Shown here: positions 1 to 64,000 of the stretch, in pieces | Numbering within the stretch: the first letter of the stretch is position 1 | How the letters are laid out: every line of letters starts with the position of its first letter | Source: Thiomicrospira sp. WB1 | GTDB lineage: Bacteria > Pseudomonadota > Gammaproteobacteria > Thiomicrospirales > Thiomicrospiraceae | Direction: 5' to 3' | Assembly (NCBI RefSeq): GCF_001507535.1 | Contig: NZ_LQBN01000002.1 | Location: forward strand, 1-64,000 | DNA: 64,000 bases | Notes under the pieces: model-generated | Databases searched by the model: none | What the model was told of the DNA's origin: nothing | What the model saw: the letters and a program-made list of their open reading frames with translations, nothing else | Position numbers and translations under genes: made by a program

Positions 1-76
1 CGAACTCAGAAGTGAAACGTCTCAGCGCCGATGGTAGTGTGGGAGGTCCCATGTGAGAGTAGGTCATCCCCAAGCT
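1..76 (+). rRNA. rrf: 5S ribosomal RNA, 3' part
   Basis: The first ~76 bases match the 3' two-thirds of a bacterial 5S rRNA, including the conserved CGAACTCAGAAGTGAAAC and GATGGTAGTGTGGG segments and the GAGAGTAGG segment. The 5' part lies outside the window. The exact 3' end is estimated by analogy with E. coli 5S. This is the end of an rRNA operon, immediately followed by a terminator. Confidence 0.93.
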
Positions 77-81
77 TATAT

Positions 82-117
82 CCCAAACCCGTGAGGCAAC
101 CCCTCATGGGTTTTTTT
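82..117 (+). terminator. Rho-independent terminator of the rRNA operon
   Basis: A strong inverted repeat (AAACCCGTGAGG pairing with CCTCATGGGTTT, one wobble/mismatch position) is followed by a run of seven T. It sits directly after the 5S gene and should end the rRNA transcript. Bases 118-307 hold no gene I can support. Confidence 0.9.
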
Positions 118-307
118 ATGTCTGAACGATAAGTACCCAACTTCTGCGGCTTCGCTGTACTCCGACCTCTTTTTCTTTTTACCTAGCCTGGTGAAAAGGA
201 ACCAACCTACCTTCGTTATGGTGTTTAGATGCTTGATATGGCTGTTTTTTAAGCCTTGTTGCATCCTTTTTCGGTTGTGCTATGATTGATATTGAGAGGG
301 TATTTCT

Positions 308-1093
308 ATGACGATCAGTGCAACCGGAACCATGACCACACTGATGCCTTTAATGATGGCAGGAGGTGGTACGTCACCGCTTTCTTCTTCCCCCTCACAA
401 TCAGTGCCTGTCCCCAATTCTGCCCGTCAGAGCGACTCGCCAGCCCCGGACTCACGTTCATCAGCCTCCATTTCGAACCAAGGTCGCCCAGTCAACGACC
501 CGGAATCATCGCTTTCGGGTAATACGAGTCGTTCTCAGGCACCTTCCTCACAAACTCAGCCTTCAGATCAAGTGGAGCAAGTGGTTGCACAGCTTAAGGC
601 GCGAGATCGTGAGGTGCGCTCGCATGAGATGGCGCATGTGGCGGCTGGTGGTCAATACGTCACCTCTGGGCCAACGTATACCTATCAAACCGGTCCGGAC
701 GGTCAACGCTATGCCATAGGCGGGAGTGTTGGGATCGATACCAGCCCGGTATCGGGTGACCCTGAGGCCACGATACAAAAAGCGCAACAGGTGATTGCTG
801 CGGCCATGGCGCCGGCACAGCCCTCCAATACGGACCGTCAGGTCGCCAGCCAGGCATCACAGATGGCCATGCAGGCTCGTGCTGAGTTGGCAGCCGAAAG
901 AGCTGGAAGCCGGAATGAGGGTGGAGACGGGGACATGCAAGAGCGGGAAGCAGGGAGCAATGATGATCCTGTTTCGATTGAACCCGAGCCAACGGAAGCC
1001 GGCAGCGGTGCAGCGGTTGCTTCAACCGCTAACGAGGCGCGCAATGCCTTCGAACTCCGTATGATGGATCAACGCTTGGCTCTCCCGGGTTAG
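308..1093 (+). CDS. SprA-related putative metalloprotease
   Basis: 261 aa. The N-terminal ~95 residues are low complexity, rich in Ser, Pro and Gln. A conserved core then begins with REVRSHEMAHVAAGGQYVTSG and ends near residue 195. HEMAH is an HExxH motif that could bind zinc. The core matches what I know of the SprA-related family (also called the CJM1_0395 metalloprotease family). The C-terminal tail is acidic and again low complexity. No signal peptide or membrane segment is evident. ATG at 308 is chosen because GAGAGGG lies just upstream. Proteolytic activity and substrate are inference only; the family is poorly characterised. Confidence 0.75.
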   Translation: MTISATGTMTTLMPLMMAGGGTSPLSSSPSQSVPVPNSARQSDSPAPDSRSSASISNQGRPVNDPESSLSGNTSRSQAPSSQTQPSDQVEQVVAQLKARDREVRSHEMAHVAAGGQYVTSGPTYTYQTGPDGQRYAIGGSVGIDTSPVSGDPEATIQKAQQVIAAAMAPAQPSNTDRQVASQASQMAMQARAELAAERAGSRNEGGDGDMQEREAGSNDDPVSIEPEPTEAGSGAAVASTANEARNAFELRMMDQRLALPG

Positions 1094-1121
1094 TGATCTG
1101 TCGTGTTGCCTTTTGTCGTCA

Positions 1122-1433
1122 TTAGCCAACCGGGCAGAATGTCTGTTGCATTGCTTCCAATAAATTGAGAATTTGGGTGTCACGAACCCGGCAGAGAATG
1201 CGGCTGCCATCCCGTCTAGAGGTGATAATTTCTTTTTCCCTCAAAATATCAATGTGTTGAGAGATGTTGCTTTGAGTGGTTCCCACTTTGGACACGATGT
1301 CCATGACAGGTAATTCCCGATCCCCAAGAACGCACAATATTTTCAAACGCAGCGGATGCCCCATTGCTTTGAGGGCTTTTGACGCTTTTTCTATGTTTTC
1401 TTCTTTGATCGCAGCGGCGTTGACTTCTTCCAT
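1122..1433 (-). CDS. ArsR/SmtB-family regulator, probable sulfane-sulfur sensor (SqrR/BigR-like)
   Basis: 103 aa winged-helix repressor. The recognition-helix region is TTQSNISQHIDILREKEI, followed by the wing SRRDGSRILCRV. Cysteines at 34 (LKILC) and 100 (QQTFC) are 66 residues apart, the same spacing as the reactive pair of R. capsulatus SqrR (C41/C107) and Xylella BigR (C42/C108), which form a polysulfide link. A third cysteine is at 81. A longer in-frame reading to 1616 exists, but the ATG at 1433 has GGAAGAA upstream and the homology begins there. The sulfide dehydrogenase genes 8 kb away make a sulfide/persulfide response plausible. Metal sensing is the alternative. Confidence 0.8.
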   Translation of the reverse strand: MEEVNAAAIKEENIEKASKALKAMGHPLRLKILCVLGDRELPVMDIVSKVGTTQSNISQHIDILREKEIITSRRDGSRILCRVRDTQILNLLEAMQQTFCPVG

Positions 1434-1479
1434 GAAAGGGTTCTTCCGTATAGTTTGAGGGTTGACCGACTTAATTCTT

Positions 1480-1525
1480 TTATATCGGTATTCATGATAT
1501 AAGCGTATTCTAAATAATGGTATTC
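1480..1525 (-). promoter_or_regulatory. Putative operator region upstream of the ArsR gene
   Basis: The AT-rich upstream region holds a 7-bp inverted repeat TTATATC / GATATAA (1480-1486 and 1496-1502) and three direct copies of GTATTC at 1488, 1505 and 1520. Such clusters could be operator sites for autoregulation. This is inference from repeats alone, and the strict SqrR-type ATTC-N8-GAAT arrangement is not seen. Confidence 0.35.
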
Positions 1526-1685
1526 GTCTTGTCACGCAAACGAATTTTATAAGTCTGACAGCGCGTTTTATGTGCTGTTCAGGCGGTCGGTTGGTAAAAA
1601 AACGAAACAGGTTCATGCTACAATCAAAAAATAATTCAAAGCGTCGTCATAGACGGGCAAAAACGGAAACAGTTTGGAGACAGGT

Positions 1686-3038
1686 GTGAAGGAAAGCTGG
1701 AAGGTCAAGTCAACCTGGATGGGGTTGGGTGCGTTATTTGGTTTGGTTTTGGCGGCGGGCACCACCGTCATTGCCAAAGAATCCAATTCTGAGCCGCAGG
1801 CTGAGACACAAACCGTCACCTTGCCCCTCGAAGAACTGCGGTCGTTCGTTGAGGTGTTTGACCGTGTTTCCAGTGCTTATGTGGACCCGGTAGAAAATGA
1901 AAAGCTTTTGGAAGGCGCTATTGGGGGCATGTTGTCCAATCTGGATCCGCATTCCTCCTATTTGCCAGCCAAAGAATATAAAAAGATGCAGGAACACACC
2001 AAAGGCGAATTTGGTGGACTGGGCATGGAAGTCGGCATGGAAGATGGCTTCGTGAAAGTCATTGCCCCCATTGATGACACCCCCGCAAAAAAGGCCGGTG
2101 TTCAAGCTGGGGACTTGATTGTTAAGCTTGATGGTGAACCGGTCAAGGGTAAAACTCTGTCCGAAGCGGTTAAGGTTATGCGAGGTAAGCCCGGGACCAC
2201 GATTACCATGTCGATTTTGCGTGACGGGGTGGATAAACCGATTGAACTTGAGCTGACACGTGCTGTGATTCAAGTCAAAAGCGTGAAAGAGAAATTGCTT
2301 GAAGACGGAATGGGGTACGTCCGAATCAGCCAGTTTCAGTTGCGCACAGGCCAGGATCTAGGCGAGTCAATCCGAACCCTGGAGGCTGCCAATGATGGCG
2401 CCTTGAACGGCTTGGTTCTGGATTTACGAAACAACCCGGGTGGGGTGTTGCGTGCGGCCGTGGATGTGTCGGATGCCTTTTTAACCGGTGGCAAACGTAT
2501 TGTTTACACGAAAGGGCGAGTGGAAGACGCACAGATGTCGTTTGATTCGGCCAACGGTGATATTTTGAAAGGAAAGCCGATTGTGGTGCTGATTAATGAA
2601 GGCTCGGCGTCGGCGTCGGAAATCGTTTCCGGGGCATTGCAGGATCACAAGCGAGCATTGATCGCCGGACGAGGCAGTTTCGGTAAAGGCTCGGTGCAAA
2701 CGCTGATCCCGCTGAACAACGGTGGCGCCATCAAGGTGACGACCGCCCGCTATTACACGCCATCCGGGCGTTCCATCCAGTCCGAAGGGATTGAACCGGA
2801 CATCAAAATTGACCAAGTAAAAGTTGAAAAACTCAAAGACACTGGTTTCGGCCGGATTAAGGAAAAAGATCTTTCCGGGCACCTGATGGGAGAAAACGAA
2901 AGCAATGGTTCCCAGTCTGATGAAAAGGCTTCAGAAACAGAAGATGAATCAGATTTCATTTCAACCGATTACGAACTCTATGAGGCACTGAATCTGTTAA
3001 AGGGGATGGCTTTGGCTCGACAGATGCAGGCCGAATAA
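1686..3038 (+). CDS. ctpA: S41-family carboxyl-terminal processing protease
   Basis: About 450 aa. An N-terminal hydrophobic signal/anchor (WMGLGALFGLVLAAG) is followed by the CTP N-domain (FDRVSSAYVDPVE), a PDZ domain around residues 95-180 (GGLGMEVGMEDGFVKVIAPI) and the S41 catalytic core. The Ser nucleophile is in INEGSASASEIVSGALQDH and the Lys in GRGSFGKGSVQTL. Such periplasmic proteases cut proteins near their C terminus, often in envelope and peptidoglycan control. GTG at 1686 is preferred because GGAG lies 6 bases upstream; TTG at 1674 is the longer alternative. The C-terminal ~50 residues are acidic and Ser/Glu rich. DJ-1 follows 16 bp later. Confidence 0.92.
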   Translation: MKESWKVKSTWMGLGALFGLVLAAGTTVIAKESNSEPQAETQTVTLPLEELRSFVEVFDRVSSAYVDPVENEKLLEGAIGGMLSNLDPHSSYLPAKEYKKMQEHTKGEFGGLGMEVGMEDGFVKVIAPIDDTPAKKAGVQAGDLIVKLDGEPVKGKTLSEAVKVMRGKPGTTITMSILRDGVDKPIELELTRAVIQVKSVKEKLLEDGMGYVRISQFQLRTGQDLGESIRTLEAANDGALNGLVLDLRNNPGGVLRAAVDVSDAFLTGGKRIVYTKGRVEDAQMSFDSANGDILKGKPIVVLINEGSASASEIVSGALQDHKRALIAGRGSFGKGSVQTLIPLNNGGAIKVTTARYYTPSGRSIQSEGIEPDIKIDQVKVEKLKDTGFGRIKEKDLSGHLMGENESNGSQSDEKASETEDESDFISTDYELYEALNLLKGMALARQMQAE

Positions 3039-3054
3039 CGTTCAAGGGAGGCGT

Positions 3055-3636
3055 ATGGCATCGCAATCAGTATTGGTACCACTGGCTCAGGGCTGTGAAG
3101 AGCTGGAAGCGGTCACCTTGGTTGACCTGTTAACCCGAGCGAACCTGGACGTGGTCACGGCCAGCCTGGATACGGACCGAACCATTTATGCCAGTCGTGG
3201 CACTACGCTGGTGGCGCAAACCACGTTGCAAGAAGTGATGGACCGCCATTTTGATCTGATTGTCCTGCCCGGAGGCATGCCGGGTGCTGATTTCTTGCGC
3301 GATGATGAGGACCTGCGCAGTCTGATGCAGCGGCAAGTGGAAAAAGATCGCTGGCTGGCCGCGATCTGTGCCGCGCCAAAAGCGCTTGTTGCGGCGGGAT
3401 TACTCGATGGTCGCCATGCGACCAGTTTTCCCGGTATGATCGACGAACAGCCGGGTAAAGGCATGGTTTTCGAAGATGAGCCTGTGGTTTGTGATGGCAA
3501 AATCATCACCTCGCAAGGGCCGGGGACGGCCATGCTCTTTGCTTTGATCCTCATTGAAAAACTGGCCGGACTGCATGTCCGCGAGCAGGTTGAAGCCAAA
3601 TTACAACTGCCCCGGCACTGGTCCACTCAACTGTAG
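3055..3636 (+). CDS. yajL: DJ-1/PfpI family protein (YajL-like)
   Basis: 193 aa, typical length for the YajL/DJ-1 group. It shows the conserved PLAQGCEELEAVTLVDLLTRA start with the conserved Glu, LIVLPGGMPGA, and the nucleophile-elbow cysteine in LAAICAAPKAL (about residue 106). These proteins act on glyoxal/methylglyoxal adducts or as oxidative-stress chaperones; the exact activity here is inferred. An AAGGGAGG ribosome site precedes ATG 3055. It lies in a + strand run between the S41 protease and ccmA, with only 2 bp before ccmA. Confidence 0.88.
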   Translation: MASQSVLVPLAQGCEELEAVTLVDLLTRANLDVVTASLDTDRTIYASRGTTLVAQTTLQEVMDRHFDLIVLPGGMPGADFLRDDEDLRSLMQRQVEKDRWLAAICAAPKALVAAGLLDGRHATSFPGMIDEQPGKGMVFEDEPVVCDGKIITSQGPGTAMLFALILIEKLAGLHVREQVEAKLQLPRHWSTQL

Positions 3637-3638
3637 GC

Positions 3639-4301
3639 ATGATCCAGGTTGAAGGGCTAAGTCTGTCTCGGGATAATCGCCGGTTGCTTGAATCGGTCGG
3701 CTTTTCTCTTTCTCCGGGGCAGATGCTTTGGCTTAAAGGCGCCAACGGCATTGGCAAGTCGTCTCTTTTGGCGGCATTGGCCGGGATTTTGCCGATCGAT
3801 CAAGCTAATGTGTCGCTTGACCGTCAGCCTCAGTCATTCTCTGAACTTACTCGACGAATCGCTTGGCTTGGCGACCAAGCTCCGATCAAGGCCGGTTGGA
3901 CGCTTCTGGATAACCTTGCTTATCTCTCACGCTTTTATGCGTCCACCCCCGTGTCGACCCAGACGATGCGTCATGCTTTGAAGGGTCAGGGGTTGGAGGC
4001 GTTACGCGAGGTGAGTGCGAACACTCTGTCGTTTGGTCAACGCCAACGCCTGCTTTTGACCGCTTTTTCCTTGAATGATCGACCTGTTTGGTTGCTGGAT
4101 GAACCCGGTGTGGGTTTGGATGATGCCGCACGCGCACGTTTGTCTTCTCTCCTGCTCGATGCACTTGAAGCTGGAAAAATGATCCTGATGACATCCCATG
4201 ACCCTTTCTGGTGCCGTCTTGAGGCGTTAAATGAACGGTGTACTGTTTTGAATCTGGCATCCTTTTCGCCGACTGAGGCACGCAGCCGGGTGTGTTTCTG
4301 A
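3639..4301 (+). CDS. ccmA: Haem exporter ATP-binding protein CcmA
   Basis: 220 aa ABC ATPase. Walker A is GANGIGKSSLLAALAGI (about residues 33-49), the signature is LSFGQRQRLLL, and Walker B is PVWLLDEPGVGLDD. CcmA with CcmB powers release of holo-CcmE from CcmCD in System I cytochrome c maturation at the inner membrane. It is the first gene of the ccm operon. Its stop overlaps the ccmB start (TGATG). Confidence 0.95.
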   Translation: MIQVEGLSLSRDNRRLLESVGFSLSPGQMLWLKGANGIGKSSLLAALAGILPIDQANVSLDRQPQSFSELTRRIAWLGDQAPIKAGWTLLDNLAYLSRFYASTPVSTQTMRHALKGQGLEALREVSANTLSFGQRQRLLLTAFSLNDRPVWLLDEPGVGLDDAARARLSSLLLDALEAGKMILMTSHDPFWCRLEALNERCTVLNLASFSPTEARSRVCF

Positions 4302-4981
4302 TGGCGTTTCTGCGCGAACTGGCGTGGGAAACCCGATCGCAGTGGCGATTGTTGCTGACCGATCCCAAAGCCTTACTCAACCCCTTGCTGTTTTTCATTC
4401 TGATCACTGTATTGTTCCCGCTCACGCTGGGTCATCGCCCCGCATTGCTGGCCGAGGTGGCGCCGGGCTTGCTTTGGGTCGGGGTGACCCTGTCGGTGTT
4501 TCTGATATTGCCCAATCTGTTTTTCACAGACCTTCAGGACGGGACCCTGCGCCTGTGGGTGGCAAGCGGCCGTGCCTTGCCGGTGTATGTGGTGGCAAAA
4601 TGGGTGACGCACTGGGCGTTTTTTGTGCTTCCGCTGGTGGTGGTGGCACCCCTGCTGGGACAAGCGCTCTACCTTGATCTTTCAGTCAGTTGGCTTATGA
4701 TAACCCTGCTTGGATTAGGGAGTTTTGCCATGCTGGGAATAGGCGCCGTTGGGGTTTCGGTCATGCAGAAGGGGCGGTATAACCCGTTTGTGCTGGCAGT
4801 GCTTGTCTTGCCGTTTTACGTGCCCATTCTGGTGTTTGGTGCCAGTGGTGTGTCATCGTTGACAGGTGCCGGTTTATTTGAGCATGGTCTTTTGTTTTTG
4901 GCAGGCCTGGTCATTTTTATACTTTTTCTTGCGCCCTGGGCGGCGTCACAAATGCTGAAACTGACGGTGGCGCAATCATGA
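4301..4981 (+). CDS. ccmB: Haem exporter membrane protein CcmB
   Basis: 226 aa with about six hydrophobic segments and the CcmB N-terminal pattern LRELAWETRSQWRLL. It is the permease partner of CcmA. The ATG at 4301 overlaps the ccmA stop, so translational coupling is likely; a GTG at 4292 would add three residues. It overlaps ccmC by 4 bp (ATGA). Confidence 0.93.
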   Translation: MAFLRELAWETRSQWRLLLTDPKALLNPLLFFILITVLFPLTLGHRPALLAEVAPGLLWVGVTLSVFLILPNLFFTDLQDGTLRLWVASGRALPVYVVAKWVTHWAFFVLPLVVVAPLLGQALYLDLSVSWLMITLLGLGSFAMLGIGAVGVSVMQKGRYNPFVLAVLVLPFYVPILVFGASGVSSLTGAGLFEHGLLFLAGLVIFILFLAPWAASQMLKLTVAQS

Positions 4982-5742
4982 ACCGTTTCTGGCGTTGGAG
5001 TCTGCAGTGGGGGCAACCGGCGATGCTGTATCAGCGACTGCTGCGATTGCAGCCCTGGGTGGCCACTCTGGCCATAATCTTCTTGCTGGTCGGTGGCTAC
5101 ACCGCCTTTTGGCTGGCCCCGGCCGACTATCAGCAGGGCGAGGTGTTTCGGATTCTTTATGTCCATGTGCCGGCTGCCTGGCTGTCGATGATGGTTTATG
5201 GGGCCATGGTGGGGCTGGCGTTGCTGGTGTTTATCTGGCAGGTGACCATCGCCGGTTGGGCAATGAAAACCTTTGCCTGGCTGGGGGCTGGCTATACGCT
5301 CATTGCGCTGGTGACAGGGGCCATTTGGGGACAGCCGACCTGGGGAACCTGGTGGGTCTGGGATGCACGCTTGACTTCGGAATTGGTGCTGCTGTTTATT
5401 TATCTGGGCATTGTACTGATTTTTGATGTCTTGGCCGATGCCAGAGCGGCGGCCCGCATGGCGGCGATTCTGACTCTGGTTGGCAGCGTTAATCTGCCGA
5501 TCATTCATTACTCAGTGATCTGGTGGCATACGTTGCATCAGCCTCCAAGCATTCGCGGGCTGGAAACCAGCATGCACTGGAGCATGCTTTACCCACTGTT
5601 GTTGATGGCGCTGGCGTTTTTACTGGTGTTTGTCTGGCAGGTTGTCTGGCATTTGCGGTGTCGGGTGTTGATGGAAGCGCGTCATACTCCCTGGCTGGCA
5701 AAGCGGTTGCGTTCATTGAATCAATCAGGAGAAAACGGATAG
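4978..5742 (+). CDS. ccmC: Haem-handling protein CcmC
   Basis: 254 aa, six transmembrane segments. The tryptophan-rich haem-binding WWD motif reads WGTWWVWDARLTSELVL. Flanking conserved histidines occur in LYVHVPAAW and IHYSVIWWHTLHQ. CcmC loads haem onto CcmE in the periplasm. ATGA overlap with ccmB; its TAG stop shares a base with the ccmD GTG start. Confidence 0.96.
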   Translation: MNRFWRWSLQWGQPAMLYQRLLRLQPWVATLAIIFLLVGGYTAFWLAPADYQQGEVFRILYVHVPAAWLSMMVYGAMVGLALLVFIWQVTIAGWAMKTFAWLGAGYTLIALVTGAIWGQPTWGTWWVWDARLTSELVLLFIYLGIVLIFDVLADARAAARMAAILTLVGSVNLPIIHYSVIWWHTLHQPPSIRGLETSMHWSMLYPLLLMALAFLLVFVWQVVWHLRCRVLMEARHTPWLAKRLRSLNQSGENG

Positions 5743-5873
5743 TGGAAAGTGGTATCGATTATGTGCTGGCAGCGACTGGGTTTTCGATGGCCATTATCGG
5801 GCTGCAACTGTGGTGGCCCTGGCGCTGTGCTCGTCGTTTGCGCCAACGTCTGGAGGCCTCACAGTGCGACTGA
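5742..5873 (+). CDS. ccmD: Haem exporter protein CcmD
   Basis: 43 aa, read VESGIDYVLAATGFSMAIIG onward from GTG 5742. It has one transmembrane helix followed by a basic tail (RCARRLRQRLEASQ), as is typical for CcmD, which stabilises the CcmC-CcmE complex. AGGAGA lies 9 bp upstream of the GTG, inside ccmC. Position between ccmC and ccmE supports the call; the sequence itself is poorly conserved in this family. Confidence 0.88.
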   Translation: MESGIDYVLAATGFSMAIIGLQLWWPWRCARRLRQRLEASQCD

Positions 5874-6295
5874 GTGCGGTGCGAAGAAAGCGACTGATGT
5901 GGGCTTTTCTGGTGCTGGTGGGGGCCGGACTCGGCGCTTGGATGATGCTACAGGCGTTGCAGAAAAATGTCATGTATTTTTATTCGGTCAGTGAGCTGCT
6001 TGAGCAGCCAGCGAGCTCTGAAAAGACGGTTCGTCTGGGCGGCGTGGTGGCGGCGGGTTCCCTGCGGCAGGGTCAGGGCGTCAAGGTGTTCTTTGATCTG
6101 ACCGATTATCAGAAATCCATTCCGGTGGTTTATGAGGGACTATTGCCCAGTTTGTTCCGAGAAGGCCAGGGCGTGGTGGCCACCGGCCAATTGATGGACG
6201 AGGGCCGATTTGTGGCGTCTCAATTGTTGGCCAAACACGATGAGAATTACATGCCGCCGGAGGTGGCCGCCGGGTTGAAAAAGGCTGAGCCATGA
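5864..6295 (+). CDS. ccmE: Cytochrome c-type biogenesis haem chaperone CcmE
   Basis: 143 aa. An N-terminal anchor (LMWAFLVLVGAGLGAWMML) is followed by an OB-fold domain. The covalent haem ligand is His125 in LLAKHDENYMPPE, with the axial Tyr129. GTG 5864 is chosen because GGAGG sits 7 bp upstream; this start lies within the ccmD 3' end. The stop overlaps the ccmF ATG. Confidence 0.95.
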   Translation: MRLSAVRRKRLMWAFLVLVGAGLGAWMMLQALQKNVMYFYSVSELLEQPASSEKTVRLGGVVAAGSLRQGQGVKVFFDLTDYQKSIPVVYEGLLPSLFREGQGVVATGQLMDEGRFVASQLLAKHDENYMPPEVAAGLKKAEP

Positions 6296-8271
6296 CGCTG
6301 GCCTGGCTCGGAACCGTTTTTCTCTGGGCTTTGGCCGCGGTCGCCATCTGGACGGCATTTTGGAGTGCCACTCTGACGTCCTGGTCTGACTCTGAGACAG
6401 CGCAGGGGCAGCTCGAGGAGGCAGGGCCGCTTCGCTTTTGGGTGGCGGTGCTCCTGATTGGCCTTACGCTGGCCATGCTGATACTGGGCGGCGCATTCGT
6501 CATGGATGTGTTTGCGATTGAGTATGTCGCTCGCCATTCCGCAGAAACCCTGCCCTGGTACTACCAGGTTGCGGCCATTTGGGGAGGCCACGAGGGCTCG
6601 TTCTTATTGTGGGTCTGGTTGTTCTCGGGGGTTGTCTGGTTGAGTGCGCGTCCCTCTTTTCTGCCCAACCGAGTATTGTTTCCTCTGGTGAGTGTCGAAA
6701 CGGCTTTGCTGGCGGCGTATCTTTTGTTCCTTGTGTATGGTTCCAATCCGTTTGCGCTCGCGACCACGGCGCTGCAGGACGGTCTGGGGTTGAACCCGCT
6801 TTTGCAGGACTGGGCGTTGATTCTGCATCCGCCTTTGCTTTACCTGGGGTATGTGGCGCTGGTCCCGCCGTTTGCACTGGTCATGGCGATGCTCTGGCGC
6901 AGTGACGCATCGGCGGATTGTCTGCGCTGGGCGCAACCCTATGCGCTGCTGGCCTGGGTATTTTTGACGCTGGGGATTTTGTTGGGCAGTGTGTGGGCTT
7001 ATTATGAGCTGGGTTGGGGCGGTTGGTGGTTCTGGGACCCGGTTGAGAATGCCTCGCTTCTGCCCTGGCTTCTGGCCACCGCATTGATTCATGTTCTCCC
7101 TCTGGCCAGACGTCACCCTCGTTTTCGTGCATGGGCGCAGTTTCTGGTGATTTTCGCTTACCTTCTGACGCTCATTGGTGCCTTTCTCGTGCGTTCGGGT
7201 ATTTTGTCGTCCGTGCATGCGTTTGCGGTGGACCCGACGCGGGGTCGTCTGATTTTGCTCTTTACCCTGTGGGTGGGCGTCTTGGCTCTGGGCCTTTGGG
7301 GGTACCGCACCCTGTCGGCCAGAAAAGAGCCGCCGGTCCCACTGCTGAGTCAGGAAAGTAGTGTGTTTTTTGGCAGCATTGTGTTGTGGGTCATGGCACT
7401 GACCGTGTTATTGGGCACCTTGTTTCCGCTGGTCATGAGCGGGCTGGGGCTGGGCGAGGTGTCAGTCGGCGCCCCTTATTTCAATCAGGTTATGGCGCCC
7501 TTGACGGCATTACTGGTCGCATTGATGGGACTGGGATTGATGTCCGGTTACCTGAATGGGCAACGGCTGAGCTCCTTGACGCTCATCGGTCTGAGTGCCG
7601 GTGGCTCAGTACTTGTCGCACTGGGGCTGTGGCTCTGGTTGCCCTCAAAGGCCGTGTCCGCACTGGTGGCCGCCTTAATGGCGGTTTGGATTTGGGGGTC
7701 GGTTTGGTTGCACGCGCGCGCCTGGGCGCGAACGAGACATGTGATCCATGGTCGGGCGCCCATCGGAACCTGGCTGACGCATGTCGGTTTCGGGGTGTTG
7801 TTGATCGGTATGGTGTTGGCGTCGGTGATGGAAACCTGGCGTGAAGTACGCATGCAACCGGGCGATTCGGTGCGCTTTGAGGGACAGCGGGTGACGTTTA
7901 CAGGGCTTGAATCCGTGACCGGGCCTAACTATCTGGCCACGCGCGCTTTGATTGAATTCAAGTCGGCAGACGGCAAAGTTCGACGTTTAACGCCAGAGCG
8001 CCGGACCTACATTGGCCAAACCATGCCGGTGTCGGAGGTAGCGATTGATTCGAGCTGGTCACGTGACCTCTATGTGTCGCTCGGCGAGCGTGTGCCCGGT
8101 CAGGCGGATACGGCCTGGTCGGTACGACTTCAATCCACGCCGTTTATCCGCGCCATTTGGGGCGGAGCACTGTTGATGGCTCTGGGCGGGCTGATTGCGC
8201 TCTGGCAGAAATATGCCAGAATCGTCGTCCCGATCCGACCCGGGACGCAACGCCATGGAGAAAGCGAATGA
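6292..8271 (+). CDS. ccmF: Haem lyase CcmF
   Basis: 659 aa polytopic protein, usual CcmF length. The WWD domain reads GGWWFWDPVENASLLPWL, and WGGHEGSFLLWVW is another hallmark. A periplasmic C-terminal domain lies before the last helix. CcmF attaches haem from CcmE to the CXXCH of apocytochromes. It overlaps ccmE and ccmH by 4 bp each. Confidence 0.97.
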   Translation: MTLAWLGTVFLWALAAVAIWTAFWSATLTSWSDSETAQGQLEEAGPLRFWVAVLLIGLTLAMLILGGAFVMDVFAIEYVARHSAETLPWYYQVAAIWGGHEGSFLLWVWLFSGVVWLSARPSFLPNRVLFPLVSVETALLAAYLLFLVYGSNPFALATTALQDGLGLNPLLQDWALILHPPLLYLGYVALVPPFALVMAMLWRSDASADCLRWAQPYALLAWVFLTLGILLGSVWAYYELGWGGWWFWDPVENASLLPWLLATALIHVLPLARRHPRFRAWAQFLVIFAYLLTLIGAFLVRSGILSSVHAFAVDPTRGRLILLFTLWVGVLALGLWGYRTLSARKEPPVPLLSQESSVFFGSIVLWVMALTVLLGTLFPLVMSGLGLGEVSVGAPYFNQVMAPLTALLVALMGLGLMSGYLNGQRLSSLTLIGLSAGGSVLVALGLWLWLPSKAVSALVAALMAVWIWGSVWLHARAWARTRHVIHGRAPIGTWLTHVGFGVLLIGMVLASVMETWREVRMQPGDSVRFEGQRVTFTGLESVTGPNYLATRALIEFKSADGKVRRLTPERRTYIGQTMPVSEVAIDSSWSRDLYVSLGERVPGQADTAWSVRLQSTPFIRAIWGGALLMALGGLIALWQKYARIVVPIRPGTQRHGESE

Positions 8272-8729
8272 AACGTTTGAGTGGGGATTTGGGCCGACGT
8301 TGGTGGCTGGTTGCCCTGGGACTCGTGCTTGGGTTGAACAGCGCCATCGCCGGGCCACCGATGGCGGCATTTGACTCGCCGAGCCAATATGAGCAATACC
8401 AGAAATTGACTGAACATTTGCGTTGTGTGGTCTGCGCCAATCAGAGTATTCAGGCTTCGCAAGCCCCAGTGGCCAAAGCCATGCGTAACGACGTTTATCA
8501 GCGTTTGGTCAAGAAGGCACAGCGGCCTGAACAGATCATTGCGGCGATGCAGCGAGAATATGGCGACCAGGTGCATTATCGGCCGCCCATGCGGGGTGCT
8601 CACTGGGTGCTCTGGTTGGGACCGTTTGTGTTGCTGTTGCTCGCAGTGGGCATGGGAGGGTTCTGGCTGACTCGTGCCCGCCATCGTCATGCTTCTCAAA
8701 CGCCAAATCAGAAAGGCACGTCGTTATGA
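8268..8729 (+). CDS. ccmH: Cytochrome c maturation thiol protein CcmH
   Basis: 153 aa. Signal peptide, then the redox motif LRCVVCANQSI (LRCxxC-N), three-helix domain, and a C-terminal membrane anchor (WVLWLGPFVLLLLAVG). CcmH reduces or holds the apocytochrome CXXCH cysteines for haem ligation. In most gammaproteobacteria the thioredoxin-like ccmG lies between ccmF and ccmH; here the two genes overlap, so ccmG is absent from the operon. Confidence 0.94.
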   Translation: MKRLSGDLGRRWWLVALGLVLGLNSAIAGPPMAAFDSPSQYEQYQKLTEHLRCVVCANQSIQASQAPVAKAMRNDVYQRLVKKAQRPEQIIAAMQREYGDQVHYRPPMRGAHWVLWLGPFVLLLLAVGMGGFWLTRARHRHASQTPNQKGTSL

Positions 8730-9346
8730 TCGTCGGTGGAGGCCTGTTCACGCTGCTGATTGTGGGAGCCTTAATCGGTTGGCCGCTTTATCGTCGGCAA
8801 CAACGACTGCAAAAAACCCAGCGGGTGTTTCTAGCAGGGTTGGTGGTAATATTGACGTTGATTCTGGTCTGGCAGGGCCTGATGTTTCAGGCCGGCTGGC
8901 AACGTTATCAGGCCTCGCAAACCAGTGAGGCCAGTCAGCTCAGTATGGTGAGCGCCTTGGCCGAGCGGATTCAGAACTCGCCGGATAACCACCAGGCCTG
9001 GTTATTATTGGCTCGATCTTATGTTCAGCTCGGGCAATGGCCGGCGGCGCTGAATGCTTGGAAAACGCTTTATCAACAGGACCAAGCTTCTCCTGAGGTA
9101 TTGTTGGGGCTGGCGGAGGCCCAGTATCGGCAAGAGGGCAGGTTGAGTGAACGGACCCAAGCTCTCTTGGCACAGTTGCCGCCTTCGGCTCATCAGCGCC
9201 CGGAGGCCATCTGGTTGCGAGGGGTTTTTGCTTACCAAAGCGGCCAGTCAAGCCAGGCAAAAAAGATTTTTTTGCAACTTCAATCTCGTTTGCCAGCCAA
9301 ACATCGGTTGCAGGAAACAATCCGCAATCATTTGAAATCTATGTAA
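8726..9346 (+). CDS. ccmI: CcmI-like TPR protein of cytochrome c maturation
   Basis: 206 aa. Two N-terminal membrane helices bracket a short basic loop (PLYRRQQRLQKTQR), followed by TPR-like repeats (NHQAWLLLARSYVQLGQWPAALNAWKTLY). This is the CcmI/CycH layout, an apocytochrome-binding chaperone, but half the length of Pseudomonas CcmI, lacking the C-terminal periplasmic region. It overlaps ccmH by 4 bp and is the last ccm gene. The palindrome ACCAGGCCTGGT lies in it at 8991. Confidence 0.85.
   Translation: MIVGGGLFTLLIVGALIGWPLYRRQQRLQKTQRVFLAGLVVILTLILVWQGLMFQAGWQRYQASQTSEASQLSMVSALAERIQNSPDNHQAWLLLARSYVQLGQWPAALNAWKTLYQQDQASPEVLLGLAEAQYRQEGRLSERTQALLAQLPPSAHQRPEAIWLRGVFAYQSGQSSQAKKIFLQLQSRLPAKHRLQETIRNHLKSM
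8991..9002. repeat. Copy 1 of the palindrome ACCAGGCCTGGT
   Basis: Exact 12-bp copy inside ccmI, read in the frame that gives Gln-Ala-Trp. Confidence 0.9.
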
Positions 9347-9482
9347 AAAAAGTAAAAAAACCGGTTAAATTCCCTTTCAAAATTTGGGTGAATATAAGTT
9401 TTTCTTATTCTGCATTGGAAAAATTAAGTGGTTTTTCCGATACCCAGCCCCTACCATGCCCACATATTTCAACAAATTGACT

Positions 9483-10091
9483 ATGGTTATGATGAAAAAG
9501 AAAGGGTTGGTTTTTGCCGGGATTTTTGTGCTCGGCTTTGCGTCTTACGGTGCCATGAATCTGGTGTTTGATGCCACCAATGAAATGGAATTCTGCACCT
9601 CTTGCCACAGCATGAAAGTGAATCTGGCTGAGTACAAGGAAACCGCGCACTATCAGAACACATCCGGGGTGCGGGCGACCTGTGCCGATTGCCATGTGCC
9701 CAAGGAATTTGTGCCCAAGGTCAAAGCTAAGATCATTGCCGCCAAAGACGTTTATCACGAATTTTTGGGCAATTTCGCCGTGAGCGACGAGATCAAAAAC
9801 GACCCGGAAGCCTACCAGGAACATTACGACAACGAGCGCTGGCGCATGGCCAACATCGTCTGGGACAAAATGCGCGCCAACAATTCGGCAGAGTGTCGGA
9901 CCTGTCACACGTTTGAGGCCATGAACATCGAAGCGCAGTCGCGTTCGGCCCAGCGCCGTCATCCACGAGCGATTGAGGAGGGTGAAACCTGCATCGATTG
10001 CCACAAAGGGATTGCCCATCACGAGCCTATGGAGCCGATGCCGGAATTGGAAAATCTGGATCTGGATGCGCTGACCATGAAAACCGACTGA
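9483..10091 (+). CDS. NapC/NirT-type tetrahaem c-type cytochrome
   Basis: About 202 aa. A single N-terminal membrane anchor (GLVFAGIFVLGFASYGAM) is followed by four CXXCH haem sites: CTSCH, CADCH, CRTCH and CIDCH. This is the layout of NapC/NirT quinol dehydrogenases, which pass electrons between the quinone pool and periplasmic partners. The start is uncertain: ATGs at 9456, 9483, 9489 and 9492 all lack a good ribosome site. It sits just upstream of fccAB, separated by a terminator, which suggests it links the sulfide dehydrogenase to quinones. That link is inference. Confidence 0.88.
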   Translation: MVMMKKKGLVFAGIFVLGFASYGAMNLVFDATNEMEFCTSCHSMKVNLAEYKETAHYQNTSGVRATCADCHVPKEFVPKVKAKIIAAKDVYHEFLGNFAVSDEIKNDPEAYQEHYDNERWRMANIVWDKMRANNSAECRTCHTFEAMNIEAQSRSAQRRHPRAIEEGETCIDCHKGIAHHEPMEPMPELENLDLDALTMKTD

Positions 10092-10099
10092 ACCGTATT

Positions 10100-10123
10100 A
10101 AGCCCCTGAATTGGGGTTTTTTT
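10100..10123 (+). terminator. Rho-independent terminator after the tetrahaem cytochrome gene
   Basis: A short hairpin (AGCCCC / GGGGTT, six-base loop) is followed by seven T. The stem is only about five pairs, so termination may be partial, letting some transcript continue into fccAB. Confidence 0.6.
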
Positions 10124-10227
10124 GGGCTTGCCTGAGATTGGGTAAGCCTATTTACTGAGTGCAAAGAAGGCCAGATCATGGCCCATAACGAAACGTTGCA
10201 CGTTTTCAACGAGGAGGAACGCTTGAT

Positions 10228-10839
10228 ATGAAGCAACAGCAACGCACGTCCCTGAAAAAATGGCTGGGATTGGTGTTTGCCGGGAGCATGATGATGTCCG
10301 GTCACGCCTACGCCCAGTTTGATCGCGCCAGCATGTTGGCAGACAGCTGTGTTGGGTGTCATGGGGTCGACGGCATCAGCAGTGGTCCGGCCATCCCGTC
10401 CATTGCCGGTATGTCGGAATATTATTTTAAAGAGTCGATGAAAGCCTATCGCTCCGGCGAGCGTCCGAGCACCATCATGCAACGCATTGCCAAAGGCTAT
10501 ACCGATGAAGACATTGAAGCCATGGCCGGTTATTTTGCCAACCTGGAATACGTGCCCGTTGAGCAAGAACATAACGATAAGGTCGCTAAAATCGGTGCCA
10601 AATTGCATGATCGTTTCTGTTCCAAGTGTCATGAAGACGCCGGGACCTTGCCGGGGGATGATTCCGGGTTCCTGTCCGGGCAGATGAAGCCTTACTTGCA
10701 GTACAGCATGGACGATTTCACCAGTGGACATCGTGATATGGAGCGCAAAATGAAACGTGCTCTGGACAAACTGGACAAGGCATACGGCGATGATGGCATC
10801 ACCGCCTTGATTGAATATTATGCCTCAGGTGAAAAGTAA
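10228..10839 (+). CDS. fccA: Dihaem cytochrome subunit of flavocytochrome c sulfide dehydrogenase
   Basis: 203 aa. A Sec signal ([16 protein letters not shown]) precedes two cytochrome c domains with CVGCH (about residue 42) and CSKCH (about residue 133). Two-domain, cytochrome c4-like structure of about 20 kDa is as expected for FccA. It accepts electrons from the FAD of FccB in the periplasm. GAGGAGG lies upstream of ATG 10228. fccB follows after 10 bp. Confidence 0.9.
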
Positions 10840-10849
10840 GGAGCGGACC

Positions 10850-12136
10850 ATGACTCAGCAAGTAACGAGACGAAATCTGATTAAAATGTCCGCCGCCAGT
10901 GTGGCGGGAACAACCCTGTTCGGTTATCAGAAACTGGCCTTTGCCGCCAACCAGAAAGTGGTGATCGTCGGCGGCGGTATCGGCGGTGGCACCACCGCGA
11001 AATATCTGAAAAAGCTCAACCCGAAAATGGATGTGACCATCGTTGAAAAAAACAAGCAGTATCACACCTGCTTTATGTCAAACGAAGTCATCGCCGGGGA
11101 TCGCGATATCGACACCATTACCTTTGATTACGACGGTCTGAAGAGCCATGGCATCAAGGTGGTGTTTGATGAGGTCACCGACATTGACACAGACGGCAAA
11201 ACGGTCAAAACCAAAGGTGGGCAATCTCTGGCCTACGATCGCTGCGTGGTCGCGCCGGGGGTACAGTTTGATTTTGATTCCATTGAAGGCTATGACGCCG
11301 AGGTAGCCAAATCGATCCCGCACGCCTGGAAAGCCGGTCCTCAGACGGTGGAACTGCACAAACAATTGCAAAACATGAAAGACGGCGGCACCGTGGTCAT
11401 TGCGCCACCGCCAAACCCATTCCGTTGTCCTCCAGGGCCGTATGAGCGTGCGTCTTTGATTGCAAAATACCTCAAGGAAAACAAGCCGAACTCCAAGGTT
11501 GTGATTCTCGATCCCAAACCCAAGTTCTCAAAAATGGGCTTGTTTGAAGACGCCTGGGAACGTCACTATGGCTACAAGACTGACAACGCCATGATTGAGT
11601 GGTATGGCAGCGATGCCGTGGTCAAAGTCGATGCGGCCAGCAAAACCGTGACCACCGCCAGCGGCAAGACCGTTCAGGGCGATGTGCTGAACATCATCCC
11701 GGGCCAGAAAGCGGGCGACATTGCATTCAAAGCCGGTTTGACCGATGGCAACTGGTGTCCGATTGATGGCAAGACCTTTGCCTCAACCCTCAAAGATGAC
11801 GTGTTCGTCGTGGGTGATTCGTCCATTGCGTCGCCTCTGCCCAAGTCAGGTTATGCGGCCAACTCTGAGGCGAAAGTCTGTGCCATGGGCGTTTATGCGT
11901 CTCTGACGGGCAAGGAAATGGTGGAGCCTTCCTGGGTGAACACCTGTTATTCCATCGTAGGCAAAGACGAAGCCATTTCTGTGGCCATGGTCTACAAATA
12001 CGAAGATGGCAAGATTGCCAAGGTGCCGGGCTCGGGTGGCTTGACGCCTGGTAAGCTCAACAAGGAAATGCGTAAACGCGAAGTACAATACGCGTATTCG
12101 TGGTTCAACAACATCACGGCTGACGTGTTTTCCTGA
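10850..12136 (+). CDS. fccB: Flavoprotein subunit of flavocytochrome c sulfide dehydrogenase
   Basis: 428 aa. A twin-arginine signal ([14 protein letters not shown]) precedes an FAD-binding Rossmann motif ([14 protein letters not shown]). Cys74 in [10 protein letters not shown] corresponds to the cysteine that binds FAD covalently in Allochromatium FccB. The catalytic pair is visible as Cys in [11 protein letters not shown] and in [10 protein letters not shown]. It oxidises sulfide to sulfur or polysulfide and passes electrons to FccA. GAGCGG-type site lies upstream of ATG 10850; the upstream in-frame extension to 10811 overlaps fccA and is not used. Confidence 0.95.
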
Positions 12137-12177
12137 TCCCGGTGAAGGCGACGTCGTCACGTCGCGAGTGTGATTTG

Positions 12178-12207
12178 AACCCCGCCTCTTAAGGTGGGGT
12201 TTTTTTA
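12178..12207 (+). terminator. Rho-independent terminator after fccB
   Basis: Inverted repeat AACCCCGCCT / AGGTGGGGTT (one G-U pair, four-base loop) followed by seven T. It ends the fccAB transcript. Confidence 0.9.
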
Positions 12208-12263
12208 TGCACTCATAAAAATAATTCAATGCAATCTGGCCGGTGTTTGCGTAGCATCGAAGT

Positions 12264-12701
12264 ATGATTGGTTTTTATCCCGCATTTGGTTGTTGGCAAT
12301 CCAGTCCTCGGTTTTGGTTGTGGGGGGCGTTGGCCCTATGTCTGCTCATGCTGACTTCCGTGGCCTTTGTGGCCAGTGCCAGTCAGATTGGGCCGCAGGC
12401 ATCGATGCAGACGGCTGAGACCACGACAGAGGGCTGTCCGGCTCACCATGAATCCAAAATGACCGAAGCGGCAAGCGGCTCACAAACGGCACACGCTTCC
12501 GAGCATGGGTGTGAACACTGTTTCAGCGATGTTTGCCAATGCGGTTCCGGCTGCATGATGATGGGGCATGTTTTTGTGTTGTCCTCCAAACCGGCCTTGG
12601 TTGCTCAGTGGGATTTTTTCTATCTGCTTTCTGAACACATCGTTTCTCTGCATTCTGGCATTCCCGAGCGTTTGCTGCGTCCACCGCGTTTCCTCGCCTA
12701 A
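12264..12701 (+). CDS. Small Cys/His/Met-rich protein, probable copper-related periplasmic protein
   Basis: 145 aa. An N-terminal hydrophobic segment (GALALCLLMLTSVAFVASAS) looks like a signal or anchor. The middle is rich in metal ligands: GCPAHHESKM, then EHGCEHCFSDVCQCGSGC and MMMGH. The C terminus ends PERLLRPPRFLA, reminiscent of DUF2946/CopL-type proteins encoded beside copper efflux genes. No catalytic domain is recognised. It lies 156 bp upstream of the cusB-like gene and probably senses or buffers copper, by inference. The start lacks a clear ribosome site. Confidence 0.6.
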   Translation: MIGFYPAFGCWQSSPRFWLWGALALCLLMLTSVAFVASASQIGPQASMQTAETTTEGCPAHHESKMTEAASGSQTAHASEHGCEHCFSDVCQCGSGCMMMGHVFVLSSKPALVAQWDFFYLLSEHIVSLHSGIPERLLRPPRFLA

Positions 12702-12857
12702 TTAAAACGGGTCATTCGACCCAATGCTGTTTTTTTATCCATTTGCATTCTTTTTGTGCGTCCAATCGCCAAGGCGTTTGGGTGGCATAGGTTCGTCATA
12801 GAGAATGCGGTTCCTCACACTTCAAAACGGGATGGTTCGATCCTGAAAGGATAACTC

Positions 12858-14129
12858 ATGAATAGGCGTCAACTTTTACAGGGCTTGGCTGCGTGGGCCA
12901 CCGGTACACTGTTTACTCCGGCACTGGCCAATACGCGCTATGTGTGTCCAATGCATCCGCAAATTGTCCAAGATCACCCAGGTACCTGTCCCATCTGCGG
13001 CATGGATTTGGTGCAAAAGAAGCTTGAAACCACCCAAGAAACCCCGGTGATTTCCGGGCAATCAGGCGGGACGGACTCAGCGAAACAGGCCTTTTCGGTT
13101 CGGACTCAGCGAATCGAACGCACCCCCCTCTGGAAATACATCGAAACGTTTGGGCAGGTACAGGCGGATCAAACGCGTTTGCGACATGTCCATCCTTTGA
13201 CGGAAGGGTGGATTTATGATCTTCAAATTCGTGCCGATGGGGATCGAGTGACGGCAGAGCAGCCGCTGTTCTGGATCTATTCCACCGAGCTATTGGCGGC
13301 GCAGCAGGATTATTTGTTGGCATTACAGCGTCAGTCATCTGGGCAGTCTGGTGCTCGGTCGGTGGTTCAGGCGGCCAAAAGCCGCCTGCGTCATTTGGGC
13401 ATGGCTGAAAAAACCTTGCGCACGCTGACCCAAAAACGCGCCGTAATTCAACGTGTGCCCTATCTGGCGCCCCAATCCGGTGTCGTTCAAAAACTGAGGG
13501 TTCAAGAAGGCATGTATGTCAGCCCACAAGTCGAAATGTTTCAGATCGTGGACCTGTCTCAAGTGTGGGTGCAGGCACAAGTGTTGCCGTTGCACCAGGC
13601 CTGGTTAAAAAACGGTTTGACGGTGGAGGTTTCAACGGCGGCTTATCCAGGTCAGCACTGGGAAGGACGGATTGATTACATCGAACCCGAATTGGACCCT
13701 GTGACACAGGCAAAAAGCGCGCGGATCGTGCTGTCCAATGAACAGGAACAACTGGCACCCAACATGGCTGCAGACGTTGTTATTTATGGCGGTCCAAAGC
13801 GCAATGTTCTGGCGGTTCCGCTGGAAGCGGTGATTGATGATGGGCGCCAGGCGCGGGTGGTCACGCGACTGGAGTCCGGTGGATTTCAGGTGAAACCGGT
13901 TGACACTGGCATGCAGACGCAGGGCTGGGTGGAAATTCTCTCCGGTTTGAACGAGGGCGATGACGTGGTCGTTTCCGGTCAGTTCCTGATTGATTCGGAA
14001 AGTCGAATTCAGTCTAACCTGAACCGTATGAATGAGGTCAGTGAGGATGCTGAACAGGAGGCGATCACCCCCATGGATCATCAGAGTTCAGAGGGCGAAA
14101 ACGGTCAGGAGGTGACGCATGATCACTAA
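12858..14129 (+). CDS. cusB: Efflux RND adaptor (CusB-like) with N-terminal heavy-metal-binding domain
   Basis: 423 aa. A signal peptide (RRQLLQGLAAWATGTLFTPALA) is followed by a short Cys/His metal-binding domain, YVCPMHPQIVQDHPGTCPIC then GMDLV. The membrane-fusion core begins around residue 85, with barrel-sandwich and beta-barrel parts (VQKLRVQEGMYVSPQVEMFQIVDLSQVWV). The tail is His/Glu rich. It connects CusA and the outer-membrane channel and probably passes Cu(I)/Ag(I). AAAGGA precedes ATG 12858; it overlaps the RND pump gene by 11 bp. Confidence 0.92.
   Translation: MNRRQLLQGLAAWATGTLFTPALANTRYVCPMHPQIVQDHPGTCPICGMDLVQKKLETTQETPVISGQSGGTDSAKQAFSVRTQRIERTPLWKYIETFGQVQADQTRLRHVHPLTEGWIYDLQIRADGDRVTAEQPLFWIYSTELLAAQQDYLLALQRQSSGQSGARSVVQAAKSRLRHLGMAEKTLRTLTQKRAVIQRVPYLAPQSGVVQKLRVQEGMYVSPQVEMFQIVDLSQVWVQAQVLPLHQAWLKNGLTVEVSTAAYPGQHWEGRIDYIEPELDPVTQAKSARIVLSNEQEQLAPNMAADVVIYGGPKRNVLAVPLEAVIDDGRQARVVTRLESGGFQVKPVDTGMQTQGWVEILSGLNEGDDVVVSGQFLIDSESRIQSNLNRMNEVSEDAEQEAITPMDHQSSEGENGQEVTHDH
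13594..13605. repeat. Copy 2 of the palindrome ACCAGGCCTGGT
   Basis: Exact copy inside the cusB-like gene, encoding part of HQAWLKN. Confidence 0.9.
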
Positions 14130-17100
14130 TATCATTCGCTGGAGTTTGCAGCAGCGAGGTCTGATTGTGTTGATGGCGCTGACACTCGGGGTGGCCGGTT
14201 GGTTTAGCTGGGAAAGAACGGCGGTGGATGCGATTCCAGACCTTTCGGATGTCCAGGTCATTGTCAAAACCAGCTATCCCGGTCAAAGCCCTCAGATCGT
14301 TGAAAATCAGGTGACCTATCCACTGTCCAGTCAGTTGATGGCGGTGCCTAAGGCCAAAACCGTCCGTGGGTATTCGTTTTACGGGGATTCGTACGTTTAT
14401 GTACTGTTTGAAGAGGGCACGGATCTCTACTGGGCTCGAAGCCGGGTGCTTGAGTACTTGAACCAGGCCGCAGACGATTTGCCCGAGACGGCCAAACCTG
14501 CCCTCGGACCGGATGCCTCGGGCGTGGGCTGGGTTTATCAGTACGCGTTGGTGGATCGTTCCGGGGAGCACGACCTGGCCAGCTTGCGCAGTCTGCAGGA
14601 TTGGTTTTTGAAATACGAATTGCAATCCGTACCGGGCGTGGCCGAGGTGGCGCCCGTTGGTGGAATGGTGCGTCAGTATCAGGTCATCGTTGATCCCAAT
14701 GCCTTGCGGGCTTATGACTTGCCTCTCAATCAGGTCACGCAGGCATTGCGACAAGCGTCGATGGAGAAGGGCGCGTCGTTGATTGAGCAAGGGCAGGCTG
14801 AATACATGGTGGCGTTGAAAGGGTATGTGAATGAACGTTCAGACCTGGCCAAAGTGCCGGTCGGGCGCACCGCCAGCCAAACGCCTGTTCTGCTCAAGGA
14901 CATTGCACGGATCGAGTTTGCCTCCGAGCCCCGTCGTGGGCTGGCTGAATTGAATGGCGAAGGCGAAGTGGTCGGGGGCATTGTTGTCATGCGTGCCGGT
15001 GCCAATGCCATGTCCGTCATTGAAGCGGTCAAGCAAAAACTGTCACGCCTCAAAGGCAGTCTGCCGCAAGGTGTTGAGGTTGTCGAAACCTATGACCGAA
15101 CTGGACTAATCGGCCGGACGCTTGAGACGCTGACGGATAAACTTTGGCAGGAAATGTTGGTGGTGCTGGGCGTTTCTTTGCTGTTTTTATGGCATCTACG
15201 TTCAGCGCTGGTGGCGCTGGTCGCCCTGCCTTTGGGAATACTGGGGGCCTTTGCGGTTTTGTATCAAATGGGGGTCAGCGCCAATATTATGTCGCTGGGC
15301 GGTATCGCCATTGCCATTGGGACCATGGTGGATGCGGCCATCGTGATGATCGAAAACGCTCACAAGCATTTGCTGGCATTCCAAAAGCGACATGGTCGTC
15401 CGGCTGAAGGCGCTGAGCATTGGCGCTTGGTACAAACCGCGACCCAGCAAGTGGGGGCGCCGATCTTTGTTTCACTGTTAGTGATTGCGCTGAGTTTCCT
15501 GCCGGTGTTTGCTCTGCAGGAGCAGGCCGGGCGCCTGTTCAGTCCTCTGGCGCTGACCAAAACCTGGGCCATGGCGATGGCCGCCGGACTGGCCATTACG
15601 CTGGTGCCGGTTCTGATTGGTTATTTTATTCGTGGGCGCTTGCAGGACGAAGCGCATAACCCGCTCAATCGTGGATTAATCGCGCTTTACCAGCCTTTCT
15701 TACAGGTTTGTTTACGCTGGCCCAAAACCGTGCTGGTCATCACGGCAGTCCTGATGGTCACACTGCTTTATCCGTGGCAGAAAATGGGCACTGAATTTAT
15801 GCCAAAACTGGAAGAGGGAGATTTGCTGTATATGCCCACAACCTTGCCGGGACTGTCGATCGGCGCTGCACGGGATTTGTTGCAGCAAACCGATCAGATG
15901 ATTAATCAGTTTCCGGAAGTGGAAACGGTGTTTGGCAAAATCGGGCGCGCTGAGACGGCGACTGATCCTGCGCCGCTGACCATGATTGAAACCACGATTT
16001 CGCTTAAACCCAAGGATCAGTGGCGCGAAGGCATAACCTTGGAGGCGCTGATACAGGAATTGGATGCGGCGGTGGATGTGCCCGGTGTCAGTAACGCTTG
16101 GGTGCAGCCGATCAAGACACGCATCGACATGCTGTCGACGGGCATTAAAACGCCTGTGGGCATTAAAATTGCCGGTCCAGATTTGGCGACAATTCAGGAC
16201 ATTGGGACACAATTGGAATCGGTTTTGACCGATGTGGACGGTGTACGCTCGGTGTTTTCCGAACGTTCTCACGGCGGGCGCTATCTGGACGTGGTCCCTG
16301 ATCGAGAGGCGGCGGCACGCTACGGTTTGACCATGGCGCAATTGAGTCGTTTGTTGGCCACGGCCGTTGGCGGTCAGACGGTGGCTGAAACGGTGGAGGG
16401 CCGTGAACGTTATGGTATGAGTGTGCGCTTCCCGCAAAGTTGGCGGGATTCGAAACAGGCCTTGGAAACACTGCCCATCATCACGCCCAGTGGCGCGCAC
16501 ATTCAACTGGGTATGGTGGCGGACATTCAGGTTCGCACCGGCCCGGCGATGATCAAGTCTGAAAATGCTCAGTTAACAGGCTGGACATTTGTTGACTTGT
16601 CTCCAGAGGTTGATTTGGCCGGCTTTGTGGCCCAGGCCCGGCAAACCGTGTCCGAATCTTTGACCTTGCCTCAAGGGTATAGTTTGACCTGGTCGGGTCA
16701 GTTTGAACAGTGGCAACAGGCGAAGGCTGACCTGCTTTGGATGATTCCACTGGTGACATTGATCATCTTTGTGTTGCTTTCACTGGTGTTCCAACGCCTG
16801 CGAGAAGCCTTCATGATTCTGTCGGTGATTCCGGTGGCGTTATTGGGCGCGGTCTGGTTTGTCTGGTGGCTTGATTATGATTTTTCTGTGGCCGTGGCTG
16901 TGGGCATGATTGCACTGGCAGGTGTGGCGGCGGAATTTGGCGTGGTCATGATGATCTACTTGAAAGAGGCGATCCGTCAGGCTCAAGCCGATGGTGAATT
17001 GGGCAGTCAAGCTCAATTAAGGGCCGCGATTATTCGAGGCGCAGTTCAGCGTGTGCGTCCAAAAGCGATGACCGTGAGCGTGATTGTGATCGGTCTGTCG

Positions 17101-17295
17101 CCGATTATGATCGGTGGCGGAGCGGGGTCGGAAGTCATGCAACGCATTGCGGCGCCAATGATTGGTGGCATGATTTCGGCACCACTGGTATCGATGGTGC
17201 TGCTGCCAGTGCTTTCCCTGTGGGCCTATCGGGCCTGGCCGCAGCAGGCGGGTGAGAGCCAACAAAAGGAGAGTTCGCATGAAAACATGGATTAA
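14119..17295 (+). CDS. cusA: Heavy-metal RND efflux pump (CusA-like)
   Basis: 1058 aa, full length for HME-RND pumps, with twelve transmembrane helices expected. Hallmarks are the N terminus IIRWSLQQRGLIVLMALTLG, the helix-4 motif GTMVDAAIVMIENAHKH, the periplasmic EEGDLLYMPTTLPGLS and DMLSTGIKTPVGIKI. These favour the monovalent-cation (Cu/Ag) branch rather than Co/Zn/Cd, though I cannot run a tree. An excellent AGGAGGTG site precedes ATG 14119. It overlaps the outer-membrane gene by 17 bp. Confidence 0.94.
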   Translation: MITNIIRWSLQQRGLIVLMALTLGVAGWFSWERTAVDAIPDLSDVQVIVKTSYPGQSPQIVENQVTYPLSSQLMAVPKAKTVRGYSFYGDSYVYVLFEEGTDLYWARSRVLEYLNQAADDLPETAKPALGPDASGVGWVYQYALVDRSGEHDLASLRSLQDWFLKYELQSVPGVAEVAPVGGMVRQYQVIVDPNALRAYDLPLNQVTQALRQASMEKGASLIEQGQAEYMVALKGYVNERSDLAKVPVGRTASQTPVLLKDIARIEFASEPRRGLAELNGEGEVVGGIVVMRAGANAMSVIEAVKQKLSRLKGSLPQGVEVVETYDRTGLIGRTLETLTDKLWQEMLVVLGVSLLFLWHLRSALVALVALPLGILGAFAVLYQMGVSANIMSLGGIAIAIGTMVDAAIVMIENAHKHLLAFQKRHGRPAEGAEHWRLVQTATQQVGAPIFVSLLVIALSFLPVFALQEQAGRLFSPLALTKTWAMAMAAGLAITLVPVLIGYFIRGRLQDEAHNPLNRGLIALYQPFLQVCLRWPKTVLVITAVLMVTLLYPWQKMGTEFMPKLEEGDLLYMPTTLPGLSIGAARDLLQQTDQMINQFPEVETVFGKIGRAETATDPAPLTMIETTISLKPKDQWREGITLEALIQELDAAVDVPGVSNAWVQPIKTRIDMLSTGIKTPVGIKIAGPDLATIQDIGTQLESVLTDVDGVRSVFSERSHGGRYLDVVPDREAAARYGLTMAQLSRLLATAVGGQTVAETVEGRERYGMSVRFPQSWRDSKQALETLPIITPSGAHIQLGMVADIQVRTGPAMIKSENAQLTGWTFVDLSPEVDLAGFVAQARQTVSESLTLPQGYSLTWSGQFEQWQQAKADLLWMIPLVTLIIFVLLSLVFQRLREAFMILSVIPVALLGAVWFVWWLDYDFSVAVAVGMIALAGVAAEFGVVMMIYLKEAIRQAQADGELGSQAQLRAAIIRGAVQRVRPKAMTVSVIVIGLSPIMIGGGAGSEVMQRIAAPMIGGMISAPLVSMVLLPVLSLWAYRAWPQQAGESQQKESSHENMD

Positions 17296-18622
17296 AACAA
17301 CAGGGCTGATGGTTGTCACTTGGGTGACGATGCCTCTGGCCCTGGCCAATGCTTCCGACGAACAGACGCCCATGACGCTGGCACAGTGGCTTGACTGGGG
17401 CGTGCAATACAATGAGACGCTTTCTGCACAGCAGGCAACGGTGGATGCCATGCGTCATCGGTCTGTGGCCACCCAGTCTCAAATGGGGCCGCAAGTGGCA
17501 CTGCGATCGGAACTCAGTTATCGGGTGATGGATAAAGCCGATTTTGGTCGAACTGCCAACCGGCTGGAACTGACCCAAGCTTTGTATCGACCGGATCTGA
17601 AAGCCCGGGAGCGCTTGGCTCAAGCGCAAACCGAAGAATTACAGGCGGTCCTCGCCCGGAAACAGCTTTCCGTACGTCAGCAGCTGGCCAATGCGGTTCT
17701 GGATCGCTTTGAGGTGCGGGTACGCAAAGGTTACCTGATCCGTGCCGGGGCGTTGCTGGCTGACATGGAACAGCAATTGGCGCAGCGTCAGTCATTGGGG
17801 CAGCAACGTCACAGTGACTGGGCGGGACTGCAAGCTCGACTGGCAGAAAACCAAGTGCGATTGGCAGAGAATCAACAAGCCGAAGCCGATGTGATTGCAC
17901 GTCTTTCGTCTTTGCTCAGCGGCCTGTCAGCGCAACAGCGTTTGACTCTGCGACATGCAACGCTGGACTGGCAAACGTCTTTGAAGGTCATTTCAAGTCA
18001 GGTGCCCTCCGATTGGTCGGTTTCGGCGAGTGACCCAGATTGGTCGCAGTGGGTTCAGGCTCATCCTGACATGACAACATTACGCTGGCAGACCGATCAA
18101 ACCAAAGCACAAGGGAATTTGGCACGTAGTTTAAGCGCCCCCAAAGTCGAAGCCTTTGGCGGTTGGGTTTATAATGAATCCGACGGTTACTTTTATGATG
18201 ACATGCAAGGCGGACTGGGCGGCATTCGCGTGGAATGGCCCTTCTATCGGCATGGCGAGCAGGATGCCCGTCTGGCCAGTGCTCGTTCCGAGCAACAGGC
18301 ATTGAACAGGCTGCGCCATCAGCGTCGTTCTGAACTGATGGCGCAAGCGGACCGTGCCTGGCACAACCTTCGGTCTCAACAAGCGGTGGTGAAGGCCTCG
18401 AATACTTTGTTGAAGGCCCGAAAAGACCGTGTGCAAGCGTTGTCGCAGGACCTTGAAACCGAACAGGGATCCATCCTGGCGTTGCTGACGGCACAGATTG
18501 ATGAAGCCGCGGCACACCGTGACCGTCAACTGGCGCAGGCAAAACGCTTGCGTCAATGGGTGGCGCTGGCCAGTGCGCTGGGGCGATTTGACTTGATTCA
18601 GGGGGCTGAGAAAGCGCTCTGA
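17279..18622 (+). CDS. TolC-family outer-membrane efflux channel (CusC-like)
   Basis: 447 aa. A signal peptide (GLMVVTWVTMPLALANAS) is followed by long alternating helices with TolC-type repeats (ALYRPDLKARERLAQAQTEEL). The C-terminal half holds the second structural repeat (VEWPFYRHGEQDARLASARSEQQAL). It should form the outer-membrane exit duct for the CusBA pump. AAGGAGAG precedes ATG 17279, which lies inside the 3' end of cusA. No lipobox was noticed, unlike E. coli CusC. Confidence 0.88.
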   Translation: MKTWIKTTGLMVVTWVTMPLALANASDEQTPMTLAQWLDWGVQYNETLSAQQATVDAMRHRSVATQSQMGPQVALRSELSYRVMDKADFGRTANRLELTQALYRPDLKARERLAQAQTEELQAVLARKQLSVRQQLANAVLDRFEVRVRKGYLIRAGALLADMEQQLAQRQSLGQQRHSDWAGLQARLAENQVRLAENQQAEADVIARLSSLLSGLSAQQRLTLRHATLDWQTSLKVISSQVPSDWSVSASDPDWSQWVQAHPDMTTLRWQTDQTKAQGNLARSLSAPKVEAFGGWVYNESDGYFYDDMQGGLGGIRVEWPFYRHGEQDARLASARSEQQALNRLRHQRRSELMAQADRAWHNLRSQQAVVKASNTLLKARKDRVQALSQDLETEQGSILALLTAQIDEAAAHRDRQLAQAKRLRQWVALASALGRFDLIQGAEKAL

Positions 18623-18647
18623 AGCGCCTAACAATCAAGGGCAGGGT

Positions 18648-19454
18648 GTGAAATTTTTTAAACTGGTGCGTCTCAGTGGTGTTCATTTCTGGAAAGCCGA
18701 TGGCATGGATCACGCCATGGTTTTGGCGTTTACCTCTCTTTTGGGGTTGGTGCCGGTTCTGGGATTGCTGTTGTCATTGTTTTCAGCGTCGACCTGGTTT
18801 GAGGATTTGAGTGAACGGTTGGTGACGGCACTGGTCCATTGGTTGACACCGTCGGCGATGCCGGTGGTGGAAACTTACCTGAATACGTTTTCTGAAAAAG
18901 CCACCAGCCTGACCGGCATCAGCGCCTGGCTGATGGCGTTGACCAGTTTGCTTTTGCTTGCAAAAATTGATCAGAAAATCAATCATTTCTGGACGCACAA
19001 GCATCCCCGGCGCTGGTGGGTCAGTCTGTTGCATTATTTCGGTGTCAGTGTCGCCGGGCCGCTGGTATTGGCGCTGGCGCTGACCTTGCAGTCGTGGCTG
19101 GTGGCCTCGGGGCTGGCTAAGCTGTCGCCGATTCTGGCGCAATGGTTGCCTGCCAGCCTCTATCTGCTGGGACTTATGCTGCTTTATCGTTACGTTCCGG
19201 TGATGAAAGTCACTTGGAAAGAAGCTTTTTATGGCGCTCTGTTGGTGGCTGTGCTACTGGAAGGGCTGCAATACGGGTTTGGGGTGTATGTTTCTGTGTT
19301 TGGGACTTACAACCTGATTTACGGCGCGTTTGCAGCGGTGCCGTTTTTTCTGTTGTGGCTCTATGGGTTGTGGCTGGTCATTTTATTCGGGGCGGTCTGG
19401 GTGCGCACTCTGGGCCGGTTACGGCGTCGGCGTGAAGAACGGGTCGAACGGTGA
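18648..19454 (+). CDS. YihY/BrkB-family inner-membrane protein
   Basis: 268 aa, about six transmembrane helices. Hallmark regions are the DHAMVLAFTSLLGLVPVL stretch and FGTYNLIYGAFAAVPFFLLW. The family was once called RNase BN, but it is a membrane protein of unclear function. The GTG start at 18648 follows AAGGGCAGG. The C-terminal tail is very basic (RLRRRREERVER). It is convergent with the HprK-like gene, leaving 3 bp and no room for a separate terminator. Confidence 0.88.
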   Translation: MKFFKLVRLSGVHFWKADGMDHAMVLAFTSLLGLVPVLGLLLSLFSASTWFEDLSERLVTALVHWLTPSAMPVVETYLNTFSEKATSLTGISAWLMALTSLLLLAKIDQKINHFWTHKHPRRWWVSLLHYFGVSVAGPLVLALALTLQSWLVASGLAKLSPILAQWLPASLYLLGLMLLYRYVPVMKVTWKEAFYGALLVAVLLEGLQYGFGVYVSVFGTYNLIYGAFAAVPFFLLWLYGLWLVILFGAVWVRTLGRLRRRREERVER

Positions 19455-19457
19455 GGT

Positions 19458-20588
19458 TCAGGTGTTCAGTGCGTCCAGAATCAGGGCGGTGGCCCGATCA
19501 AAATTCAGTTGACCTTCCAAAACCCAGCAACGCAAATCGCCCAGGGCATTCAGGTAGCTTTGCGCATCCGGCTGAGTGCCGTTTTTGAGAAAATGGCCGG
19601 CCTTGTGTGACGCCGCAATGTTGGCAAAAAAAGGCCCGGGACTTTTGCTCAACGCCGGGAGCAGTTCAGGCGACTGAGCCAAGGTGGTGATGCGCAGGCG
19701 CGTGGGCTCGGCCGCATCCACCGACCAGTTGAGCACAATCAGGGCATGCAACGGTGTCTCCATGCGAATGAAGTCCGGCCCGTAAAAGCGTTCAATCTCG
19801 ACGTCGTATTTCTGTTCCAGGCTTCGCAGCGCCTCGCCGGGGAGCTTGGCCAGCTCTGCCTGCGCTGTGTCTGAAAGCAGTGGTTTCAGCCGAGGGTTGT
19901 GCATAAGCGTGCCCGGGTTGACGCGAGGCCACTTGGGAATCCCGCGCATGCAAAATTCACCAGGCCTGGTGTCGGGGCGAATCAGCAGCCGATCATTGGA
20001 GACAAACGCCTGCCCCTGTTCCAGTAAATGCAGCATCAGAGTGGATTTTCCGCCGCCGGACAGCCCAGCGATGGCGAGTCCTTGATTCTGAATCTGCAGG
20101 GCGGCGCAATGCCCCAGCTGCCAGCCTTGGTTTAGGCAATGATTGAGGTATTGGGTTAAGGCAAAATTGATGATTTGGTTGGGGTGCTTTGTTACAGGTC
20201 CCAGCGCAGAGGGCTGGTCTGCGTTTTGCCAGAAAAGCATGCCGGTTTTGACTTTGTAAACCCAGCGCTCGTCCGGGGCCGGGTCAAAAATGGTGTCCTT
20301 GCGTCCGGTTTTTCCCGGTTCCCGCTGCCAGTCTTCCCATTGTTCCCCCATGCCCAGTGTGTCGGCTCCGTCCAGGGCGACAAGGCTCAATGTCGGTGGC
20401 TTATTCGATGGGGCCTCAGTCAGGCAGGGGGCAAAATAATCGCTCAGGATGCGGGCCAAGGCCGGTTGATCGGTGCAAATCCGTAACCGGGCGTCTGGCA
20501 ATGTCAGTGTCAGACAGTGTGTGGCGGTTTGTGCGCCTGAACGCAGCCGGGTGCGCAAGGTGTCGAGCGTCTCGTTGGCGGTGGTCAT
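19458..20588 (-). CDS. HprK-related kinase (GAK-system type B)
   Basis: 376 aa. A P-loop GLSGGGKST lies at about residues 175-183, preceded by GHCAALQIQNQGLAIAGL. It is followed by FVSNDRLLI, which matches the HPr kinase/phosphorylase nucleotide-site layout. The N-terminal half is not an HprK sensory domain I recognise. It resembles the 'HprK-related kinase B' described only from the GAK gene neighbourhood. The substrate is unknown; nothing in the window encodes HPr. It is the last gene of a six-gene minus-strand operon and overlaps the ATP-grasp gene by 4 bp. The palindrome copy at 19959 lies in it. Confidence 0.85.
   Translation of the reverse strand: MTTANETLDTLRTRLRSGAQTATHCLTLTLPDARLRICTDQPALARILSDYFAPCLTEAPSNKPPTLSLVALDGADTLGMGEQWEDWQREPGKTGRKDTIFDPAPDERWVYKVKTGMLFWQNADQPSALGPVTKHPNQIINFALTQYLNHCLNQGWQLGHCAALQIQNQGLAIAGLSGGGKSTLMLHLLEQGQAFVSNDRLLIRPDTRPGEFCMRGIPKWPRVNPGTLMHNPRLKPLLSDTAQAELAKLPGEALRSLEQKYDVEIERFYGPDFIRMETPLHALIVLNWSVDAAEPTRLRITTLAQSPELLPALSKSPGPFFANIAASHKAGHFLKNGTQPDAQSYLNALGDLRCWVLEGQLNFDRATALILDALNT
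19959..19970. repeat. Copy 3 of the palindrome ACCAGGCCTGGT
   Basis: Exact copy inside the HprK-like gene. On the coding strand it is read in a frame giving Thr-Arg-Pro-Gly-Glu, not Gln-Ala-Trp. Confidence 0.9.
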
Positions 20589-21481
20589 GCGCGTAACGTG
20601 TCCAGCACAAACTGAGTGTAGCGCTGGGCAATGTCCAGTTGCAGGCCTTCCTGTGCGCCTTTGAAGCCGCCGAAGGCAGACACTTCAAAACAGACCGGCC
20701 CGTCTTCGGTTTCGGCCATGTCAACGGTGGTGTAGCTCAAGTCAAATTGCGCCTGGGCCTGGCGGGCAATGGCAATGGTGTCATCACAAGGACTGGCCGG
20801 TGCGTATTTGCCACCGGCATAAATGGTGGTGTTCCAGCTTTTGTCTCCGCTGATGCGGGCGTAGGCCCCCAGATATTCGCCGCCCAGAAACACCAGCCCC
20901 ATGTCCTGACCGGGCAGATTTAATTTTTTCTGCAGGTAGAAAAATCCCTGTTTGTCATAGTAGGCCTGCAGTTGCTGTCTGAGCTTTTTGCTGCCGTCTT
21001 TGGCCTTGAGCACTTCCATTCCACGCGCTTTGGTGGAAAACAGGGGCTTGAGGATGGCTTCATCATAGTCTTCAACGGCCGTCAGCGCGGCGTCCAGATT
21101 TTCCGTGATCAGCGTGGGCGGCATGGGGACGTCCGCGCGAGTCAGTGAGATGGTGCAGCTCATGCGATCCACCAGACGGATGATTTCACTGGGCTTGGAG
21201 AAAACCTGAACCCCGCATTTTTCCACAAAGCGTAGGATCTCCAATCGATCAATCACGGTGGGGCTGTAGGTCTGAGATATTTTTTTGACCACAATCGCGT
21301 CCAGATCACACAGGCAGTGGTCTTGATAGGTCACGCGATTGCGCCCAAGGTCTGCGATGACTTGCTCGATGTCGATGACCAGTCGAAAGCCGGTCTGAGC
21401 TTCGATGGCATCGGCCAATACTTCGGTGGACCATTTTCCGGGAATGCCGACAACGCCGATTTTCAAGGAAGTTTCAGTCAT
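20585..21481 (-). CDS. ATP-grasp enzyme of the GAK-type operon
   Basis: 298 aa. An N-terminal Rossmann-like part (KIGVVGIPGKWSTEVLADAI) leads into an ATP-grasp fold: EAILKPLFSTKARGMEVL carries the nucleotide-binding Lys, and the acidic metal-binding stretch is VCFEVSAFGGFKGAQEGL. It resembles RimK-type ligases and the 'GAK system ATP-grasp' family. ATP-grasp enzymes usually make acyl-phosphates and join a carboxylate to an amine or thiol; the substrate here is unknown. It overlaps its neighbours by 8 and 4 bp, so co-translation with both is likely. Confidence 0.87.
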   Translation of the reverse strand: MTETSLKIGVVGIPGKWSTEVLADAIEAQTGFRLVIDIEQVIADLGRNRVTYQDHCLCDLDAIVVKKISQTYSPTVIDRLEILRFVEKCGVQVFSKPSEIIRLVDRMSCTISLTRADVPMPPTLITENLDAALTAVEDYDEAILKPLFSTKARGMEVLKAKDGSKKLRQQLQAYYDKQGFFYLQKKLNLPGQDMGLVFLGGEYLGAYARISGDKSWNTTIYAGGKYAPASPCDDTIAIARQAQAQFDLSYTTVDMAETEDGPVCFEVSAFGGFKGAQEGLQLDIAQRYTQFVLDTLRA

Positions 21482-23120
21482 GGTAGATCTCTCTGGGTAC
21501 TCGGTAAGTGTGCAATTGTTCCGGGGGTAATTTCAACAGGGATTCCAGCAGGAAGCGCGCACGGAATTGCATGGCTTTGGCATGACTGCTGTCAAGGACG
21601 AACCGGGTCGAGGTCAGAAACGACCGGCTCAATCCCAATGCCAGGCGAAGTTCATAGTCCGTATCACCGATGGTTTCCGCCCAGTTACGCCCGTAATCGT
21701 ATATGGCGTGCATGGTCTGTGCAATCAGTTTCCGGTCCTGGGGGCCAAAGCGGTTCAACCGATAGCAGGAGACCATCAGCACCGACAGATCCTGGACATA
21801 ATCCTGATAATCCGAGCGGTGCAAATCAATGAAATTGATTTCCTTGGACAAGGGATCATACAGGATGTTGTCCAGATTGAAATCGCCATGGATATAGACC
21901 GCCGCAGGCGTGCTTAGGGTCGCTTCAAATGCCTCCGCCTGTTCAATTAAGGTTTTCAGGTCGGCGTTTTTGAGGCCGTTGATGTTGACGCTTTGAGATT
22001 CCAGTTCGGGATGGACCTGATAAACGTCTTTGAGTCGTTTTTTTAGTTGGCGCATGAAGTGCGCCGGATGAACCGTTTCAATCCGGGTTTCCTGCCAGAT
22101 GTTTTCCAGGGTCTCGAACAGGGCGGCCAGCGCTTCGCGCAGGGCTTTTCGTTCCCGTTCAAGCAACAGTTTTTCCAACGTGTCCCCTGTGAGGTATTCA
22201 AACAACAAGGCGGCTTTGTTTCCACTGTTGTGGTACGAATACACTTTGGGGGCGATGCCGGGATAAATTTCATGCCAGCTTTCGATGCCGGTTTTTTCTT
22301 CTTTGAGCTTGGTTTTGTCACCGGCTTTGAACACGGCCAGCATTTCGCCTTCGGATTCTTCGGCCGACATGACGCCGGAAATGGTACAGCCGGATTTGGT
22401 TTCGCCCATGGCCCGGATGGTCAGCGCTTCTTCCAGTGGATCAAGCGACAGGGCAGAAAGCGTGGCTTCTAGAGAGTGGTAACGTTCGATCTGAATCATC
22501 TGGCCTAGATTGGCGGAGATGATGCCTTCGCCAATGCGAAGCAGTGCTTCGCCCAAACGGTTCAGGTCGCGTACGATGAAACTGGCGTTAAGCAGGGCGT
22601 CGGTCTGTTGGCCTTTGCGCAGGCGGTTCTGGTATTTTTTCAGTTGTGCCTGACAGACCTGGTCGATGCGTACCTGCAAACGGCAGATGTCAATGGCCAG
22701 CGTGGAAGCCTCCGCTTCAATCGCGGGTTCGATCAACTCCAGTCCGTTGGTCAGGTGTTTGAAGGTCGCACGCACGCGTTTTTTGGTCAGCAGGCGAAAC
22801 GCGGTTTTGGGGGCGTTGCGTGCCTGAAACACAATTTCCTGCAATTGACGGGACAGGGTTTTCAGACTGTGATTGATGTGGTCGTAGCTTTGCAACGTGA
22901 CCGGGTCTACCTCGGCGGTCTGATCCGCAAGGCGGGTGTGTTCGCTGATGCGTCGCAGCAGGTTGAGGTGGTGGTTGTCGATGTAATCCACCCGGCTCAA
23001 ACTCTGTTCGGCCCGAGCCAGATCGCCCGATTCCAGAAACGACTCAACCTGGTAAAGTTGTTTCTGCAGTTCCAGGGTCAGGAAACGCAGCGGTTCATAA
23101 AGGGCGGCGGGCTGTTGCAT
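21474..23120 (-). CDS. PhoU-like domain fused to an aminoglycoside phosphotransferase-type kinase
   Basis: 548 aa. Residues 1 to ~230 are helical and PhoU-like (LTLELQKQLYQVESFLESGD, LRRISEHTRLAD). Residues ~255-520 form an APH/choline-kinase-like domain: a GTISG-type nucleotide loop region, the catalytic loop HGDFNLDN at 411-418 and the metal-binding Asp in FIDLHRSDY (about 432). The substrate is unknown. Kinases of this fold phosphorylate small molecules or proteins. ATG 23120 is 9 bp after the amphi-Trp gene, and the stop overlaps the ATP-grasp gene. The fusion is unusual; I know of no characterised homolog. Confidence 0.8.
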   Translation of the reverse strand: MQQPAALYEPLRFLTLELQKQLYQVESFLESGDLARAEQSLSRVDYIDNHHLNLLRRISEHTRLADQTAEVDPVTLQSYDHINHSLKTLSRQLQEIVFQARNAPKTAFRLLTKKRVRATFKHLTNGLELIEPAIEAEASTLAIDICRLQVRIDQVCQAQLKKYQNRLRKGQQTDALLNASFIVRDLNRLGEALLRIGEGIISANLGQMIQIERYHSLEATLSALSLDPLEEALTIRAMGETKSGCTISGVMSAEESEGEMLAVFKAGDKTKLKEEKTGIESWHEIYPGIAPKVYSYHNSGNKAALLFEYLTGDTLEKLLLERERKALREALAALFETLENIWQETRIETVHPAHFMRQLKKRLKDVYQVHPELESQSVNINGLKNADLKTLIEQAEAFEATLSTPAAVYIHGDFNLDNILYDPLSKEINFIDLHRSDYQDYVQDLSVLMVSCYRLNRFGPQDRKLIAQTMHAIYDYGRNWAETIGDTDYELRLALGLSRSFLTSTRFVLDSSHAKAMQFRARFLLESLLKLPPEQLHTYRVPREIYHD

Positions 23121-23129
23121 GCAAGGGTC

Positions 23130-23426
23130 TTAGGATTTTTTCTTTTTGGCTTTTTTGGGGTCAATGAACAAAGGCGTTTCTTCAAAGTCATCACTTTGAT
23201 CCGATGACCACTGAATTTTGATGTTCAGGCTTTGTGCGTTTTTGCTCTGGTCGGCCTTGATCTTGAGATTGGCGAGTTTCTCCGGCTTGAGCGTAATGGT
23301 GTCTTCTTCATCCGACACCTCAATCGCGCCTTTTTTGAACCCCTGTATGACCGCTTTCAGGTAACAGACAATGGCGTCTTTGTCCTGAAGTGACTCGTGT
23401 TCAAACCGTTTGTTCTTTTTGCCCAT
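23130..23426 (-). CDS. Amphi-Trp domain protein
   Basis: 98 aa. It shows the amphi-Trp pattern: an initial FEHESLQDKDAIVCYLKAVI, then FKKGAIEVSDEEDTITLKP, then LNIKIQWSSDQ with the defining tryptophan. The ends are strongly basic (MGKKNKRF and KKAKKKKS). The family is small, of unknown function, and is best known from GAK-type gene clusters. ATG 23426 is chosen because GGAGGG lies just upstream. The start lies inside the phosphoesterase gene (26-bp overlap). Confidence 0.85.
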   Translation of the reverse strand: MGKKNKRFEHESLQDKDAIVCYLKAVIQGFKKGAIEVSDEEDTITLKPEKLANLKIKADQSKNAQSLNIKIQWSSDQSDDFEETPLFIDPKKAKKKKS

Positions 23427-24726
23427 GCGACCCTCCTGCATCATCCGATGAGAGATGATTGGGGTGGAATTGTTTCACCGCCGGGTAATCAGCGCTCAAT
23501 CCCTGAACCCGTCCATCTGAATGGAAAATTGTAACAGCTTCCCCCGGTGTTTGACGCTGCTTTTTGCGTCGGCAGTTGGCATTGAGTTGGGTGTCGCATT
23601 CGAAGTTGAGCAGGCCTTCACGCACAAACAGCTGTTGTCCGTTGGGGTGACTGCGATGACCGTTGACCATGGCATAAATGCGGCGTTCTTTCAGCAGACG
23701 AACCCCTCTGGGTGTGAGCGGGTAGTCTCCGGCGCGGTATTTGGTGCGGAAGGTATTGCCCAGTGCACTGTAATAAAGCTGAAAAATGCGGCCTTCCTGC
23801 AGTTGTTGGCGAAAGTGCTGGTTGATTTGATCCGGGCTCTGAACCTGAAGGCGCATGGCCATCTGATCGTCCAGTCCGGCGTGGCTGAAGCAGTAGCTGC
23901 CGCTGATATGCAGCAAATCGAGTGATTGAAAAAACCAACCGAAGGCGCCTTCGGGATTCAAAAGACAGTCTTTGGCCCATAGGGTGGCCTGATAGAGTTC
24001 ACGCAACCCCAGTCCGGCTTCGGCGCAGGCCTGGAAAAAATCGGTCTGCTTTTGCTTGATGCGTTTGATTTCCTTGTCGATTTTGCTCTTAGGCATAAAT
24101 CCCTGCGCCCAGGCTGGAAAGAACTCAAACCACTCCGGAGGCGGCAACAGGGCACGACGGATGTCGGCTTCGGTCATGGGCGGCATAGTGTCAGTCAGGT
24201 GTTTGCGTCCATAGGCATGAATTTCAGCAAACAACGGCACGGTTTTTCGCCCCATGCGGATGAAAAAGTGTGCCTGACGCCAATCATTCATTACATCCAA
24301 CGCCCGTAGCCCGGCGTAGATGCGCATGTCATGGTTGCCCGCCAGCAGAATCACATCAGCGTGTTGTCGGTAGAGTTCGCCGATCAGCGACAAAAGAGCC
24401 AGATTGCTTGGGCCTTTGTCGAAACAGTCCCCGCCGATGATGATCTGGCTGCGTTGTCCTGCGGCCGTTAACCGAAGGTGGTTGAGTGCGCTGTCGCGTG
24501 TGATCAGGCCACTTAACTTGAGCGAGCGCAGAAACGCATCGGCATCCGCGTGCAGGTCGCAGAAAAAGTAAGTGTCCTGCTCAGGGCTCATCCACTGGTC
24601 ACCGCTGATGCCCCAGTGCGGTCCCGGCGAGGCCTCAAGCGCCTGTATCCACTGATGACACGGGCGTGAGGGCTCGGCCAGGGTGGGCTGCCAGGTTTCG
24701 GTTTGCAATGCGTTGGCAAAAGACAT
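23401..24726 (-). CDS. Calcineurin-like metallophosphoesterase
   Basis: 441 aa. Motifs in order are FCDLHADADAF (D-x-H, about 57-59), GGDCFDKGPSN (98-108) and GNHD (130-133), then SGSYCFSHAGLDD and VNGHRSHPNGQ near the C terminus. This is the dinuclear metal site of PPP-like phosphatases. ATG 24726 is favoured over the longer reading by GAGGAG six bases upstream. It follows the histidine phosphatase gene after 14 bp and overlaps the amphi-Trp gene. It may remove the phosphate that the downstream kinases add, by inference. Confidence 0.87.
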   Translation of the reverse strand: MSFANALQTETWQPTLAEPSRPCHQWIQALEASPGPHWGISGDQWMSPEQDTYFFCDLHADADAFLRSLKLSGLITRDSALNHLRLTAAGQRSQIIIGGDCFDKGPSNLALLSLIGELYRQHADVILLAGNHDMRIYAGLRALDVMNDWRQAHFFIRMGRKTVPLFAEIHAYGRKHLTDTMPPMTEADIRRALLPPPEWFEFFPAWAQGFMPKSKIDKEIKRIKQKQTDFFQACAEAGLGLRELYQATLWAKDCLLNPEGAFGWFFQSLDLLHISGSYCFSHAGLDDQMAMRLQVQSPDQINQHFRQQLQEGRIFQLYYSALGNTFRTKYRAGDYPLTPRGVRLLKERRIYAMVNGHRSHPNGQQLFVREGLLNFECDTQLNANCRRKKQRQTPGEAVTIFHSDGRVQGLSADYPAVKQFHPNHLSSDDAGGSHGQKEQTV

Positions 24727-24740
24727 GGTAACTCCTCGGG

Positions 24741-25487
24741 TTAATCCGGTGTGTGTAGGGGGTCCGTCTGGTGTCGGTGTTTCCAGTGACCGCTGAGTTG
24801 AACCCATTGTGGGCTTTGATCGGGTTGATAACGAAACAGCAACGGTCGGGCATGATAGAGCGAACACTGATGAACGGTTTCAAAGCGGAGAACGCCCATC
24901 AGATAAGCCGCGTGTCGAAAGCTCGCACCATGACCGATGACCACTTTGAGCGTATTGGTTTGAAGGGTGTCTGCCAGAGGCTGACACACCTTTTCCAGGG
25001 TGGTTTTGACCCGGTGACCGGCTTCAATCAACGATTCGGCGCCTTCAAATGGGAGTCGGTAGTGACTGTCGGCTTTCCAGCCCGGAGGCGGCACTGTATG
25101 GCGAGGGTCTGCCGACAGGGCCTGTTCGATCTGCTTAACGGTCAGGTTGGCTGCGGCCCCCACCGAGCGTTCGTGCAGGTGAGGCACGCTCACAGGATGG
25201 AAAGCCCGGTCGGTGGCATGACCTGTCACCGGAAAGGGAGCTTGATGTTCGTTCAGCCAGGCGGCCATCACTTGAGCGGTTTGCCAGGCCCGAAGACTGG
25301 TGGAGCACACGATGGCGGGATCCAGCACAAAGCCTTTTTCCAGCGCCCAGTGCATCAGCGTTTCTGCCCCAGCACGTGCCTGTGTTTCACCTTGCTCGGT
25401 CAGTCCCCAGGGTTGAAGCGCACTGGGGGTATCCGGCCATTGGTGGTAATCGCTGTGGCGTAAAAACGCCATGACCAAAGAATTCAT
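24741..25487 (-). CDS. Histidine phosphatase family protein (SixA/PGM-like)
   Basis: 248 aa. The catalytic motif is FLRHSDY, with Ser in place of the usual Gly of RHG; the second catalytic His is in VVIGHGASFRHAAY. A conserved Arg occurs in STSLRAWQTAQ. These enzymes remove phosphates from small molecules or phosphohistidine. It is the first gene of the six-gene operon. Start is uncertain: ATG 25487 is used, while TTG 25496 and ATG 25472 are alternatives. None has a strong ribosome site. Confidence 0.82.
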   Translation of the reverse strand: MNSLVMAFLRHSDYHQWPDTPSALQPWGLTEQGETQARAGAETLMHWALEKGFVLDPAIVCSTSLRAWQTAQVMAAWLNEHQAPFPVTGHATDRAFHPVSVPHLHERSVGAAANLTVKQIEQALSADPRHTVPPPGWKADSHYRLPFEGAESLIEAGHRVKTTLEKVCQPLADTLQTNTLKVVIGHGASFRHAAYLMGVLRFETVHQCSLYHARPLLFRYQPDQSPQWVQLSGHWKHRHQTDPLHTPD

Positions 25488-25575
25488 TCTGACCAAGATA
25501 ACGGGTCAAGATGACAGCTGGATGTGGTTTGAATGACAGTTTTTTGAACGCGGCGCGCCCGGCGCCATGGGAATG

Positions 25576-25605
25576 GCAAAACCAACCAGGCCTGGTTGGT
25601 TTTGC
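25576..25605. terminator. 30-bp perfect palindrome with ACCAGGCCTGGT core, likely terminator
   Basis: A perfect inverted repeat centred at 25590/25591 (copy 4 of the 12-mer at 25585-25596). Its flanks CAAAACCA and TGGTTTTG give T-runs for both strands. It lies 31 bp beyond the nrdB stop, where a terminator is expected. Confidence 0.65.
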
Positions 25606-25636
25606 ATGTAGGAGGCAGGGCTAGGAGCCTGTCGGG

Positions 25637-26770
25637 CTAGAGGTTAAAGTCGTTGAAATCGTCCTGTTCGACTTTTGAATCGACCTGACCGACCAGGTAA
25701 GAACTGATTTCAGCTTCTTGCGGGGCCACTTGAACGTTGTCTGAGACCAGCCAGTTGTTCATCCAGGGCAGCGGGTTGCTCTTCTGTTCAAAAATGGGCT
25801 CGTATTTGACAGCTTTCAGGCGAATGTTGGTGATGTACTCAACATAATCCTTGAGGATGCTGGCATTCAGACCAATCATGGAACCGTCCCGGAACAGGTA
25901 GTCGGCCCATTGTTTTTCCTGTTCCGCGGCTTCACGGAAAATCTGCTCGACCTTGTCGCGGTTTTCCTGCGCGATGGTCATCATTTCCGGGTCGTCTTTG
26001 CCTTCAGCCATCAGATTGATGATGTGCTGGGTGCCTGACAGGTGCAGTGCTTCATCCCGGGCGATCAGTTTGATCACTTTGGCGTTGCCTTCCATCAGTG
26101 AGCGTTCGGCAAAGGCAAAGCTGCAGGCAAAGGAAACATAGAAGCGAATGGCTTCCAGAACATTGACCGAAACGATGGTCAAAAACAGCGCGGTTTTGAC
26201 TTCTTTGCGGAAGTCGGCATCCTGAGCCAGGTCGATTTCCTCGGCATACATGCGATTGGTTAGATGAATCAGTTTGTCATAGTGCTCGGTGACCGAAATG
26301 GCACGCTTGACGATTTCGTCATTGGTGACGATGTCATCAAAAACAATGCCCGGATCCGACACAATGTTGCGGATGATGTGGGTGTAAGAGCGACTGTGGA
26401 TGGTCTCGGAGAATGACCAGGTTTCAATCCAGGTCTCCAGTTCTGGAATGGAGACCAGAGGCAACAGGGCCACATTGGGAGAGCGACCTTGCACCGAGTC
26501 CAGCAGGGTCTGGTATTTGAGGTTGGAGATGAAAATGTGTTTCTCATGCTCGGGCAGGTTGGCGTATTCGCCACGGTCGTTCGACAGGTCAACCTCTTCC
26601 GGCCGCCAGAAAAAACTGAGCTGTTTTTCGATCAGTTTTTCGAAAATGGGGTGTTTTTGTTGGTCGTAGCGCGCCACATTCACATTCTGGCCAAAGAACA
26701 TCGGCTCTTTCAGCGCATTGTTCGAAGACCGGCAAAATGTCGAATACGAATGTTTTTCCTGACAGCTCAT
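25637..26770 (-). CDS. nrdB: Class Ia ribonucleotide reductase small subunit
   Basis: 377 aa, close to E. coli Nrd[21 protein letters not shown] and the radical-Tyr region [15 protein letters not shown] are visible, and the iron ligands are present in E-x-x-H stretches including [10 protein letters not shown]. It generates the tyrosyl radical for deoxyribonucleotide synthesis. The C terminus that docks on NrdA ends [11 protein letters not shown] 26770 has GGGGA upstream; ATG 26785 does not. The nrdA gene is not adjacent in this window. Confidence 0.97.
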
Positions 26771-26923
26771 GAATCGGTTCCCCATACATTTTTTCTAAAA
26801 AGCGCCTTTAACCCCAATATGTAGCGGTTTTGTTTTTTTTAACCACTACGGGTGCCAAGTGGCTTGGTGAGTGATCTTAACAAATTCGTTACCCACTGAA
26901 AAGATTTATAATGAAAATGTATA

Positions 26924-28876
26924 TCATTCGTGCATCTTCGCTTCCAGTGTTTCCCATTGCTCAAAGGCAGCCTCGAGTTCGTCTTCGCAGCGCTGCATGT
27001 GGGCCAGCGTTTCCTGATAATCCGATGTCTGGTAGAAATCCGGGTCGCTCACTCGTTGGTTGAGGTCTTCCAGCTCCTGCTCCAGCGCTTCGATCTCTTC
27101 GGGCAGGGCGTCGTAAGCACGCTGGTCCTTGTAGCTGAGCTTTTTGGGCTTGCTCGCAGCGGTTGGGTTGCTCTGCGCAGGGGCGGGGCCATTGGATTCA
27201 TGGGATTCTGGCTGGGTCGCTGTACGACTGGCGTTGTGTCCTGGCATTTTCTGCTCGGCGAAGTTGTCCCAACTGACCCAGTCAGGACGCTGGCGCAGCC
27301 AGTCGTCATAGCCGCCCACGTATTCGTGTACCTGTCCCGGAGCATCAAAAACAATGGAGCTGGTGACCACGCTGTTGAGAAAAGCCCGGTCGTGGCTGAC
27401 CAGAATCACAGTGCCCTGATAGTTCAGCAGTAATTCTTCCAGCAGCTCCAGTGTTTCGATGTCGAGGTCGTTGGTGGGCTCATCCAGTACCAGCAGGTTG
27501 GCGGGTTTGGCGAAAATACGCGCCAGCAGCAAACGGTTGCGCTCCCCACCGGACAGGGCCTTAACCGGCTGACGGGCGCGCTCGGGGGTAAACAGAAAAT
27601 CCTGCAGATAGCCCATCACATGTTTGCGCTGGCCGTTGATTTCCACATGGTCGGAGGTGTCGGTGATGCTGTCGACCACTTTTTGTTCGGGGTCGAGTTG
27701 CGCCCGGTGCTGGTCGAAATAGGCCACCTGCAAGTGGGTGCCCAGTTTGACCTGGCCTTGCTTTGGCTGAATTTCACCCAGCAGCAGTTTCAGCAGGGTG
27801 GATTTGCCGCAACCATTGGGGCCAATCAGCCCCACCTTGTCGCCACGCAGAATCAGGGTCGAAAAGTCCTCGACCACGTTTAGGGTCGGCCAGGCAAAAG
27901 ACAGGTGTTTGACCTCGATGACTTGTTTGCCCGTGTTCTGGCTCTGATTGGTCTGAAGGCTGGCTTTGCCCACATGCTGACGACGGGCCTTGTGTTCGGC
28001 CCTCAGTTTTTCCAGTGCGCGAACGCGCCCTTCGTTACGGGTGCGGCGGGCTTTGATGCCTTGGCGTATCCAGGCTTCTTCCTGTGCCAGCTTTTTGTCA
28101 AATTCGGCCGCCGCTTTGGCTTCGGCGTCCAGCTTTTCGGCTTTGCGTTTGAGGTAGGTCTGATAGTCGCATTCCCAACTACTCAAGTGCCCACGATCCA
28201 GCTCGACAATGCGCGTGGCCAGTGCCTGAAGAAACGCCCGATCATGGGTGATAAACACCAAGGTGCAATTGAGGGATTTCAAGAAGGGTTCCAGCCAGTC
28301 GATGGCAGCAATGTCGAGGTGGTTGGTGGGTTCGTCCAGCAACAGAATGTCGGGCGAACGGATCAGTGCCCGCGCCAGAAGCACGCGGCGCTTCATGCCG
28401 CCGGACAGGTCGGAAAATTCGGCGTCGGCGGGCAGCGCGAGCTTGGAAATCAGGGTGTCGACGTTCTGTTGCAAGGACCAGCCGTCATTGGCATCCAGCT
28501 GCTGCTGCACCTGGGTGAATCGCTCAAACAGCTTGGGGTCATCGTCGATGGCCATCCGTTGTGTCAGTTGGGTAAATTCCTCCAGCAGTGCGCCGGTCTG
28601 TCCCAGCCCTTCGGCGATCACGTGAAAGACCGAACCGGTTAGATCATTGGGCACTTCCTGTTGCAGTTTGGTGATGCGCAAACCGTCCTGCAGCACACGA
28701 CTGCCACGGTCGGGTTCAAGCGTGCCTTCGATGATTTTGAGCAGCGTTGACTTGCCCTGACCGTTGCGACCGACCAGGCAGACGTGTTCGTTGCGCTCAA
28801 TGGTTAAGTGTGCCTTGTCCAGAATGCACTGGGTGCCAAAGCTCAAGTCAATGTCGCGTAGATGAAGCAGTGCCAT
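26924..28876 (-). CDS. uup: ABC-F ATPase Uup
   Basis: 650 aa with two ABC domains: Walker A GRNGQGKST and GPNGCGKST, signatures LSGGMKRR and LSGGERNR, Walker B LLLDEPTNHLD and LVLDEPTNDLD. A linker with KAEKLDAEAKAAAEFDKKL lies between them and a charged coiled-coil Uup C-terminal domain at the end. Uup is a soluble ribosome/DNA-associated ATPase linked to transposon excision and translation factor functions. No membrane segments. Confidence 0.95.
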   Translation of the reverse strand: MALLHLRDIDLSFGTQCILDKAHLTIERNEHVCLVGRNGQGKSTLLKIIEGTLEPDRGSRVLQDGLRITKLQQEVPNDLTGSVFHVIAEGLGQTGALLEEFTQLTQRMAIDDDPKLFERFTQVQQQLDANDGWSLQQNVDTLISKLALPADAEFSDLSGGMKRRVLLARALIRSPDILLLDEPTNHLDIAAIDWLEPFLKSLNCTLVFITHDRAFLQALATRIVELDRGHLSSWECDYQTYLKRKAEKLDAEAKAAAEFDKKLAQEEAWIRQGIKARRTRNEGRVRALEKLRAEHKARRQHVGKASLQTNQSQNTGKQVIEVKHLSFAWPTLNVVEDFSTLILRGDKVGLIGPNGCGKSTLLKLLLGEIQPKQGQVKLGTHLQVAYFDQHRAQLDPEQKVVDSITDTSDHVEINGQRKHVMGYLQDFLFTPERARQPVKALSGGERNRLLLARIFAKPANLLVLDEPTNDLDIETLELLEELLLNYQGTVILVSHDRAFLNSVVTSSIVFDAPGQVHEYVGGYDDWLRQRPDWVSWDNFAEQKMPGHNASRTATQPESHESNGPAPAQSNPTAASKPKKLSYKDQRAYDALPEEIEALEQELEDLNQRVSDPDFYQTSDYQETLAHMQRCEDELEAAFEQWETLEAKMHE

Positions 28877-28914
28877 AACCGTTTGTTCCTAAAAGTCTAA
28901 GGGTGTGGCGCGCA

Positions 28915-29640
28915 TCAGCGTCCGCCTTGCCGGGGTTGTGCGGCCAAAATAATGTTGCCGGTGTGTTGCGTCGGGTGTGTGGTGACGTCAAAATCCGGGT
29001 GCTGTTCCCAGAATTCAATCACACGGCTGGTGGCGTGAGCATTGCCGCGCCACAAATTAAAAAGCACCAGGCCTGGTGCGCCGATGCATTGCGCCAATGC
29101 CGCTAAAAAAACGACGTCACTGAATGCCTCCGGCATGGTGTGCTGATCATACAGGTCAAGCACCCAAATATCGAATGCGCTCTGTTCGGTTTGCTGAATC
29201 CCGGAGGCGGTTTCCAGCACAAATGCCTGGGCGTCGGCCACCTGGGTCTGGATATGTGGGGTGTGCGGCAATCCGAAATAATCATGCGCGACCTCAAACA
29301 CGCTTTCGCGAATATCGACCAGAGTTTGGGACGAATCAGGCAAAGCCAAATGACAATGTGTGGCCAGAGTGCCGCCGCCGACGCCCAGCATGCAGATTGA
29401 GGGGGCCCGTCGGTCCTGTGCATAGGCCATGATGTGGTCAAACAGCAATTGCTGGTATTCAAACCCCAGTGTCATCGGCGCATGCAGGAACTGGCGGCTT
29501 TGTTCGACCAGCGTGTTGAAGTAAAGGCTGCGTGTGGTGGCGGTGTCGACGACTTGCATCAAACCGAATTCATCGCGGATGCAGTCAACCACTGTGGGGC
29601 TAGCCCCTTTTCCGGCCAGACGTTTGAGTGCCTTGATCAT
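28915..29640 (-). CDS. Spermidine synthase-like methyltransferase-fold protein
   Basis: 241 aa. A Rossmann site reads ICMLGVGGGTLATHCHLALPDS, followed by TLVDIRESVFEVAHDYFG and DAQAFVLET, then the acidic FDIWVLDLYDQHTMPEAF. This is the spermidine synthase layout, but the conserved substrate pocket is not clearly kept, so true polyamine synthesis is doubtful. ATG 29640 overlaps the TlpA-like stop (ATGA). The palindrome copy 5 (29066-29077) lies in it, read as Ala-Pro-Gly-Leu-Val. Confidence 0.72.
   Translation of the reverse strand: MIKALKRLAGKGASPTVVDCIRDEFGLMQVVDTATTRSLYFNTLVEQSRQFLHAPMTLGFEYQQLLFDHIMAYAQDRRAPSICMLGVGGGTLATHCHLALPDSSQTLVDIRESVFEVAHDYFGLPHTPHIQTQVADAQAFVLETASGIQQTEQSAFDIWVLDLYDQHTMPEAFSDVVFLAALAQCIGAPGLVLFNLWRGNAHATSRVIEFWEQHPDFDVTTHPTQHTGNIILAAQPRQGGR
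29066..29077. repeat. Copy 5 of the palindrome ACCAGGCCTGGT
   Basis: Exact copy, extended to a 16-bp perfect palindrome, inside the spermidine synthase-like gene. Confidence 0.9.
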
Positions 29641-30167
29641 TGACTGGCCCACCAAAGGCGTGCGCGCAGGCCCCAGCTGGTGGAATAGCCCACTTCGACA
29701 AATTCGATTTCTCCGGCGGGGTTTACCACAAAAGTAGCCGGGACCGCTTTGGCGCCATAACGCTGAAACAGGCGGCCATCCGGGTCAAGCACGACATTGG
29801 CGGCGTTCATGTTGTGGGTCTGAACGTAATCTGTCAGCTCGGAACCGGCGCCGGACTGGGTGGCAACATTAAGCACTGGCCAGTCCTCAGCCACGCGCTC
29901 GATGGCATTCACTTCGAATTCACAGATGGGGCACCAGGTGGCCCAGAAATGCACCAGCACCGTTTGTCCGTGGAAGTCACTCAACCGAACGGTTTCGCCT
30001 TGCAGCGTGGTGGCGGTAAAATCCGGTGCCTGGCCTTCGACCACATCGCCTTGCATAAAAGGGCGAAGCAACAAGAACAACCCCAGAAAAACCAATATCC
30101 AGAGCAGGTTGCCGAGCCATTTGCGTTGCCCGCGAACCGGGGCGTCTGTGTGCTGTTTTTTTGTCAT
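29637..30167 (-). CDS. TlpA/ScsD-like membrane-anchored thioredoxin-fold oxidoreductase
   Basis: 176 aa. A basic N terminus and one anchor helix (LGNLLWILVFLGLFLLLRPF) precede a thioredoxin fold with the active site WATWCPICEFE and the cis-proline loop KAVPATFVV. Insertion FSTTLQGETVRLSDFHGQTVLVHF is TlpA-like. CPIC and the glutamate after it favour the ScsD/'protein disulfide oxidoreductase' branch rather than classical CcmG. It could serve the cytochrome c maturation operon, which lacks ccmG, by inference. ATG 30167 lies beside a symmetrical ATTATAAT that may serve the divergent tpm gene too. Confidence 0.82.
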   Translation of the reverse strand: MTKKQHTDAPVRGQRKWLGNLLWILVFLGLFLLLRPFMQGDVVEGQAPDFTATTLQGETVRLSDFHGQTVLVHFWATWCPICEFEVNAIERVAEDWPVLNVATQSGAGSELTDYVQTHNMNAANVVLDPDGRLFQRYGAKAVPATFVVNPAGEIEFVEVGYSTSWGLRARLWWASQ

Positions 30168-30206
30168 GCGCCCATTATAATGGTTGTCATCAATTTTAGG
30201 AGAGCT

Positions 30207-30842
30207 ATGCAAGCGGATTTCTGGCATCAAATGTGGCACAGCGGTCGGGTCGGGTTTCACCAGACCGAGATCAATCGTTTTTTGCAGTCGCACTGGCAGG
30301 CATTGGGGCTGAGCGGCGACGAGTCGGTGCTGGTGCCATTGTGCGGCAAAACGCTCGATATGCTATGGCTCAAAGAACTGGGTCATGCGGTCACCGGGGT
30401 CGAACTCAGCGCCAAGGCGCTGGAAGAATTTCTCCAAGCGCATCAATTGGTGGGCACGCCCACGTCACACCCGCAGCTGACCGGGTATGAAGTGAGTGGT
30501 TTATCGCTTTATTGCGGGGACTTTTTTCATCTGCGTGCCGAGGATTGCGCTGAGATCGGTGCGGTGTATGATCGGGCGGCTCTGATTGCCTTGCCCGAAG
30601 CCATGCGGCGTGAATATGTGGCACACCTGAACGCGATTCTGCCGCGCCCTGTGCCGCAGATGCTGATTGCGATGACGTATGATCAGCGCGTGCTGTCGGG
30701 GCCGCCATTCAGCGTGGATCAGAGCGAGATCGAACGGCTTTATGGCGCGCATTACCGCGTGCAGGTATTGGAAAGTGTGGCGTTTGAACGCAAAGGCGTG
30801 CCCACGGTCGAAACGGCCTATCACCTAATCCCGCTTGAGTGA
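30207..30842 (+). CDS. tpm: Thiopurine S-methyltransferase
   Basis: 211 aa. It starts MQADFWHQMWHSGRVGFHQT, the typical TPMT N terminus, with the SAM site VLVPLCGKTLDMLWL and VTGVELS, and YCGDFFHL. Bacterial TPMT methylates thiopurines and also selenium or tellurium compounds. TTAGGAGAG lies upstream of ATG 30207. The reading frame stays open for 570 bases upstream, antisense to the TlpA-like gene, but that part has no homology. Confidence 0.93.
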   Translation: MQADFWHQMWHSGRVGFHQTEINRFLQSHWQALGLSGDESVLVPLCGKTLDMLWLKELGHAVTGVELSAKALEEFLQAHQLVGTPTSHPQLTGYEVSGLSLYCGDFFHLRAEDCAEIGAVYDRAALIALPEAMRREYVAHLNAILPRPVPQMLIAMTYDQRVLSGPPFSVDQSEIERLYGAHYRVQVLESVAFERKGVPTVETAYHLIPLE

Positions 30843-30861
30843 TGGGTGTGATGAAAACTGG

Positions 30862-30887
30862 CTTTTTCACCAGGCCTGGTGAAAAAG
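30862..30887. terminator. 26-bp perfect palindrome with ACCAGGCCTGGT core, likely bidirectional terminator
   Basis: Copy 6 (30869-30880) is flanked by CTTTTTC and GAAAAAG, giving a perfect palindrome with T-runs on both strands. It lies between the convergent tpm and yrfG genes. Confidence 0.7.
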
Positions 30888-30901
30888 GTGTCAATCAGGC
30901 C

Positions 30902-31597
30902 TTACTGGCTGGGCATGATCTGGCTGAAATGTTCGAACCCCTGAAATTCTTCGGGGTCCACCGCTTCCAGTTTGGGGCTGACGTGCACGGCACATAACAG
31001 GTGCGCAATGCCATAGTCGCGCGCCGAGCGCAACGCGGTCAGGTTGTCGTCGATCAATAACGTACGTTTTGGGTCATAAGGGGTTTGGGTCTGTATGTGC
31101 GACCAGAGCGAGGACGCTTCTTTGGGGAGGCCGAAATCATGCGACGAATGCATGGCATCAAAATAGTCCCCGATTTCAGTGCATTCCAGTTTGATCGCCA
31201 GACTGTCGCGGTGGGCATTGGTCACCATGATGACCTGTTTGCCCAATTTTTGTAAGCCAGCCAGAAAACGGATGACCTCGGGATGCTCGGCGATCAGGTG
31301 TTTTAGTTCGTGTTTGAGCTCGACAATGGGCAGGGCCAGTTGCTCTTGCCAGTAGTCCAGGCAGTACCAGTTCAGCGTCCCGGTCTGGGAGTGGATTTTT
31401 TCGCGAATCACGCGGCTGGCTTCTTCCAGAGGAAGGCCCTGTTTTTCTGCGTATTTCTGAGGCACGTATTCCATCCAGAAATGGTAATCAAAATGTAAAT
31501 CGAGCAGGGTTCCGTCCATGTCCAGCAGAACCGTGTCGATATCAGCCCAGGGGAGGGGAACCGTCGCTAAGGGATTTTCGGTGACTCTTTCTCGCAT
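30902..31597 (-). CDS. yrfG: GMP/IMP nucleotidase (HAD family, YrfG-like)
   Basis: 231 aa. HAD motif I is DTVLLDMDGTLLDLHFDYHFW, motif II VIMVTNAHRDS, motif IV LLIDDNLTALRSA. The LDLHFDYHFW cap entry is typical of YrfG, which dephosphorylates GMP and IMP. As in E. coli it is divergent from nudE (30 bp apart). ATG 31597 is used. Confidence 0.92.
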   Translation of the reverse strand: MRERVTENPLATVPLPWADIDTVLLDMDGTLLDLHFDYHFWMEYVPQKYAEKQGLPLEEASRVIREKIHSQTGTLNWYCLDYWQEQLALPIVELKHELKHLIAEHPEVIRFLAGLQKLGKQVIMVTNAHRDSLAIKLECTEIGDYFDAMHSSHDFGLPKEASSLWSHIQTQTPYDPKRTLLIDDNLTALRSARDYGIAHLLCAVHVSPKLEAVDPEEFQGFEHFSQIMPSQ

Positions 31598-31626
31598 TCT
31601 TATTCCGCTTTGCGTATCATTATTTT

Positions 31627-32175
31627 ATGGAAAAACCTTCTCATCCGACCATTCTATCGAAAAAGCCGCTGGCACACACCCGTGTGTTCAAAGTGGAAGG
31701 CCTGGAAATTGAATATCCCAACCGCACACGCGTTCAGTTTGAGCGCTTGGTCAGTTCCGCCGAGGGAGCGGTTCTGATTGTGCCTTTGCTGGGAGACGAT
31801 CTGATCCTGATTCGTGAGTATGCGGCCGGGGTGGGGCGTTATGAGCTCGGCTTTGCCAAAGGCAAAATCGATCCGGGGGAATCCTGGCGAGAGGCCGCGG
31901 AGCGCGAAGCACGTGAAGAAATCGGTTACCGTCCGCAAAGTCTGGCGCAACTGGATACGGTCACGCTGGCTGCGGGTTATATGTCGCACCACACGCACAT
32001 TGTGCTGGCGGAGGAGCTGGTGGAGGACCCCGCAGAAGGCGATGAGCCCGAGCCGCTTGAAGTGATTCGCTGGCCGCTGAAAAACTGGGCCGATTTGCTG
32101 GCGCATCCGGAGTTCAGCGAGGGGCGTGCGTATGCGGCGTTATTGCGATTATTGCATCACCTTAACCGGGTTTGA
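31627..32175 (+). CDS. nudE: ADP compounds hydrolase NudE (Nudix)
   Basis: 182 aa. The Nudix box runs GKIDPGESWREAAEREAREE then IGY, fitting GX5EX7REUXEEXGU. Upstream LILIREYAAGVGRYELGF is typical of the NudE/ADP-ribose group. It hydrolyses ADP-ribose, NADH and diadenosine compounds. The divergent yrfG neighbour supports the assignment. Confidence 0.93.
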   Translation: MEKPSHPTILSKKPLAHTRVFKVEGLEIEYPNRTRVQFERLVSSAEGAVLIVPLLGDDLILIREYAAGVGRYELGFAKGKIDPGESWREAAEREAREEIGYRPQSLAQLDTVTLAAGYMSHHTHIVLAEELVEDPAEGDEPEPLEVIRWPLKNWADLLAHPEFSEGRAYAALLRLLHHLNRV

Positions 32176-32235
32176 CGGGCGATCAAGGTCAATGTCAGCA
32201 CAACCTTGAACCCATCGCTCACATCACACCAGTGT

Positions 32236-33417
32236 TTAGGCATTCATAAACGCGCTCAGGCGTTTCAATGCTTCCTGCAAATGCGCCAGACTGGTGGCAA
32301 AAGAAATGCGCAGGTAGCCCGGCGCGCCAAAACCGGAGCCGGGAACCGCGGCGACTTCCTGCTCTTCCAGTAACGCTGTGGCAAAATCGGCGTCTTCTTT
32401 GAAGCCTTTCATCTGCATGGCCTCACGCACATCCAGAAACGCATAGAAAGCACCGGAGGCCGGAATGCACTGGATTCCGGGAATGCTATTGGCGGTGTCG
32501 AGCACATATTGATGGCGCTCTTTGAAAGCGGTTAGCATGGTCTCAATGCAGTCCTGCGGACCGTTCAGCGCTTCCACGGACGCGGCCTGAGAGACCGAGC
32601 AGGGGTTGGAGGTGCTCTGGGACTGGACTTTGCGCATGGCACCGATCAGATCTTTGGGACCGCCGGCATAACCGATGCGCCAGCCGGTCATGGCATACGC
32701 CTTGGAAACGCCGTTCATGACCACGGTGCGATCGGTCAATTCCGGACGCACTTGTAAAATATTGGTAAACGGGGTCTCGCCCAGTAGGATGTGTTCGTAC
32801 ATGTCATCGGAGGCGATGACGATCTCAGGGTGTTTGGCCAGTACGTCACCGATCGCTGCCAGCTCATCGCGGGTGTAGACCGCGCCGGTGGGGTTGGAAG
32901 GGCTGTTGATCACCATCAGACGGGTTCGGTCGGTAATGGCGGCTTCCAGTTGCTCGGGGGTGATTTTGTACTGCTGCTCAATGCCGGTTTCGAGCACCAC
33001 CGGCTTGCCGCCTGCCAGCAAAGCCATATCCGGGTAAGACACCCAGTAAGGGGCTGGAATGATGACTTCATCGCCGTCGTTGAGCAGACCCTGGCAAAGG
33101 TTGTAAAAACTTTGCTTGCCACCGGAAGACACCAGAATCTGGTCCATCTGGTAGTCGAGTTCGTTGTCGCGCCGGAATTTGGCGATGATGGCTTCTTTGA
33201 GTTCCGGGGTGCCGTCAACCGGCGTATAGCGGGTCTGGCCGCCATGAATGGCGTCGATGGCCGCCTGTTTGATGTGGTCCGGTGTGTCGAAGTCCGGCTC
33301 GCCCGCGCCCAGGCTGATCACGTCTTTGCCGGCACGCTTGAGCTCGGCGGCTTTGGCGGTAATTACCAGCGTAAGAGAAGGTTGAACTCGATTGACGCGA
33401 TCAGACAGTCTTGACAT
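32236..33417 (-). CDS. aspC: Aspartate aminotransferase (class I PLP enzyme)
   Basis: 393 aa. The PLP lysine is in NGVSKAYAMTGWRIGYAGG; the conserved Asn is in NSPSNPTGAVYTRDEL; SRLSDRVNRVQPS is the usual I-gamma subgroup N terminus. It transfers the amino group between aspartate and 2-oxoglutarate. ATG 33417 is chosen because the homology starts there; the frame extends upstream to 33510 without support. It is divergent from uvrB. Confidence 0.9.
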   Translation of the reverse strand: MSRLSDRVNRVQPSLTLVITAKAAELKRAGKDVISLGAGEPDFDTPDHIKQAAIDAIHGGQTRYTPVDGTPELKEAIIAKFRRDNELDYQMDQILVSSGGKQSFYNLCQGLLNDGDEVIIPAPYWVSYPDMALLAGGKPVVLETGIEQQYKITPEQLEAAITDRTRLMVINSPSNPTGAVYTRDELAAIGDVLAKHPEIVIASDDMYEHILLGETPFTNILQVRPELTDRTVVMNGVSKAYAMTGWRIGYAGGPKDLIGAMRKVQSQSTSNPCSVSQAASVEALNGPQDCIETMLTAFKERHQYVLDTANSIPGIQCIPASGAFYAFLDVREAMQMKGFKEDADFATALLEEQEVAAVPGSGFGAPGYLRISFATSLAHLQEALKRLSAFMNA

Positions 33418-33571
33418 AAAAAGGCACTCGTCTTCTATATGGGTTCGATAAGGAACGGTTGTCACTTGCAAAAGCGATTGCGTTAAAATAATGCGATTTG
33501 CAGAATTCACGCTCTGTGACCGTTATTTTACAATGCTTGCGTGTGTTTTTTAAGGGAATTTGAGAGGGATT

Positions 33572-35608
33572 GTGGCGAAACGTTTTGAGATGGTTTCACA
33601 GTATGAACCGGCCGGGGATCAGCCCCAGGCCATTGATGCACTGGTCGAAGGGCTGGAGGATGGCGAAGCCTTTCAAACCCTGCTGGGGGTAACGGGTTCG
33701 GGCAAAACCTTCACCATGGCCAATGTGATCGAGCGGGTGCAGCGTCCCACCATCATTATGGCGCACAACAAAACCCTGGCGGCTCAGCTATACGGTGAAA
33801 TGAAAGGGTTCTTTCCCCATAACGCAGTCGAATATTTTGTTTCCTATTATGACTATTATCAACCGGAAGCCTATGTGCCGGCGTCCGACACCTATATCGA
33901 CAAGGACGCGTCCGTCAATGAGCAGATTGAGCAACTGCGGTTGTCGGCGACCAAGGCGCTGATGGAACGCAGGGATGTGGTGCTGATTGCGACCGTCTCC
34001 GCCATTTACGGCCTGGGCGACCCGGATCAATACCTTAAAATGATTTTGCAGTTGCGTCTGGGCGACCAGATGGCACAGCGTGAGATTCTGGAAAAGCTCA
34101 GTACCATGCAGTACACACGCAATGAAACGGAACTGTGGCGCGGGACCTTTCGGGTGCGCGGCGATGTGATCGATGTGTTTCCCGCCGAGGCCGAAGAATT
34201 TGCCATCCGCATCGAGCTGTTTGACGATGAAGTGGAGGCGCTGGCCTGGTTTGACCCACTGACAGGCGAAATATTGAGCCGTCCCACTCGGATTACGGTT
34301 TATCCCAAAACCCACTATGTCACCCCGCGCGAGCGCATTCTCAAAACCATTGATCAGGTCAAGGATGAACTGGTGGAGCGCCTGACTGACTTGCGTGAAC
34401 GCAACAAACTGGTGGAAGCTCAGCGTTTGGAAGAGCGTACCCGTCTCGACATTGAAATGATGGCGGAACTGGGCTATTGCTCCGGGATCGAAAATTATTC
34501 CCGTTATCTCTCCGGGCGTGGCCCGGGGGAGCCGCCGCCGACGCTGCTCGACTATTTGCCGGATGATGCGGTGATGATGATCGATGAAAGTCATGTCACC
34601 ATCCCTCAGATTGGCGGGATGTATAAAGGCGACCGTTCGCGTAAGGAAAACCTGGTGAATTATGGGTTTCGATTGCCTTCGGCCATGGATAACCGCCCCA
34701 TGCGCTTCGACGAGTTTGAACGCGTGATGCCGCAGAGTATTTTTGTGTCCGCGACCCCGGCCAATTATGAAGCCGAGCATCAGTCGAAAGTGGTGGAACA
34801 GGTGGTGCGTCCCACCGGGCTGGTGGACCCAGAGATCGAAGTCCGTCCGGCGACGACGCAGGTGGATGATTTGCTGGGTGAAATCAGAAAACGGGTCGAG
34901 GTGGACGAGCGGGTGCTGGTCACCACGCTCACCAAACGAATGGCTGAAAACCTGACCGAATACCTGGAAGAGCATCAGGTGCGGGTGCGCTATCTGCATT
35001 CCGACATTGATACGGTGGAGCGCATCGAAATTATCCGTGACCTGCGTCTGGGCGAGTTTGATGTGCTGGTGGGCATCAACCTGTTGCGTGAAGGCTTGGA
35101 TATTCCCGAAGTGTCGCTGGTGGCGATTCTGGATGCCGACAAGGAAGGGTTTTTGCGTTCTGACCGTTCTTTGATTCAGACCATCGGGCGGGCGGCCCGA
35201 AATGTGGCGGGCAAGGCCATTCTCTACGCCGACAAAATCACTCGTTCCATGCAGAAAGCCATGAGTGAGACCGAACGGCGTCGCCACAAACAGATTGCCC
35301 ATAATGAGGCCCATGGCATTACGCCGCAGAAGTTGAACAAAAAAGTGGCCGACATCCTGGACGATTCGCCCTACGCGAAAAAGCCGCAATCGGCACGTGC
35401 CAAGGACCAGGCTGCAGAAATGCAGGGAGTCTATGCGGTGGGCGAGGATGCGGCGAAAACGCCTGCGGAACTGGCGGCGGAAATCAAGCAACTGGAAAAG
35501 AAAATGTATCAGGCCGCCAAAGATTTGGATTTTGAAGCCGCCGCCAGTTTGCGTGACCGCATCAAAACACTCAAATCCTCTATGGTCGGGGTGGGCGATT
35601 TGCGTTAG
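33572..35608 (+). CDS. uvrB: Excinuclease ABC subunit B
   Basis: 678 aa. Walker [14 protein letters not shown], beta-hairpin [15 protein letters not shown]-like [11 protein letters not shown], helicase motifs VSATPANYE and QTIGRAARN, and the C-terminal UVR domain ([22 protein letters not shown]). It verifies lesions in nucleotide excision repair. GTG 33572 ([11 protein letters not shown]) matches the E. coli start and has GAGAGGG just upstream; TTG 33560 is the longer reading. A 629-codon antisense frame opposite it is a shadow. Confidence 0.97.
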
Positions 35609-35637
35609 AATAGAAAGGTTTATTGAATGTTTTGAAG

Positions 35638-35715
35638 TGGTCGGCAAGATGGTGCTGCATCTGACTGCCTGCCCCAAATTTGTTTTCTGGTTTCGTCACC
35701 CCGGCGTGCCGACCA
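35638..35715 (+). other. Possible structured RNA element between uvrB and the TPR gene
   Basis: A perfect 9-bp inverted repeat, TGGTCGGCA (35638-35646) and TGCCGACCA (35707-35715), encloses 60 bases that contain a smaller hairpin AGATG/CATCT. It ends 17 bp before the next gene. It could be a leader structure or a terminator without U-run. No known RNA family is recognised. Confidence 0.35.
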
Positions 35716-35732
35716 ATTGTTAGAGGTTGTCA

Positions 35733-36608
35733 TTGACTGACATGAGCCGACACGTCTGTCTATCAGGGTCGATTTTTCGACCGGTTTTTCATCTCACCTC
35801 CGCTCGAGGATTGCAAACGTTTTTGCTGGCGCTGTGCTTGGGCGTGTCCCTGTCGAGCTGGGCTGAAACCGACAAAGGCGCCGGCTTTGCCGAGCGTTTT
35901 GAGGCCGCCACCCAGGCCTCACAGTCGGGGCAGTATCAGGATGCTCTGGAGCGCTTACGTGCCCTGAAAGCCGATTTTCCTAATGATCTGGCGGTGCGGA
36001 ATAACCTTGCGGCGACCTTGATGCATTTGCGACAATACGAGCAGGCCCAGCAAGAGCTGGAAGCCGCCCTGGCGCAGATTCCTCAAGTGAAAGTTTTACG
36101 TGACAATCTTAACCAAATATACGCCTATCAATCGCAGCAGGCTTATCAGGCCGTGTTTGATACCGAGGTTAAGCAGCCTGACCCTAAATGGGATCTGAGT
36201 GCGCAGGCCGACTTGCAGACAACCGAAGAGCGCCGTTTGCGCCAGACTGAGCAGGCGATGCAGACGGTGATCAATCAGACCGAAGCCTGGCGTGAGGCCT
36301 GGTCGGATCAGGCGCTGAAGGCTTACCTCGCTTTTTATGTTGAAGATTTTTTGCCTGATGACCACAAAAGTCACCAGGCCTGGGTCGCGAACCGTCAGGC
36401 CAGTCTGAGTCGCCCCGAGTTCATTCGGATTCGTCTGTCGGAGATGCGTGCCATCCCATTGGGGCCCAATACGATCGAAGTCACGTTCAATCAGGCATAC
36501 CAATCGGATTTTTTCCAGGATAAGGTGCGCAAAAAATTAATCTGGCACCAGCAGACGGACCAGAGCTGGCGCATTGCACTGGAGGAGGTGATCAATGTTT
36601 CCCCTTAA
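35733..36608 (+). CDS. TPR and NTF2-like (Cds6-type) periplasmic protein
   Basis: About 291 aa. A hydrophobic signal (FLLALCLGVSLSSWAE) precedes TPR-like helices (ALERLRALKADFPNDLAVRNNLAATLMHL), then a C-terminal NTF2-like domain (WSDQALKAYLAFYVEDFLPD ... WRIALEEV), as in Cds6-type proteins encoded beside L,D-transpeptidases. It overlaps the L,D-transpeptidase gene by 14 bp and likely works with it in cell-wall processing. The start is uncertain: TTG 35733 has AGAGG upstream, and ATG 35742 is the alternative. An 11/12 copy of the palindrome lies at 36373. Confidence 0.75.
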   Translation: MTDMSRHVCLSGSIFRPVFHLTSARGLQTFLLALCLGVSLSSWAETDKGAGFAERFEAATQASQSGQYQDALERLRALKADFPNDLAVRNNLAATLMHLRQYEQAQQELEAALAQIPQVKVLRDNLNQIYAYQSQQAYQAVFDTEVKQPDPKWDLSAQADLQTTEERRLRQTEQAMQTVINQTEAWREAWSDQALKAYLAFYVEDFLPDDHKSHQAWVANRQASLSRPEFIRIRLSEMRAIPLGPNTIEVTFNQAYQSDFFQDKVRKKLIWHQQTDQSWRIALEEVINVSP

Positions 36609-37755
36609 TGTGCATGACAGTCAGCGTTGCCGTCGGACGCGCCGCGCCATCTGGCGCCGTTCGGCGTTTACCGCTGTGCTGGTAAGCCACCTTGCTCTGG
36701 GAGCTTCGCTGTCGGTTCAGGCTCAGGACGGTTTTACTCTGTTGCCCGAAGAAAAATTGCTCACTGGTTTGAGCGCAATCGAGCAGGGGGGATTCGACTC
36801 GGCCGTCCTGGACCTGTCTCAACTGGCCGCCGAAATGCCGGAATACAAGTTGGCGCAATTGCTCAAGGCTGAACTCCTGGCGATCAAGTCCGGTCAAAAA
36901 CAAAAAGTGCTGGTTGAGCGTCAGCGTCATGCCAAAACCGTGGACGCCCTGGTGACGGAAGCCAAGGTCCGCTGGCGCCAGAATCGTGACCAACTTTCTG
37001 CTCCGGCTCGCCGTGACGACATTTTGTCGCAATATGTGCTCAAAACCAGTCAGGAACCTTTCCTGGTTCTGGTGGATGCTGAGGCGCACCGGCTGTTTCT
37101 GTATCAGAAGCAGGAAAACGGTTACGAAGAGGTGGCCAATTATTATGTGACACTGGGCGAGCGCGGCACAGGCAAGCAGGTCCGGGGTGACAAAAAAACG
37201 CCTGTGGGCGTCTATCAGATCGTCAAACAATTGCCGGACCAGACGCTGCCCGAGCTGTATGGGGTGGGGGCACTGACGCTGAATTATCCCAACACCTGGG
37301 ACAAAGGGCAGGGGCGAACTGGCTCGGGAATCTGGCTGCATGGCACGCCGCGCTCGACATACAGTCGCCCGCCTCTGGCCAGTCGTGGCTGTGTGGTGCT
37401 CAATAATCCGGCCATGGAAAACCTGTTGTTCCGCTTCGGTTTGAATCAAACCACACCGGTGATCATTGCCGAAAAAACGCCCAAGCGGAGTTTGGCCGAA
37501 ATCAATGGCCACAAACAGTCTGTGCTCACCCGTATTAATCAATGGTTGCGGGAAGAGTCGCCTTATCAGGTTGACTGGTCGGCCGTCAGCGTCTATGCCT
37601 ATCCGGGCGAGCCGGGCGTCTACTATGTCAGTTTTCCGGTCGGAAATCAGGATAAGGTTGAACAGTATTGGCGTGAAGCCGATCAGGGGCACTGGCAACT
37701 GGTGTATGAAAATACGATTCCGGCCGCCAACCTGCCTCGCTTGAGTCAAAAGTAA
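36595..37755 (+). CDS. L,D-transpeptidase (YkuD family)
   Basis: 386 aa. Signal peptide with basic N terminus, then the YkuD domain: FLVLVDAEAHRLFLY, GDKKTPVGVYQI and the catalytic HGTPRSTYSRPPLASRGCVV with His and Cys. After it comes an NTF2-like C-terminal part (VSVYAYPGEPGVYYVSF). It forms 3-3 cross-links or attaches proteins to peptidoglycan in the periplasm. GGAGGTG precedes ATG 36595, inside the upstream gene. Confidence 0.92.
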   Translation: MFPLNVHDSQRCRRTRRAIWRRSAFTAVLVSHLALGASLSVQAQDGFTLLPEEKLLTGLSAIEQGGFDSAVLDLSQLAAEMPEYKLAQLLKAELLAIKSGQKQKVLVERQRHAKTVDALVTEAKVRWRQNRDQLSAPARRDDILSQYVLKTSQEPFLVLVDAEAHRLFLYQKQENGYEEVANYYVTLGERGTGKQVRGDKKTPVGVYQIVKQLPDQTLPELYGVGALTLNYPNTWDKGQGRTGSGIWLHGTPRSTYSRPPLASRGCVVLNNPAMENLLFRFGLNQTTPVIIAEKTPKRSLAEINGHKQSVLTRINQWLREESPYQVDWSAVSVYAYPGEPGVYYVSFPVGNQDKVEQYWREADQGHWQLVYENTIPAANLPRLSQK

Positions 37756-37789
37756 TTACCACGCTTTTTACCGTCGCAGCGCGTTCGCG

Positions 37790-38725
37790 CTATAACTCTT
37801 TTTCCTGTTGGCGGATTTTTGCCGCCGCCCAGCTTTCCAGGTCTTTGAGCATCTGCTCGATTTCATCTGATTTGGGCATGCGTCCGGCCGAACGCAACTC
37901 CAGTGTCAGAACCGGGATGTTAAGGTGCTCCCCGGCATAGCGTCCCAGTGATCCGGGGTAGGTGCCGAGTGAACGATGCTTTAAGTGACCGATCCGGTTG
38001 GGTTGAGCATGTTCCGGTCCGTCGTAGTCGAGCAACCCGTAAGGGGCGTGCACGGAAATGATCGCATCCGGGCGGAAACGTTCAATCATATGCACCATCC
38101 AGCGAGTCTCCGGTTCACTGGCGGCATGAGTGCCTGGGTAGCGCCGTGGATTGCCACGATAATGTTTGCGCCAGGTGGATAAGGCCGAATCGTCCCAATC
38201 GGGGGACGGAAAGTTCCGGTTCAGATCCACACCGTTGGCATTCATGCGGGTTGCCGGAGATTGAAACAGGCCATCGGGGTTGGCCAGGGGCAGAAACAGC
38301 CAGTGATAGTGGGGTTGCGTGCGCGCTTTCAACAGCTCCTGCAGCCAAAGGTAGGTAATGCTGATCGCCGCGTACTCGTCGCCATGAATACCGCCGATAA
38401 ACAAAATGCGTCCTTTAGGGGGAGACAGGTTGCCGGGACGAACCTCTTTGTAGACCAGTGGCCGTTTTTCCGCGGACTGAAAGCGGACGCTCGCATGCAG
38501 CTTGAAGTTTCTGCATGTGCTTTGTTGAACGGTCCGTAATTTATTGGCCCATTCTTCACAGAGCTGGTCCGTCTGAGAGCTCAGAGCGCGTTCAGAACCA
38601 TTCAGCGGTTGAGGCATCTCGTCCGCGTGAGCGGGCAGGCACCAGGCCTGGTAAAAAAGCCATATCAGAATCGGTGCAAATTTAGAGTCGGTGATGTTTG
38701 GCATGAAGGCTTTGTCGTTAATCAT
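37790..38725 (-). CDS. M14-family zinc carboxypeptidase, murein peptide amidase-like
   Basis: 311 aa. An N-terminal signal-like segment (FAPILIWLFYQAWCLPAHA) precedes the M14 fold: zinc ligands HGDE in FIGGIHGDEYAA and His in IISVHAPYG, substrate Arg and Asn in NGVDLNRNFPS, catalytic Glu in VLTLELRSAG. Such enzymes cut muropeptides (MpaA-like), here probably in the periplasm. The start at 38725 overlaps the pilU stop; ATG 38704 is the alternative. Palindrome copy 7 lies in the signal region. Confidence 0.82.
   Translation of the reverse strand: MINDKAFMPNITDSKFAPILIWLFYQAWCLPAHADEMPQPLNGSERALSSQTDQLCEEWANKLRTVQQSTCRNFKLHASVRFQSAEKRPLVYKEVRPGNLSPPKGRILFIGGIHGDEYAAISITYLWLQELLKARTQPHYHWLFLPLANPDGLFQSPATRMNANGVDLNRNFPSPDWDDSALSTWRKHYRGNPRRYPGTHAASEPETRWMVHMIERFRPDAIISVHAPYGLLDYDGPEHAQPNRIGHLKHRSLGTYPGSLGRYAGEHLNIPVLTLELRSAGRMPKSDEIEQMLKDLESWAAAKIRQQEKEL
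38641..38652. repeat. Copy 7 of the palindrome ACCAGGCCTGGT
   Basis: Exact copy inside the M14 peptidase gene, encoding Gln-Ala-Trp of the signal region. Confidence 0.9.
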
Positions 38726-39857
38726 CGGGCCGGATGCTTAAATGAGTCCGTTCGCTTTGCAGCGCGTCCGGCAATGGTTGTTGGCTGTTCAGTTTAATCT
38801 GGAGTCTTAAATCGTTGACCGCATCCGCATGACGCAACGCATTTTCATAACTGATCTGTCCGGCTTCATACAGGTCAAACAAAGACTGATCAAACGTTTG
38901 CATGCCTGGTGTCTGACTGTTTTGCATGGCGGTCTTGATCTCGTGAATGCGCCCATCGAAAATCAGTTCCGAAATATAAGGCGTATTATATAGCACTTCC
39001 AGTGCGGCAATGCGCCCCCCTTTTTCGCTGGGAATCAGGCGTTGCGACACGATGGCTTTCAGGTTGAGCGACAGATCCATCAATATCTGGTCACGCTTGG
39101 CCTGTTCAAAAAAATTGACGATCCGTTCCAGCGCCTGATGGGCATTGTTGGCGTGCAGGGTCGAAAGACATAGGTGGCCGGTTTCAGCAAAGTTGATGGC
39201 ATGGGCCATGGTTTCTTCGGTGCGGATCTCACCCAGCAAAATCACATCCGGGGCCTGACGCAGGGTGTTGGTCAACGCCTGGGCATAGCTTTCAGTGTCG
39301 ACGCCGACCTCGCGCTGAGTGATCAGGCTCTGCTGGTGGCGGTGCACGAATTCGATCGGGTCTTCAATGGTGATGATGTGGCCCCGCTGCTGACGATTGC
39401 GATGATCCACCATGGACGCCAGAGTGGTGGACTTGCCGGAGCCGGTGGCCCCAACCATCAAAATCAGGCCGCGCGGGCTCAGGGCCAGCTCTCCAAGGTG
39501 CGAAGGCAATCCCAGATCCTGCAAGGTCGGGATGGTTGTGGCAATTCGGCGGACCACACAGCCGACCTGTTCCTGTTGAAAAAACGCGTTGACGCGAAAA
39601 CGCGAGGCATCGCTCAGATGGTAGGAAAAATTCAGTTCTTTTTCGGCGTCAAAGCGCGCACGCTGCTCTTCCGTCATCAAGGCCAGCGTCAGGTGTCTGG
39701 CCTGTTCGGACGACAGAGATTCTTCCGTCAGAGGCTCGATGGCGCCGTTCAGGCGGTGGCTGACCGGGGCCCCGGCCGTGATGAACAGATCGGCACCGCC
39801 TTGTTGGTCAAACGCCTGCAGCAGGGTGGTCAGTTGTGTGTGCGACCGTTCAGACAT
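38718..39857 (-). CDS. pilU: Type IV pilus retraction ATPase PilU
   Basis: 379 aa. Walker A GATGSGKSTTLASM, Asp box IITIEDPIEFVH, Walker B PDVILLGEIRTEETMA, His box GHLCLSTLHANNA. The divergent C terminus separates it from PilT (AQSL-type motif replaced, ending DDs). It assists PilT in pilus retraction, twitching and DNA uptake. It follows pilT after 12 bp. Confidence 0.93.
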   Translation of the reverse strand: MSERSHTQLTTLLQAFDQQGGADLFITAGAPVSHRLNGAIEPLTEESLSSEQARHLTLALMTEEQRARFDAEKELNFSYHLSDASRFRVNAFFQQEQVGCVVRRIATTIPTLQDLGLPSHLGELALSPRGLILMVGATGSGKSTTLASMVDHRNRQQRGHIITIEDPIEFVHRHQQSLITQREVGVDTESYAQALTNTLRQAPDVILLGEIRTEETMAHAINFAETGHLCLSTLHANNAHQALERIVNFFEQAKRDQILMDLSLNLKAIVSQRLIPSEKGGRIAALEVLYNTPYISELIFDGRIHEIKTAMQNSQTPGMQTFDQSLFDLYEAGQISYENALRHADAVNDLRLQIKLNSQQPLPDALQSERTHLSIRPDD

Positions 39858-39869
39858 GTGCGTTTTCCG

Positions 39870-40910
39870 TCAGCGTAAAAATTCGTCTTTGTTGGTGGCC
39901 TTGGCCCGGGCCTCTTCCAGTGCCACCTGCTTGGCATTGACCAGTCGGCGTAAATCCTGATCGAGTGTTTGCATGCCAAGTTTGTTGGAGGTTTGAATCA
40001 TCGACTGCATCTGAGGCACCTTGTCTTCGCGAATCAGGTTGCGGATGGCCGGGGAGCCGAGCATGATTTCGTGCGCGGCCACGCGCCCGCCGCCGGTTTT
40101 TTTCAGCAGGGTCTGAGAAATCACGGCTTTGAGAGACTCTGACAGCATGGCGCGCACCATGGGTTTTTCCCCGGCGGGAAACACATCAATGATGCGGTCG
40201 ATGGTTTTTGCGGCGGAGCTGGTATGGAGTGTGCCCAGAACCAGGTGCCCGGTTTCGGCCGCCGTCAGTGCCAGGCTGATGGTTTCCAGGTCCCGCATTT
40301 CACCAACCAGAATTACATCCGGGTCTTCCCGCAGCGATGAGCGCAGAGCCGAAGCAAAGCTTTGAGTGTCGCGGTGCACTTCGCGCTGATTGATCAGTGA
40401 CTGCTTCGGGGTGTGGACGAACTCGATCGGGTCTTCAATGGTGAGGATGTGCGCTTTTCGGGTTTTGTTGAGGTAGTCCACCATGGCCGCCAGCGTGGTG
40501 GACTTACCGGAACCGGTGGGACCGGTAACCAACACCAGGCCGCGCTGGGTTTCCACAATGTCTTTGAAGATTTCCGGTGCATTCAGATCTTCCAGTGACA
40601 GAACCGTGCCCGGGATCACCCGAAAGACCGCACCGACGCCCCGATTCTGCTGAAACACATTGACACGAAACCGAGCGAGGTTGGGCAACTCAAATGAGAA
40701 ATCGATTTCCCAGTCGCGTTCAAACAGTTTCCGCTGGGCATCGGTCATGATGTCAAAGGCCATGTCATGGACGCTTTGCGCAGAGAGGGCCTCGGTTTCC
40801 AGACTGCGGATGTCGCCGTCGTGGCGCAGCATCGGTGGCATGCCAGCGGATAAATGCAGATCCGAGGCGTGTTGTTCGACCGTAAACGTCAGCAGTTGTG
40901 TAATGTCCAT
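39870..40910 (-). CDS. pilT: Type IV pilus retraction ATPase PilT
   Basis: 346 aa. DITQLLTFTVEQHASDLHLSAGMPP is the PilT N terminus; Walker A GPTGSGKSTTLAAM, Asp box ILTIEDPIEFVH, Walker B PDVILVGEMRDLET, His box GHLVLGTLHTSSAAKT, and a retraction motif in GMQTLDQDL. GGAG precedes ATG 40910. It powers pilus retraction at the inner membrane and forms an operon with pilU. Confidence 0.95.
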   Translation of the reverse strand: MDITQLLTFTVEQHASDLHLSAGMPPMLRHDGDIRSLETEALSAQSVHDMAFDIMTDAQRKLFERDWEIDFSFELPNLARFRVNVFQQNRGVGAVFRVIPGTVLSLEDLNAPEIFKDIVETQRGLVLVTGPTGSGKSTTLAAMVDYLNKTRKAHILTIEDPIEFVHTPKQSLINQREVHRDTQSFASALRSSLREDPDVILVGEMRDLETISLALTAAETGHLVLGTLHTSSAAKTIDRIIDVFPAGEKPMVRAMLSESLKAVISQTLLKKTGGGRVAAHEIMLGSPAIRNLIREDKVPQMQSMIQTSNKLGMQTLDQDLRRLVNAKQVALEEARAKATNKDEFLR

Positions 40911-40976
40911 CGTTGCTCCAATGTATGGCATGTACGGTTAGTCACGCCAGCCTAGACTGAGCCGATTGCCAGCGCC

Positions 40977-41429
40977 TCACAGCTTGTGGGAGGTTGGGGT
41001 CAATCCCAGTTTCTTGTATTGTCGCCAGCGTTCTCGCCCTAGCTCAATTCGCTGTGGCGACTGATCCAGTATTTCAATCAGCCGGTGATAGGCGCCGTCC
41101 TCTATGGCGCGCATCGGTTCAAACGCGGGATTGAGATTAATCAGTACATCGTTGCCAGGGGTCGCTGGAAATTGCGTGTAAAGTTGAAAAGGCGCCTTGA
41201 AATCGCCGTTGAGACTGCATGGAATAAAACTTTCCGGGCGCAGCCCCCAGATGCGTTCTTCAAATTTTTGCGCTGTGGCCTCATCCGGGAGCAGCAGGTC
41301 GGCCTGGCGCCCCTGACGATGAATTTTGTTCAGCAATTTCAACACAAACTGGTCCAGGTCACTCGGTGCGTCGCCCGGCAGGATGTAAAAGAGCACATCC
41401 TGGTTGGCTGGGGTTGGGGCCAAGGCCAT
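40977..41429 (-). CDS. holC: DNA polymerase III chi subunit
   Basis: 150 aa. VLFYILPGDAPSDLDQFVLKLLNKIHRQG followed by LLLPDEATAQKFEERIWGLRPESFIP is the HolC pattern. It links the clamp loader to SSB. ATG 41429 follows the pepA stop (TGAcATG); ATG 41444 overlapping pepA is possible. holC next to pepA is a common gammaproteobacterial arrangement. Confidence 0.9.
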   Translation of the reverse strand: MALAPTPANQDVLFYILPGDAPSDLDQFVLKLLNKIHRQGRQADLLLPDEATAQKFEERIWGLRPESFIPCSLNGDFKAPFQLYTQFPATPGNDVLINLNPAFEPMRAIEDGAYHRLIEILDQSPQRIELGRERWRQYKKLGLTPTSHKL

Positions 41430-41430
41430 G

Positions 41431-42912
41431 TCAGTCCGAGGCATGGGTCAGATATTGGACCAGCGCAGCCACCGGGCGCCCGGTCGCGCCTTTCTGTTCA
41501 CCACTTCGCCAGGCCGTGCCGGCAATGTCGAGGTGCGCCCAGCGAGTGTCTCGGGTGTAGCGTGCCAGGAATTGCCCGGCGGTGATGGTGCCAGCGGCCC
41601 GGCCACCGATATTGGCCATGTCGGCAAAATTGGATTTGAGCTGTGCATCGAATTCGTCGGCCAAGGGCAGTTGCCAGAAACGGTCGTAGGTTTCGCGCCC
41701 GGCGTCCAACAAAGCGTCCACCAAAGCCTGATCGTTGCCCATAATGCCTGAGATTTCATGGCCCAAGGCAATGATACAGGCCCCGGTAAGGGTGGCCATG
41801 TCGATGACTTTTTCCGGTTTGAACGTTTGCTGGGCGTAGGTCAGGGCATCACACAGAATCAGTCGACCTTCGGCATCGGTGTTGAGGATTTCAATGGTCT
41901 GCCCCGACAGAGAGGTGACCACGTCCCCGGGTTTGATCGCCGAGCCGGACGGCATGTTTTCGGTGGAAGGGATCACACCGACAATGTTTTGATTGGGTTG
42001 CAGGCGCCCGATGGCTTCGAAAGTCCCCAGAACAGCGGCGGCACCGCCCATGTCGTATTTCATTTCATCCATTGCCTGACCGGGTTTGAGTGAAATGCCG
42101 CCTGTGTCAAAGGTGACGCCTTTGCCCACCAGCGCAATCGGCGGTTGGTCCGGGTCGCCGCCCTGATAAGACAAACAGATCATTTTTGGAGGGGTTTGAC
42201 TGCCTTGGGCGACCGCCATAAATGCGCCCATGCCCATTTCTGTCATCTGCTCTCTTTCCAGAATGGTGACCTCAAACCCGTAAGTTTTGCCCAGTTGTTG
42301 CGCGGTCTCGGCCAGGTGGGTGGGCGTGCAATAATTTGCAGGGGTGTTGGCCAGATCCTGGGTCATTTTCATGCCATAAGCCGAAGCCTGTGCCTGCTTG
42401 AGAACGTCGTCCTGCTCAGCTTCATGGCTGAAAAAGGTCACGCTTTGCACGCGGGTTTGCTTGGGGGTGAAATCACCTCGGCTAGGGTGTTGATAGTCGT
42501 AGAGGCCATGCTGCAGGAAAAGCGTGTTCTGATAAAGTGACCAGGCCTGGTCACGACTTTCAGGCCAAATGGATGTCAGAACCGAGAGCACGTTGTGCGC
42601 ACCGGATTGATGCAGTGCGTTTGTGGCCGCTTTGATCGCTTGACGGTAAGTTTTTTCCGTCAGCTTGGCGCTGTCTCCACAGCCGACCAGCAGAAGTCGT
42701 TGACAGGGGCTGGCTGCGTGGTCCAGCAACAGCAGCGTCTGACCGTTGCCGGCTTCGAAATCGTTTTGTTCAACCCAGCGTGCCACTGCGGTGTCCAGTC
42801 CCAGGGTGTGGAGCTGAGAAATCTGATCGCCTTTGGCAAAAACCGGAACCACAAGTGTGTCGTAGGCGTCGGTGGTTAAGGTTTGCGTTGCGTTAAACTG
42901 GATTTCTTGCAT
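41431..42912 (-). CDS. pepA: Leucyl aminopeptidase PepA
   Basis: 493 aa. M17 hallmarks are GKGVTFDTGGISLKPG with the metal Lys and Asp, and NTDAEGRLIL with metal ligands and the catalytic Arg. It removes N-terminal residues and, in E. coli, also acts in Xer recombination. Palindrome copy 8 (42540-42551) lies within, at RDQAW. It is divergent from lptF, as in other gammaproteobacteria. Confidence 0.96.
   Translation of the reverse strand: MQEIQFNATQTLTTDAYDTLVVPVFAKGDQISQLHTLGLDTAVARWVEQNDFEAGNGQTLLLLDHAASPCQRLLLVGCGDSAKLTEKTYRQAIKAATNALHQSGAHNVLSVLTSIWPESRDQAWSLYQNTLFLQHGLYDYQHPSRGDFTPKQTRVQSVTFFSHEAEQDDVLKQAQASAYGMKMTQDLANTPANYCTPTHLAETAQQLGKTYGFEVTILEREQMTEMGMGAFMAVAQGSQTPPKMICLSYQGGDPDQPPIALVGKGVTFDTGGISLKPGQAMDEMKYDMGGAAAVLGTFEAIGRLQPNQNIVGVIPSTENMPSGSAIKPGDVVTSLSGQTIEILNTDAEGRLILCDALTYAQQTFKPEKVIDMATLTGACIIALGHEISGIMGNDQALVDALLDAGRETYDRFWQLPLADEFDAQLKSNFADMANIGGRAAGTITAGQFLARYTRDTRWAHLDIAGTAWRSGEQKGATGRPVAALVQYLTHASD
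42540..42551. repeat. Copy 8 of the palindrome ACCAGGCCTGGT
   Basis: Exact copy, extended to an 18-bp palindrome (42537-42554), inside pepA. Confidence 0.9.
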
Positions 42913-42984
42913 GGAGAGGGCCTCTTAACTTGTATAATATTTTCTTTATTGAATGCCAAATATTCTAACCGTTGGTGGTTTTTT

Positions 42985-44079
42985 TTGCGAATTCTTGACC
43001 GGTACCTGTTTCGTTCTTTGTTGGCCACATGGATGGCCGTGCTCAGTGTGTTGCTGTTGGTGGCATTTGGGTCCGAGGCCACCCGTCTGCTGGCGGTGGC
43101 GGTGGAGGGGGATATTCCACCAGGCCTGGTGTTGTCATTGCTGATTTATAAAATTCCACCGGCGCTGGAGATTATTCTGCCTTTGGTGGCGTTGCTGAGT
43201 GTGATGCTGGCCATGGGGCGGCTGTATCAGGACCAGGAGATGGTGGTGCTGCAAAGTTGTGGCGTTTCCCTGCGCTGGTTTCAGAAACGGCTGCTTGTCT
43301 TTCTGCTGCCCCTGGTGGCGCTGACGGCCTGGGTTAGTGGCTGGGTTGCGCCCTGGAGTCACCAGCAATCACGCGTGCTGATGGATCAGGCGCAATCGAT
43401 GTCACCGGTCACGGCGCTGACGCCGGGGCGTTTTAACGAACTGCCAGCCAAGCAGGGGGTGTTTTATACCCGTACTCTGACCGACCAATCGGAGATGACC
43501 GATGTCTGGATCCGTCTGGCCCCAACCCGGTCACGGGGTGAAACCATTCTGATGGCCCCACAAGGGCAGTTTGAAACAATTGACGAGCGTTTGGCGCTGG
43601 TTCTGTTTGATGGGGCCATCTATGAATCCGTGAATCGCCCAGAGGATTTCTCTGTACGAGAATTTGAACGGTTTGAAGGTTTTTTGCCCAGTTTTCAGGC
43701 ACGTCGCAGTGCGCCGGGGGAGGAGGAAATGAGCAATCAGGCATTGATGGGCTCGAACGATCCAGCCCATCAGGCTCAGTGGCAGTGGCGACTCAGTGCG
43801 CCGGTGAGCGTCTTGATCATGGGTTTATTGGGGTTAAAACTCAGCCGAACAGGCCCTCGCCAGGGACGTTTTGCCAAAATTGCACTGGCGCTGGTCCTGT
43901 ATGTGACCTATTACCAGTTGCTGATCAGTTTGCGCTCCATGATGGGGGAAGGAGAATGGCCGTTGGTCGTTGGCCTTTGGCCCGTGTGGATCGTGTTTTT
44001 GATCTATGCGCTCACCTTGGATGGTTGGCGCCGAGGGGTGAATAAACCCCGGGCGAGGAGGATGCATGAACCGAATTGA
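42985..44079 (+). CDS. lptF: LPS export permease LptF
   Basis: 364 aa. RILDRYLFRSLLATW and VEGDIPPGLVLSLLIYKIP with SVMLAMGRLYQDQEMVVLQSCG are LptF hallmarks; membrane helices flank a periplasmic beta-jellyroll. It extracts LPS with LptBGC. ATG is absent at the homology start, so TTG 42985 is proposed; upstream GGTGG gives a weak site. Palindrome copy 9 lies at PPGLVLS. It overlaps lptG by 14 bp. Confidence 0.93.
   Translation: MRILDRYLFRSLLATWMAVLSVLLLVAFGSEATRLLAVAVEGDIPPGLVLSLLIYKIPPALEIILPLVALLSVMLAMGRLYQDQEMVVLQSCGVSLRWFQKRLLVFLLPLVALTAWVSGWVAPWSHQQSRVLMDQAQSMSPVTALTPGRFNELPAKQGVFYTRTLTDQSEMTDVWIRLAPTRSRGETILMAPQGQFETIDERLALVLFDGAIYESVNRPEDFSVREFERFEGFLPSFQARRSAPGEEEMSNQALMGSNDPAHQAQWQWRLSAPVSVLIMGLLGLKLSRTGPRQGRFAKIALALVLYVTYYQLLISLRSMMGEGEWPLVVGLWPVWIVFLIYALTLDGWRRGVNKPRARRMHEPN
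43119..43130. repeat. Copy 9 of the palindrome ACCAGGCCTGGT
   Basis: Exact copy inside lptF, in the frame giving Pro-Gly-Leu-Val. Confidence 0.9.
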
Positions 44080-45205
44080 GCGTTATCTGGGACGGGTATT
44101 GGTTCAACATGCGTTGCTGGTGCTGCTGGTGTTGTTGAGCCTGTTTGTGTTTTTTGAGTTTCTCAATCAGCTTGGCAAGATGGAAAAGGATTACGGGCTG
44201 GCCGAAGTGGTGCATTACAGCCTGTTTAAGCTGCCGGTGTATGGGTATGAACTGTTTCCACTGGCGGTGCTCATCGGCGCACTGATCGGTCTGGGCGGGC
44301 TGGCCAATCAGTCTGAGCTGATTGTGTTGCGGGTGACCGGCTGGTCCTTGCCCCGGATTTTTTGGGCATTGATGAAATCGGTGGCGCTGTTATGGGCGTT
44401 GTTTTTTGTTTTGGGAGAGGGGCTGGCACCCAAGTCCGAAGTGGCGGCTGAAAAGGTGCGCATGGAAGCACTGCATGAGAATTTTTCAATTGGCCAGGGT
44501 CGCGATCTCTGGGTACGTGAACGCAATCGGTTGGTCCACATCGGTAAGGTCGTGTCCGATCAGGTTTTTTTGAATGTGCGTGTCTACGAATTGAATCAGT
44601 CACGTTTGCAGAGCTGGACGCAAGCCAAACGCGCGGAATATCGAAATGGTGAATGGGTGTTGCTCAAAGCCCGCCAGAATCGGCTGAGCTGGGAGGCCGA
44701 TGCCGAGGTTGCCAACCTTTTGAACCAGGCTCAAGAGGCGCTGGGTCAGCCGGCTTCGTCCTCGCATCAGTGGCTGCAACGTACTCAGCAAACCCTGGCA
44801 AAAACCCCCTTCCTGTTTTCATTGACGCCGGAACAGTTACAGCGTCTGAGTGTGAAAACCCGACATATGGGGGTGTTGGATCTCTATGATTACATTGGTT
44901 TTCTTGAAGCCAATGAACTGGATGCCGAGCATTTCAAACTGGCCTTCTGGCGCAAAATTGCCATGCCGTTTGTGCAGGTGGGCATGCTGTTGATGGTGTT
45001 CCCGCTGGTGTTTGGGTCCCAGCGTCAGGTGAGCATGGGGCAAAGGGTGTTTGTGGGCGTTTTGATCGGTCTGAGCTTTCACCTGCTTAATCAGGTGTTC
45101 GGTAATTTGAGCGTGGTTTACCAATTGCCTGCTTTTCTGGGAGCGTTTTTGCCCTCACTGGTTCTGGTTCTTCTGGCCGGGTGGCTGCTCGCTCGTCGGC
45201 GTTGA
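44066..45205 (+). CDS. lptG: LPS export permease LptG
   Basis: 379 aa. The N terminus IERYLGRVLVQHALLVLLVLLSLFVFFEFL, the coupling region GLGGLANQSELIVLRVTGWS and the C-terminal helices VGMLLMVFPLVFGSQRQ are typical. It is the partner of LptF in the Lpt bridge. GAGGAG precedes ATG 44066. Its last 51 bp overlap the convergent GT39 gene. Confidence 0.93.
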   Translation: MNRIERYLGRVLVQHALLVLLVLLSLFVFFEFLNQLGKMEKDYGLAEVVHYSLFKLPVYGYELFPLAVLIGALIGLGGLANQSELIVLRVTGWSLPRIFWALMKSVALLWALFFVLGEGLAPKSEVAAEKVRMEALHENFSIGQGRDLWVRERNRLVHIGKVVSDQVFLNVRVYELNQSRLQSWTQAKRAEYRNGEWVLLKARQNRLSWEADAEVANLLNQAQEALGQPASSSHQWLQRTQQTLAKTPFLFSLTPEQLQRLSVKTRHMGVLDLYDYIGFLEANELDAEHFKLAFWRKIAMPFVQVGMLLMVFPLVFGSQRQVSMGQRVFVGVLIGLSFHLLNQVFGNLSVVYQLPAFLGAFLPSLVLVLLAGWLLARRR

Positions 45206-46798
45206 TCGCCCTACAATGTCTTTCTCGTGTTGCGACTCCTCGCTTAATCGTTCAATCAGCATGACCTGACGTTGCTGATAGTGCACGCGGTATGGAAAGT
45301 CGATTCGTTCGCGCTTGGTGGTTTGCATAAGCGCCAGCTCGCCGGGCTGGGGCTTGCGTTTAGGGGTGATGGCGTCGACGTAGAAGCTGAAGCTTGGGCG
45401 GTTAAAGCGCCAAAGCACCGCCGGTTTGTCCAGGGCCTTGGCGGTAAGGGCCGCCTGCTTGATCGGGCCCTGTTGAAGCTGAGCCGTCACCGGCGAGACC
45501 AACACCAAAAATGCCAGCATCACCAGCACTGCGGATCCGATTAGCCGTTGCACGTTGTTCAGGCGGCTTATTTGAATCCATAGCAGTAACACGGTGATCC
45601 CGCTCATCCAAGCGTACCAGTGGATCTCGTGGGCGGTCTGATCAAACTCTGCCAACACACTTTGGTAATAGATATGTTCTACCTGGCCAGACATGGCCAC
45701 CAGTAAGTTGGGCAGTCCCCATAAAAAGCCGAGCATAAGCCAACTCGGCCACAGGTGCCATCGGCTGTCGGACAAGGCGGTGTGAAACAGGGAAAGCCAG
45801 ATCATCAGGCCGGGCAGGCCATAATTGATGTAGTGGGGTAATTTGGTGCCGGAAAGACTGAAGAAAATCACCACCGTCAGCAACCAGATCAGGGCATATT
45901 GGCTAAGTGAGGCCGGTTGTCCCTTGCCACGCGCCTCCCAGGCCGGTTTTATCAAAGCCCAGAAAGGCACAAACGACAGCAATAGGACCGGCAAATAATA
46001 AAAAACGGACCCCTCATGTTCTTCCATGGCGCTGTCAAAACGCGATAGGTTATGCTGAAAGAAAAAACCGTCGATGAAGGCTTGCCCCATTTGCTGGTAT
46101 TGCAGCAGATACCAGGGCAGGGCGATGGCAAGCATGACGCCCCAGCCCGGTAGGAAGAAAATAGCGCGCCACCAGTCCTGCCAGCGGCGATTCCAGCCGA
46201 AAAAAATGAAAGAGATCAGAACTGGGAAAAAGACGGCAACAGGGCCTTTGGTCAGCAACCCGAGCCCCATCAAGGCGTAAATGCCGACTAGAACTGATGT
46301 GCGAGGACGAACGAAATACTCGTAGATGCCGAGCAAAGTCGAGGTTAAAAACAAGATCAGCAAGGCATCCGCCGTAGCGGCTTTGAAAATCAGGGCGATG
46401 TTCAGACTCAACCCGGTCATGGCTACGACCAGTAGTGCGGTTTGAGCGTCGCGATGACGGCGCATAAAAACAAACAGCACCAGCAGGGTGGTTGCGCCTG
46501 CCAGCGCCGACGGCAGACGCACGGCCCACTCATTTTGCCCGAACAGAGTAAGGCTGGCGGCCTGCAGCCAATGAATCAGAACGGGTTTGTCAAAACGGGG
46601 TTCGCCATTCAACCAGGTGGAAATATAATCCCCGCTTGCCAGCATTTCGCGTGTGGCTTCGGCAAAGGCGCCCTCATCCAGATCGAAAAGGGGGACGGCG
46701 CCCAGTTGAAAGAAGGTGCTCACGCCTAGGACCAGGAGTAACCACAGCCACTGTGATACCGACAAAGACGTTGTCTGGCTCTGAGCCTGGGTGCTCAT
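45155..46798 (-). CDS. GT39/ArnT-family membrane glycosyltransferase
   Basis: 547 aa. The catalytic acidic motif is in VPLFDLDEGAFAEATREMLASGD, with ISTWLNGEPRFDKPVLIHWLQA, as in ArnT/PMT proteins that use polyprenyl-phosphate sugars. About twelve transmembrane helices are expected, then a soluble C-terminal part. It probably transfers a sugar to lipid A or another envelope acceptor from an undecaprenyl donor made by the adjacent GT2 enzyme. It is the last gene of a three-gene minus-strand operon. Confidence 0.87.
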   Translation of the reverse strand: MSTQAQSQTTSLSVSQWLWLLLVLGVSTFFQLGAVPLFDLDEGAFAEATREMLASGDYISTWLNGEPRFDKPVLIHWLQAASLTLFGQNEWAVRLPSALAGATTLLVLFVFMRRHRDAQTALLVVAMTGLSLNIALIFKAATADALLILFLTSTLLGIYEYFVRPRTSVLVGIYALMGLGLLTKGPVAVFFPVLISFIFFGWNRRWQDWWRAIFFLPGWGVMLAIALPWYLLQYQQMGQAFIDGFFFQHNLSRFDSAMEEHEGSVFYYLPVLLLSFVPFWALIKPAWEARGKGQPASLSQYALIWLLTVVIFFSLSGTKLPHYINYGLPGLMIWLSLFHTALSDSRWHLWPSWLMLGFLWGLPNLLVAMSGQVEHIYYQSVLAEFDQTAHEIHWYAWMSGITVLLLWIQISRLNNVQRLIGSAVLVMLAFLVLVSPVTAQLQQGPIKQAALTAKALDKPAVLWRFNRPSFSFYVDAITPKRKPQPGELALMQTTKRERIDFPYRVHYQQRQVMLIERLSEESQHEKDIVGRSTPTSEQPPGQKNQNQ

Positions 46799-47815
46799 TC
46801 AGTCATCCTGACGCGATTGAATGGGTGTCTGCCAGCCTTCTTCCGCCGCAGGCGTTTCTGTGTCAGGCGTCATCACCGTATAAAACTTGCGATCCGAAGC
46901 CGAATAGTAGATGCGGGTGATCAGCTCGGCGAGCACGCCGGTCAGAATCAACTGAACGCCCAGGATCACCAGCATGACAGAGGTGATCAAAAGCGGCCGG
47001 TCGCCGATGTCTTCGCCCAACAGCTTCAGCACAAACAGGTAAAACAGTCCCATGCCGCCCAGTCCGCTGGAGACCAGGCCTGCCTGACCGAAAAAATGAC
47101 CGGGGCGCCCGCGAAAACGCATGTAGAAATACATAAACAATAAATCAATCACCACACGAAAAGTGCGTGAAAGCCCGTATTTGGACTCTCCATGAATGCG
47201 TGGATGATGGGTGACCACTTCTTCCTTGATGCGGTCCGGGTGGGTTTCGGTCGCCAGCCAGGCGGGTATGAAGCGGTGCATCTCGCCAAACAGGGTGATG
47301 GATTTGAGCACCTTGGCGCGAAATGCTTTGAGTGAACAGCCATAGTCGTTCAGGCGCACGCCGGTGATTTTACCAATCAACCGGTTGGCAATGCGCGAAG
47401 GGATCTTTCGCAGCCAGAGACCGTCTTTGCGGTTTTTGCGCCAGCCGGCAACCAGATCGAGGTCATCGTCAATCAGGCGGCGAACCATGCGCGGGATGTC
47501 AATCGGGTCATTCTGTAAATCGCCGTCCAGCGTGACAATGACGTTGCCACGTGCGGCATCAATGCCGGCCTGCATTGCAGCGGTCTGACCAAAATTGCGT
47601 TGCAGATGGATGGGGTGCACAAACGCGTGTTCGGTGGCGATAGCCTGTAAGCGCTCATAGGTCAGGTCGCGGGAACCGTCGTTGACCAGAATCAGCTCCC
47701 ACTGAGATTCAAACCCTTGCAAGGCGTCCATAACCTTGTCCACCAAGGGGTGAACATTGTCCTGCTCATTGTAGAGCGGGATTACAATGGATACGGTGGT
47801 CGCGGTGTCGGTCAT
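46799..47815 (-). CDS. GT2 polyprenyl-phosphate glycosyltransferase (DPM/ArnC-like)
   Basis: 338 aa. N-terminal GT-A domain: VSIVIPLYNEQDNVHPLV, VNDGSRDLTYE, TLDGDLQNDPIDIP (DxD-like), GWRKNRKDG. Two C-terminal membrane helices follow. It should load a sugar onto undecaprenyl phosphate for the GT39 enzyme. It overlaps the flippase-like gene by 4 bp (ATGA). The weak upstream GAGACA gives a modest ribosome site. Confidence 0.9.
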   Translation of the reverse strand: MTDTATTVSIVIPLYNEQDNVHPLVDKVMDALQGFESQWELILVNDGSRDLTYERLQAIATEHAFVHPIHLQRNFGQTAAMQAGIDAARGNVIVTLDGDLQNDPIDIPRMVRRLIDDDLDLVAGWRKNRKDGLWLRKIPSRIANRLIGKITGVRLNDYGCSLKAFRAKVLKSITLFGEMHRFIPAWLATETHPDRIKEEVVTHHPRIHGESKYGLSRTFRVVIDLLFMYFYMRFRGRPGHFFGQAGLVSSGLGGMGLFYLFVLKLLGEDIGDRPLLITSVMLVILGVQLILTGVLAELITRIYYSASDRKFYTVMTPDTETPAAEEGWQTPIQSRQDD

Positions 47816-48798
47816 AATGTGTGTCTCTTTTCGGTTGCGGGCAGCCATTGAGCCACCACCAGCCCCAGTGCACTGGCGCCTAAAATTAACAGATGAACAT
47901 TGACCGCGGCGGCCAATAACGCTTTCGGGTCGGCTTGTGCCCAGAGCAATGGCACCATCATGCCCGCTTCATAGGTGCCGAAACCAGCCAGGCCATGGAT
48001 GGGCAGTACGCTGGACAATTCGCCGCCAATGGCCGCTGCCATGGCCAGAGAGACCGGCAGCTCGGTCATTGCCTGAATGACCAGAATGAATAATACCAGC
48101 TTGCCTCCCCAGTTCAACCAGGTCAGTGCCCAAAGTTTGAAAAGCAAGGGCAGATGGTGGGGCAGCCCATCCAAAGCCTGATCGATGCGCTCGGACCGCT
48201 GGCGGTTCCATTGTTTCAAACGGCGCTTAAGACCAAATGTGAGCAATGGCATCGCGAGCACAAACCCCATCAGTGGCGCCAGGGCCCAGTGCGGCCAAAT
48301 CACCCAGACCAAGCCTAGTCCAAGCATGACCAGTGTATGCAGATCCATCAGTCTCAACCACAACAGGCTGGCCAGGGAGCGACTGTAGCCGATGCCAAAA
48401 TAACGTTTAACCAGTAACGGGTAGCTCAATTCCCCTGAACGCATGGGCAGAAAATTGTTCCAGGCCGTGTGATTAAGCACCAGTTTGTCACAGCCGAGCC
48501 GGGTCACGGGCCCTTGATGACGAAAATAATAAAAGATGCGCAGCGCCCGAAAATGGTAACTGAGCAAAAGCAGGCCCACCACGCTGATAATTTCCAGCTC
48601 GCTCAGCATCTGCCAGGCCTGCCACAGGCGTGACCAGCCGAGCCAGTGGTGAATCACTGCCACCACCGCGATTAAAAAGACAGCCGACAGCGTCCATTTC
48701 AGCCAACCGGGCCGAGGAAATTTACGCTCGTTTGAGAGGGAAGACGATTGGATGGCTTGCTCCTTTTTGGGTCTCGGTGTCAGTAATGGGGTTGTCAC
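47812..48798 (-). CDS. Lysylphosphatidylglycerol synthetase-like (TIGR00374/UPF0104) integral membrane protein
   Basis: About 328 aa with six to eight membrane helices. SYHFRALRIFYYFRHQG, NHTAWNNFLPMRSGELSYPLLVKR and GLAGFGTYEAGMMVPL match the UPF0104/'flippase-like' family. It may move or help polyprenyl-linked sugars across the membrane in concert with the two downstream glycosyltransferases, by inference. The start is uncertain: GTG 48798 is proposed; no ATG lies nearby, and an AAGGAG further in precedes only an ATC codon. Confidence 0.75.
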   Translation of the reverse strand: MTTPLLTPRPKKEQAIQSSSLSNERKFPRPGWLKWTLSAVFLIAVVAVIHHWLGWSRLWQAWQMLSELEIISVVGLLLLSYHFRALRIFYYFRHQGPVTRLGCDKLVLNHTAWNNFLPMRSGELSYPLLVKRYFGIGYSRSLASLLWLRLMDLHTLVMLGLGLVWVIWPHWALAPLMGFVLAMPLLTFGLKRRLKQWNRQRSERIDQALDGLPHHLPLLFKLWALTWLNWGGKLVLFILVIQAMTELPVSLAMAAAIGGELSSVLPIHGLAGFGTYEAGMMVPLLWAQADPKALLAAAVNVHLLILGASALGLVVAQWLPATEKRHTL

Positions 48799-48874
48799 GG
48801 CGGTTTGGTTCAGAGGTTTATCATAGCCTGAAAGCGAAGTGAAAAGGTTCGTCTGTGGCGAAGGTGGCGTGAAC

Positions 48875-49819
48875 TCATGGTGAGCACACCAGTGTTTTAT
48901 AGGGTTCGCCAGCCTCTTCTCGGACCAGTTTCGGCACAAGGTAACCGGGCAGTCGCTGTCGCAATTGATCAAAAATGAACCAGGCCTGCCGGTCGGGCAG
49001 GTCAAAATGCGCCGCGCCCGCCACCTTGTCAAGCTGGTGGCAATAGTAGGGCAAAACGCCCTGGGAAAACAGGCGCCGACTCAAGTCCGCCAGAATGTCT
49101 GCCGAGTCATTGATGCCTTTGAGCAGCACGGTTTGATTCAGCAGGGTGACACCGGCTGATTGGAGCCGTTGAAACAGCGCATGGGTTTCATCGCTCAGTT
49201 CGTGCGCATGGTTGCAGTGGCTCACTAGGACGATGGACAAAGGCAGTTGCTGCAAGCGTTCAATCAGTTGCGAGGCGATGCGTTGGGGCGCGACCACCGG
49301 TGTGCGCGAGTGTATTCGCAGTGTGGTTAAGTGGGGGAGCGCTTCAATGGCATCCAACAGGTCACACAGCGCGCCGGTACTCAAACTCAATGGGTCGCCG
49401 CCGCTTAAAATCAGTTCTTCAATGTCCGGCCGGTCCTGCAGATGTACCAGAGCTGACTGCCAGTGGGTCTGGCGTGCCTCCTCATAAGGGTAGTGGCGGC
49501 GAAAGCAGTAACGGCAATGGATGTCGCACTTGGGGCTGGCAATCAATAGCGCCCGCCCGGCGTATTTCTGGATCAGCGCCGGTTGCAGACTGGCCTTGGC
49601 ATCACCGACCGGATCGGCCTCATAGCCGTCAACGTCTAGGCTTTCTTCGGCCAACGGCAGCACCTGGCGCAATAAAGGGTCCTGCCAGTCGCCCGGTTGC
49701 ATTTGCGCCTGAAAATGCGCGGGGATGCGAACCGGAAACGCCGACTCGACATCCAGCTCGGGGGCGTCGCTGGCGTTGGGGTCCAGCGCCAGCGATGCGA
49801 GCAAGCGCTCCAGCGTCAC
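48875..49819 (-). CDS. epmB: EF-P lysine 2,3-aminomutase EpmB (radical SAM)
   Basis: About 314 aa. The radical SAM cluster motif is CDIHCRYCFRRHYPY; other marks are ILSGGDPLSLS, IHSRTPVV and LLNQTVLLKGIND, with PYYCHQLDKVAGAAHF. It isomerises lysine to beta-lysine for EF-P. The N terminus is unclear: GTG 49819 is used, while TTG 49900 would give about 341 aa, nearer E. coli length. It is divergent from efp. Confidence 0.93.
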   Translation of the reverse strand: MTLERLLASLALDPNASDAPELDVESAFPVRIPAHFQAQMQPGDWQDPLLRQVLPLAEESLDVDGYEADPVGDAKASLQPALIQKYAGRALLIASPKCDIHCRYCFRRHYPYEEARQTHWQSALVHLQDRPDIEELILSGGDPLSLSTGALCDLLDAIEALPHLTTLRIHSRTPVVAPQRIASQLIERLQQLPLSIVLVSHCNHAHELSDETHALFQRLQSAGVTLLNQTVLLKGINDSADILADLSRRLFSQGVLPYYCHQLDKVAGAAHFDLPDRQAWFIFDQLRQRLPGYLVPKLVREEAGEPYKTLVCSP

Positions 49820-49978
49820 ACTTTGGCGTTTGGGCGGATAAATAGCAGTCTCCCGGGAAACTCGAACATGATCAAGGGTTTGATGTAAAATACCGCACAA
49901 TTTTAACTGAATCGGCGCTTTTTCGCAGCGGTTTGCGCACCGTTGTGTCAAGCGGACAAACGCGAAGAGGAATCCAAT

Positions 49979-50548
49979 ATGGCAACAGTCAGTACCAATG
50001 AATTCAAAGGTGGCCTCAAATTTCTGATGGACGGTCAGCCTTGTAACATCATCGAAAATGAGCTGGTCAAGCCGGGCAAAGGCCAGGCGTTCAACCGGGT
50101 CAAGTTTCGCAACCTGATCACTGGCAAGGTGCTGGAAAAAACCTTTAAATCCGGTGAAAAAGTGGAAGCCGCCGATGTCATGGAAGTCGATCTTCAGTAT
50201 CTGTACAACGATGGGGAATTCTGGCATTTTATGGACCCGGGCAGCTTTGAGCAGTATCAGGCCAGCGCCGCGGCCGTGGCTGATATGGACAAATGGCTGG
50301 TGGAACAGGACATGTGCACCGTCACGCTCTGGAACGACGACCCGATTTCGGTGACGCCACCGACTCAGGTCACTCTGGAAGTGGTGGAAACCGATCCCGG
50401 TTTGAAAGGCGACACCGCCGGTACCGGCGGCAAGCCCGCGACCCTGTCTACCGGTGCCGTGGTGCAGGTGCCTTTGTTTGTGCAGATTGGCGAAAAACTG
50501 ATCTGTAATACACAGACCGGTGAATATGTGTCACGTGCCAAAGACTGA
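49979..50548 (+). CDS. efp: Translation elongation factor P
   Basis: 189 aa. The KOW N domain has the modification site [18 protein letters not shown], with Lys34 the site of beta-lysylation, then two OB domains. It relieves ribosome stalling at polyproline. AGAGG precedes ATG 49979. Both modifying enzymes flank it, which supports the call. Confidence 0.97.
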
Positions 50549-51548
50549 GCCAGCCGTCGATTGGCGGCCCAGCGCCGATCTGGCCGTGCTGAAAAAACGC
50601 TCGCAATGCCTGGCGCATCTGCGGGCGTTTTTTTATGAGCGCGATCTGCTCGAAGTCGACACGCCCATGCTTTCGGAGGCAGCCACTCCGGACGTGCATC
50701 TGGACTCCCTTAAAGTGGCGGTAAACGTGCCCGGTCAGGCAGATTCGCAGATCCGATATCTGCACACCTCGCCCGAATACCCCTTGAAGCGTCTGCTTTG
50801 TGCCGGTTCGGGGGACCTGTTCTATTTGGGGAAAGTGTTTCGCGACGGTGACCTGGGGCGTCGCCATCAAATCGAGTTCACCCTGTTGGAGTGGTATCGA
50901 CTGGGCTTTGACCTGTATCAAATGCAGCAGGAAACCGCACACGTGATTGAAGGCACGCTGGCACTGCTGGGACGGCCATTGGCCCAGCCGATGGAGTCGA
51001 TTCGCTGGGAAGAAGCGTTTGCTCGCTATGCAGGCATTGACGACCCCCTGTCTGCGAATGCCGAAACTTACCAGGCCTGCCTGGCGACAAAAGGGGCGGC
51101 ACCGGTCACCGGGTTGAGTGAGGACGAGACCGATCTCTGGGCGCAACTGGTGTTCACCGAGGTGATTGAACCACAGCTGGGGCATGACCGGGTGACCTGT
51201 GTGACCCATTACCCGCTGGATCAGGCATCATTGGCGCAACAAGACCCACAGGATGAGCGCTGGGCGCTGCGTTTTGAAGCCTATGTGGCTGGTGAAGAGC
51301 TGGCCAATGGCTACCAGGAATTGCAATCCCCCGCTGAGCATCGTCATCGTTTTGAGCGGGAACGGCAAGCGCGCCAGCAGCTGGGCAAACCGGTTGTGCC
51401 GCTGGACCAGCGTCTGCTGGAGGCCTTGGAACAAGGTGGATTGCCCGATTGTGCTGGCGTGGCACTCGGGGTGGACCGTTTGATCGCACTGGGATTAAGT
51501 GCCAAGTCGATTAGCGCGGTGATGCCGTTTGGGTTTGAACGCGCCTGA
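50526..51548 (+). CDS. epmA: EF-P--(R)-beta-lysine ligase EpmA
   Basis: 340 aa class II lysyl-tRNA synthetase-like catalytic domain without the anticodon-binding domain. Motif 2 region reads [23 protein letters not shown]; motif 3 reads [14 protein letters not shown]. It attaches beta-lysine to Lys34 of EF-P. ATG 50526 lies within the efp 3' end; GTG 50520 and GTG 50535 are other options. Confidence 0.94.
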
Positions 51549-51680
51549 TTTAACTTCATGATCATCGCAGGTCAGGGGCTTGACGGGCAGGGTATAATAC
51601 GGTTAGTACACTTAACCCCAGGTGTAATGATGTCGCTCAGGCGAGTCATGACGCTGATTATTTCGATTCAGGAGACAGCC

Positions 51681-52322
51681 ATGTCCGATCTGCCGATCAC
51701 ACAACGTTCTGTGATGACCCTTTTTTCCGATTCCAAAAGCCCCAGTTCGCACCGCGTGCGTCTGATGGCCAAGGAAAAAGACATTCCGATGGAAATCGTT
51801 GAGGTGGACACCTCGGAGGGCATGCCCGAAGACCTGGTGGAGCTGAACCCCTACGGAACCCTGCCCACCCTGGTTGATCGTGATCTGGTGTTGTATGACC
51901 CGCAGGTCATCATCGAATATCTGGATGAGCGTTTCCCGCACCCGCCGTTGCTGTCAGTGGACCCGATTTCCAAGGCGCGGTCTCGTCAGATGCTGCGTCA
52001 AATCGAAGTGGAGTGGTACTCGCTTGCCGACACCATTACCCAGTCGGATGACGAAAAAGCGGTCAAAACCGCTCGTCGTGATCTACAGGAACGCTTGATC
52101 CAGATGATTCCGGTATTTGAACACCAGCCTTATTTTATGAACGACGAATATTCGCTGGTGGATGTGAGTCTGGCGGTGCTGATGTGGCGACTGCCGTATC
52201 TGGGCATTGAACTGCCCAAGTCCGCCAAGCCGGTCAAGGATTACGCCGAAAAAGTGCTCGCCAGAGAAGTCTTTCCAGAAAGTCTGTCGGACGACGAGCT
52301 GGACATGCGAGACGTCATTTAA
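51681..52322 (+). CDS. sspA: Stringent starvation protein A
   Basis: 213 aa. GST-fold: MTLFSDSKSPSSHRVRLMAKEK, ELNPYGTLPTLVDRDLVLYDPQVIIEYLDERFPHPPL. SspA binds RNA polymerase and has no catalytic Ser/Cys as in GSTs. AGGAGA precedes ATG 51681. Forms a pair with sspB 8 bp downstream. Confidence 0.94.
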   Translation: MSDLPITQRSVMTLFSDSKSPSSHRVRLMAKEKDIPMEIVEVDTSEGMPEDLVELNPYGTLPTLVDRDLVLYDPQVIIEYLDERFPHPPLLSVDPISKARSRQMLRQIEVEWYSLADTITQSDDEKAVKTARRDLQERLIQMIPVFEHQPYFMNDEYSLVDVSLAVLMWRLPYLGIELPKSAKPVKDYAEKVLAREVFPESLSDDELDMRDVI

Positions 52323-52330
52323 GGAGCCGT

Positions 52331-52741
52331 ATGATTTCAAATCGCCCCTATCTGATTCGAGCTCTGTTCGAATGGATTGTCGACAATGAGTGGACCCCGC
52401 ATTTGCAGGTCGATGCCAATTACCCCTGGATCGAAGTGCCGCAGGAGTTCGCCAAGGACGGCATGATTGTGCTCAATGTTCACCCGGATGCGGTGCGGGC
52501 GCTGGAAATCACCAACGATGAAATTCGCTTCAAGGCGCGTTTCAGCGGCATTGAGCGCAAGTTGCATTTTCCGCCTGAAGCGGTTCTGGCGATTTTTGCG
52601 CGTGAAAACGGCCAGGGTATGCCGTTTCCTCCCGAGCCTTATCCCGACGAGGACGCCGGTTCGGACGACGGCACGCGCACGGATTCGCAAACCAAGTCAG
52701 ATAAACCGAAAAAACGCAGCCACCTCAGCGTGGTGAAGTAA
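52331..52741 (+). CDS. sspB: ClpXP protease specificity-enhancing factor SspB
   Basis: 136 aa. LIRALFEWIVDNEWTPHLQVDA and VNVHPDAVRALEITNDEIRFKARFSG form the ssrA-binding domain. After an acidic linker (YPDEDAGSDDGTRTD) the C-terminal peptide RSHLSVVK docks on ClpX. It delivers ssrA-tagged proteins to ClpXP. AAGGAG precedes ATG 52331. Confidence 0.95.
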   Translation: MISNRPYLIRALFEWIVDNEWTPHLQVDANYPWIEVPQEFAKDGMIVLNVHPDAVRALEITNDEIRFKARFSGIERKLHFPPEAVLAIFARENGQGMPFPPEPYPDEDAGSDDGTRTDSQTKSDKPKKRSHLSVVK

Positions 52742-52761
52742 CGTTCAAATGTTGTCTGACC

Positions 52762-52787
52762 AAAAGCCGCTTTTGCGGCTTTTTTTA
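52762..52787 (+). terminator. Rho-independent terminator after sspB
   Basis: AAAAGCCGC / GCGGCTTTT with a four-base loop, followed by T residues on both strands. It likely serves sspAB and the convergent mvaD gene. Confidence 0.92.
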
Positions 52788-52799
52788 TTTGGGTGGCGG

Positions 52800-53834
52800 T
52801 CAGGCTCTGGCAAACGGCCGCAGAATGGTCAGGTTGCCAAAGGCTTGCTCGACCGCGGGCCTGTCTTGTTCTTCAAACAATAACTTCAAGTTCGGGCCGG
52901 CGTCCATGGTGAAGTACACCCCCACACCGTCGGCCCGAAGTTGCCAGACGGTTTGCATCGCCGCAACGCTTTGCGGCTGCCAGTAGAGAATCGGCGGCCA
53001 GGTGGCAATCATGGTGGCATGCATGCTCAGGGCATTGTGTTCGGCGGTTTTGCCAAGGGTGGCGAAGTCCTGGGTTTCGAGTGCCAGTTGCAGCGTCGAC
53101 AGGGCCTTTTGTGCCTGTTTTGGCCAGGCCTGGTATAAATCACAGTCCGAGACGGTCTGTTGCATGCCCGCGGTGGAACCGATTGATTTTTGAGACGTAT
53201 CGACTTCCACCAGCCCCACACACAGAGATGGCCAGACCTGCGGTAACGCCGTGGCATAACTGTCGAGGCCATCGGCACGTAATCCCTGATGCCAGATGGC
53301 AAAGCCATCATAAAGTGATCGGCTGGCGCTGCCGCTGCCAAGCCGCGCCAGCAACGAGCACTTCTCCTGCGACAGTTCCCAGCCAAATGCCTGGTTCATC
53401 ACCTTGACCAAGGCGGCAAACCCGGACGCGGAGGAGGCCAGTCCGGCTGCGGTGGGCACCTGGTTGTGGGTGTCGATGTCAAACCGTCCCTGATCCGCAG
53501 CCGGAAACAGAGCCAGAAAGGCCGCCAGTCGCTGAAACACCGGGTCTTCCGGAGAAATGGGGGTGCCATTTAAAGTGAGCCGCTGCAAGCCGGTGACATC
53601 GCTGTCCGGGCGCCAGAGCAGGCGGGTGGTGGTGCCAAACCCGGGCAAGCTTATTGACAGGCTGCTGTTGACGGGCAGATTCAGTACCGGGTCGCGTTTG
53701 CCCCAGTATTTGCACAGAGCGATGTTGACGGGCGCGTCAGCTTCGCCTTCGGCGGGTTGGCTGAGCCCAAGTGTCTGGGCCTGATTGAGCACCTGGCGGA
53801 CGAATTGTTTGCGTGGGTCCGGTGTGGCGGTCAT
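52800..53834 (-). CDS. mvaD: Diphosphomevalonate decarboxylase
   Basis: 344 aa. PVNIALCKYWGKRDPVLNLPVNSSLSISL is the MvaD N terminus; other marks are PTAAGLASSASGFAAL (GHMP P-loop) and GSGSASRSLYDGF. It makes isopentenyl diphosphate from mevalonate 5-diphosphate. ATG 53834 overlaps the preceding gene by 4 bp; GGAGAG lies upstream. An 11/12 copy of the palindrome lies at 53123. Confidence 0.95.
   Translation of the reverse strand: MTATPDPRKQFVRQVLNQAQTLGLSQPAEGEADAPVNIALCKYWGKRDPVLNLPVNSSLSISLPGFGTTTRLLWRPDSDVTGLQRLTLNGTPISPEDPVFQRLAAFLALFPAADQGRFDIDTHNQVPTAAGLASSASGFAALVKVMNQAFGWELSQEKCSLLARLGSGSASRSLYDGFAIWHQGLRADGLDSYATALPQVWPSLCVGLVEVDTSQKSIGSTAGMQQTVSDCDLYQAWPKQAQKALSTLQLALETQDFATLGKTAEHNALSMHATMIATWPPILYWQPQSVAAMQTVWQLRADGVGVYFTMDAGPNLKLLFEEQDRPAVEQAFGNLTILRPFARA
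53123..53134. repeat. Near copy (11/12) of the palindrome, GCCAGGCCTGGT
   Basis: In mvaD, encoding Gln-Ala-Trp. A second such near copy is at 55095-55106 in the first GHMP kinase gene, and ACCAGGCCTGGG is at 36373-36384. Confidence 0.75.
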
Positions 53835-54781
53835 GGTAAAAGCTCTCCGTTTTCGGCCGGTTTGATCTGTACGCCCTGTTCGCTCAGTGGCCAGACAGGG
53901 TCGCCGGTGGTTTGGGCGTGTTTACTTAGCCCGATGCCGAGTACGCAGTCGCCCAGTCCTGAGCCGGAAATCTTAGAGGCCGGCCAACGTTGTTGCAAGT
54001 CCCAGACCAGTTCGCTCAGGCGGGCATCGCTGACGCCCAGTGCATGCATTAAGCCCTGATAATGACGCACCAGTCGAAAAAAATCATCCAGACGGTCTTG
54101 AGTCAGGGCTTCAAAGGCGGCCTGCGTGGCCTGGCCCATCTGCTGATAGAGCCCATCCTGAACGGGGCGCAAAGCGGCCCATTGCGCGTCAACCCACTCC
54201 AGAACCTCCGCTGTGGGGGTTTTATAACCACTGTAGGCCAGCGTCAGTGCCAGCGGGGCGGAAACGCGTTCGATCTTTGGGGGTGTTCCCGGCATGAATT
54301 TGACCAACCCGCCGCTGAGACTGGCGGCCAGGTCGGCACCGGAGCCACGCCCTTGCAGTTGATGAATCAGGGTCAGCCCCGTTTGAAACAAGGATTCGGT
54401 GTCGGTGGGGCCCCGGGTCAGCCAGGCCAGGCCACTGACCAGTGCCGCCACCAGGGCGGCGGAGCTACCCAAACCCTGAGTGGGGTCGATGTCGCTGTCA
54501 ATGCTGAGGGTCCAGCCCGAATGCTCGAGCGCCGGACGCTGGCTCAGCAATGCGGTGATCACCCATTTCAGTTCCGGGCATTGGGCGACGCTCAGAGTGT
54601 GCCAGCGACTGGTCAGATTTCCCAGTGCTGATTCAATGCGCAACTGATCGTCCGCGCGGCTTTGCCAATGAATGCGAAGGCGCGGTGTCAGCGCTGCAAC
54701 CAGTGCCGGGTGACCCTGTACCACCGCGTGTTCGCCTAAGATCATGGTGCTGGCCGGCGCGCTGGTTTCCAGTGAAATCAT
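53831..54781 (-). CDS. GHMP kinase, mevalonate kinase-like (second copy; candidate phosphomevalonate kinase)
   Basis: 316 aa. APASTMILGEHAVVQGHPAL, GLGSSAALVAAL (P-loop) and the C-terminal KISGSGLGDCVLGIGL are GHMP motifs. GEHAVV points to the mevalonate-kinase group, yet the neighbouring gene has the same mark. The pathway needs a phosphomevalonate kinase, and this could be it. AAAGGAG precedes ATG 54781, which overlaps the upstream gene by 4 bp. Confidence 0.8.
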   Translation of the reverse strand: MISLETSAPASTMILGEHAVVQGHPALVAALTPRLRIHWQSRADDQLRIESALGNLTSRWHTLSVAQCPELKWVITALLSQRPALEHSGWTLSIDSDIDPTQGLGSSAALVAALVSGLAWLTRGPTDTESLFQTGLTLIHQLQGRGSGADLAASLSGGLVKFMPGTPPKIERVSAPLALTLAYSGYKTPTAEVLEWVDAQWAALRPVQDGLYQQMGQATQAAFEALTQDRLDDFFRLVRHYQGLMHALGVSDARLSELVWDLQQRWPASKISGSGLGDCVLGIGLSKHAQTTGDPVWPLSEQGVQIKPAENGELLP

Positions 54782-55875
54782 GTCGGCTCCTTTGTGTGCA
54801 TGCCCTGACAACGCACGCCAGTGGCAGAGGTTTCGACGGCAAAGGCGTCATAACCAAAGGCATCACAAAGCTCGGTGTCGATGTGGTCATGGTGAACCAG
54901 TAGGATGCCGCCGTTTTGACCGTGCGTGGCACCGGCTCCGCATAATTTGATTCCGGCAACGGCGTCGGGCGTATCCAGTTGACGGTGCATGGCCTGAATA
55001 AATTCGCGAATGCGCTCGGGCACCACCCCGATGGTTTCCAGCAGGGCCTGATTGTCATTCAATTCCTGATTCAGGGATGGCAGGGCCTGATCTTGCCAGG
55101 CCTGGTGAATGCGCTCGGTGGTCTGACGGAACCGGGCCCAGATCGGATGGTCATGGCCGTACCTCTCGGCCACGGTCTCCACCGCCTGACCGGTGCTGCT
55201 GGCCGGACGCCCTGTGTCAATGAGCCAGCCGCGAAAAGGTTGGTTGGCAAGCGATGTTGGAGGGCGGTGAGGCTCAAAGCGGACCAGGCCGCCGTGAATT
55301 AGGGTTGCCGGGTCCAGACCGCTGGAATGACCGTGCTGATAATGCTCCACTTCCTGGGCCAGGCTCAAAAGCGTGATCGGGTCGTCCGGCAACTGGTGGT
55401 GGGCACACAGTCCCTTGAGAATGCCAACCGTCATGGCAGCTGAGCTACCCAGTCCCTTGCCCATCAGGGACAGGTGGCAGGCATTCTTCTGCTCAATTCG
55501 ACACCGCCAGTGGCCTGGTTCAAGACGATGATGAACATGAAACGTATGAAAGGCCATCAGGGCCAGCTCCCAGGGCGCGCTCAAAACCCGGTCGACGGCC
55601 AGATGATTGTCTTGGTGCAGCTTCAGGCGAGCGGCCACATCGGTGGCCAGGCGTTGCCACTGGTCCAGGGTCATGTCGGTTTCAACGCCCAGATCGGGCA
55701 GATCAAGGGTCAGCGTTGACCCGTCGTCGGTGCCTAATGGCGACCAGTTCAGTTCGCACCGGGTCGGCAAGTCAAGACAGAGGCTCAATGCCGGTGCACC
55801 GTATACCACGGCGTGTTCGCCACTGAGAATCAGTTTGGCTGGCGCGTGGCACAGGGTCCGACGGATTGGTTGCAT
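54778..55875 (-). CDS. GHMP kinase, mevalonate kinase-like (first copy)
   Basis: 365 aa. HAPAKLILSGEHAVVYGAPALSL and MGKGLGSSAAMTVGIL (P-loop), GHSSGLDPATLIHGGL and KLCGAGATHGQNGGILLV are GHMP motifs. It is longer than its neighbour. Probably phosphorylates mevalonate. First gene of the three-gene operon. HMG-CoA synthase and reductase, and idi, are not in the window. An 11/12 copy of the palindrome lies at 55095. Confidence 0.83.
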   Translation of the reverse strand: MQPIRRTLCHAPAKLILSGEHAVVYGAPALSLCLDLPTRCELNWSPLGTDDGSTLTLDLPDLGVETDMTLDQWQRLATDVAARLKLHQDNHLAVDRVLSAPWELALMAFHTFHVHHRLEPGHWRCRIEQKNACHLSLMGKGLGSSAAMTVGILKGLCAHHQLPDDPITLLSLAQEVEHYQHGHSSGLDPATLIHGGLVRFEPHRPPTSLANQPFRGWLIDTGRPASSTGQAVETVAERYGHDHPIWARFRQTTERIHQAWQDQALPSLNQELNDNQALLETIGVVPERIREFIQAMHRQLDTPDAVAGIKLCGAGATHGQNGGILLVHHDHIDTELCDAFGYDAFAVETSATGVRCQGMHTKEPT

Positions 55876-56151
55876 AAATAAACAGCCCCGGTGACAGGAT
55901 TCGATTCGTTACCGGGCATTATAGAGGAAGGGGTGGTCGCTTGGGAAAGACATTGCCTTGCATATTGTTTTCACAAACCTTTGGCTGCGATGTCCCGAGT
56001 TTTGAATGTATAATCCAAGTGGTACTCAAGCATAATATTTGAATCACAAAGAGGTTTTCCGGGTTGAGTGCGGCGCCGTCGGGCATTTTACGCTCATCTC
56101 CATAAGTGGCTGTGCCGCCTCGACCTGGAACCTGATACAGAGGAGTGACGC

Positions 56152-56646
56152 ATGAAAGCACTTTCACGTTTGTTTGTTCCCGCCGCACTGGCGATGGCTG
56201 TCGCCCTGCCTGCCAAGGCGGAAGACCTGGCCATTACCCAGAGTGTTCTGACCTTGTCAGCCGCACAAAAAGTGGCGCAGGCGGCAGTAGACGCCTGCAG
56301 TGACATGGGGATTCCGGTGACCGCAACCGTTGTCGACCGTAATGGTCTGCCGCAAGCACAGTTGCGTGACACCACGGCCCCTTATGTGTCCTGGGATATC
56401 AGCCGCAACAAAGCCTACACCGCGGTTCAATTCGGGGCCAAAGGCTCCGATCTGGAAGGGCGCGCCAACAGCCCGCTCCAAAGCCAGGAACTCGGTGTGG
56501 CCTTCATGGCTGGTTCCGTGCTGATCCAGGCCGGTGGCAAGACCTATGGCGCGGTGGGCGTCAGTGGGGCGCCGGATGGCATGGACGACGAGAAATGCGC
56601 CGCTGCTGGTGTTGAATCCATTCAGATGGACCTGGAAATGATGTAA
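56152..56646 (+). CDS. GlcG/HbpS-like periplasmic protein
   Basis: 164 aa. A Sec signal (LFVPAALAMAVALPAKAE) precedes a GlcG/HbpS fold: LTLSAAQKVAQAAVDACSDMGIPVTATVVDRNGLPQA, ISRNKAYTAVQFG, GVSGAPDGMDDEKCAAAGVE. Members bind haem or small ligands; the function here is unknown. GAGGAG lies upstream of ATG 56152. Bases 55876-56151 carry no gene; a TATAAT at 56009 may be its -10 but no good -35 is seen. Confidence 0.82.
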   Translation: MKALSRLFVPAALAMAVALPAKAEDLAITQSVLTLSAAQKVAQAAVDACSDMGIPVTATVVDRNGLPQAQLRDTTAPYVSWDISRNKAYTAVQFGAKGSDLEGRANSPLQSQELGVAFMAGSVLIQAGGKTYGAVGVSGAPDGMDDEKCAAAGVESIQMDLEMM

Positions 56647-56661
56647 TCATCCTCACGATCC

Positions 56662-56693
56662 TGCCATTTTGACCAGGCCTGGTTAAAATGGCA
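56662..56693. terminator. 32-bp near-perfect palindrome with ACCAGGCCTGGT core, likely terminator
   Basis: Copy 10 (56672-56683) is flanked by TGCCATTTT and AAAATGGCA with one G-T position. It lies 16 bp after the GlcG-like gene. Confidence 0.6.
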
Positions 56694-56708
56694 AAGATTG
56701 TTCGCAGC

Positions 56709-56741
56709 AAAGCGGTGGTCGTTTCGATCACCGCTTTTTTG
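56709..56741 (+). terminator. Rho-independent terminator
   Basis: AAAGCGGTG / CACCGCTTT with a loop, then six T. It follows the palindrome directly, giving two tandem terminator-like structures after the GlcG-like gene. Confidence 0.82.
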
Positions 56742-56785
56742 TTGAGTTCGCGGGACAGAGACGGCTCAAAATTGCAGTTTGACGG

Positions 56786-56814
56786 TTTACAAATTGCGAC
56801 TGACACGTTAATAT
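56786..56814 (+). promoter_or_regulatory. Putative promoter of tRNA-Ser
   Basis: TTTACA (56786-56791) and TAATAT (56809-56814) are 17 bp apart, followed by a GC-rich discriminator. The predicted start is about 9 bp before the tRNA. Confidence 0.5.
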
Positions 56815-56830
56815 ACGCGCACACTTCGAC

Positions 56831-56923
56831 GGTGAAATGGCCGAGTGGCTGAAGGCGCTCCCCTGCTAAGGGAGTATGGGGTTTGTAGCTCCATCGAGGG
56901 TTCGAATCCCTCTTTCACCGCCA
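56831..56923 (+). tRNA. serX: tRNA-Ser (GCT anticodon)
   Basis: A 93-base class II tRNA with encoded CCA. The acceptor stem is GGTGAAA/TTTCACC, anticodon loop CTGCTAA carries GCT, a long variable arm follows, and the T arm is GAGGGTTCGAATCCCTC. It reads AGC/AGU codons. The gene symbol is given by E. coli-style usage only and may differ. No integrase or repeated 3' end was seen nearby. Confidence 0.95.
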
Positions 56924-57000
56924 TTCTTTCTTCTCTTTTGTCTCTAATTTCTATTTGATTTCTTTCTGATGCATGCCGACCGGCTTTTTCTGCGTCTGTG

Positions 57001-57276
57001 TTAGCGGTGTTTGTATTGCGTTGGGCAATAGCCTCTTTGTACCGTTTTGCTCCTTAATTGAAGGTGTTTGGTTTTACGGCCGTTGACCCGCTTGCGCCAG
57101 CGCCGAAAGCTGTTGGGTTTTAATTCACGCCGCATTAACTGAATGACCGCTTGCTCGGACAGAGCAAACTGGGCGTCAATGGCTTCAAATGGCGTGCGAT
57201 CTTCCCAGGCCATTTCAATAATGCGGGCGCGATCGTCTTCAGAGAGATGTGGGGCGTCGGCTTGTTGTGTCGACAT
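57001..57276 (-). CDS. DUF2805 (TIGR03643) family protein
   Basis: 91 aa. IIEMAWEDRTPFEAIDAQFALSE and VIQLMRRELKPNSFRRWRKRVNGRKTKH are family marks, strongly basic with a possible helix-turn-helix. Function is unknown. It lies 17 bp after the lipoprotein gene, probably in the same transcript. Confidence 0.85.
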   Translation of the reverse strand: MSTQQADAPHLSEDDRARIIEMAWEDRTPFEAIDAQFALSEQAVIQLMRRELKPNSFRRWRKRVNGRKTKHLQLRSKTVQRGYCPTQYKHR

Positions 57277-57293
57277 GGCGGGCGGTCCTTCGG

Positions 57294-57914
57294 TTACGGT
57301 TGTTTGGCCGCGTTGGGCGGATACTGCATCAGAATTGTTTGCACCATCTCTGTGATCCGCTCATCCAGGGTCTCCGGCGTTGGGTGGTCAGGCAATCGGG
57401 TGGTACCGATTCCTCGCCAGATCAATTGCTGATCGGGGGTGAGCAGGTCAATTTTCAAGACGCTCTGGTTGTAGGTTTCCCAATCCGGATAGGCACGCCA
57501 GAAGACACTGCCGAAGGTTCGACCAGTGCCCGTTCCGATGCCGATGGTGGTGCCAAATGGGGCACCGCCGCTCAGTTCCTGTTCAGTGCTGGCGTGATAG
57601 GTGAGGTAGGCATCCGGTGGATTTTCCGAGTCGGTCAGCGTGAGACCGCGTGCCTGCAGGTGCGAGGCAATGGCCTGTTCAATGCGTTGGGCAATCAGCG
57701 GGTTTTGCCGGGCAAATTCCGCCGCCTTGGGTGGCGTCTGTTGCGCGGCCGGTAACCAGGCCAGGGTCTGGATTCGGTCAAAATCGGTTTGACGTGCGTA
57801 ATCCTGACTGACTTCCACCGTACTGCAACCGGCTAGACCAATCAGTAAACTTGCCAGCAACCCTAGGCGCCAGACTTGAGAGAGGGGAGCAATAACCGTA
57901 TTCATACCTTTCAT
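57294..57914 (-). CDS. DUF4136 lipoprotein
   Basis: 206 aa. The lipobox LIGLAGC places Cys at about 30, followed by VEVSQDYARQTDFDRIQTLAWLP and a C-terminal LPDHPTPETLDERITEMVQTIL that match DUF4136 outer-envelope lipoproteins. Function unknown. ATG 57914 overlaps the EamA stop by one base; ATG 57905 is an alternative. Confidence 0.83.
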   Translation of the reverse strand: MKGMNTVIAPLSQVWRLGLLASLLIGLAGCSTVEVSQDYARQTDFDRIQTLAWLPAAQQTPPKAAEFARQNPLIAQRIEQAIASHLQARGLTLTDSENPPDAYLTYHASTEQELSGGAPFGTTIGIGTGTGRTFGSVFWRAYPDWETYNQSVLKIDLLTPDQQLIWRGIGTTRLPDHPTPETLDERITEMVQTILMQYPPNAAKQP

Positions 57915-58828
57915 TATCCAGATTTTTCACGGTCTTGCTCAATGCTTTTGGGTGGTTGGATTTTTTGGGTAATGAAGTAGCTGCCGACCAGCACCGGCAG
58001 CGCGCCCAGTATCTGCGTCCAGGTCGGGGCGTCCTGCAACCACCACCAGGCAAGGCCCATGGTCAGCAATGGTGAGAAGGCAAACAGCGCATTGACCTTG
58101 GTGATGGGCAGCCGGTGCAGGGCTTCAATCCAGAAAATCTTCGACACCACAAACACACCAGCCCCGGTCAGAAACAGCCACAACCACTGGGCTTCAATCT
58201 CGGGCCACGCAGGCTTGGTTTCAATCAGGGTGGCGAGCAGATACAACACCGGCAGAGCGATCAGGCTGCGCACCATGAGAATGGTTTCGCTGGAAACATG
58301 GCTGCGCGCCCGCTTTTGGAACAGGTTGGCAAACGGGGCAATCATCGCGGCGAGCAGAGCCAGTGCATCCCCGGGATTGAGTGTCAGCTCGCCGGGAAAC
58401 AGAATAATCAGGGCACCGAGTGTCATCAGAATTACACCGATCAGATGCGGTGGGTCAAGTGTCTCGCCTCGGCGTCGGCCCAGAAACAGGTAGCTGAACA
58501 GTACCTGCAAAAACAGGATGATGGCCACATGCGAGGGCGAGGTGTGGTTGAGTGCGAGGAAAATCAGGCTGAACAACGAGGTGATAAAGAGACTGGTGAG
58601 GGCCAAATCCCGCCAGGCCTGGGTGCGGCGCAATTCGTTGAGCTTGCCGCGCAGGCTCACCCAACCGACCAGCAGAACGGTGGCAATCAGCAGGCTGTAG
58701 AAGTAGGCGTGCAGCGCCCCAAGGGCGGTGACGGTAAAAAAAGCAAAAATCGGAAAGTGGGCTTCAATCACCGACAGGGCAATGGCATAGGCTTCCCCCT
58801 GGTGCTGACGTCGATTGGATTGCGACAA
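57914..58828 (-). CDS. EamA/DMT-family transporter
   Basis: 304 aa with ten predicted membrane helices in two EamA repeats (ALHAYFYSLLIATVLLVGW; FWIEALHRLPITKVNALFAFSPLLTM). The substrate is unknown. It follows the first glycosyltransferase gene after 12 bp, so it may be co-expressed with the lipid-glycosylation genes. Confidence 0.87.
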   Translation of the reverse strand: MSQSNRRQHQGEAYAIALSVIEAHFPIFAFFTVTALGALHAYFYSLLIATVLLVGWVSLRGKLNELRRTQAWRDLALTSLFITSLFSLIFLALNHTSPSHVAIILFLQVLFSYLFLGRRRGETLDPPHLIGVILMTLGALIILFPGELTLNPGDALALLAAMIAPFANLFQKRARSHVSSETILMVRSLIALPVLYLLATLIETKPAWPEIEAQWLWLFLTGAGVFVVSKIFWIEALHRLPITKVNALFAFSPLLTMGLAWWWLQDAPTWTQILGALPVLVGSYFITQKIQPPKSIEQDREKSG

Positions 58829-58840
58829 ACGGCCTCCGTT

Positions 58841-59980
58841 TTAAATGCTCAGGTGCTGGTGTTTAAACGCGTCATAAGACTGGCGAATGTCGTAGTCTAG
58901 CATAGGTTGACGCGCCGCCAACCCCCAATCCCGGCACTGATCGGGGGCGCGAAGGGCATTCAGCAAAGCCCGCTCCCAGGCGGCATGATCCATGGCCGGC
59001 AGAATGCGCCCGGTCCGGTGGTCGGTCACCAGCGTTTGCGGACCGCCTTGATCGCTTACCAGACAGCCCAGGCCGCTAGCCTGCGCCTCCATAATGACCT
59101 GTCCCAGCGTGTCCGTCACCGACGGGAACACAAACAAATCGGCGCTGGCATAGATCATGGACAGCAACCGGCCTCGCACCGGGCCGGTGAAATAAATCCG
59201 ATGGGGGCGCAGTTTGTCCGCTTGTTTGCGATAACGTCCTTCCCCGACCAGTACCAGATCGGCGCCCAAATCCCCATGCGCTCGTTGCAATCGCTGCCAG
59301 ACGTCCAGCAGAAACGGGACGCCTTTTTCAATGTTGATGCGCCCCACATAAAGGATTTTACGGCGATCGGGCCGTAAGCCGAATTCGGTCCAGAGACTGC
59401 GGTCCCGATGACCGGGATGAAAACGATCCAGTCGTGTCCCGGGAGGGAGCGTATGAATGACGTCGGGGGCCAGATCAATGTCCTGTTGCATGATCGCGTC
59501 GTAAGCATGAGAGCGAGAGAAGACGCTTTGAAAAGGGCGATAGAAGTCGGCCATGACCCGATCGGTGCGCCGTTTGACCCAGTTGGACCGGGTCAGGTCA
59601 TGCAAATAAGCCGGAAAATCGGTGTGGTAGGTGCCGAGCAGGGGCAATCTCAGTTTTTGCGCTTCCTGTTTGGCGACCCAGCCAAAGGGGCCGGGTGTGG
59701 AGATGTGAACCGAATCCGGTCGCTGTTCGATCAGCTGTTGGCGAATGGTTTGGCGCAGTGGCCAGACCAGATCCATTTCCTGATAAAACGGCATGGGCAT
59801 GCGAAACCGCCAGGGCAGGTTGGTGATCCACGGGTGCGTTGGCAGGGACTTGGCCGTGCTGGTATTCAGTTGGAGGGCCAACTGATCGTCTTTGGCCGCC
59901 AATTCGCCCATGTCCTGAATAAAACGGGAGACCCCATTGAGGTCGCCCAGGGTATCGGTAAACAAACTGACGCGGTGCAT
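58841..59980 (-). CDS. GT4 glycosyltransferase (possible diacylglycerol glycosyltransferase)
   Basis: 379 aa. N-terminal LFTDTLGDLNGVSRFIQDM acceptor-side loop, then the GT-B C-terminal donor site: ILYVGRINIEKGVPFLLDVWQRL, VLVGEGRYRKQADKL, VFPSVTDTLGQVIMEAQASGLGCLVSD (E-x7-E). Related to SqdX/MgtA-type enzymes. The PlcP-like/DgkA neighbours suggest a glycolipid product. ATG 59980 is used; TTG 60010 is the longer reading. Confidence 0.85.
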   Translation of the reverse strand: MHRVSLFTDTLGDLNGVSRFIQDMGELAAKDDQLALQLNTSTAKSLPTHPWITNLPWRFRMPMPFYQEMDLVWPLRQTIRQQLIEQRPDSVHISTPGPFGWVAKQEAQKLRLPLLGTYHTDFPAYLHDLTRSNWVKRRTDRVMADFYRPFQSVFSRSHAYDAIMQQDIDLAPDVIHTLPPGTRLDRFHPGHRDRSLWTEFGLRPDRRKILYVGRINIEKGVPFLLDVWQRLQRAHGDLGADLVLVGEGRYRKQADKLRPHRIYFTGPVRGRLLSMIYASADLFVFPSVTDTLGQVIMEAQASGLGCLVSDQGGPQTLVTDHRTGRILPAMDHAAWERALLNALRAPDQCRDWGLAARQPMLDYDIRQSYDAFKHQHLSI

Positions 59981-60071
59981 GGAGTCGGCCTTGGTTGCTG
60001 TGGGATTCAACCAGTCTAGGGTGAATGCTCAGGCGTGTCGCTCATCGGTTGATGAGGCTTTTTTGAAGGTT

Positions 60072-60401
60072 TTATGACAAAGGGGGAAGCAGCAAATCGC
60101 CAAAGCCCCAGATCAGCGTGCCTAGGATCACGGTGATATGGGTGAGATGCAGTTTGCGCCGGTGCCACTTTGAAGGGCTGAGGTCGGGAATGTCATCGTC
60201 GGCATCGATTTGATCCAGCTTTTGATAAAGTCGTGCCAATTCACCGTGGAGAAGAGAGTATTCGCTGATGACCGCCATCAGCACCATCAGGCTGCCGGCA
60301 CGGGCAAACCAGGTGGGATCAACGGTCAGGCCCAGTGCGAGGCCAAGTAGGCCAAAGGCCCAGCCCAATAATGTGATCAGAAACGTTTTGCGCGTAATCA
60401 T
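60072..60401 (-). CDS. Small membrane protein of unknown function
   Basis: 109 aa, not recognised. Two or three membrane helices: FLITLLGWAFGLLGLALGL, a second ARAGSLMVLMAVISEYSLL, and a C-terminal THITVILGTLIWGFGDLLL; an acidic loop (KLDQIDADDDIPDLSP) lies between. It is encoded between the two glycosyltransferases with gaps of about 50 and 90 bp. It may help place or hold the glycosyltransferases at the membrane, but this is a guess. ATG 60401 is used. Confidence 0.7.
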   Translation of the reverse strand: MITRKTFLITLLGWAFGLLGLALGLTVDPTWFARAGSLMVLMAVISEYSLLHGELARLYQKLDQIDADDDIPDLSPSKWHRRKLHLTHITVILGTLIWGFGDLLLPPLS

Positions 60402-60452
60402 GGCATGCTCGAGTGTTGTTCGGCTCAATCATGCCCGAGGCGGGCTCGGGTG

Positions 60453-61538
60453 TCAATCCTGCGCCAGCCACTTTGGCATTGGCTGAGGGATATAGGCCAG
60501 ATTGCGCAAAAATTGTTGGGCCGCGCCCTGCCAGGTGTACTCAGGGATGGTTTTGGCCAGTGCCGGGCTTTTCAAGTCCTGGGCCTGAATGATGGCTGTG
60601 TACAAATCGTCTGAAAGCACACCATTGACCTGTGGGGTGATGATGTCTTTGGGCCCGGTCACCGGAAAGGCGGCAACGGGCGTGCCGCAGGCGATGGCTT
60701 CAATATTGACGACCCCGAAAGTGTCGGTGCGGGAAGGAAAGACAAAAGCCTGAGCTCCGGCGTAAAGCCCGGCCAGGGTTGCGCCGGATTGGGCGCCGGT
60801 AAACAGGACCTCTGGGAAATCGGTTTCAAGTCGGTCGCGTTCGGGGCCATCACCGACCACCACTTTTTGGCCCGGCAGGGTGAGCTCCAGAAAGGCGCGC
60901 AGATTTTTTTCCGGGGCCACACGCCCCACATAGAGATAGTAAAGCGATTCAAGGCCGCGCGGTGACTGATAGGCCGGGCTCTGATGGGCCGCGGGATGAA
61001 ACAATTGTGTGTCCACGCCGCGGGTCATATGGGTCAAGCCTTCAAACCCGGCCCGGGTCAGGGATTGGCGCATGGAGGCGGTGGGCACGAATGTTCGCGT
61101 GGCGGGTTGATGAAAACGTCGCAACAACGCATAGGTCAAGCGCTCCGGAATCGGGGCCCGGGCCCGAACATACTGCGGATATTGTGTGTGATAAGCCGTG
61201 GTAAAGGGCCAGCCCCATCTCAGGGCCAGTTTGCGGGCCTTCCACCCTAGAGCGCCTTCGGTGGCAATGTGCAGCGCTTCCGGCTGAAATCGCTGCAGCC
61301 GTTCGGCCAGGTCCGGTGCCCGCCAGACCCAGGGGATTTCCTTATAAGTCGGCAGGGGCACGCTCGGATAGTCCGTCGGTTGAATCACGTCCACGTCCAC
61401 GCCTTGAGCCTGCAACTGTTTGACCAGTTGGGTCAGGGTCGTGACCACGCCATTGACCTGTGGTGACCATGCGTCGGTAACCATTGTCAGGCGTCGAATG
61501 GCTGGTTGCCGTGGCGAGCGATGAGTTGGGTGCGTCAT
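60453..61538 (-). CDS. GT4 glycosyltransferase (possible diacylglycerol glycosyltransferase)
   Basis: 361 aa. LTMVTDAWSPQVNGVVTTLTQLVKQLQ and FTTAYHTQYPQYV are N-terminal GT-B marks; YLYVGRVAPEKNLRAFLEL, VVVGDGPERDRLE and VFPSRTDTFGVVNIEAIACGTPVAAF give the donor site and E-x7-E. It is the first gene of the minus-strand run, with a Pho-box-like repeat upstream. Its sequence resembles the MgtA-like enzymes encoded beside PlcP in other bacteria; sugar donor is not known. Confidence 0.88.
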   Translation of the reverse strand: MTHPTHRSPRQPAIRRLTMVTDAWSPQVNGVVTTLTQLVKQLQAQGVDVDVIQPTDYPSVPLPTYKEIPWVWRAPDLAERLQRFQPEALHIATEGALGWKARKLALRWGWPFTTAYHTQYPQYVRARAPIPERLTYALLRRFHQPATRTFVPTASMRQSLTRAGFEGLTHMTRGVDTQLFHPAAHQSPAYQSPRGLESLYYLYVGRVAPEKNLRAFLELTLPGQKVVVGDGPERDRLETDFPEVLFTGAQSGATLAGLYAGAQAFVFPSRTDTFGVVNIEAIACGTPVAAFPVTGPKDIITPQVNGVLSDDLYTAIIQAQDLKSPALAKTIPEYTWQGAAQQFLRNLAYIPQPMPKWLAQD

Positions 61539-61583
61539 AGAGGAAAAGTATGACAGCCTAATATGACAAGTGGCTTCAGCTTT

Positions 61584-61601
61584 GTTGACAGCTTTGTGAC
61601 A
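61584..61601 (-). promoter_or_regulatory. Pho-box-like direct repeat for the glycosyltransferase gene
   Basis: Read on the minus strand: ATGTCAC AAAG CTGTCAA, two TGTCA units 11 bp apart, the PhoB box spacing. More TGACA motifs at 61551 and 61564 lie nearby but are 13 bp apart. It is 46 bp before the glycosyltransferase start. Confidence 0.6.
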
Positions 61602-61613
61602 TAGATCGATCGA

Positions 61614-61642
61614 CTGTCATGAAACGGTCATCCAGGCGTCAT
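61614..61642 (+). promoter_or_regulatory. Pho-box-like triple direct repeat for the PlcP-like gene
   Basis: CTGTCAT GAAA CGGTCAT CCAG GCGTCAT: three units with 11-bp spacing, close to the CTGTCAT-A-rich-CTGTCAT PhoB consensus. A TACACT at 61664-61669 may be the -10. It lies about 60 bp before the gene start. Confidence 0.65.
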
Positions 61643-61704
61643 GGTGCTGTTTTGTCGGGCCGATACACTGGCGTCAAAAACAAACAGAAGTGAACGCAAT
61701 TGCT

Positions 61705-62619
61705 ATGACGGAGCCGAACGTTTTGCAACTCGATGCCATGCCCGACTGGATGGCCTCCATCGAGTCGGATGACTTGATCGTGGCCGAAAACGATCATCAG
61801 ACCAACTGGTATCGCAGCATTTTTATTTCCGATGTGCACTTGGGTTCCAAAGGCGCCAAAGCAGAGTTTCTCGCAGATTTTCTGAAATACCACCAGTGCG
61901 ACAAGCTGTTCCTGGTGGGTGACATTATTGACGGCTGGCGTTTGAAAAAACGCATTTTCTGGCCTCAGACCCACACCAATGTGATCCGTCGGATTCTGAC
62001 CAAAGCCAAACGCGGCACCGAGGTCGTGTTTGTCACCGGTAACCATGATGACTTTCTGCGCCGCTATTCCGGCATTGATTTTGGCAACATTCAGCTCACC
62101 GATGAAGCGGAACACGAAACCCTCAACGGCGACCGTCTGCTGGTGGTGCACGGTGACAAGTACGACAGTGTGATCCAGACCCAGAAATGGTTGGCGGTGG
62201 TGGGCGATTGGGGCTATGAAACCCTGGTGGTGCTTAACCGGTATTTCAACCGTTTGCGTCAGAAGTTCGGCATGGGCTACTGGTCTTTGTCGGCTTACGT
62301 CAAACAAAAGGTCAAATCGGCGGTGTCGTTCATCACCGCCTACGAAGAAGCCGTGGTCAAAGACTGTCGTGAGCAGGGCTATGACGGCGTGGTCTGCGGG
62401 CACATCCACCACCCGGAAATCCGTAAGATCGACGAGATCGACTATTACAATTGCGGAGACTGGGTTGAGTCGTGCACCGCCATGGTGGAAACCGCCAGCG
62501 GCGAGTTGAAATTGCTTAAATGGGTCGACATCCAGCACGCGCAAAATAAGCAGAACGCGGCGGATGGCGCGGCTGCGGCACCTGCGGCCAATCAGGAGGC
62601 GTTGCATGACCCCACCTGA
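61705..62619 (+). CDS. plcP: PlcP-like metallophosphoesterase (phospholipase C type)
   Basis: 304 aa. Calcineurin-like motifs: SIFISDVHLGSKG, LFLVGDIIDGWRLKKRIFWPQ, FVTGNHDDFLRRYSG, LVVHGDKYDSV and VVCGHIHHPEI, with YWSLSAYVKQKVKSAV. This matches the family that includes PlcP, often named UDP-2,3-diacylglucosamine diphosphatase; PlcP converts membrane phospholipid to diacylglycerol under phosphate stress. Pho-box repeats, adjacent glycosyltransferases and dgkA favour PlcP over LpxH. GTG 61690 would add five residues. Confidence 0.82.
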   Translation: MTEPNVLQLDAMPDWMASIESDDLIVAENDHQTNWYRSIFISDVHLGSKGAKAEFLADFLKYHQCDKLFLVGDIIDGWRLKKRIFWPQTHTNVIRRILTKAKRGTEVVFVTGNHDDFLRRYSGIDFGNIQLTDEAEHETLNGDRLLVVHGDKYDSVIQTQKWLAVVGDWGYETLVVLNRYFNRLRQKFGMGYWSLSAYVKQKVKSAVSFITAYEEAVVKDCREQGYDGVVCGHIHHPEIRKIDEIDYYNCGDWVESCTAMVETASGELKLLKWVDIQHAQNKQNAADGAAAAPAANQEALHDPT

Positions 62620-63037
62620 TTCGCACAAACAAACCGACTCGGTGCATGCACATGCCATGAAGCCGGGGCATCGCGGCTTTGTCCGCATCATCAAAGCGGC
62701 GGGCTATTCCTGGCACGGCATCAAGGCCTGTTACAAAAACGAGGCCGCCTTTCGGCAGGAGCTCTGGTTGCTGGTAGTGCTGACGCCTTTGTCCATGTGG
62801 TTGTCGACCAATGCCGCCGAATTCCTGTTGCTGATCGGCTCCGTGGTGCTGTTGTTGGTGGTGGAACTGCTCAACACCGCGATTGAAATGGTGGTGGATC
62901 GTCACGGCGAAGAATGGCACCCACTGGCCAAATTGGCCAAAGACATGGGCTCGGCCGCCGTGTTTGTCATGATGGCGCTGGTGGGACTGGTCTGGTTGAC
63001 CGTCCTCATTTCACGCTTCGGCTGGCAGTGGTTTTAA
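62606..63037 (+). CDS. dgkA: Diacylglycerol kinase DgkA
   Basis: 143 aa. The active-site stretch ELLNTAIEMVVDRHGEEWHP followed by LAKLAKDMGSAAVFVMM is the DgkA signature, in three helices. It phosphorylates diacylglycerol to phosphatidic acid. AGGAGG lies 6 bp before ATG 62606, which overlaps the PlcP-like gene by 14 bp, so diacylglycerol made by PlcP may be returned to phospholipid by it. Confidence 0.93.
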   Translation: MTPPDSHKQTDSVHAHAMKPGHRGFVRIIKAAGYSWHGIKACYKNEAAFRQELWLLVVLTPLSMWLSTNAAEFLLLIGSVVLLLVVELLNTAIEMVVDRHGEEWHPLAKLAKDMGSAAVFVMMALVGLVWLTVLISRFGWQWF

Positions 63038-63055
63038 GTCCGTAATCGATGCCTT

Positions 63056-63075
63056 TTTAACCAGGCCTGGTTAAA
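63056..63075. terminator. 20-bp perfect palindrome with ACCAGGCCTGGT core, likely terminator
   Basis: Copy 11 (63060-63071), flanked by TTTA and TAAA, lies between the convergent dgkA and gshB genes, where a bidirectional terminator is expected. Confidence 0.6.
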
Positions 63076-63091
63076 GCTGGGTCAGGCGGGT

Positions 63092-64000
63092 TTACCCCAT
63101 ATGATCGTTCTGGCGGAATTCGTTGAGGCGGTGCAGCAGGAATTCCAGTTCGGCGTGTTTTTCTTCTTTTTCGTGGACTTTTTCTTCCAGGAAATCAACC
63201 ACCTGTTTGTGCAGTTTTAATTTGTTCAGGGCGTTGATATTGGTGATGCCACCCGGATTGAGGACGTTCACTTCCAGAATCTTGTCGCCGATCATGTCCA
63301 CACCGACAAAGTACAAGCCGTCGGCGGCCAGTTTGGGACCGATTTTGCGGCAGATTGCCATCTGTGAATCGGTCATTTTGTATTTGTGGGCGGTGCCGCC
63401 GATCTGAATGTTGGCGCGCACGTCGCCTTCGGGCGGCTTGCGGTTGTAGGCGCCGATGAATTTGCCGTTGAGCATCAGCACGCGCACATCGCCTTCTTCA
63501 GCGCCTTCGATGTATTCCTGCACAATCACATAGCTTTTGTCGGTGCTGTGGATGTAAAAATCCAGAATCGAGTTGATACTGGTCTGGGCGTTTTTTTCCA
63601 GCACAATTACGCCATGCCCGCCGGAGGCATTGAGCGGCTTGAGGATGACTTTGTCGCCGGGCATTTCGTCGATCATCTGACGAATGTAGTCCTTGTTTTT
63701 GGATACATGCGTGATCGGCAAATAGCTGTTGTGCGGGTCGTTGAAGGTGGTGGTGTAAAGCTTGTTGTTGGCTTTGCGAATGCCGTCCACGTCGTTGACG
63801 ATCACCGCCTGATTTTTCACCGAATCCAGAAAGTTGAACACCATCGGGTCAATCGGCGGGTCGCGGCGGATCATAATGCAGTCGAGCCCGTGCAACGGCA
63901 TCATCTGCAGTTGAAATTTGACCTTTTTGTAGAACTGGGTCATGTTGTCCGGGATTTTGTCCATCGGTTCGATGCGGCGCACATAGCCATGGGTCACGTT
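63092..64000 (-). CDS. gshB: Glutathione synthetase, partial (5' end outside window)
   Basis: About 302 residues visible. ATP-grasp marks: LDCIMIRRDPPIDPMVF, KVILKPLNASGGHGVIVL, GDVRVLMLNGKFIGAYNRKPP, GLYFVGVDMIGDKILEVNVLNPGG. It joins glycine to gamma-glutamylcysteine. The frame stays open to the window edge, so the N terminus is missing. The C terminus carries an extra charged helix (LEEKVHEKEEKHAELEFLLH) beyond E. coli GshB. Confidence 0.9.
   Translation of the reverse strand, partial: NVTHGYVRRIEPMDKIPDNMTQFYKKVKFQLQMMPLHGLDCIMIRRDPPIDPMVFNFLDSVKNQAVIVNDVDGIRKANNKLYTTTFNDPHNSYLPITHVSKNKDYIRQMIDEMPGDKVILKPLNASGGHGVIVLEKNAQTSINSILDFYIHSTDKSYVIVQEYIEGAEEGDVRVLMLNGKFIGAYNRKPPEGDVRANIQIGGTAHKYKMTDSQMAICRKIGPKLAADGLYFVGVDMIGDKILEVNVLNPGGITNINALNKLKLHKQVVDFLEEKVHEKEEKHAELEFLLHRLNEFRQNDHMG

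What the first reader, a model, noticed from the sequence alone, without database searches (positions are those of the whole stretch)
19458..25487. Six-gene phosphotransfer operon related to the 'GAK' system
All on the minus strand with overlaps or gaps under 15 bp: histidine phosphatase, metallophosphoesterase, amphi-Trp protein, PhoU-kinase fusion, ATP-grasp enzyme, HprK-like kinase. The last two and amphi-Trp match the GAK gene set known from family models only, with no known function. This copy lacks the CofD-like and XXXCH members I recall from GAK clusters and has instead two phosphatases and a PhoU-kinase. Three enzymes that could add phosphate or activate a carboxylate with two that could remove it suggest a regulated modification of an unknown substrate.
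Basis: partly seen in the sequence, partly recalled or inferred. Interest (0 to 1): 0.88.

Follow-up and report, generated by a model that had tools for sequence, protein, structure and literature searches.

The report
GAK kinase–phosphatase operon
Six adjacent bacterial genes, three enzymes that use ATP, two that strip phosphate and one small protein, form a conserved set of unknown purpose that may make and break down a phosphate-rich small molecule.

Summary
The six genes are real and correctly placed; three pass curated GAK models: ATP-grasp 443 bits (cut-off 300), HprK-B 285 (200), amphi-Trp 69 (31). The phosphatases and PhoU-kinase did not replace other members: all six cluster in 23 of 28 further proteobacterial loci, whereas CofD occurs in 6 of 22 GAK genomes. 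New here: one complete genome keeps amphi-Trp, PhoU-kinase, ATP-grasp and HprK-B without either phosphatase, suggesting 'writer' and 'eraser' modules. The ATP-grasp lacks three residues fixed in 39 of 39 RimK-type relatives. The histidine phosphatase ends in Asp in 26 of 27 copies. A SixA-Nudix fusion in 12 of 28 loci is closest, among solved Nudix structures, to diphosphoinositol polyphosphate phosphohydrolases (3 of 3 tested). Best reading: reversible synthesis of a multiply phosphorylated small molecule (0.4), probably not on inositol (synthase in 1 of 22 genomes). The substrate is unknown. It is a new member of a known, uncharacterised kind.

The parts
19458..20588 (-). HprK-related kinase B (376 aa): P-loop SGGGKST (177-183), N198-D199-R200
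   Evidence: TIGR04355 285.5 bits over cut-off 200; invariant residues in 27 sequences. Only a distant HPr kinase relative: TIGR00679 27.5 bits, cut-off 240
20585..21481 (-). GAK ATP-grasp enzyme (298 aa), RimK/MptN clan, with G195, T219 and S268 where 39 of 39 relatives have Arg, Asn and Asn
   Evidence: TIGR04356 443.3 bits over cut-off 300; closest solved RimK 4iwx E 6.9e-20; residue counts
21474..23120 (-). PhoU-fold domain (about 1-205) fused to APH-type kinase (about 230-548); H411-G-D413, N418, D432
   Evidence: PF01636 over cut-off; AlphaFold model matches PhoU 4q25 TM 0.81 and APH(3')-Ia E 3.9e-06
23130..23426 (-). amphi-Trp protein (98 aa), GAK subfamily with F8, H10, S12, D15, G33, W73
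   Evidence: TIGR04354 68.7 bits over cut-off 31; 25-sequence alignment; start 23426 preceded by GCAGGAGG
23401..24726 (-). Metallophosphoesterase (441 aa), PPP/ApaH-like; D57, H59, D100, N131-H132-D133, H282, H357 invariant
   Evidence: PF00149 27.3 over cut-off 21.5; weak solved relatives, PPP-type phosphatase 2zbm E 0.0044 and ApaH 2dfj E 0.0047; invariants in 12 sequences
24741..25487 (-). Histidine phosphatase (248 aa), phosphoglycerate-mutase-like, ending in a C-terminal Asp
   Evidence: PF00300 39.1 over cut-off 21.7; closest solved phosphoglycerate/bisphosphoglycerate mutases, weak (best whole-sequence E 8.6e-07); C-terminus
25578..25603 (-). 26-bp perfect palindrome between the upstream ribonucleotide reductase small-chain gene and the operon; possible terminator
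   Evidence: sequence printed, read by eye; not listed by the pattern scan

Best explanation
GAK is a reversible phospho-metabolite module. 'Writers' (PhoU-kinase, HprK-B and the altered RimK-type ATP-grasp, with amphi-Trp as a small partner or binding subunit) build a small anionic molecule carrying several phosphates, possibly with phosphoanhydride bonds. 'Erasers' (the mutase-like histidine phosphatase and the ApaH-like phosphoesterase, in many genomes helped by Nudix and SixA-Nudix enzymes) take phosphates off. The PhoU domain would tune the kinase. Shown here: the gene set, its conservation, families and residues, and the absence of both erasers in one complete genome and of one in another. 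Inferred: that the enzymes share one substrate, that it is small, and the order of steps.
For: Six genes conserved as a unit (23 of 28 loci), with correlated divergence (r 0.68-0.92 over 21 sequences; shared ancestry of the genomes not removed). G053 (one contig, rated 100% complete) keeps amphi-Trp, PhoU-kinase, grasp and HprK-B but has no match to either phosphatase at E 0.001; G419 lacks the histidine phosphatase only. Recurrent extra members are phosphate or phosphoanhydride hydrolases: SixA-Nudix in 12 of 28 loci, a small Nudix in 9 of 28. The fusion's Nudix half has DIPP1/2 as best solved Nudix in 3 of 3 searches (E 9.1e-08, 9.4e-08, 3.8e-10), with Ap4A hydrolases behind. The histidine phosphatase is closest, weakly, to bisphosphoglycerate-type mutases; 12 basic against 5 acidic charged residues are conserved in it, which would suit a multi-anionic substrate. 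Amphi-Trp lacks an invariant phospho-acceptor.
Against: No substrate is known and no neighbouring gene names one. Loci were found through the grasp, so erasers standing alone could not have shown up and the writer/eraser split rests on two genomes. The grasp's best curated relatives are amino-acid ligases (MptN 152.6 bits), so an amino-acid step is likely somewhere. HPr kinases act on a protein (general knowledge). MPE similarity to ApaH is weak (E 0.0047). The window genome has no SixA-Nudix fusion (only a SixA-like match to the first half) and no CofD; the small Nudix was not searched genome-wide. The kinase half conserves 12 basic but also 10 acidic residues, not placed in the active site: the model is poor there.
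Confidence: 0.4

Rival explanations
1. Protein-modification system: HprK-B phosphorylates a protein and the RimK-type ATP-grasp adds an amino acid to a protein C-terminus, for instance to the C-terminal Asp of the histidine phosphatase; MPE and the phosphatase reset the phosphate.
For: RimK is the closest solved relative of the grasp. The GAK histidine phosphatase ends in Asp in 26 of 27 copies although the tail before it varies; the exception, L070, ends in Cys 22 bp from a contig end after leaving the family sequence. That RimK acts on S6 and LysX on LysW at a C-terminal acidic residue is recalled, not from a call.
Against: G053 and G419 keep the grasp but have no histidine phosphatase. Amphi-Trp has no invariant acceptor: H10 24 of 25, S12 23 of 25. 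The grasp lacks Arg, Asn, Asn fixed in 39 of 39 RimK-type relatives. A free C-terminal Asp may instead serve the phosphatase's own active site.
Confidence: 0.25
2. Biosynthesis of a cofactor with a phosphate-linked, aminoacylated tail, like F420: kinases make the phospho-acid, CofD-like protein transfers it, the MptN/CofF-like grasp adds an amino acid.
For: GAK CofD-like protein in 6 of 22 genomes and beside the operon on two of three plasmids read; grasp scores MptN 152.6 and CofF 29.5 bits.
Against: CofD was not found in 16 of 22 GAK genomes, the window's included. The other F420 enzymes were not searched for.
Confidence: 0.1
3. Polyphosphate homeostasis module: PhoU, CHAD, Nudix and PPP-type phosphatases act on polyphosphate or polyphosphate-bound proteins.
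For: CHAD and ParA genes near GAK in 3 of 28 loci; CHAD binds polyphosphate (PMC6537752, passages); a DIPP-type Nudix hydrolyses polyphosphate (PMC11323792, abstract).
Against: Only 3 of 28, two of them in one family (f218); does not explain the ATP-grasp. Polyphosphate kinases were not searched for.
Confidence: 0.12
4. Anti-phage defence cassette.
For: Patchy distribution (8 of 274 class genomes) and occurrence on plasmids.
Against: No PADLOC hit below E 0.02; one scan of viral contigs with two patterns confirmed no relative.
Confidence: 0.03

Closest known systems
GAK system (NCBIfam TIGR04354, TIGR04355, TIGR04356, TIGR04357)
   Same: Grasp, HprK-B and amphi-Trp pass the curated cut-offs; the window's gene order is also seen in Hydrogenovibrio halophilus (L004) and G192 (L068)
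   Different: No CofD-like gene. The PhoU-kinase and the two phosphatases carry no GAK name in the three plasmid annotations read, though they are as constant as the named members
RimK / MptN / LysX amino-acid ligases
   Same: Clan and full-length similarity; D254 and E266 of the D...E-x-N pattern kept
   Different: Arg of D-x-R and two Asn, fixed in 39 of 39 relatives, are G195 (28 of 28), T219 (26 of 28; S, A once each) and S268 (28 of 28) in GAK
HPr kinase/phosphorylase (TIGR00679)
   Same: P-loop region, 72 residues, aligns
   Different: 27.5 bits against a cut-off of 240; no HPr kinase among solved matches at E 0.01
Inositol-pyrophosphate turnover of fission yeast (Asp1, Aps1)
   Same: ATP-grasp enzyme, histidine phosphatase and DIPP-type Nudix used around one phosphate-rich molecule (PMC11323792 abstract); RimK is named among structural relatives of Asp1 kinase (PMC9765450 passage)
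   Different: GAK grasp is nearer to ligases; inositol-phosphate synthase in 1 of 22 GAK genomes; the GAK phosphatase is branch 1 of its superfamily, Asp1's is a histidine acid phosphatase

Membership tests
GAK system | ATP-grasp over TIGR04356 cut-off | tested here: met
   443.3 against 300 bits
GAK system | HprK-related kinase B over TIGR04355 cut-off | tested here: met
   285.5 against 200 bits
GAK system | amphi-Trp protein over TIGR04354 cut-off in the same operon | tested here: met
   68.7 against 31 bits
GAK system | CofD-like protein TIGR04357 (member by name) | tested here: not met
   0 matches in own genome; 6 of 22 GAK genomes have it, 5 over cut-off, so it does not define the set
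   0 of 22 genomes, no positive control rang
RimK-type amino-acid ligase | RimK-like ATP-grasp domain PF08443 over cut-off | tested here: met
   42.8 against 21 bits
RimK-type amino-acid ligase | Curated subfamily scores (TIGR00768, MptN) | tested here: not met
   92.6 against 143.4; MptN 152.6 against 350
RimK-type amino-acid ligase | Arg of D-x-R, Asn of R/T-x-N...GG and Asn of E-x-N | tested here: not met
   Present in 39 of 39 relatives, in 0 of 28 GAK sequences
HPr kinase/phosphorylase | TIGR00679 cut-off | tested here: not met
   27.5 against 240 bits
PhoU domain | PhoU fold | tested here: met
   Model against 4q25 TM 0.81, rmsd 2.7; Pfam score below cut-off, 18.8 against 23.5
PhoU domain | Conserved metal-binding acidic motifs (recalled) | tested here: not met
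   Only E17 and R43 are charged residues conserved (93% or more) in the PhoU half
Inositol pyrophosphate system | Own source of inositol phosphate | tested here: not met
   PF01658 in 1 of 22 GAK genomes, 6 of 14 control genomes positive
Inositol pyrophosphate system | Enzyme activity on a pyrophosphorylated molecule | not testable with these tools
   needs biochemistry
Known defence systems | PADLOC model match | tested here: not met
   No match below E 0.02 for six proteins

The most novel reading that the evidence does not exclude
GAK is a bacterial counterpart of inositol-pyrophosphate signalling on a different scaffold: a kinase module with an ATP-grasp enzyme makes a phosphoanhydride-bearing messenger that reports phosphate or energy state, and a histidine phosphatase, an ApaH-like enzyme and DIPP-like Nudix enzymes erase it.
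Probability: 0.12. Interest if true: 0.92.

Novelty: new member of a known kind. Interest (0 to 1): 0.56.

Why it matters
GAK is a named but functionally blank system: five searches of the held open-access library on its names, model numbers or gene combination listed no paper. Defining its constant core, a writer-only reduction and a DIPP-like accessory enzyme turns 'unknown operon' into a testable claim: delete the erasers and look for a phosphorylated molecule that piles up. If that molecule carries pyrophosphate bonds it would be a new class of bacterial phosphate messenger.

Tried and rejected
Amphi-Trp as HPr-like phospho-carrier: unsupported, since H10 is Tyr in one and S12 is Ala in two of 25. 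Amphi-Trp fold: AlphaFold model mean pLDDT 43.5, not usable, so no fold search was made. HprK-B against solved structures: the eight matches were TALE proteins (Hax3) and an ABC transporter, judged artefacts. Phage origin: no viral contig confirmed. Defence: no PADLOC match. Promoter and terminator patterns: no more than in shuffles. Inositol as scaffold: synthase in 1 of 22 genomes. Grasp acting only on the phosphatase C-terminus: weakened, because two complete genomes keep the grasp without that phosphatase. In one search the SixA-Nudix gene was labelled HprKB by my script; sequences and models corrected it. The amphi-Trp gene of L007, L008 and L085 falls below the 45-bit line but is found. 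Papers PMC9239181 and PMC11836120 were seen as passages and not used.

Rows dropped: L074 left out of the family alignments because its PhoU-kinase and grasp frames are broken; L008, L070 and L086 left out of the correlation. The histidine phosphatase of L070 (211 aa) is the one of 27 that does not end in Asp; I think it is an assembly-end artefact but count it. Several of the 27 are near copies (L007, L008, L085; L084, L086; window, L004), so they are not 27 independent cases. Only 3 of 5 plasmid hits were read. The 39 relatives are those for which searches gave loci, not every match; two loci of broken GAK grasps (L016, L050) were not among them. L114 gave a wrong ORF and is ignored. Non-GAK amphi-Trp neighbours were viewed for 11 of its loci.
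Full report
Observation. The six ORFs lie on the minus strand with overlaps of 4, 8 and 26 bp and gaps of 9 and 14 bp. Three pass the curated GAK cut-offs: grasp 443.3 against 300, HprK-B 285.5 against 200, amphi-Trp 68.7 against 31 bits. The metallophosphoesterase, histidine phosphatase and kinase half pass Pfam cut-offs. The PhoU half is below its Pfam cut-off but matches solved PhoU by profile (E 9.7e-07) and by fold (TM 0.81, rmsd 2.7 to 4q25). The nearest named genome found is Hydrogenovibrio halophilus, 88% identical in the grasp. A 26-bp perfect palindrome at 25578-25603 (read by eye; not in the pattern scan) lies between the operon and the upstream ribonucleotide reductase small-chain gene.

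How the set is conserved. All were found through the grasp. All six genes sit together in 23 of 28; in one of these (L082) amphi-Trp is four genes away, and in another (L074) two reading frames are broken. Of the other five, three run into contig ends (L070, L071, L080); for L071 the missing phosphatases and amphi-Trp lie on another contig of the same assembly. L075 (G419) lacks the histidine phosphatase and L067 (G053) lacks both phosphatases; both genomes are single contigs rated 100% complete, and profiles find no copy elsewhere at E 0.001. In the class sample HprK-B occurs in 8 of 274 genomes. All 8 also have amphi-Trp over its cut-off and the GAK grasp (7 over cut-off, one in two pieces); one more, fragmented genome has the grasp alone. 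Amphi-Trp also occurs in 15 genomes of that sample without GAK (23 over cut-off in all). Pairwise distances of the six families correlate at 0.68 to 0.92 over 21 sequences, which fits joint inheritance but does not remove species ancestry.

CofD-like protein is found in 6 of 22 GAK genomes and not in this one. XXXCH was not found in 22, without positive control. Accessories within the fetched stretches are a SixA-Nudix fusion (12 of 28 loci), a small Nudix enzyme (9 of 28), CofD (8 of 28) and a CHAD-plus-ParA pair (3 of 28).

Three features not in the finding. First, the grasp. In 39 of 39 RimK-type relatives from the sampled genomes three residues are fixed: Arg in D-x-R, Asn in the R/T-x-N...GG segment and Asn in E-x-N. 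In GAK they are Gly195 (28 of 28), Thr219 (26 of 28, Ser and Ala once each) and Ser268 (28 of 28). For the inositol-pyrophosphate kinase Asp1 a paper reports that the Asn of its D-x-N motif touches the second metal and the gamma-phosphate yet is not essential for kinase activity, and lists RimK among its structural relatives (PMC9765450, passages); that the two Asn residues correspond is my reading of the motifs. Second, the histidine phosphatase ends in Asp in 26 of 27 copies, behind a tail of varying length and sequence, with both Asp codons and all three stops. The exception (L070) departs from the family 22 bp from a contig end. In the window the next gene starts 14 bp further on; in some loci the next start is not settled and could touch the stop. 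None of the other five proteins has a fixed last residue. Third, the Nudix half of the SixA-Nudix fusion has diphosphoinositol polyphosphate phosphohydrolases as its best solved Nudix relatives in 3 of 3 searches, with Ap4A hydrolases behind. The small Nudix has mixed MutT-like matches.

Mechanism. I favour a small-molecule cycle (0.4). G053 keeps the writers without erasers; the reverse could not be seen, because loci were chosen by the grasp. The erasers resemble enzymes that act on multi-anionic or phosphoanhydride molecules: bisphosphoglycerate mutase (weakly), PPP phosphatases and ApaH (weakly), DIPP and Ap4A hydrolases. Amphi-Trp has F8, G33 and W73 in 25 of 25 but no fixed phospho-acceptor, which speaks against it as an HPr-like substrate. 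Yeast handles inositol pyrophosphates with an ATP-grasp kinase, a histidine acid phosphatase and a Nudix enzyme, among others (PMC11323792, abstract; fold of the kinase). GAK carries a similar kit, but inositol-phosphate synthase occurs in 1 of 22 GAK genomes, so another scaffold would be needed. Which enzyme acts first, what the scaffold is and whether an amino acid is added are all unknown.

Against this: the grasp's best curated relatives are amino-acid ligases; conserved charged residues could not be placed, since the PhoU-kinase model is poor in the active-site loops; the window genome lacks the Nudix fusion and CofD. The protein-modification rival (0.25) draws on the C-terminal Asp but must explain two genomes with grasp and no histidine phosphatase.

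Novelty. GAK names exist in NCBIfam and in plasmid annotation. Five searches of the held open-access library with its names, model numbers or gene combination listed no paper. This copy is a member of that known but uncharacterised kind.

Noticed in passing
window 24741-24746 and 26 further copies: The GAK histidine phosphatase ends in Asp in 26 of 27 copies although the preceding tail varies; reason unknown.
   Followed up: partly
L067 (G053) and L075 (G419): Two single-contig genomes keep GAK without the histidine phosphatase; one also lacks the metallophosphoesterase.
   Followed up: yes
L099-L113: Non-GAK amphi-Trp proteins of the class sample form a distinct subfamily (RDIEK-Y...) without the GAK residues F8, H10, S12, D15; neighbours vary by eye.
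   Followed up: partly
L069, L080, L082: A CHAD-domain protein and a ParA-like ATPase lie side by side near GAK, a pair that might position polyphosphate granules.
   Followed up: partly
L072:16166-17968: CofD-like protein with a long N-terminal extension, membrane-spanning by eye, in a nine-gene GAK cluster.
   Followed up: no
G153 contigs C152 and C208: A second HprK-B and a second amphi-Trp copy in one genome, suggesting a duplicated GAK locus or a strain mixture.
   Followed up: no
window 63092-63997: A second ATP-grasp ORF, by Pfam a glutathione synthetase, unrelated to the operon.
   Followed up: yes
window 1-75: Partial 5S rRNA match cut by the window start.
   Followed up: no
window 24741-25487: The usual RHG motif of the phosphatase reads RHS here and in L004, RHA in L068.
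   Followed up: no
window 14119-19454: An RND efflux pump gene (AcrB family) and a BrkB-family membrane protein lie on the plus strand, convergent with the operon's 3' end.
   Followed up: no
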